IMG/VR virus record: IMGVR_UViG_3300003937_000134
Location: 1-20,454 of that record
DNA from: a virus
Reading direction: 5' to 3' (one strand)
Length of the DNA: 20,454 nucleotides
Shown: piece after piece, positions 1 through 20,454 of the stretch
Layout of the letters: each line of letters starts with the position of its first letter
How positions within the stretch are numbered: position 1 is the first letter of the stretch
Position numbers and translations under genes: made by a program
The notes under the pieces: generated by a model
The model's input: only the letters and a program-made list of their open reading frames with translations
Told to the model about the DNA's origin: nothing
Databases searched by the model: none

Positions 1-3000
1 ATTAAATTTATCTAAATAGTTCACATTGTTTGGGAATGAACTTATTTGTAAGCCTGATACACATTGCTGCCAGTATCCAGACTGTGCTCCTTGAGAAGTT
101 TCAGGATTAGCACCTGCCCCAGTAAAGTTTGTTGCTGGTGGAACTACTTCATATATATTACCACTAGGCATTTTTATAACATCTCCTAAATACAAAGTAT
201 TACCAGCTACAAAGTATAAATTTGGATCTGTTATTGTAGTTCCTTGTCCTGGATTTATAATTGATCCTGCAAATGCTTGATCGTTAGCTCCTGTTTTAGG
301 TCCTCCTATTATCCACTTTGAAGAACATGTAGTTAAGCTAGACACGTTTGCAGTTGAAGAGTCTGCACAATTATATATACATTTAGTTCCTCTTTTACTT
401 ACTAAGTACTCTATTAAAATAACTTTCCAAGCATTCATTATAGAACAATCATCTGCTTGACCAGTAACTAACTTATTGTAATACTGAAATCCATTTTTTG
501 CTATACATGCTTCTAATAATCTAATTAATGAGTTAGTATTACTAGGTATACATGGGCTTACTACTGCTGGGTATTTACATGACCCATCATCAAACGCTGC
601 ATTTGGATTAAAATTTAAAGCATTAGGATCTATACATCCTCCATAAATACATGAACCATCATCTAGTGTTGCAGCTGGATCATAATTTGAAGCATTAGGA
701 TCTGTACAACCACATGTTACTGTTGTACTACTAATTGAAAAAGTTTGTGTTTCTGTACATCCCCAGTTATCTGTTATAACAAAGTAGTATACTCCAGAAA
801 CTAATTGTGTAAAAGTTGAAGTTGCAGCTGCAGAATATGTAGTAGGATCTGCATATACTGATACTCCAGCATTTGTAAAATATTCTATTGTTTTAGTTTG
901 TCCTGCCATTATATTACTACCAGGAAATGCAATACTAACAGTTACTGTTCCATCTGCATTACTTGCTCCACAAGTTCCTGTTGCATTTGTTGTAGTAAAT
1001 GAACTTGGTTTACCTTGGTTATTAGGATTACATGGAAAGAAACAACACCCGTCATCTACAGTTGCTACTACAGTAATACCTGCACAATTTACATTGTAAT
1101 TGTAAGCATTAGGGTCTGTGCATCCATATGTTCCATATATACATGAACCATTATTAGTATTAGCAGCTGGGTCATAGTTTAATGCAGTTGGGTCTGTACA
1201 TCCAAGAATTGGAGCTATACAACTTCCATCATCACAAGTTGCTAATGGATCATAATTTATAGCAACTGGATCCATACATCCGTACACACAATAAATACAT
1301 CCTTGATTACAATTAGCTAATGGATCATAATTTAAAGCTGTTGAATCAGTACAACCAAATGTAGCAGTTGAAATTTGTACAGTTGCACTTGTTTGTGTGC
1401 AATCTGGAGAGTTACTGTATGAACTTGTTAGTACTACTCTATAAAAACCATCGTCTACAAAGTTAGTAGAAGTTAATGTTGGTCCTTGCGTATACGTAAA
1501 TTGATATGCAGCATTATTAGTAGGCACATAAGTATTTGTATTTACTACAGTTATTACACCTTGCCAATCTGCATGTTCTAATGTAAAGGTTAATAAATCT
1601 GGTACAGGATCACAATAAAAATCTGCTACTAATTGATTAGTTTGACACGTCTGTGATGGATTTGTTAATGTAGGTTGAGCACAACAAAAACTATTTAATA
1701 TTGAACACATAGACGGATTAGGCCACCATAAAATATCTTCTGCTACTGGTATTATTAATACACCAGGAGGACTATTTGTATTTGTAATAGCTGTGGCATA
1801 ATTACCACTTGCATCTACACATACATTTATAGGTATTGTAAAATAAAATACTTGATAACATTGTTCTACTTCTACTGTAGCATCTGGATCAATAATTGCC
1901 ACTTTTACAGCATAATACCCATAATTTATATTTGTACCTATACTAGCTGTATTCCAAAGTCCAGACCACCCTAAATTAGTGTTGTTTATTAAACTACCTA
2001 CTGTAGAAAAATTAGTTAAATCATTAGAAGCAGCACTATTTTGTGCAGCATCCCAATCAACTTTACTCCCAGTGTTATAAAATTGTAAAGTATATTGTGC
2101 ATTTGCCATTCCATTAGCATCTACAACATCATTTATAAAAGGTTGAAATAAAGCAGTTGGATTAATAAAAGCCATATTAACTGCACCATCATTTGAATTT
2201 GTTCTAAGTGTAGGTGTTGCTATAAATGAGTTTAGACTAGCTAGCGCTATTTCTCCTGCTGTAGGAGCAAGTTGAGAACTAGCATTTATTAAAGTTCCAT
2301 TGTTTGCATTACAATATAAACAAGAACCATCATCTACTACTGCATTTGAATTATAATTTAAAGCTGCTCCATCATTTGTACTAGCATCATTATCTGTACA
2401 TCCTGCTTGACCAACTCCATCTTGTACACATACATCTATGTATGCGTAACAAGGAACTGTAGTATTTGCTCCATTTACACTTTCGTCTCTTACAAATATT
2501 CTATAGCATCCTGCTATAAGACCTGTAGTAAAAGTACCATTATTTGTACTAGGTGGAATTAATGTTGATGTAACACTATTAGCAGTAACTTGCAAAGCTG
2601 TAAGACCTGCAAATGCTGAACTTTGTGTTGTAGTAACTGCATCTTGAGCTAAGTCTTCTTGAAATCCAAATGTAAAAGTATTAACATAATCTTGACCTCC
2701 TAATGGATGAGTTGCGTATCCATACCCTAAAACAACTGGACTTGACATTGAGCCAGTACCTAAACCTCCAATGCTAGTAGCATTTAATGCTTGAATTGTC
2801 CATGCATATCTACCATTACCTGTTTCGTTTCCAGTAGCTGTTCCTATTCCTCCTGAAAATCCTCCATCTAAAACTGTAACCTCTATTATTCCGTCACTTC
2901 CTCCTTGTGTTGTTGCATCTACAGCTATTGCAGATAGGGATAGCCCATTACAATCTGTACAACATGTATTTGGATGATTTTGTGTTACAAAGGTTGCAAG

Positions 3001-4479
3001 ACTAGGATTTGCAACATAATTAATTGGAGTTATTAAATTAGCACCACTACAATCTTCTCCTGTTAATAACCAGTGATCAGTAGATCCTTGATCAGTACAA
3101 ACTGTAAAGGTTGGTCCCGGTGGTGGTGCTGTTGTACAATCTGGAGTATCTTCTGAATATACGTGTACGTTTGAAAATCTAAAACCAACTCCAGTATTAG
3201 CAGCATCAAAAATATAAGGCATACCAAAACCAATTAACATTGACTGTTGTAGTAAGTTTCCTTCTAACCAATCGTATGCATTACCACTTATGTTATTATT
3301 AAAATAGTCACTAGCATTAACTACATTACCTGTTCCTGGAGTAACATTGTTATCCCCATCAAGGTTTGTTATAAAACCTTTGTAATATTGTTCTCCTGAA
3401 TAACCGTCTTCTTGATTACCAGTTGCTCCAAAATTAAATGGTCCATCATTAGAATCAAAAGCCCAGTCATAGTATTTAAAATTATTCCAAGTAAGATTTT
3501 CATGATAACCAGAAGGCATTGTAGTATTATTACCATTGACTGTTTTAAAAAATCCTGCATACATGTAGTCATCATGATTATTTCCAGCGTATCCAATAGA
3601 AACATCACTTACTGATGTGTGCACATGTCCTGAAGTTCCGTCTCCTTGACACCCGTCTGCTCTTACTGAGTTTGTATACGAAGGATGACTAGCACTACCA
3701 TGACTAAGATCTAGATGTGCTGTTCCTGGTAAAATAACTTCAAACTCTCTAGAGTCTCCTCCCGCCCAAGTTACTCTAATTTTTCTTTGAAATGGACAAA
3801 AAGGTAAAGCTGTTCCTAGGTTTTCGTATTCTAAATATATTTGTTTTGAACCTGTAAAAGTTGGATCAGCTAAATAATTAGAAGATTGGTATGAAAGTAT
3901 AGCTTGTGATCCTAAATTATAAGGTTCTATTTCATAATTATTACTAGTTGTTGTAAAATATGGTGCCCCGGGTGAATTAGAAGGTGTTACATCACTAATA
4001 GATACAACTTCATCAAACTCTGCATCTATAGTAAGTGCACCTGTAGTTGAATCTTCTGCTGTAACATAAGCATTTACCTGTACTCTTATAAATGCTGCTG
4101 ATAAACTACCTGATGGAACATAAGGTCCTGCATGTAGTTGTATATGCTTAGCTAATCCTGGAGGTGGAGGTGCTCCAAACATTTGACCTCTTCTATGTTG
4201 AGAAGGTAAACCTGAATATGGAGTTACTCTTAAATTAATTTCTCCATCACCTTCTACTACATCTCCTTTTATATCTGGGGTATCAGACTGTATATCTGAA
4301 TCCGTGTTGTAACTTACAGCTGTTCCAATAGCTCCACCGCCAGAGTCTTCACCTGATGATTCTCCAGAACCAGATGAGGTTTTTTCTTGTTGTTGATCTT
4401 CAGATTGTTCTTGACCACCTCCTTGCTCACCGTATCCTTCTCCTTCTGGGTAGTAAAATATTGGAAAGTATTTAAACAT
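1..4479 (-). CDS. Giant tail adhesin / receptor-binding protein with GCTDP...DDGSC repeats and SprB-like segments (3' end outside window)
   Basis: The frame is open for 1493 codons from the ATG at 4479 to the left edge with no stop, so the C-terminus is missing. The N-terminus is followed by a low-complexity Gln/Glu/Gly/Ser linker (about residues 13-50) and a proline run (APPPPG). The middle is rich in Asn, Thr, Ser, Gly and aromatic residues, as in secreted beta-sandwich proteins. Seven Cys repeats of the form GCTDPxAxNYDPxAxxDDGSC lie at about 693-720, 1042-1143 and 1257-1301. Two stretches resemble SprB-type repeats of gliding adhesins; the clearest ends VSGVYYFVITDNWGCT near 1235-1250. 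No signal peptide or enzymatic motif is seen. Being last in a structural operon, behind a terminator, fits a tail fibre or spike that binds the host surface. The role is inferred; the open frame and repeats are directly visible. Confidence 0.85.
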   Translation of the reverse strand, partial: MFKYFPIFYYPEGEGYGEQGGGQEQSEDQQQEKTSSGSGESSGEDSGGGAIGTAVSYNTDSDIQSDTPDIKGDVVEGDGEINLRVTPYSGLPSQHRRGQMFGAPPPPGLAKHIQLHAGPYVPSGSLSAAFIRVQVNAYVTAEDSTTGALTIDAEFDEVVSISDVTPSNSPGAPYFTTTSNNYEIEPYNLGSQAILSYQSSNYLADPTFTGSKQIYLEYENLGTALPFCPFQRKIRVTWAGGDSREFEVILPGTAHLDLSHGSASHPSYTNSVRADGCQGDGTSGHVHTSVSDVSIGYAGNNHDDYMYAGFFKTVNGNNTTMPSGYHENLTWNNFKYYDWAFDSNDGPFNFGATGNQEDGYSGEQYYKGFITNLDGDNNVTPGTGNVVNASDYFNNNISGNAYDWLEGNLLQQSMLIGFGMPYIFDAANTGVGFRFSNVHVYSEDTPDCTTAPPPGPTFTVCTDQGSTDHWLLTGEDCSGANLITPINYVANPSLATFVTQNHPNTCCTDCNGLSLSAIAVDATTQGGSDGIIEVTVLDGGFSGGIGTATGNETGNGRYAWTIQALNATSIGGLGTGSMSSPVVLGYGYATHPLGGQDYVNTFTFGFQEDLAQDAVTTTQSSAFAGLTALQVTANSVTSTLIPPSTNNGTFTTGLIAGCYRIFVRDESVNGANTTVPCYAYIDVCVQDGVGQAGCTDNDASTNDGAALNYNSNAVVDDGSCLYCNANNGTLINASSQLAPTAGEIALASLNSFIATPTLRTNSNDGAVNMAFINPTALFQPFINDVVDANGMANAQYTLQFYNTGSKVDWDAAQNSAASNDLTNFSTVGSLINNTNLGWSGLWNTASIGTNINYGYYAVKVAIIDPDATVEVEQCYQVFYFTIPINVCVDASGNYATAITNTNSPPGVLIIPVAEDILWWPNPSMCSILNSFCCAQPTLTNPSQTCQTNQLVADFYCDPVPDLLTFTLEHADWQGVITVVNTNTYVPTNNAAYQFTYTQGPTLTSTNFVDDGFYRVVLTSSYSNSPDCTQTSATVQISTATFGCTDSTALNYDPLANCNQGCIYCVYGCMDPVAINYDPLATCDDGSCIAPILGCTDPTALNYDPAANTNNGSCIYGTYGCTDPNAYNYNVNCAGITVVATVDDGCCFFPCNPNNQGKPSSFTTTNATGTCGASNADGTVTVSIAFPGSNIMAGQTKTIEYFTNAGVSVYADPTTYSAAATSTFTQLVSGVYYFVITDNWGCTETQTFSISSTTVTCGCTDPNASNYDPAATLDDGSCIYGGCIDPNALNFNPNAAFDDGSCKYPAVVSPCIPSNTNSLIRLLEACIAKNGFQYYNKLVTGQADDCSIMNAWKVILIEYLVSKRGTKCIYNCADSSTANVSSLTTCSSKWIIGGPKTGANDQAFAGSIINPGQGTTITDPNLYFVAGNTLYLGDVIKMPSGNIYEVVPPATNFTGAGANPETSQGAQSGYWQQCVSGLQISSFPNNVNYLDKFN
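577..711 (-). repeat. Two tandem GCTDP...DDGSC protein repeats (units 6 and 7)
   Basis: In the adhesin frame, 711-649 encodes GCTDPNASNYDPAATLDDGSC and 639-577 encodes a close copy starting GCIDPNALNF and ending DDGSC. They are separated by a short IYG linker. Each unit is 21 residues with Cys at positions 2 and 21, and the DDG resembles a calcium-binding loop. The same unit is common in secreted proteins of marine Bacteroidota; its structure and function are not established to my knowledge. Confidence 0.85.
1045..1356 (-). repeat. Four tandem, partly degenerate GCTDP...DDGSC protein repeats (units 2 to 5)
   Basis: Starting at 1356 the adhesin frame reads GCTDSTALNYDPLANCNQGC, then units beginning GCMDPVAINYDPLA (about 1281), GCTDPTALNYDPAA (about 1203) and GCTDPNAYNYN (about 1125). 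Units 3 and 4 keep the 21-residue spacing. Unit 2 replaces DDGSC with NQGC, and unit 5 carries an insertion before DDGCC. The decay of outer copies suggests an old tandem duplication. A further isolated, longer unit lies at 2320-2403. Confidence 0.85.
2320..2403 (-). repeat. Isolated GCTD...DDGSC protein repeat (unit 1) with an insertion
   Basis: The adhesin frame reads GCTDNDASTNDGAALNYNSN followed by AVVDDGSC. It is the same unit as the downstream repeats with about seven extra residues after GCTD. It sits directly after the first SprB-like segment, suggesting a module boundary. Confidence 0.75.
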
Positions 4480-4490
4480 ATTTTATTTGT

Positions 4491-5018
4491 TTAGCAATCG
4501 CATCCGCAACTATTGTCACAAACCTCTCTTGCTTTAGTGTATTTATTATGTGCATCTGTAATATATCCTGCTTTTAATGTAGTAAGTACATTATTTGATT
4601 GCTTTAATGAATACTCAGCAGATTTTAATAATAACATAATCTTTTGAGCTTTTGCTAAAACTGAAGAACATTTTGCACAATCACATGCACAGTCTATAAG
4701 TTCATTGGTTAATTTTGTTAGACAGCAATCAATATCACAATTAAGTAATACAGACTTTCTGTCCATTTCTGCTCCATTAATGTAGGAGACTATGGTTACA
4801 ATTCCATTAGTTACAGATAAATCAGAAACTAATAAAGGATAAGTAATAGGACCGCTTGAAGCAGTTACTGTAAAACTTGGAGATGTTATATTTAATATAC
4901 TTTGTCCTGATGCATTTAATGCACTAAAAGTTAAATTAGCACTAGTACTAGCACTATAATAATCTGCAATTATATTTATCTGCTCACATGTATTAGATGC
5001 TGCAACTGTTAAAGCCAT
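4491..5018 (-). CDS. Small structural protein with a C-terminal cysteine cluster
   Basis: This 175-residue protein has two parts. Residues 1-90 form a Ser/Thr-rich, beta-strand-like domain. Residues 94-175 hold eleven of its twelve Cys (94, 98, 99, 110, 112, 114, 117, 167, 171, 173, 175) around a predicted helical stretch, ending CDNSCGCDC. The Cys spacing suggests metal binding or disulfides. It starts just after the terminator at 5039-5081 and ends 11 bases before the adhesin start, so the two genes form a pair. It may be an adhesin partner, tail chaperone or capping protein. I recall similar Cys-rich proteins next to tail genes in Bacteroidota phages but cannot name a family. The A-rich leader has no Shine-Dalgarno sequence. 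Confidence 0.8.
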   Translation of the reverse strand: MALTVAASNTCEQINIIADYYSASTSANLTFSALNASGQSILNITSPSFTVTASSGPITYPLLVSDLSVTNGIVTIVSYINGAEMDRKSVLLNCDIDCCLTKLTNELIDCACDCAKCSSVLAKAQKIMLLLKSAEYSLKQSNNVLTTLKAGYITDAHNKYTKAREVCDNSCGCDC

Positions 5019-5038
5019 AGTTTATTTTTTAAGATTAG

Positions 5039-5081
5039 AAAAAAAAGACTAACAGGGGGACTAATGCCCCCTATAAGTCTT
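5039..5081 (-). terminator. Intrinsic terminator between the 125-residue and 175-residue genes
   Basis: Read on the minus strand, AAGACTTATAGGGGG and CCCCCTGTTAGTCTT form a 15-bp stem with one U-U mismatch and one G-U pair. The loop is 7 nt, and a run of eight T (5046-5039) overlaps the stem base. This is the textbook intrinsic form in the orientation of the operon. It should reduce transcription into the two left-hand genes. Confidence 0.88.
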
Positions 5082-5096
5082 ATGTTAAATTAAGTA

Positions 5097-5474
5097 TTAG
5101 TCTAATAGATAATACTCAATGATAATATCCATTGATCCTGCAGTGAAAGCTTCTCCACCTACAGTTATACCAATAGCTGTACCATCTGTTGTTACACCAC
5201 CTGTTACATCAGTAACAACATTACCTGCAGCCATAGCTGCTTGGTTATGTGCTGCTGAAACTGATACACCACCTACTGTGATAGTACCTGTTTCACCATT
5301 ACTTGAAGAGTTTGAACTAACACTTGGTACTGTAATACACGCTGTTACAGTTGCTCCGATCGGGATACTCATCGTATCTGAAATAGTTTTTGCACCTGTT
5401 CCAGAAGAAGCATCAGTTGCTTGAACAAAGCTTGCTGTTGCAGTCATTTTTCTGAGTGATTTGTTACTTGCCAT
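5097..5474 (-). CDS. Small Ser/Thr/Gly/Val-rich virion protein, possibly a decoration protein
   Basis: The 125-residue product is almost free of aromatic residues apart from its C-terminus (IIIEYYLLD) and has no Cys beyond one. It alternates short hydrophobic strands with Ser/Gly/Thr turns (TGTITVGGVSVSA, AIGITVGGEAF), suggesting a compact beta fold. This composition is typical of capsid decoration or minor tail proteins. It lies 28 bases after the 310-residue gene and is the last gene before the intrinsic terminator. The function is inferred from composition and place only. The start is preceded by an A/T-rich leader without a Shine-Dalgarno sequence. Confidence 0.75.
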   Translation of the reverse strand: MASNKSLRKMTATASFVQATDASSGTGAKTISDTMSIPIGATVTACITVPSVSSNSSSNGETGTITVGGVSVSAAHNQAAMAAGNVVTDVTGGVTTDGTAIGITVGGEAFTAGSMDIIIEYYLLD

Positions 5475-5502
5475 TTTATTTTATGTTTTTAAAAGTTAAT
5501 AA

Positions 5503-6435
5503 TTACAGTATAACGTTAGGAAATACTCCTGCGAAATATGCGTTAAGTTTATTTTCTACAATTAAACTATCAGCATCACCTGCTTTTAGTCCAAGAGTAA
5601 CTTCAATTAAATTATCTACTCCGTGAATTTGTGAAGAAGAAGAACCATCTTTAGTTGCTGTAATATTATACATATCGTATAAAGTACCTGTAGCTACTTG
5701 ATTAGTTGGCTTAATAGGAAGATTACGTCTTTCGTAGTAACCATATTGAGATCCCATTAATGTATCTTCATATTCTTGTAAATAGAAACCATCACCAGAT
5801 CCTCTTGATCCTGCAGTTTGTACACTTTCAGCCATTGTAGTTCCGTTACCGTTACCATCAATAGCTTCAAAAGATAATTCCATTTCTACTAAATTTTCTT
5901 GAACTGAACCATCAGCTTTAGTTTCACCTTTTTTGAAACCTGTAAAATCAATACTAGATCCATTGTTAGTAATACTATTTACCCAATGAGGTAAATCAGC
6001 ATTAATAGCTGTAGTAAAAGCTGTACAGTGAACTGTTACAGCCGAAGCAGCAGCTACAGTAATAGTATATGATTTACTTTCAAATGGTGAGTTACCATTT
6101 GTTTTATTCATAACTTTTAAAGTATGTTGTCCAGCTGCAGTTGCAGCAGTAGCAAAAGTTGCTCTTTTTACTTGGGCTGCTTGAGCAGCTCCTACTTTTC
6201 CGCTATAATCTACTACATCTCTTCCGTAAAACCAAGGAGTTGCAATATTTTTTCCATCAGATCCACCACCTACAATTCTAATTTGTGGAGCATCTGCGAA
6301 TGTATCCCCAAGTACTAATTCTGTAGGTCCTGATTCGCTCATTTTTTGTACGGAAACTGCACCATCATCAACTAACCCACCTGTAAGTGAACCAGATAAT
6401 GAAGTACCATCTCCTACTATTAAATGTCTTGCCAT
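5503..6435 (-). CDS. Probable major tail or minor virion structural protein
   Basis: This 310-residue protein has a Gly/Ser/Ala-rich N-terminus (LIVGDGTSLSGSLTGGLVDDG) and then beta-rich sequence with SYTITVAAASAVTV near the middle. The C-terminal part keeps defined motifs such as YGYYERRNLPIKP and LIEVTLGLKAGDADSLIVENKLNAY. The acidic, Asn/Gly-rich, Cys-poor composition fits a self-assembling virion protein. It follows the connector-like 375-residue gene by 24 bases and precedes the small beta-rich protein. I do not recognise a named family. A tail-tube, tail-sheath-like or head-fibre role is possible. The leader AAAATATAAAAAAATG lacks a Shine-Dalgarno sequence. Confidence 0.75.
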   Translation of the reverse strand: MARHLIVGDGTSLSGSLTGGLVDDGAVSVQKMSESGPTELVLGDTFADAPQIRIVGGGSDGKNIATPWFYGRDVVDYSGKVGAAQAAQVKRATFATAATAAGQHTLKVMNKTNGNSPFESKSYTITVAAASAVTVHCTAFTTAINADLPHWVNSITNNGSSIDFTGFKKGETKADGSVQENLVEMELSFEAIDGNGNGTTMAESVQTAGSRGSGDGFYLQEYEDTLMGSQYGYYERRNLPIKPTNQVATGTLYDMYNITATKDGSSSSQIHGVDNLIEVTLGLKAGDADSLIVENKLNAYFAGVFPNVIL

Positions 6436-6459
6436 TTTTTTATATTTTTAAATTAATAA

Positions 6460-7587
6460 TTATTCATTTTTATTTACCTCTATTTGATGAGTTTGATACC
6501 TTGGATCTGAGATCCCTTCAAGTATGCTACTCACTGTCATGTCCACTATCTCTTGATGACAGTGTTCGGGTAATTCACAACTAATCCCCAAAGATAACGA
6601 AATCTTAGAGGGTTTTCTTATATATGTTATTTTCAAAGCGTCTATTATAAATATATCACTCGTGTACATATCTATAGCATTACCACGTATTGTGTATAAT
6701 GGGTCTGTGTGTTTGGTTGTATTAAAAGGATCTGTTAGCAATGTAAAAATATCATCTTGCTGTGCAAAGGTGCTACTAACTGTAACTTCTACAGGATCTG
6801 AATTTAATACTCTTTTTTCTTTTAAATTTGCTGCTGAATATAAAGGAGTTTGACTTTGTAGATGTGATCCTCCAGAAGCTACATTAACTAAAGTTGTTAC
6901 TGTACCTACTGATGCATCCCACTCTAACCAAGAAAATACATTTGGATCTGGAACTACAATAAATTGTCCTTGATAGTTTAGTTCTCCAAACTGTTCCCAG
7001 TATATTGAAAAACCTGTTCCTGGGTTATCTAATATATTTCCTTTAACACCATTTATATCTTGTGGAAATGTGTAGCTATTATTGTTTTGCCAAACTATAG
7101 CTTGTCCTTGTGTTAAATCACTAGCGTCTTCATACATTACAATTGAATTTGCAATTGAAGAGTTGTTGTTACAAACAAATGAATCTAAAGAAATAGTAAA
7201 AAATAATACAGGTGTAGGCTCATTTAAAAAATAATCTATTTGACTACAGCTATCGTTTCTATGAACTCTAGCTAAAGTGTTAACTAAATATAAATAGTCA
7301 GGAGGTAAAGTAAAAGAATCAATAGAAAACTTAACTCCTAATGTTTCTTTAAAATTTACAGAAGCCTCATACTCTCTTACTAATGATCTTAAATCATCAA
7401 TACGTTTTTGGGACTCTTCAAATCCTTTCCTATACTTATTATTTTTACCATACTTTGTATTAATAAATCTCATTTGAGACTTATTTAATTCTATATCTAT
7501 TTCTTGAGGTAAAAGCAAATCAGCTTGGAGTGAATTTATTTTATCCACTCCTTGCTGTATTGCTAAATGCATTTCTTGTACATTCAT
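6460..7587 (-). CDS. Putative head-tail connector / ring protein
   Basis: The 375-residue product begins with an all-helical segment (residues 1-75; motifs LNKSQMRFINTKYGKN and RIDDLRSLV). A motif LPPDYLYLVN (about 94-103) and a beta-rich central domain follow. The C-terminus has ITYIRKPSKISLSLG and an acidic helix (HCHQEIVDMTVSSILEGISD). This helix - PxDYL - beta - YxRKP - EIVDxxV pattern is one I associate with neck or ring proteins in crAss-like and related Bacteroidota phages, but I cannot verify that here. Its gene starts one base after the stop of the 270-residue gene, so the two are probably translationally coupled. The place after the capsid gene fits a connector. Confidence 0.72.
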   Translation of the reverse strand: MNVQEMHLAIQQGVDKINSLQADLLLPQEIDIELNKSQMRFINTKYGKNNKYRKGFEESQKRIDDLRSLVREYEASVNFKETLGVKFSIDSFTLPPDYLYLVNTLARVHRNDSCSQIDYFLNEPTPVLFFTISLDSFVCNNNSSIANSIVMYEDASDLTQGQAIVWQNNNSYTFPQDINGVKGNILDNPGTGFSIYWEQFGELNYQGQFIVVPDPNVFSWLEWDASVGTVTTLVNVASGGSHLQSQTPLYSAANLKEKRVLNSDPVEVTVSSTFAQQDDIFTLLTDPFNTTKHTDPLYTIRGNAIDMYTSDIFIIDALKITYIRKPSKISLSLGISCELPEHCHQEIVDMTVSSILEGISDPRYQTHQIEVNKNE

Positions 7588-7588
7588 A

Positions 7589-8401
7589 TTATACTAATGA
7601 TAATTCTTTTAGTTTAGCTCTTAATAATGTTAATTTACCAGAGTTCTTTTTATCTTTTAAGAATACAACTGTATCTTGTGTTGTATCTCCTAATGTCTCA
7701 TCAATAAAAATAATCTGATTTCCTATCTTTCTTAAAACTCCAGCTGTAACCATTTCTTCAATTTCAGCTTTTAATTCTAAATTCTTATCTGTAGCAATTC
7801 TAACAAATTTCTTTGGATTAGCATTTTTAAGTTCATATAAAGAATTTTCAATTTGTTCTACTGTCATTCTATCAGGATTAGTATTAGAAATTAATCTTAA
7901 TACTCTCTTCATAGCTTTTTCATTAGAGGACATCTTAATAAATTCTTTATCTGCATCTTTTTTCATTTGTATTTCATTATTCTTAACTTTATCATCTCGT
8001 GTAAGGTCTTGAATATAAAATCTTTTATTAAAATCTGAATCCATTTCTTTTTTAGTCATGGCTACATGCGGATGTTTTAATGCAAACCTATATTTAATAT
8101 AATCCATTATACTAAGAGGATTGTCATTATCATCCATACCTATTTCTAGTTCTACCCCAGTAAATCCAATTGGGATTGTAAGTTCTGCCCAAAATTGTTT
8201 AGAATGTTTAGGCCAATCATTGTGCTCTGGACTAACATCTAAAATTCCTTGCATATACTTTTTTTCTTCTTCAGGGGTAAATCCTTTTAGGGGTTGTCTA
8301 TTTACATAAACGCTGCTTAGCTTATATATAGCTTCAGCTCTTACTGCTTTAGGCAAATGGTTTAATAATTCCTTTTGTCTAAGTGTTACTTTTTTACTCA
8401 T
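7589..8401 (-). CDS. Conserved-type phage structural-region protein, function unknown
   Basis: The 270-residue product is soluble and charged, with no membrane segment or Cys. The N-terminal 65 residues contain KGFTPEEEKKYMQGILDVSP. A central segment reads WAELTIPIGFTGVELEIGMD followed by SIMDYIKYRFALKHPHVA. The C-terminal half is helical and Lys/Glu-rich, ending in a small domain (VLRKIGNQIIFIDETLGD). I recall this layout (a 'GILDVSP'-like motif, then 'DYIxYRFxLxHPxVA') in uncharacterised proteins near capsid genes of Bacteroidota phages, without an assigned role. It is the first gene after the hairpin behind the capsid gene. It could be a capsid accessory or neck protein. Confidence 0.75.
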   Translation of the reverse strand: MSKKVTLRQKELLNHLPKAVRAEAIYKLSSVYVNRQPLKGFTPEEEKKYMQGILDVSPEHNDWPKHSKQFWAELTIPIGFTGVELEIGMDDNDNPLSIMDYIKYRFALKHPHVAMTKKEMDSDFNKRFYIQDLTRDDKVKNNEIQMKKDADKEFIKMSSNEKAMKRVLRLISNTNPDRMTVEQIENSLYELKNANPKKFVRIATDKNLELKAEIEEMVTAGVLRKIGNQIIFIDETLGDTTQDTVVFLKDKKNSGKLTLLRAKLKELSLV

Positions 8402-8461
8402 AATAATAGTTCTTTTAAAGTTTTAATTAAGTGGATGTAAAGAATAACTCTCCGTTAATAA

Positions 8462-8507
8462 TTTAATTAAAGCTATGGGGGATTGCTCCCCCACAACCTT
8501 AATCAAA
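8462..8507 (-). terminator. Long RNA hairpin after the major capsid gene (partial terminator or processing site)
   Basis: In the minus-strand transcript, 8507-8487 pairs with 8482-8462 in 21 consecutive pairs closed by a GCAA (GNRA) tetraloop. The core UGGGGGA/UCCCCCA is perfect. The outer 14 pairs include four G-U wobbles that would be A-C mismatches on the other strand, so the fold suits only the minus transcript. The 3' side is U-rich but lacks a clean U-run, so it may attenuate transcription or stabilise the capsid mRNA 3' end rather than terminate fully. Confidence 0.65.
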
Positions 8508-8539
8508 AACCAATATATAGACGCAAATTAATGCCTATG

Positions 8540-9994
8540 TTAAGATGCTGTACAAGTGATGTCTAATGAAGTATCAAATCTCTTAAGAGCGATACCTGCA
8601 GTTTTCAACATATGTACAGACGCCCCGTCCACATCAGAAGCTCTAGCGGAAGTTGAATCAAATCCTCTAGGGACTACAGATCCAGCTACACACCATCTCA
8701 TTGCTTCACGACCTTTCTTAGAAATCATCTGAAGGTTATTTTGACCATCATAATTTGATTGATCAACAAATACCATTCTGTAAGATTCTAAAGAGTATCC
8801 TGTAATAGGGTGTTTTGCACGAGCTTGCGCCACGGCACCATGATCAAATAATGGTAATTTTACCACATTGATTGTGTGTCCATCTACATGCTCATAGGAT
8901 GTGAAGTATCCAGTTAATCCTAGGTTACGTCCTGAACCTGTGATAAATCTGTTTTCTCCACCTACTTTCCAAGATCCAGAAGATCCTGAGAAATGATTTT
9001 TAAGAGCTTCATCAAATTCTCTTGCACCACCAGTACCAGTATATAAAGTTACTTGTTTAGTTGCTGCATCAGTCATTCCGTAGAATAAATCTCCGATGAT
9101 GTTCTTAAGTTTAGCTTCAGTCATTACAGAGTAAGTGTCAGTATTAACAATTTGCTCTAAAAGACCAGGACCAACGATTACAGGCTGTCCATTCTCATCT
9201 TTCATGTGAGTATGTCCGTTTGAATCGTAAGTTTTTTGACCATACCAATAATACATTTCACACTCTTCTTTAAAGTCAAGCATGTGTAAGTACTCCTCAT
9301 AGTCCATCCAAAGTTTAGTAGTAGATCCACCTTTAGTTGGTAGAGCAAATTCTGCTACAAAATCTTTAGCGTTTCCAGACATGTGGTAAGATTTTCTAAC
9401 TGTAGTTAGTTTGTTTCTTACTAATCCTGGAGTTTCCCAATTAGATGCATTACCTCTAGAGAAATCAACTCCTACAGGTGCATACATTTGAGCCCAAAGC
9501 GCTCCTGCAGTAACATCTGCTGCTGCAACTGTTGCTGATGGTGCTGGGTTTACTAATTGTAAAGTGTATTTCCATTGAGATCCTCCAGCTACTTGCTGTG
9601 GCTCTTTCATAATACGTGCTTGAGTACCTGCTTGAGATACTAATACGTATGGGAATACAAAATGCTTGTCTGGGAAAGTAAGCTCGAAGCTTGCTCCTCC
9701 TAAACCAACATTTGATGTGCTAGTCATTGTTGCTGCTACTGGTCTCGTTCTCAATCTATGTGTTGCCACACGATATTCATACTCCAAGCGATCAATAGAC
9801 TTTGTGTTTCCAACACCTTCTGTTAAGAAAGATAGTGGAAATCTTTTGTCATCTTTACCTGCTAAATGAGTAATAATTGGAGACAGTTCAGTAGGTTTAG
9901 ATAACAATGCATTAGCAAGACTGTTCATATCAGTCATTTGCGAATCATTGTAAAACGTCTTTTGAACGCTTATATTTGTTCCATTTACTGCCAT
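8540..9994 (-). CDS. Major capsid protein
   Basis: The 484-residue protein has the size and style of HK97-fold major capsid proteins of crAss-like and Cellulophaga-type phages. There is an N-terminal arm with a PLSFLTEG motif (53-60). The following segments are rich in Gly, Ala and aromatic residues (SFELTFPDKHFVFPYVLVSQAG), and a Gly/Ser-rich loop carries WKVGGENRFITGSGRNLG. The C-terminal part includes TGYSLESYRMVFVDQSNYD. No protease motif or cleavage site can be assigned. It directly follows the scaffold-like gene and is followed by the strong hairpin at 8462-8507, typical of a highly expressed capsid gene. Its codons look visibly less A+T-biased than neighbouring genes, fitting high expression. 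Assignment rests on motif style and synteny. Confidence 0.85.
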   Translation of the reverse strand: MAVNGTNISVQKTFYNDSQMTDMNSLANALLSKPTELSPIITHLAGKDDKRFPLSFLTEGVGNTKSIDRLEYEYRVATHRLRTRPVAATMTSTSNVGLGGASFELTFPDKHFVFPYVLVSQAGTQARIMKEPQQVAGGSQWKYTLQLVNPAPSATVAAADVTAGALWAQMYAPVGVDFSRGNASNWETPGLVRNKLTTVRKSYHMSGNAKDFVAEFALPTKGGSTTKLWMDYEEYLHMLDFKEECEMYYWYGQKTYDSNGHTHMKDENGQPVIVGPGLLEQIVNTDTYSVMTEAKLKNIIGDLFYGMTDAATKQVTLYTGTGGAREFDEALKNHFSGSSGSWKVGGENRFITGSGRNLGLTGYFTSYEHVDGHTINVVKLPLFDHGAVAQARAKHPITGYSLESYRMVFVDQSNYDGQNNLQMISKKGREAMRWCVAGSVVPRGFDSTSARASDVDGASVHMLKTAGIALKRFDTSLDITCTAS

Positions 9995-10014
9995 TTTTAT
10001 AAAATTTTATAGGG

Positions 10015-10036
10015 TACCTATTTCCCTGTTTAGGTA
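10015..10036 (-). promoter_or_regulatory. 6-bp inverted repeat in the capsid gene leader
   Basis: TACCTA and TAGGTA form a perfect 6-bp inverted repeat around a 10-nt loop between the scaffold stop and the capsid start. It would place a small hairpin about 20 nt upstream of the capsid ATG. It could stabilise or punctuate the capsid message, but a chance repeat is possible. Confidence 0.35.
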
Positions 10037-10041
10037 TATTT

Positions 10042-11127
10042 TTAAATATTAAGATCTAAATTATCTAAATCAAAGCTTTTCTTTCTTGTTGATCTTTTAC
10101 GAGCACTTTTTACAGTTTCTTCGTTTTTAGTTATTTTTTGTCTTAATGTTTTCGTAGCCGTTGTTCTTGCCTTCTTGTTTATAATGTCCTCTAGATTAAA
10201 TCCTTTATACATCAAATAATCTATAGCTAACTTTTTTTCCATTTCAGCTTCAGAGTGATCTATATCACGCTGTGTGTAACCTTCTTTAGTTACCGGCTTC
10301 GAGAGATAGTTAAAGAATTTTGATTTTTCTCTTTCTGGAACTTGCAATCCTGCAAACTCTTTTGATTCTTTAATTGTCTCTTGAACTCCATTCCAAAACT
10401 CCATTTGCTGCTCTTGCTGCTTTTGTAGTTCTGCTCTTTGTTGTTCTACTAACTGTTCTTTCTGCTGTGCTTGTACTTTACCTAAAGCATCTTTAGCTGC
10501 ATTAGCTTTATTAGCTAACTTACCAGAGTCTTCATAATCTTCAAGCATTTCTTTAATAAAATCTGCATCATGACCTTTTTGTTGGAAATAATCTGAAAGA
10601 ATTGCTTTTTGACTTCTCGAGTCATCTTCTGCAATTTCCATAGTATTGTAATCCAAATTAGGATCATAAGCTGTCATAAATTTTTGAGATTCTCCTCCAG
10701 CTAAAACATAGTCTAAATGTTTTTTAACTAATGGAAATTTCTCAAGCACTTCTTCAATTCTATCATCTGCCATTTGAGAAGCTACGTCTTTAGTCATTTC
10801 TGTCAAACCTTCTGCTGTATCTTCATACTCTCCTTCATATCCTAAGCTTTCTAAAATTTCTTGAACAACTGTAGGATCAGCAGGATCAGATGGTTCTTCA
10901 TCTTCTTCTTCTTCTTCTTTAGCTTCTACTTCTTCTTCTACTTCCTCCTCCTCTTCTTCTTGATCTTCTATATCTTCAAGTTCAGATTCAGGTGTTTCTT
11001 CTTTTACTTCTTCTTCTTCAGTTACGCCTTCGATTGGTTCTATCTCAGCAACTGTGTCAACTCCATCACCTGCAATGACATCGTCAAAGGTAATATCGTC
11101 TAATTGTATTTTTTCATTTGGGTCCAT
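10042..11127 (-). CDS. Scaffold-like protein with an extreme poly-acidic N-terminus
   Basis: The 361-residue product begins with a highly acidic tract (about residues 29-80) in which most residues are Glu, including QEEEEEEVEEEVEAKEEEEE; the coding DNA there is nearly a GAA/GAG repeat. A helical central part (100-200) and a Gln/Glu/Lys coiled-coil (about 205-245, QAQQKEQLVEQQRAELQKQQ) follow, then a basic C-terminus (KSARKRSTRKKSFD). Acidic and coiled-coil in front, basic at the end, and placed just before the capsid gene is the classic profile of an internal scaffolding protein. The basic tail would contact the capsid shell. No protease motif is seen. The role is inferred from composition and synteny. 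Confidence 0.78.
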   Translation of the reverse strand: MDPNEKIQLDDITFDDVIAGDGVDTVAEIEPIEGVTEEEEVKEETPESELEDIEDQEEEEEEVEEEVEAKEEEEEDEEPSDPADPTVVQEILESLGYEGEYEDTAEGLTEMTKDVASQMADDRIEEVLEKFPLVKKHLDYVLAGGESQKFMTAYDPNLDYNTMEIAEDDSRSQKAILSDYFQQKGHDADFIKEMLEDYEDSGKLANKANAAKDALGKVQAQQKEQLVEQQRAELQKQQEQQMEFWNGVQETIKESKEFAGLQVPEREKSKFFNYLSKPVTKEGYTQRDIDHSEAEMEKKLAIDYLMYKGFNLEDIINKKARTTATKTLRQKITKNEETVKSARKRSTRKKSFDLDNLDLNI

Positions 11128-11140
11128 ATATATATTGTTT

Positions 11141-11155
11141 TAATTTACAAATTTA
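11141..11155 (-). promoter_or_regulatory. 15-nt leader element with a TAnnTTTG box upstream of the scaffold-like gene
   Basis: The minus-strand sequence TAAATTTGTAAATTA contains TAAATTTG, an exact match to the Bacteroidota -7 consensus TAnnTTTG. The identical 15-mer occurs at the portal start (15634-15648). No TTTG/TTG is visible at the expected -33 distance, so it could be a weak promoter or a shared translation leader. Confidence 0.35.
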
Positions 11156-11217
11156 GTATTTAATTTAATTGGTTTTTACTTTTCTATATTTTTACTTTTC
11201 TCTTTATTATATAACAC

Positions 11218-13371
11218 TTACCAGCATCCATACTTACATTTCTTTTTAAATCCTCCATATTCAAAAGGTACACATTTGTCTTTTCCATTCTCTGTTCCTG
11301 CATATCTATAACCATCCCAACAAGCTTTACCGTCTGCTCCTTTCTTTTTACCTCCTGTTTTAAAAGCTTCACGATAAGATTCTATATATTGGCTTGGTGT
11401 TTTATTTTTTCCTGGTAATTTAAATTCTGTACCATGTCTAAGAGATCTAAAATAATCTATAGCTCCTTGCCTACCTGTTAGATTACTCATAGCTGCAATC
11501 TCATTAAAAGTAAGATCTTTATTTACATCTGAATATTTCTTTGATAAATATTCTGCATTATCTTTTAATCCTGGAATGCCTTGTAATTCTCCTCTCCACC
11601 TCATATCAAGAATTGTATTTTGTAAAGTTGTATCTGCTGCAAACTCTTTTCTACTTATATTTTTTAATAAAGGAATATCTTTTATTTCATTATATAATTG
11701 ACCATACAATCCTGTAGCAGAACTTGATGAATTCATCATGTTAACTCCATCACTACTCTCTACTCTTCTTAAACCTTTTTTAACTTCCCAAGGAGCTCCT
11801 TCTTCATTGTCTATCATATTTGGAAAATCTTGAAAACCTCCTAATTTTTTTTCTGATGCTGCTCCTGCACCTACAGCAACTGGCACTGCAGCCCATGCTT
11901 TTCCTATAACATCTTTCATTTGTTTTGGAGTAGCGTCTGCCAGTCTAATAAGCATTTCTACATCATGAGGAACTTCTGATTTTGATACAGATTTAATAAG
12001 TCTACGTATCATACCATCTGTTAAATTATTTGGGTTTCCATCCCACTTTGCATTTTGTTTTAACCACTCTCCAGTTCTTACAAGTCTTACTTGTTGTTCT
12101 GCAGGATTTCTCATATAGTTACCAGTTATTTCTTTTTTTATTTTAAGAGTAGGATAGTTTTTATAAGCTTCTTTAGAAACAAATTTATCATACTGATTAG
12201 GTATTGGAGCATCTGGATTAGCAACTTTCATTTTTCCTGCAGGACTTCCAGCATGTCCAATCTCATGTTTTATTACATCCATTGTTTCGTCACTTAGATT
12301 TGTTCCGTAACCTCTTTTTACATACATTCTTCCAACCTCTCCAGATGGGGCTCCATAGTATTGTCCAAAAGCGCCTTTCATTCGCATCTTTGATATTTCA
12401 TTATCAAAAAACTCCAGATTTATAGGAGCTTCATTTACCTCTTTTATATAGGTATCAACATCTGCTTTAACTGTTGGCAAACTTTCTCCTGTATTAGCCA
12501 TTCTTTTAGATGCATACTCATCACTTTGTAAATATTTTATCTGGTTTAGTTTTGCTTTAGAAACTTTTATTTTATCACCTTTACTTAATTTATTAGGATT
12601 AAAAGGCCCAGCTGCCATTTCTTCAAAAGAAGTATTATTTATTAAAGACCTATCGTCGTACTTAGGAAATTTTGCCTTTGATAAATCTGTAGAAAGTGGA
12701 TTTTTTTTAAATAAATTTTTTAATTTACCATATCCTTTTGCAACAGGTCCTAATAAAACATCATCTATAAGTCCTGGTATTTTTGCTCCTGATGCTGATA
12801 CTTTCATACTATTTAAGAAAGGAACAGGTGCAGCAAAACCTAAAATAGTTTCACCATAATCTTGAGACTTTTCTTTAGCCTCACCACTAGCATACATTTG
12901 ATTAGATGCTCCTGAGATCCATTGTTTATTAGGATTATTACCTGTAAATTTATCATAGTAATTACTAATAGTGCCTCCTGAAGTATTACTATTTGCCACC
13001 ATTTGTTGAATTTGTTCCAACTTAGTTAAAGGTGTTTCTATTGTTGGGATATTAAAATTTTGAGATACATATGTAGAAGAAGGTTCTGCTGTATGTAATC
13101 CTCCATGAGATTTTTTTACTCCTCCTTCTTTAGCTAGTTGAGTAGGTAAAGATGCAGTGCTATCTACTAAATTAGATGGTAAAGCTGATGTAGTTTCTAA
13201 GTCTACATCTACAGGTTGAGGTGATTGTGGAATGTTAATAGGTTCCTGCGTAGGTGCAGGATTTTGCATAGGTTCAGTAGAAAGCTGACCTCTAAGTGCT
13301 GCAATTATATCTCCAGAGTCAGAAGCTTTTACTTGTTCTAGTATTGCTCTTCTATCTTGGTTTGTTAGCAT
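11218..13371 (-). CDS. Large virion protein with HEIGH metallopeptidase-like motif and lysozyme-like segment
   Basis: The 717-residue protein has several parts. Residues 1-170 are disordered and Pro/Ser/Thr/Gln-rich. A short Gly/Ala/Val hydrophobic stretch (about 176-215) follows. Near 360-375 lies MDVIKHEIGHAG, a clear HExxH zinc-peptidase motif (H369, E370, H373), with NPAEQQVR (about 422-429) as a possible source of a third ligand. Near 534-562 RRVESSDG...SSSATGLYGQLYNEI resembles the catalytic Glu motif of goose-type lysozyme or lytic transglycosylase, with E538 as the candidate. A later helix reads FNEIAAMSNLTGRQGAIDYF. A Cys/Gly/Lys-rich tail ends in CKYGCW. The start overlaps the portal 3' end by 20 bases. 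It is probably a virion-associated entry or maturation enzyme. The motifs are visible; the activities are inferred. Confidence 0.8.
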   Translation of the reverse strand: MLTNQDRRAILEQVKASDSGDIIAALRGQLSTEPMQNPAPTQEPINIPQSPQPVDVDLETTSALPSNLVDSTASLPTQLAKEGGVKKSHGGLHTAEPSSTYVSQNFNIPTIETPLTKLEQIQQMVANSNTSGGTISNYYDKFTGNNPNKQWISGASNQMYASGEAKEKSQDYGETILGFAAPVPFLNSMKVSASGAKIPGLIDDVLLGPVAKGYGKLKNLFKKNPLSTDLSKAKFPKYDDRSLINNTSFEEMAAGPFNPNKLSKGDKIKVSKAKLNQIKYLQSDEYASKRMANTGESLPTVKADVDTYIKEVNEAPINLEFFDNEISKMRMKGAFGQYYGAPSGEVGRMYVKRGYGTNLSDETMDVIKHEIGHAGSPAGKMKVANPDAPIPNQYDKFVSKEAYKNYPTLKIKKEITGNYMRNPAEQQVRLVRTGEWLKQNAKWDGNPNNLTDGMIRRLIKSVSKSEVPHDVEMLIRLADATPKQMKDVIGKAWAAVPVAVGAGAASEKKLGGFQDFPNMIDNEEGAPWEVKKGLRRVESSDGVNMMNSSSSATGLYGQLYNEIKDIPLLKNISRKEFAADTTLQNTILDMRWRGELQGIPGLKDNAEYLSKKYSDVNKDLTFNEIAAMSNLTGRQGAIDYFRSLRHGTEFKLPGKNKTPSQYIESYREAFKTGGKKKGADGKACWDGYRYAGTENGKDKCVPFEYGGFKKKCKYGCW

Positions 13372-15634
13372 TCTGTTTTGCTATTTCTTTTTTACTTTGT
13401 ATGTCTTCTCTTTTAATTGCATTAGAATCAAGCTCTCCTTGCATTTTTAACTGTAGTTCTTGCTCTTTTAATTCTAATTCTCTTTTTCTAAGCTCAAAAT
13501 CTTGTACCATTTTTTCTAAGTTAAGAGAATTAACATCTGTTTGATCTTTAGACTCTGCGCCTATTAAGGCTATCTCAATATCTTTTTGTCTATCTTTTTC
13601 TCTCTCAATATTTTCAGCTTCTAATTGCATTTGTTGAGCTTCTAGCTGTTGTTGTTGCATTTGTTGCTGTGCTTCTTGTTGAGCTTGTTCTAATTCAGCA
13701 TTTGCTTTATCTGCAATTTTAAGATTCTTTTTAATTTGTGTAAAGCTATCAGAATCTAACATCTCGGCTATGTCTCCTGGCTTAGCACCATTTTGCATCA
13801 TAGCTTGTGTTAATCCTTTAATGTTTTGTAGTTTTTCTTGATCTTTACCAGCATCAGAAACAAATATACCATAATTAGACTCCATATGCTCTAAACTATT
13901 TATATCTAAAAAATCAGTTGTTCCATCAGGTAATACAAACATTCCTCTCTTACCTGTTAACCATGCTTCTTTAGAATAATCTAATAATGCTTGAAAATCT
14001 CTTTGTTCCATTCTTTCAAACTTTCTAAATAGATCTTCTGTAATATGTGATGATTGTAATATAGCTTGTTGTGAAGATGCTTTACCTTCATACGCTCCAA
14101 TCTCACCTTGTCTTTGTCTACTTACTCCAGATATTTTTTCCCACTCTACTAAAATAGAATCTAGTAAAGTAATGTATTGACTTATAGTTTTTATAGACAT
14201 ATCCATAACAGATTGATGTTGTGGATTTAGTTGTATACCTTCTTTGTTATAATCTACCCAAGCAATACCTGTACCTTCTACATAGTACATAAATTTGTCC
14301 ATATCCCATTTTTTAGGGATCATGTTAATATCAAACTGTGCAATTATATCTTTACTCCTTGCTATTGCAAGTTCTAATCTGTATTTGTAAATATTATAAT
14401 TTAACTGATAAGGTATACCAAGTTTAACTAAAGATATATTTTTAGAATTTGTATCAGAGTATCTTCTACCGTTAATAGGCAGTTTACATTTAGAAGGATT
14501 TTCTAAAGACATTCTTTGATTAAGAATTGGGTTTATATTTACATAAAATCTACCATCTATTCTTGTACCTTCCCATACTTCATTAACCCACTTAAATTCT
14601 AAATTACCTCCTAATTCTTTTAGCTCTGCAGGCATTTTAAAACCATCTTCAACTTCTATTTCTTCAACGTCACCTGTTGCTGGATCTATATAACTTAAAA
14701 ATCCTATTCTTTTTCTAGATTTCCAATATACATTTACAACTTCTACTAATCTATTCCTAAATGCATTTGTATCTTTATTTGCTGAGTTAGCATACAAAAA
14801 AGAAATGTCACTTTCAGAATGTCTTGGTTCTTCTAGTTCTAAAATTTGTTGTTCTGTTAAACTTTCATAATAAGCATCAATAACTGTAGATGCATGTACA
14901 TATTTTCTAACTAATGCCCAATCTCCGTCTTCTACAAATTCTAAATCTGGGTCAAGGTCATAATCTACATCTAAAGGATTTAATATTTCATAAAAAGGCT
15001 CACTGTTTCTTACACCTCTGTGTGTGTATGCTTCTCCAGTAACTAAATAATGAAACCAAGCTTTTTGCACTTTATCATATACCTCTTGTTCTTGAAATAT
15101 ATAATTCATAGCTTGTTGCCCTAAAACTGCTCTAGAATCTATATAATTTACTTCAAACATTTCAGCAATATGTTGAGGAGTTGGTATTTCATCCATATTT
15201 GCCCCTATGTCTACACCTTGTGCTTGTACTTCTTGTAAAAACTTTTGTCTTAAATTTTGAGCTATTGCCTCAGACTTTTGTTGCTCTTTCATAGTAATAG
15301 CATCTGAGTTTTGAACTGTAACAGTATAATTGAGAGGTCTTTTAGATTTTTCCCCTAGAAGAAGATCAATTATGGGTTTGATAATGGGGTAATTACGCAT
15401 TTCAGAAGGAAAGTTCTTACGGGATTTTCCGTAAGGTTTTAGTACGTAATTATAATCAGCCTCGTCAATTACACCGTTATAGTAATCATATAATATTTTT
15501 AAATCGTCCTTTTGCTTAGAGTGACTAGAGCCAGAACTAGAGAGATCTATAAATGCTTCTACACATTCTTCTCCCCACTTTTTATTTTTTTTAGTAATCG
15601 AAAGCTTTTGCCTCGGTATTTTATCGTATCCCAT
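13352..15634 (-). CDS. Portal protein
   Basis: The 760-residue product matches the large portal proteins of crAss-like and related phages in size and motif style. There is an N-terminal helical region and the motif NYPIIKPIIDLLLGE (81-95). A long alpha/beta body follows, with NEVWEGTRIDGRFYVNINP and a stem-like region containing EKISGVSRQRQGEIGAYEGK. The C-terminal 120 or so residues form a Gln/Glu/Lys coiled-coil (EAQQQMQQQQLEAQQMQLEA), as expected for the barrel and crown of large portals. It forms the dodecameric vertex through which the terminase pumps DNA. It sits downstream of the terminase and SET genes, and its end overlaps the next gene by 20 bases. The leader carries a TAAATTTG box. 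Confidence 0.85.
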   Translation of the reverse strand: MGYDKIPRQKLSITKKNKKWGEECVEAFIDLSSSGSSHSKQKDDLKILYDYYNGVIDEADYNYVLKPYGKSRKNFPSEMRNYPIIKPIIDLLLGEKSKRPLNYTVTVQNSDAITMKEQQKSEAIAQNLRQKFLQEVQAQGVDIGANMDEIPTPQHIAEMFEVNYIDSRAVLGQQAMNYIFQEQEVYDKVQKAWFHYLVTGEAYTHRGVRNSEPFYEILNPLDVDYDLDPDLEFVEDGDWALVRKYVHASTVIDAYYESLTEQQILELEEPRHSESDISFLYANSANKDTNAFRNRLVEVVNVYWKSRKRIGFLSYIDPATGDVEEIEVEDGFKMPAELKELGGNLEFKWVNEVWEGTRIDGRFYVNINPILNQRMSLENPSKCKLPINGRRYSDTNSKNISLVKLGIPYQLNYNIYKYRLELAIARSKDIIAQFDINMIPKKWDMDKFMYYVEGTGIAWVDYNKEGIQLNPQHQSVMDMSIKTISQYITLLDSILVEWEKISGVSRQRQGEIGAYEGKASSQQAILQSSHITEDLFRKFERMEQRDFQALLDYSKEAWLTGKRGMFVLPDGTTDFLDINSLEHMESNYGIFVSDAGKDQEKLQNIKGLTQAMMQNGAKPGDIAEMLDSDSFTQIKKNLKIADKANAELEQAQQEAQQQMQQQQLEAQQMQLEAENIEREKDRQKDIEIALIGAESKDQTDVNSLNLEKMVQDFELRKRELELKEQELQLKMQGELDSNAIKREDIQSKKEIAKQNANKPR

Positions 15635-15648
15635 AATTTACAAATTTA
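15634..15648 (-). promoter_or_regulatory. 15-nt leader element with a TAnnTTTG box at the portal start
   Basis: This is the identical 15-mer TAAATTTGTAAATTA found before the scaffold-like gene; its last base is the A of the portal ATG. The TAAATTTG box lies only 7 nt upstream of the start codon. As a promoter it would give a leaderless or very short-leader mRNA. No good -33 box is seen, so a translational role is equally possible. Confidence 0.35.
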
Positions 15649-15673
15649 ATAATTTTTAACCCTTGTTTTTACC

Positions 15674-15701
15674 ATAATACTAATTACCAGAGTAGTATTA
15701 T
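15674..15701 (-). promoter_or_regulatory. 9-bp perfect hairpin between the SET-domain and portal genes
   Basis: ATAATACTA and TAGTATTAT pair perfectly over 9 bp around a 10-nt loop in the 77-base gap between these genes. It is A+T-rich and not followed by a T-run, so it is not an intrinsic terminator. It could be an RNA processing site or a protein-binding palindrome. Confidence 0.4.
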
Positions 15702-15711
15702 AAATATACCA

Positions 15712-16047
15712 CTACAAATAATTACATATATCGTATAAACTATATTTTAGCGTCAGCTCTTCTCCTGCCTCTACTTTACGTAATGTTTTTATTATTTTAT
15801 AATGATAATCTTCGTCTTTATCTAGTAATTCACAGTTAGCATCCTCATTGTGGTTAAGAAATCCACCTAATGGGGTCCTAATGTAATTGTGTTGAAAATT
15901 TGGATCATAAATGTGTGTAATACCTATAACAACCTCTCCCGGAATATCTTCTTTTGCTAGGATCCCTGCTCCATGTATATTTGATGGTCCAATCGCCAAG
16001 TATTCTGGTAGAGGGTTATAAGGTTCACAATCTTTTTTCTTATTCAT
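15712..16047 (-). CDS. SET-domain protein, putative protein-lysine methyltransferase
   Basis: The 111-residue protein is a nearly bare SET domain. It shows the opening motif IHGAGILA (24-31), the central GGFLNHNEDANC (61-72, matching the NHs.xpN cofactor-binding motif) and the closing AGEELTLKYSLY (94-105), with Y102 in the position of the catalytic Tyr. Pre-SET and post-SET Cys clusters are absent. This family transfers methyl groups from S-adenosylmethionine to lysines in proteins; viral SET proteins of similar small size are known from algal viruses. It starts one base after the terminase stop and lies upstream of the portal, so it is embedded in the packaging cassette. Its substrate is unknown: a virion protein or a host DNA-associated protein is possible. 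Confidence 0.85.
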   Translation of the reverse strand: MNKKKDCEPYNPLPEYLAIGPSNIHGAGILAKEDIPGEVVIGITHIYDPNFQHNYIRTPLGGFLNHNEDANCELLDKDEDYHYKIIKTLRKVEAGEELTLKYSLYDICNYL

Positions 16048-16048
16048 A

Positions 16049-18013
16049 TTAATAATAGTTTTGTTCGAACCACTTATCTGTAGCTCTGTCTTCTAATATA
16101 TCTTTAACTTCAGCATTATAGAGTTCCCTTGTGTGATACATCCCAATCATTAATGACATTACACGGTCAAAGTTACCACTATGATTAAACTTAATTAATT
16201 CTGTTAGCAAAGCCGGATCATAGATTTTATGTAAATTTAATAATTTTTTTCCCGTATCATCAGTACTCCTAACTGTATTTAGCCAGTCTCTTATATATAT
16301 CTCACCTTGACGCTTCCTTGCTTCTGTCATATGCATCCCATATTGACGTTTTACGTTCTTACTCCTTAATTCTTTTTTGTCTAACATCTCAAACTCTTCT
16401 TGTAGTTTATGCATCTTTCTAAATCGTTTTGCATAAGCTATTACTTCTCCCCTATCATTCTCAAAGCCAATTTTACAACCATAATAGTCTGCTAACATAA
16501 ACAAATTTCTGTTATAATCATCTTGCGTGTGTGGTCTCCCTACATATGACGCTACAATTATATCATCTGGTTGAGATACATTATTAGGTCTTTTTAAAAC
16601 ATATGCTGATCCTAAAGACATAGAATCTGCAGATTGATTTTGACCATAAGGGTCATGGCAAATTACATATAGATTTAATGGTACTTGTTGCTCTTGATTT
16701 TTATATGGGGCTTCATATATTACAACTGCCCCTGTTTTATCATCATCTTTTCTATGTGGGTATTTAGTTATAGGTTTTAAATCCCCATCTATTTTAAATT
16801 TAACTTTTCCGTCTTTATCATGATAAAAATTACCTGCTGTACCTATTGCTTGTAAATTTCTAGCTTTTACATTATTATATTGTTCTTGTAATGACGCAAT
16901 ATCAAATAAATTAGCTGTTACTTGTAATGTTGCTTCTTGAGGTGAGAAGGGATGCTCAGCTATATATTGGTCTAAAGATTTTGCATCTGCAGCACCCTTT
17001 TTCTTCTCCCTCATTTGTTCTTCATATTCTATAGCATCTTGTTGCATAGAATTACCATTATCATCTATAAATCCATCTAAATTCTTTTGTATTGGGATAA
17101 AATACCCACATCTTGTACCCATTGCACCCTCATCCCATATGTTTTCATAATCCATACAATCATATGCTGCTGGATTATAAAATATTTCTTCCATAGCCTC
17201 AAAATCAGATCCTTCTGTACCACCTGTACCAAAAGCTACCATCATACCTAATGTTTTAGCACCTTGTCTCATTGTTGGCATTGTTACCTCCCATGCTTTT
17301 AACAATCCTGGAAATGATCCTGCTTCTTCAAAGAAAACTAGCTCACCTGCCTTACCCCTTACTTTATCTGGGTTATCTTTTAGTGATACCCCTATTATTT
17401 GAGACTTCATACCCATCTCTATCTCCATTCCGTTTACTTTCTTCTTATATCCAGACATTTTATGCATCTCTCTGTCTCTTAGTCTAGGTTGAGCCCATGC
17501 AGTATGGTCATCTATAAAAGATAAAAACTCCCAAGCTTTTGAGAGTAGTCCATCACCAATTAAAAATTCTTTAGAGGATGCAAATACAAAGTTTTTACTA
17601 TTCCTAACAAAGAAATAGTTTCTAGCAAGCATAGATCCTGCTTTGTAAGAGTATCCCTTACGTCTTGCTTTTAAAACTATCATATGTTTATTCTGTGCTC
17701 TAGCTTTATCTATTTCATGGAAGTATTCATAGTCTCCATCATAAAATCTAGGAAATGTACGCTCACGTCTAGCTTGTAATGTACCATCTGGCATTAATTC
17801 ATCTACAGCTCGATCAATAGGACAATAATTTAAGTAGAAATAGTGAAATCCAGTAATATGTAAGTCATCTACTTTATAACCATACATACATCGCTTGTGC
17901 TCTTCATCCCAAAACTCATAATACTCTCTTGTTCCAGGAAGAGCAGATGTATAGTGACCACTAGCTATAAATTTAAGGGCTCCCGGCCTGACTTTGTCTG
18001 TTTCTTTAAGCAT
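16049..18013 (-). CDS. terL: Terminase large subunit (DNA-packaging ATPase/nuclease)
   Basis: The 654-residue protein shows the terminase order of motifs. A Walker A-like segment KARRKGYSYK (115-124) is followed by Walker B ELVFFEEAG (224-232) and a coupling motif FGTGG (261-265). The linker motif EHPFSPQEA (353-361) precedes an RNase H-like nuclease with acidic motifs CHDPYG (452-457), FENDRGE (517-523) and NFDRVMSLMIG (615-625). It cuts concatemeric DNA and pumps it through the portal. The phosphate loop lacks the canonical GK[ST], having GYS instead. The start overlaps the upstream gene by 49 bases; no other Met occurs until residue 43, inside the conserved region, so the long start is preferred. 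Confidence 0.93.
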   Translation of the reverse strand: MLKETDKVRPGALKFIASGHYTSALPGTREYYEFWDEEHKRCMYGYKVDDLHITGFHYFYLNYCPIDRAVDELMPDGTLQARRERTFPRFYDGDYEYFHEIDKARAQNKHMIVLKARRKGYSYKAGSMLARNYFFVRNSKNFVFASSKEFLIGDGLLSKAWEFLSFIDDHTAWAQPRLRDREMHKMSGYKKKVNGMEIEMGMKSQIIGVSLKDNPDKVRGKAGELVFFEEAGSFPGLLKAWEVTMPTMRQGAKTLGMMVAFGTGGTEGSDFEAMEEIFYNPAAYDCMDYENIWDEGAMGTRCGYFIPIQKNLDGFIDDNGNSMQQDAIEYEEQMREKKKGAADAKSLDQYIAEHPFSPQEATLQVTANLFDIASLQEQYNNVKARNLQAIGTAGNFYHDKDGKVKFKIDGDLKPITKYPHRKDDDKTGAVVIYEAPYKNQEQQVPLNLYVICHDPYGQNQSADSMSLGSAYVLKRPNNVSQPDDIIVASYVGRPHTQDDYNRNLFMLADYYGCKIGFENDRGEVIAYAKRFRKMHKLQEEFEMLDKKELRSKNVKRQYGMHMTEARKRQGEIYIRDWLNTVRSTDDTGKKLLNLHKIYDPALLTELIKFNHSGNFDRVMSLMIGMYHTRELYNAEVKDILEDRATDKWFEQNYY

Positions 18014-18264
18014 TTATCTTTTATCTTAACTAAATGAGCACATTTCTCGTATTCTTCTGTACTTGTAAAATATTCTATTACAACATCTATTACATCTGGA
18101 CTTCTGCCATCAGTTTGCAAAGGATCAAAAGGCAAAGGGAAATCTTCTAGTTCATCCTCTTCTAAATTATAATAAATGTCATCTAAAGTCTTACGTTTAG
18201 TTATAAGTAGATAAGCATTTTGCATTGCTCGTTCATAAAGCTCTAAATCTTCTAAAAAATCCAT
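17965..18264 (-). CDS. Small acidic protein upstream of the terminase, function unknown
   Basis: The 99-residue product is acidic, with a helical N-terminus (LEDLELYERAMQNAYLLITK), an Asp/Glu-rich middle (NLEEDELEDFPLPFDP), and a C-terminal helix with YFTSTEEYEKCAHLVKIKDKC. Its ATG shares one base with the stop of the 173-residue gene (TAATG), and its last 49 bases overlap the terminase gene, so translation is probably coupled. No domain is recognised. The position suggests a packaging accessory. The overlap with the terminase N-terminus in another frame limits how freely either end can evolve. Confidence 0.7.
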   Translation of the reverse strand: MDFLEDLELYERAMQNAYLLITKRKTLDDIYYNLEEDELEDFPLPFDPLQTDGRSPDVIDVVIEYFTSTEEYEKCAHLVKIKDKCLKKQTKSGREPLNL

Positions 18265-18785
18265 TACATACTATATTTGTTTACTTCAATTCCTCCTCTA
18301 TTAGTATTAGCGGCTTGTTCTTCTTTTTTAACTATCTCTTCTAAGTTTCTAAGTCCATCTACTACTTTACCCATTTTTTCTAAGTTACTAATTAAATCTT
18401 TTGCGTGAAAAATAGGTCTACCATTGTCATCTGCTAAAGTTAAGTCTATATCTCTTAGATACTTTTCTAATTTTATAACAGATTCTCTTGCCGCTCTTAA
18501 TAATCTAACAGCTGAGGTTTCAATTAACTTATCATACTTTTTACAAGCTGCTAATACTTTTGCACTTGGTTTAAACTCTTTCTTTTCTCCAAATATACTA
18601 TTTTTTACTTCAATCAAACGTTGTTCCCAAGCGTATACAGAAAAAGGTGATTTATGATCTGTAGTAAAATAAACAAAAGCTAATTCTTTTTCACTTAAAT
18701 CTTTAAACTCAATTACAGTTAAAGCATACGCACTAGGCATAGCTTTATTATCTATTATGTGAATTAAATCATCCCTTAGACTCAT
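18264..18785 (-). CDS. Helical protein, candidate small terminase subunit
   Basis: The 173-residue product is mainly helical. The first half contains LSEKELAFVYFTTDHKSPF, then KYDKLIETSAVRLLRAARESVIKLEKYL, then a coiled-coil-like segment AKDLISNLEKMGKVVDGLRNLEEIVKKEE, ending in a flexible Asn/Gly-rich tail (NTNRGGIEVNKYSM). A helical oligomerisation core plus tail, about 250 bases upstream of the large terminase, fits a small terminase subunit that recognises viral DNA. No helix-turn-helix motif is convincing, so this rests on size, helicity and synteny. Its start overlaps the HU-like gene by 17 bases. Confidence 0.7.
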   Translation of the reverse strand: MSLRDDLIHIIDNKAMPSAYALTVIEFKDLSEKELAFVYFTTDHKSPFSVYAWEQRLIEVKNSIFGEKKEFKPSAKVLAACKKYDKLIETSAVRLLRAARESVIKLEKYLRDIDLTLADDNGRPIFHAKDLISNLEKMGKVVDGLRNLEEIVKKEEQAANTNRGGIEVNKYSM

Positions 18786-18990
18786 CTTTTAATTTATTTA
18801 TATATTCTACCCGTTTAGATTTTACAGAAAATTTACCAAAGTATGGTAATCGTATCATTTCAAATTTTCCTTGCTTCATTATCTTTTCTACAAACTTAAA
18901 CTGATGGTTTACTATTTCTTCTACCTTTTTTAGGGGTAAATTGTATTTAGTTGCTAGCGTTTGTATTATCGCCTTCTTGTCTTTCGCCAT
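18769..18990 (-). CDS. Short HU/IHF-like DNA-binding protein lacking the beta-arm
   Basis: The 73-residue product aligns by eye with the N-terminal half of HU/IHF proteins: helices with AIIQTLATKYNLPLKKVEEIVNHQFKFV and then IRLPYFGKFSVKSKR, matching the family signature (v/i)rlpgFGtF. Typical family members have about 90-100 residues; this one stops shortly after the signature. The beta-arm with the conserved Pro that inserts into the DNA minor groove is missing. It may dimerise or bind DNA differently, or act in packaging or genome condensation. IHF-like genes near packaging genes are known from crAss-like phages. It overlaps its neighbours by 44 and 17 bases. Confidence 0.75.
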   Translation of the reverse strand: MAKDKKAIIQTLATKYNLPLKKVEEIVNHQFKFVEKIMKQGKFEMIRLPYFGKFSVKSKRVEYINKLKDESKG

Positions 18991-19255
18991 CTAATATTTG
19001 TTCTTTCCATCTTGTTGGTTTATCTGGACATGTAGTTGTTTTCCATTTTGCTTTATGCTCTAATAAACATCCACATAATCCACATCTCATTTTTTCTCTA
19101 ATTAAATGCTCACAACTATCACAAGCTTCTAATCTTTGTACATAATCCTCTGTTGTTACATTTGGAGCACCTTCTGCTATATATGTTTTTAATTCTCTTG
19201 CAAAAGAGCTAATCATATTGAATAAATTAGGAGTTTTTTGCTCTGAATTATTCAT
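18947..19255 (-). CDS. Small zinc-binding-type protein (CxxC - CxxCxC - C)
   Basis: The 102-residue product has a helical N-terminal half, then a Cys cluster: ACDSCEH (C45, C48), RCGLCGC (C58, C61, C63) and CPDKPTRW (C76). The CxxC...CGxCGCxLxxK...CPxxxW layout is a recurrent zinc-knuckle-like pattern in short phage proteins, including T4-like and Bacteroidota phages. Its role there is not established to my knowledge. The C-terminus is acidic and flexible. The start overlaps the end of the 38-residue ORF by 8 bases, and its end overlaps the HU-like gene by 44 bases. It could be a nucleic-acid-binding or late-transcription accessory. Confidence 0.75.
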   Translation of the reverse strand: MNNSEQKTPNLFNMISSFARELKTYIAEGAPNVTTEDYVQRLEACDSCEHLIREKMRCGLCGCLLEHKAKWKTTTCPDKPTRWKEQILDGERQEGDNTNASN

Positions 19256-19364
19256 AATAATTTATTTTTATAGTTAAGCAGTTCCCCATTGTATCTTGTA
19301 GAATTATAATCTCCATATCTTCTATTTCAAAATATGATGGTACTATTTGGTCAAATATCTTCAT
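19248..19364 (-). CDS. 38-residue ORF, probable small gene of unknown function
   Basis: The frame reads MKIFDQIVPSYFEIEDMEII, then ILQDTMGNCLTIKINYYE and a TAA stop. It fills the gap between the winged-helix-like gene (stop 2 bases upstream) and the Cys-rich gene (8-base ATGAATAA overlap). This tight stop-start packing is the same style as all neighbouring genes and is the main evidence that it is translated. The product is acidic, with a beta-like end (CLTIKINYY). No family is recognised. Confidence 0.55.
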   Translation of the reverse strand: MKIFDQIVPSYFEIEDMEIIILQDTMGNCLTIKINYYE

Positions 19365-19366
19365 TA

Positions 19367-19693
19367 TTATTTATTTATTGTTATCTCTACAGAAGATGTA
19401 TTAGGATTTAGTAAATTATTTAATTTATACTTAGAATCTTTTTTAGATACTACTCCTTTATCTTTAAATCTCTTAATATAATTGTTTAAAGTGTTGTAAT
19501 CCTTAATACCTACTATTCTTGCTACTTCTTTTTTGTTCCTTACACTACAAAAGTTGTCTTCTTCTGTAATTATCTGTACATCTATAAATGCAGATAGTAT
19601 TTGTAGTCCTTTTTCTGTTAAATTAAAAATACCATTCCACAATTGTACGTATTTATACGTAGTATCTATAGTTACTGTTATTTTTCTTTTCAT
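19367..19693 (-). CDS. Winged-helix-like DNA-binding protein
   Basis: In the 108-residue product, residues 24-35 (LTEKGLQILSAF) look like the first helix of a winged-helix domain. NKKEVARIVGIKDYNTLNNYIKRFKDKGVV (54-83) fits a helix-turn-helix followed by a wing (SKKDSKYKL). The N-terminal strand (MKRKITVTI) and C-terminal strand (SSVEITI) may pair. It overlaps the upstream gene by 4 bases (ATGA). It could regulate the late operon or bind packaging DNA; a small-terminase-like role cannot be excluded. No catalytic residue is seen. Confidence 0.72.
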   Translation of the reverse strand: MKRKITVTIDTTYKYVQLWNGIFNLTEKGLQILSAFIDVQIITEEDNFCSVRNKKEVARIVGIKDYNTLNNYIKRFKDKGVVSKKDSKYKLNNLLNPNTSSVEITINK

Positions 19694-19926
19694 TTTTTCT
19701 TAATTTTTGCAATACCATCTGCTATTTCAATAATAGATGTTCTAGATTGCTTGTTAAACTCTACTATATAAGGTTCTATCTCTGAACGGCTACTCATAAA
19801 AGACAAAAACACCTGTAATTCTTTTATTAACAGTTCTGTATTCTCCCTTAATTCTGCAGTTTTTTTAGCTGAGTCTACTAAACTATGGTAATCTTCTAAA
19901 CTTAGAGTAACCTGTCCTGTTACCAC
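19690..19926 (-). CDS. Small helical protein, function unknown
   Basis: The 78-residue product is predicted almost entirely helical, with heptad-like stretches (YHSLVDSAKKTAELRENTEL and LLIKELQVFLSFM) and a second helix ending in IAKIKKK. It has no Cys or membrane segment. It overlaps the co-chaperonin 3' end by 7 bases and the next gene by 4 (ATGA), so it is embedded in a coupled operon. A coiled-coil adaptor or small assembly factor is plausible, but nothing specific supports that. Confidence 0.68.
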   Translation of the reverse strand: MVTGQVTLSLEDYHSLVDSAKKTAELRENTELLIKELQVFLSFMSSRSEIEPYIVEFNKQSRTSIIEIADGIAKIKKK

Positions 19927-20183
19927 TTACCTAATATTTGGTGTTCTGAAATAACTAAGTATAACTCACCATCTATCTCTGTTCTTGCAGCTTCTGATCT
20001 AGGATCTACCATTACAATATCACCTTTTTCTACAAAGTTACAATGAGGCCCAACAGCAAGCGCCTCCAAAACGTTTGATCGCTTTGCATTTTCCTTAGCT
20101 GTAGTTTCATCTAAGATTATTTCTGTTTGTGTAATTACTGGGTCCGGAAGGACTATCCAGCTTCCGCTTGGTTTAAAATTCAT
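19920..20183 (-). CDS. GroES-like co-chaperonin
   Basis: The 87-residue product follows the GroES plan. An N-terminal strand WIVLPDPV leads into a mobile-loop region EIILDETTAKENAKR. Then come the hallmark VLEALAVGPHCNFVEKGDIVMVD (a barrel strand with the VGP turn and the KxGD motif) and the C-terminal IDGELYLVISEHQILG. GroES has about 95 residues; the shortening lies around the mobile loop. Phage relatives such as T4 Gp31 replace GroES on host GroEL for folding of the capsid protein. It is the first gene after the promoter and heads the operon that later encodes the capsid protein, so a capsid-folding role is likely. The start lies about 10 nt downstream of the predicted transcription start. 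Confidence 0.88.
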   Translation of the reverse strand: MNFKPSGSWIVLPDPVITQTEIILDETTAKENAKRSNVLEALAVGPHCNFVEKGDIVMVDPRSEAARTEIDGELYLVISEHQILGKW

Positions 20184-20200
20184 ATCTATATATTTTTATG

Positions 20201-20233
20201 CAAATATATAAACAATTTTTTTACATTTCCAAA
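20201..20233 (-). promoter_or_regulatory. Bacteroidota-type promoter for the late operon
   Basis: On the minus strand TTTG (20233-20230) is followed by 21 nt and TATATTTG (20208-20201). The known Bacteroidota sigma factor consensus is TTTG/TTG, about 17-23 nt, TAnnTTTG. Transcription would begin around 20195, giving a leader of about 10 nt before the co-chaperonin ATG. The stretch is A+T-rich (seven T in a row on the plus strand), which helps opening. It is the only place in the window where both boxes line up. Confidence 0.7.
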
Positions 20234-20454
20234 CATCTGTGAAGAAAATATATTTCTCCCCCTTGAGGATTCTATTTCAAGTTGTGATTTCACTCTAGCA
20301 GTGCTCCGTTTTACGGGACCCAAGGATACTAAAACTGGTGTTAATTCACCGCACTTACCTGTGTGCATTGTATCCTAACTAGAGCTTATACGTTAACTCT
20401 TTTGCAACTACCGGAGAAAACTCTATCTCTATTTGAGACTACAATCCGATGTCT
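20234..20454. other. Gene-free, hairpin-rich region upstream of the late promoter
   Basis: No convincing gene lies here on either strand. G+C is about 40% by hand count from 20281 to 20454, visibly above the coding DNA. Several inverted repeats cluster: AGGATAC/GTATCCT (20323-20329 with 20370-20376) encloses GGTG/CACC (20337-20350) and GCAC/GTGC (20351-20366). Others are CCGT/ACGG (20306-20316), CACT/AGTG (20291-20303), CTTGA/TCAAG (20262-20281), and 20381-20386 with 20395-20400. It could be a structured RNA, an untranslated or regulatory region, or the edge of another transcription unit. No tRNA cloverleaf fits. Confidence 0.45.

Follow-up and report, generated by a model that had tools for sequence, protein, structure and literature searches.

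A cysteine-rich repeat protein among the structural genes of a marine crassvirus, and a putatively exported partner with the same kind of repeat

The window, by which we mean the whole stretch of 20,454 bases analysed here, is a virus contig and a fragment, with its main genes on the minus strand. It comes from a marine crassvirus, and a tree of 13 portal sequences, of which two are partial and two have stops replaced by X, places this phage beside the Intestiviridae with a support of 0.927. Its capsid shares 29-32% identity, and its portal protein 29-34%, with the listed phage records. The original prediction had taken the giant gene at one end of the window to encode a virion protein, and this gene does lie within a crassvirus structural cluster, with capsid, portal, terminase and ring genes in the same window:

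1..4479, minus strand: giant repeat protein, a putative virion fibre or adhesin, 1493 of 1538 codons (from the frame and comparison with contig L002)
4491..5018, minus strand: 175-aa Cys-rich protein, adjoining the giant gene also in L002-L009 and L012; position of gp98 in Cellulophaga phage phi14:2
5097..5474, minus strand: variable gene of 125 aa, possible decoration protein
5503..6435, minus strand: 310-aa protein at the position of the crass capsid auxiliary protein, with a weak match to phi14:2 gp99 (E 0.048)
6460..7587, minus strand: crass tail ring protein 3/4 (PF25710, E 7e-11)
7589..8401, minus strand: homologue of crAss001 gp33 and phi14:2 gp101
8540..9994, minus strand: crass major capsid protein (PF23898, E 3e-82)
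13352..15634, minus strand: crass portal protein (phrog_6547, E 5e-124)
16049..18013, minus strand: terminase large subunit (phrog_6681, E 3e-136)

The order capsid, gp33-like protein, ring protein, auxiliary position, variable 125-aa gene, 175-aa gene and giant gene recurs in relatives. The 125-aa gene is 99.2% identical in locus L013, whose giant protein is only 32% identical, and it therefore seems to have been exchanged apart from its neighbours. Several further genes deserve mention. The one after the portal gene (11218-13371, minus strand) encodes 717 aa, a length that ranges from 717 to 1028 aa across five phages compared; it carries an HEIGH motif in the window phage and in L008 and may be a cargo or peptidase region. 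A SET-domain protein (PF00856, E 8e-8) is encoded between the terminase and portal genes (15712-16047, minus strand), and a GroES-like co-chaperonin (phrog_3188, E 1.7e-7; PF00166 below cut-off) at 19920-20183, also on the minus strand.

The frame of the giant gene had been described as unbroken over 1493 codons, which is borne out: it runs on the minus strand from an ATG at 4479 to position 1, contains no stop and is open at the window edge. Leftward extension, as had been suggested, was possible in contig L002, which is 99.92% identical to the window across 11,224 bp and reaches almost 9 kb beyond it. The stop lies 45 codons past the window edge, such that the full protein has 1538 aa. Cysteine makes up 3.4% of it (52 residues) and 6.9% of its 175-aa neighbour; a 481-aa neighbour and the capsid, ring and auxiliary-position proteins have 0.3-1.1%. 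The parts of the giant protein are the following, all on the minus strand:

3145..4257: N-terminal domain, residues 75-445, candidate receptor-binding part (domain profiles, conservation)
2944..3144: short Cys-containing linker, residues 446-512 (domain profiles)
2404..2943: residues 513-692, an unsupported candidate for a second SprB-like segment (profile-profile comparison)
2320..2403: DDGSC repeat 1 (this and the other repeats from the repeat pattern)
1705..2310: middle domain, residues 724-925, common to L013, L014, L037 and L039-L044 (domain profiles)
1357..1692: Ig-like beta sandwich, residues 930-1041 (structure model of modest confidence)
1297..1356: DDGSC repeat 2, degenerate
1219..1281: DDGSC repeat 3
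1141..1203: DDGSC repeat 4
1042..1125: DDGSC repeat 5, with an insert and the ending DDGCC
712..1002: SprB-repeat-related Ig-like segment, residues 1160-1256 (profile-profile probability 97.1; structure model)
649..711: DDGSC repeat 6
577..639: DDGSC repeat 7
1..567: conserved C-terminal domain, residues 1305-1538, cut by the window edge; putative virion anchor (domain profiles)

As a whole, the giant protein has nothing similar in a collection of 50,697 phage records; five records match it, each only in stretches of the repeat region. For the giant protein, a Pfam scan at E ≤ 1 gave one unrelated family only and no BACON domain, and PF17116 stayed below cut-off (E 0.14).

With respect to the repeats, the seven GCTDP...DDGSC copies of the original prediction are indeed present as seven GC-x-D...DDGSC units, one of which (1356-1297) is degenerate. 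A strict pattern recovers six of them; when the giant protein was shuffled 2000 times, this pattern was found 0.0025 times on average and never more than once. No Pfam or NCBIfam model for the repeat was found above cut-off, and the papers listed in a search of the open-access literature for the DDGSC string were unrelated by title. The module had furthermore been recognized as typical of marine Flavobacteriales proteins, and this holds in that 45 of 48 cellular loci with a repeat region (L067-L114) bear a Bacteroidota label, the remaining three being one Glaciecola and two labelled bacterium. The two of these loci that were scanned, L067 and L071, encode repeat proteins that both end in T9SS type A sorting domains, and comparison shows that the giant protein shares its repeat and Ig-like/SprB-like modules with host exported proteins. 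An extra cysteine before the DDGSC is seen in 33 of 91 units from giant phage proteins and in 35 of 336 cellular units; at the same site in 68 exported units, cysteine falls outside the five commonest residues.

Two SprB-like segments had also been proposed, of which one stands. In a profile-profile comparison with 19 host SprB domains, residues 1160-1256 reached a probability of 97.1, whereas the candidates for a second segment reached 41.7 (residues 510-692, over 32 columns) and 33.7 (residues 925-1042), and four control segments scored 0.1-0.3. Judging from sequence profiles, one domain of the giant protein is hence related to SprB. The Pfam SprB model (PF13573) had no match in the window at E ≤ 1, and hence none over its curated cut-off; the same lax search gave matches in eight of 14 control genomes. 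In another crass lineage, a 1313-aa protein on the contig of L017 (106500-111500) carries three SprB repeats over the Pfam cut-off.

The structural check proposed beforehand yielded weak models. AlphaFold gave a mean pLDDT of 45.5 for residues 720-1538 (nine sequences) and of 35.6 for residues 60-720 (12 sequences), the latter model being unusable. Within the former, the better-modelled parts (about 930-1041 and 1161-1250) are Ig-like sandwiches, a fold common to phage fibres and surface proteins. Foldseek and VIA-align 2 matched this model to many unrelated Ig/FN3 proteins at Z of about 10, and for this reason we claim only that these parts are Ig-like. The best match was CTLA-4 (Z 10.7, rmsd 2.4, 95 residues); the lambda central tail fibre also appeared, with a Z of 10.5 but an rmsd of 23.6 over both domains. 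There was no SprB chain among the structural matches listed, which carries no weight either way.

Relatives of the giant protein were collected from viral contigs in overlapping sets, 20 loci by the whole protein, 32 by the C-terminal and 14 by the N-terminal domain, and 30 giant proteins were then scanned with domain profiles that had been built on the ten closest relatives. The C-terminal domain was found, whole or in part, in 22 of the 30, with only some 80-90 residues matching in L045, L047, L051 and L053. In L014, L037 and L020 it is encoded instead by an ORF of its own immediately behind the giant gene, though in L020 this ORF covers just the first 60 residues; L016-L019 and L021 have no ORF that matches the domain. 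The N-terminal domain is full length only in ten of the 30, the closest relatives, and L014, L037, L041 and L042 show short partial matches (E from 7e-4 to 2e-7). The 14 giant proteins found via the C-terminal domain, i.e., independently of the repeats, all carry at least two repeats; a truncated giant protein outside the set of 30 (L046) carries one. Neither the N- nor the C-terminal third matched anything in the 48 cellular loci, which were picked by repeats, and the capsid, portal, terminase and ring genes had no match there either. An end that is conserved and sometimes has a gene of its own, together with an opposite end that is variable, fits an anchor and a tip, and suggests a virion-anchored fibre with a variable tip.

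In this context, the comparison with phi14:2 is instructive. Downstream of its capsid gene, this phage has gp101, gp100 (the ring protein), gp99, gp98, gp97 (1276 aa) and gp96, of which gp96-gp100 are annotated as structural from MS/MS. In the window, the 175-aa protein stands where gp98 does and the giant protein where gp97 does, likewise following the ring and auxiliary genes, the difference being one extra small variable gene that precedes these two in the window. No sequence homology was found between window proteins and phi14:2 gp96-98, and phi14:2 is not among the five phage-collection records that match the giant protein. The 175-aa and 481-aa neighbours and the 352-aa protein (the last is described below) have no known phage homologue over the thresholds used; the 481-aa protein has a weak tail-fibre PHROG match (E 4e-4). 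Going by gene position, and with none of the 30 giant proteins starting like a signal peptide, the giant protein would best be read as a virion fibre.

Taken together, we think it probable that the giant protein is the adsorption fibre of a marine crassvirus, with a C-terminal dock, a stalk of modules exchanged with Bacteroidota and a variable specificity tip. The conserved C-terminal domain would attach the fibre to the particle, the DDGSC repeats and the Ig-like and SprB-like domains would form a stalk stiffened by disulphides, and the variable N-terminal 440 residues would carry host-range specificity. Stalk and tip are not visible in the structure models because these are weak. Docking by the C-terminus would be the reverse of the polarity of crAss001 gp22, which docks by its N-terminal residues 1-26 (PMC10172136). 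As for the stalk modules, we propose that they were exchanged at some time with Bacteroidota surface proteins, in either direction.

The repeats could also be a general-purpose spacer outside the cell, passed freely between marine phages and bacteria, that carries no signal of mimicry or capture, and we regard this as a real, if somewhat doubtful, possibility. They may be spacers rather than mimicry because degenerate units also occur in gp232 of the Synechococcus phage S-CAM3 (516 aa, annotated as virion structural), whose gene clusters with tail fibre and collar genes. It has two units similar to window repeat 2 (50.5% identity across query 1041-1117; E 7e-4), but they are degenerate and lack the DDGSC end, and S-CAM3, unlike the window phage, belongs to the Kyanoviridae and has a cyanobacterial host; outside the repeats, gp232 does not match the giant protein. 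Free movement would also agree with the presence of repeats in the giant proteins of L016-L019 and L021, which are without the C-terminal domain, with the Glaciecola locus, and with the finding that 13 of 197 background genomes, whose taxonomy is not stated, contain one or more matches at E ≤ 1e-6. These genomes are unusable as taxonomic evidence, since two surveys meant for separate phyla listed the same ones apart from the central genome (13 with matches and the 20 shown that had none). Against a generic spacer, dense arrays are rare among 198 genomes, since the matches concentrate in G038 (a Bacteroidetes single cell, 35 matches), G088 (39) and G084 (7), with one match each in 11 others. 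Furthermore, for the 31 repeat units of the phage clade, considering 21-letter units only and thus leaving out the inserted or degenerate window repeats 1, 2 and 5, the closest one from beyond the clade is a cellular unit in 18 cases, a unit of another giant phage protein in ten and a tie in three. This, too, counts against a generic spacer, though it is no proof of descent, since 337 of the 499 units in the pool are cellular.

It is unlikely that the virion wears host-adhesin modules in order to join or hide in the gliding-adhesin layer. Candidate hosts do carry both module types, with 16-95 SprB matches in each of five genomes behind such cellular repeat loci and the DDGSC array of G038, and one segment of the giant protein is SprB-related. 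However, this is the only SprB-like segment, a cyanophage also has the repeat units, and the hosts are themselves presumptive. We infer that they are marine Flavobacteriales; a single-cell genome, AG-426-M23 (three contigs), was considered as a case of phage inside host and rejected, only repeat-bearing stretches of the 48 cellular loci matching phage queries. The giant protein also differs from the SprB gliding adhesin in having no PF13573 match, no start that resembles a signal peptide and no sorting tail over cut-off. None of the 30 giant proteins has such a start when judged by a crude hydrophobicity rule, and the sorting-domain model TIGR04183 reached only 14.6 bits in the window (cut-off 23), inside the SprB-like segment, with no match at the true C-terminus in L002. 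By these sequence features, the giant protein does not look like T9SS cargo. It is very improbable that the giant protein is not a fibre but one that is ejected or carried as cargo: crassviruses do store cargo proteins in head and tail (PMC10172136), but 52 cysteines, repeats of exported proteins and a variable N-terminus would fit the outer surface better.

Beyond the window edge, L002 encodes a second repeat protein in company with two smaller proteins:

L002 13257-14315, plus strand: 352-aa protein resembling an outer-membrane barrel; its C-terminus, EGKYNKYWNREWYDFKFG, is highly conserved
L002 15140-15469, plus strand: thioredoxin-fold protein with a leader (PF00085 match)
L002 15471-18671, plus strand: 1066-aa repeat protein with a hydrophobic leader ending in GQ

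The 1066-aa protein has 15 repeats by one pattern and 12 by another, and its tail reads '...DLLGRP...KNQLLFYRYNDGSVNRKIIIKK'. That it and the giant protein are recent copies of each other is unlikely, because an exported-protein unit is nearest outside the clade for none of the 31 giant-protein units. Against the 1066-aa protein, PF20785 stayed below cut-off (E 7e-4). Among 12 loci that have the C-terminal domain and continue for 7 kb or more past the giant gene, such a protein is present in 11, the exception being L020; the 12 include two near-duplicate pairs, L007/L012 and L047/L048. The N-terminal domain of the 1066-aa protein, used as a query, led to 18 viral contigs, all of them with leader and repeats; a crass portal is present in nine, and the other nine, five of which are under 25 kb, count as crass by IMG/VR classification. 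The same domain had a single weak match in six cellular genomes (E 5e-5, 28% identity). One of the contigs, G247 (129 kb), has the exported ORF running off one end and an ORF matching TIGR04183 near the other (L171), and may for this reason be circular.

Combining 13 downstream repeat ORFs with 15 from the N-terminal-domain search gives 28 loci, leaving out the leaderless repeat ORFs of L014 and L037, which are their separate C-terminal-domain genes. A leader followed by a small residue and Gln is present in all 28. None of the 17 virion controls has a leader, and ten of them fit the loose Gln pattern when it is taken by itself. The leader rule is crude and picks up some neighbours as well, e.g., the 481-aa protein in L004. 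A small residue and Gln after the leader correspond to the Bacteroidetes Q-rule (PMC10653852). All 24 complete C-terminal ends carry a host-type tail, 11 the short one and 13 a T9SS type A domain. TIGR04183 scores over the NCBI cut-off in all 13 of the latter and in one of 14 control genomes. One of the 13 lies on the 119.8-kb contig of L017, from a different crass lineage, and its N-terminal domain is 88% identical to that of L002. The short tail, which is the one in L002, has no NCBIfam match; at E ≤ 0.01 it was matched in all six cellular genomes compared, and the genomes of three candidate hosts gave 16, 7 and 19 matches. In 20 stretches from these three genomes, 25 ORFs match it, 23 of which end at most six residues from the match and 18 of which start like signal peptides by a crude rule. 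On these sequence grounds, the second repeat protein looks built for export from the infected cell.

Its neighbours recur as well. In the 18 stretches from the N-terminal-domain search, a thioredoxin-like protein is found in 18, the barrel-like protein in 16 and an SNase-type nuclease in nine, in varying order; across 28 phage records including L002, the barrel-like protein is present in 26, ending in Phe in 21 of them, and the thioredoxin-like protein in 25. The CXXC site is replaced in all 25 thioredoxin-like homologues, mostly by NxxN. We read the 352-aa protein as a putative barrel from its leader and C-terminal Phe. Nine members of its family, compared with Pfam at E ≤ 1, gave only DUF1642, in one member, and no match to PF11751, which we take to be the model of the PorP/SprF outer-membrane partner. 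The barrel-like protein was not found in seven cellular genomes in a search that had no positive control. Neither it nor the N-terminal domain of the exported protein has a match in the 50,697-record phage collection, and cultured models therefore seem to be missing. Our reading of these genes is that they may form a set that puts the repeat protein on the infected cell. More specifically, but only tentatively, we suggest a surface-display cassette beside the fibre genes, composed of a repeat protein exported via Sec and the type IX route, the barrel-like protein, the CXXC-less thioredoxin-fold protein and often a nuclease, which would remodel the host surface and in which two types of host sorting tail have been swapped on one phage protein family.

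How does this compare to known systems? PMC6949934 describes crass-like phages with tandem repeats of BACON (PF13004) near tail genes, some of them beside proteins with T9SS sorting domains. The window phage resembles these in that a crass-like phage protein is built of tandem modules of Bacteroidetes surface proteins, and one such phage cluster also has T9SS sorting-domain proteins. It differs in that the phages are marine, the modules are a Cys-rich DDGSC repeat and an SprB-like domain, and the exported partner bears the same kind of repeat. Likewise, PMC7468147 reports Cryophage genes with T9SS type A sorting domains, which are thought to use the host system. The cargo there consists of enzymes and a PA14 protein in variable genes; the protein described here carries DDGSC repeats, ends in either of two tails and belongs to a cassette that recurs. 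No description of DDGSC repeats in phages, or of the export cassette, was found in the open-access literature, as judged from titles and abstract openings.

Fibres made of host modules (PMC6949934) and phage T9SS cargo (PMC7468147) are thus already in print, and the idea of a crass-like fibre built from host surface modules is here carried over to marine phages and another repeat. What comes as a surprise is the exported repeat-protein partner rather than the fibre. If our reading is true, display of a module of the virion-fibre type could exclude competing phages or keep progeny off spent cells. This raises the testable question whether phages alter the surface of the infected cell via the type IX route that is specific to Bacteroidota.

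Follow-up and report, generated by a model that had tools for sequence, protein, structure and literature searches.

An optional and exchangeable SET-domain gene between the terminase and portal genes of marine crAss-like phages

The window, a virus record of 20,454 bases, carries its structural genes on the minus strand, as judged from open reading frame calls and profile matches. These encode the major capsid protein (MCP; positions 8540 to 9994; Crass_capsid, E value of 3.2e-82), the portal protein (13352 to 15634; phrog_6547, 4.7e-124) and the large subunit of the terminase (terL; 16049 to 18013; phrog_6681, 2.5e-136), and a gene for an HU-like DNA-binding protein is found on the same strand at 18769 to 18990 (Pfam, 2e-7). 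As a Crass capsid and the crAss portal and terL families were all matched, the window belongs to a crAss-like phage, and its relatives are largely of marine-sample origin. For the 717-amino-acid protein encoded after portal (11218 to 13371, minus strand), neither Pfam nor PHROG gave a notable match, and relatives show little conservation of it.

Between terL and portal, also on the minus strand, lies a gene for a 111-amino-acid protein (15712 to 16047) with its ATG at 16047 and its stop codon at 15712 to 15714. terL is directly upstream, its stop codon 1 nt from the start of this gene, and a conserved intergenic stretch of 77 nt (15635 to 15711, minus strand) leads to portal downstream; the same stretch persists between terL and portal in relatives lacking the gene. 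The plus strand across 15712 to 16047 is full of stops. As the gene recurs in the 80 closest viral loci at 73 to 100% identity, and in more than 590 loci in a wider scan, it is not a chance frame. The sequence-only reading was correct in placing a 111-residue reading frame here between terL and portal; the frame lies on the minus strand.

At 15632 to 15648 (minus strand), the sequence TAAATTTGTAAATTATG contains a TAnnTTTG box, the -7 element of Bacteroidota promoters, 14 nt before the portal start. All 77 relatives compared (52 of 52 with the 111-residue gene and 25 of 25 without it) have such a box no more than 25 nt from the start of portal, versus 1.5% of the 25-nt stretches in the window. 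Because this conserved promoter box stands between the two genes, the upstream gene is probably part of the terL transcript, with portal starting a separate one that may be nearly leaderless. The motif TAAATTTGTAAATTA of this stretch recurs at 11139 to 11155 (minus strand), ahead of the gene for a 361-amino-acid protein.

Using Pfam, the 111-residue protein was assigned to the SET domain (PF00856) with an E value of 8e-8 and a score of 33.1 bits against a cut-off of 22.4. A near end-to-end match to phrog_28741 (3.4e-22), a PHROG of unknown function, was also identified, and the present analysis adds a family, a genomic context and mobility to that entry. Searches of NCBIfam, and of PADLOC for defense-system families, returned no match to the protein. 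Three motifs could be located in it, all on the minus strand: the GxG S-adenosylmethionine (SAM)-binding motif at residues 26 to 28 (G26-A27-G28 of IHGAGILA; 15964 to 15972), the NH...N motif at residues 65 to 72 (NHNEDANC within FLNHNEDANC; 15832 to 15855) and the presumed catalytic tyrosine, Y102 of ELTLKY (15742 to 15744). Across 88 diverse SET sequences from phages and bacteria, G28, N65, H66, N71, E97 and Y102 were invariant, and G26 was retained in at least 90%. The core SET motifs that the sequence-only reading had listed, including the Tyr, are borne out by this alignment, and a loss of the NH and Tyr motifs in relatives, which it had raised as counterevidence, was not seen in any of the 88 sequences. 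SET domains typically end in a "DY" pair, with Asp preceding the catalytic Tyr; in the window protein this Asp is replaced by Lys.

A structure prediction, suggested earlier as a check, returned a SET fold. The AlphaFold2 model, for which the input alignment comprised 88 rows with annotated phage records left out, had a mean pLDDT of 86.8, with the last seven residues (105 to 111) poorly predicted. In a comparison with solved structures, the top 50 matches were all SET or PR domains (best Z score of 11.4), and the closest fold of equal size was vSET of the chlorella virus PBCV-1 (PDB 3kma; Z score of 11.3, rmsd of 2.5 over 90 residues), with Y102 opposite vSET residue 105, where the structural alignment ends. 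A profile of the family searched against the PDB matched the SET domain of KMT2D best (4z4p; 2.7e-10), and vSET (1n3j) was matched at 3.2e-8. The protein has a SET fold and has retained its catalytic residues.

The median dN/dS of the SET gene was 0.158, versus 0.082 for terL, indicating that the gene is under purifying selection. Given the NH and Tyr motifs invariant in 88 sequences and a dN/dS of about 0.16, the window protein is likely an active methyltransferase. Retention of the fold for binding instead of catalysis appears very improbable: the Lys in place of the textbook Asp, the lack of both pre-SET and post-SET regions and the poorly predicted residues 105 to 111 would be in keeping with it, but N65, H66, N71, E97 and Y102 do not vary, and selection has acted to preserve the gene.

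Conservation of the terL-SET-portal order among relatives had been proposed as a further check. The order was kept in all of the 80 closest viral loci wherever the contig extended far enough; these loci, however, were picked by SET itself. When loci were picked by terL instead, SET was present in 71 of 78 informative cases, and in the other seven terL led straight to portal across a gap of 80 to 90 nt. A pattern search for empty junctions identified 33 related contigs with terL-portal gaps of 80 to 94 nt, so SET is not found wherever terL and portal occur. No SET gene was detected anywhere in long records with an empty junction (80.3, 80.5, 63.6, 52.6 and 46.9 kb; possibly incomplete), and the identical search does find SET in records of similar size that carry it. 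On the terL tree, the distribution of SET requires at least eight changes by parsimony, three of which are forced by well-supported branches. The gut, Cellulophaga and Flavobacterium crAss-like genomes examined also have the junction without SET. SET is an optional gene at a fixed site between terL and portal, where it has been repeatedly gained or lost. In the gut crAss phage cr115_1, the same slot is occupied by an HNH endonuclease gene (L251, 6023 to 6583), which suggests that the junction is insertion prone.

In one relative, G009 (a record of 89.5 kb), the junction is empty and a member of the SET family lies approximately 26 kb away on the opposite strand, adjoining a dATP/dGTP diphosphohydrolase gene and near a 5'-3' exonuclease gene, among replication genes. 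This copy branches beside the terL-linked copies in the SET tree. Relocated copies were sought in the other phages with an empty junction and none was found in their records, which may be incomplete. G009 also carries a second, different SET-type gene, encoding 126 amino acids (L288, 4149 to 4529, minus strand), near DNA polymerase A.

SET was not coinherited with its neighbors. Spearman correlations of protein identities within contigs were 0.17 for SET and terL and -0.02 for SET and portal, versus 0.76 for terL and portal, 0.47 to 0.78 for length-matched 111-amino-acid pieces of terL against portal and 0.42 to 0.62 for the small neighbors HU, g99 and g173 against terL. Discordant pairs display the exchange directly: L003 and L034 share 94% identity in terL and 77% in SET, while L021 and L044 share 75% in terL and 91% in SET. 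SET alleles have been exchanged between phage lineages.

Homologs with 40 to 47% identity and the same motifs, annotated as hypothetical or not at all, were identified in the Prochlorococcus phages P-SSM7 and P-RSM6, Kyanoviridae virus AG-345-P14 and Pelagibacter phage Kolga. Unlike the window phage, these belong to other phage families and have other SET neighborhoods, which feature nrdB, the gp25 baseplate gene or a gene for an AAA protein; SET follows nrdB and one small gene in P-SSM7 and precedes gp25 in P-RSM6. The six phage records matching SET are cyanophages and pelagiphages, distinct from the crAss-like records found by terL. In the wider scan, the baseplate wedge gene (gp25) was directly downstream of SET in 29 of 41 nonredundant contigs, the remaining downstream neighbors including hli, 2OG-Fe(II) oxygenase and glycosyltransferase genes, and upstream neighbors included PAAR, endonuclease V and nrdB. 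Other phage lineages therefore carry SET at other sites.

From the location of the gene, the sequence-only reading had suggested that the substrate belongs to head assembly or packaging. SET would then methylate TerL, portal, capsid or the phage HU and so tune assembly or packaging, and the strict gene order in the 80 close relatives, the baseplate genes that adjoin most homologs in T4-like cyanophages and the nearby HU gene are all in keeping with this. The reading nevertheless appears doubtful and drew no support from the comparisons: the junction is empty in 33 contigs, including close relatives, and records of about 80 kb have no SET; the G009 copy sits among replication genes and others beside baseplate or metabolic genes; and the divergence of SET is uncoupled from that of terL and portal. 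Because SET is optional, mobile and not coinherited with its neighbors, a dedicated packaging role is unlikely. Among close relatives, no conserved lysine of terL, HU, g173, g99, g361 or g103 was lost together with SET (for MCP there were too few rows).

Individual candidate substrates were also rejected. In the full comparison, lysine differed at three positions of terL and two of portal, but among close relatives lacking SET it did so at no terL position and only at portal position 42, weakly (91% versus 47%); since the other differences are gone among these relatives, they are attributed to lineage. HU is not favored as a specific substrate, as crAss001 has HU and a junction without SET, and no HU lysine tracks SET.

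A related reading, also unlikely though somewhat less so, is that the virion carries the enzyme and delivers it at infection, so that it acts early on nucleoid or transcription proteins of the host. It draws on an analogy: the PBCV-1 virion packages vSET (PMC7019647), which methylates host histone H3K27 (PMC7019647, PMC3089700). Both main phage settings of SET, terL-portal and PAAR-gp25, are neighborhoods of structural genes, which fits late expression, is compatible with a virion role and was counted against the explanation that we prefer. Some SET copies, however, lie in metabolic or replication blocks, which argues against delivery with the virion.

Members of the SET family were also found on bacterial contigs from marine metagenome-assembled genomes (MAGs) and from single-cell genomes; a part of these contigs may belong to phages. 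Clearly chromosomal SET genes were identified in 14 of 299 Flavobacteriaceae genomes. The products of these marine flavobacterial genes share up to 49% identity with the window protein, as well as the sequence RTPLGGFINHS or RLPLGGFINHH, and lie on the same side of the tree; they differ in being cellular and in that most, besides that of MAG L170, have a longer C-terminal tail. In the SET tree, the crAss proteins form a single clade (support of 100) that groups with the flavobacterial proteins, apart from a T4-like clade, although the join of the crAss and flavobacterial proteins is weak (84% SH-aLRT, 112 columns). The chromosomal flavobacterial proteins are probably the cellular kin of the crAss SET. 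The simplest reading would be that marine crAss-like phages captured the gene once, from a Bacteroidota host, and that it was shuffled thereafter.

The explanation that we prefer, with a probability of roughly 0.6, is that SET encodes a host-derived accessory protein-lysine methyltransferase that would modify at least one protein of the infected host cell; the host-protein substrate is inferred by elimination. The gene would have entered marine crAss-like phages in a single event, its probable donor being a Bacteroidota host that has a related gene on its chromosome, and would be transcribed with terL, before the separate portal promoter. The product, a minimal SAM-dependent SET enzyme, would methylate lysines of one or more host proteins during infection, and this methylation may confer a conditional advantage.

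Apart from a handful of proteins in intracellular bacteria and a single one in an algal virus, the known SET enzymes are mainly modifiers of eukaryotic histones. The algal-virus protein, vSET (A612L of PBCV-1; PDB 1n3j and 3kma), resembles the window protein in being virus encoded and a stand-alone minimal SET domain of approximately 110 to 120 amino acids with neither pre-SET nor post-SET. However, the two share only 18% identity, vSET is a eukaryotic-virus enzyme acting on histone H3K27, and the window protein has ELTLKY in place of the usual "DY" ending and belongs to a family with the signature RTPLGGFINHS. To our knowledge, bacterial hosts have no histone H3K27 tail, and for this reason the window protein was not classed as a vSET-type histone methyltransferase. 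The KMT2 (MLL) SET domains, despite being the best PDB profile matches, are parts of large eukaryotic multidomain enzymes that act on histone H3K4 and have a post-SET region and partner proteins, unlike the window protein. The SET fold and its chemistry are already known. What appears to be new is a bacteriophage SET family, marked by the signatures RTPLGGFINHS and LKY, that extends across unrelated marine phages; in the literature covered by our searches, which yielded only background on vSET, no description of such a family was found.

With SET in hundreds of marine phage contigs, and in cultured cyanophages and a pelagiphage, methylation of host proteins by phages is directly testable. We tentatively propose, as a somewhat less than even prospect, that several unrelated marine phage lineages independently captured host SET-type protein-lysine methyltransferases and exchange them as genes for host takeover. 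If true, phage-directed lysine methylation of bacterial proteins would be a widespread means of controlling infection at sea that has yet to be described.

The chromosomal settings of the cellular genes differed between groups. In two flavobacterial MAGs (L170 and L176), SET lies among arginine-biosynthesis genes, and positions 2216 to 7209 of L170 form an argG-argC-SET-proC-argD operon (assigned by Pfam as argG, argC, proC-type and class-III aminotransferase). In Porticoccaceae (L185, L186, L189, L190 and L193), SET is conserved in position, flanked on one side by a fabA/ketoacyl-synthase pair and on the other by a redoxin gene.
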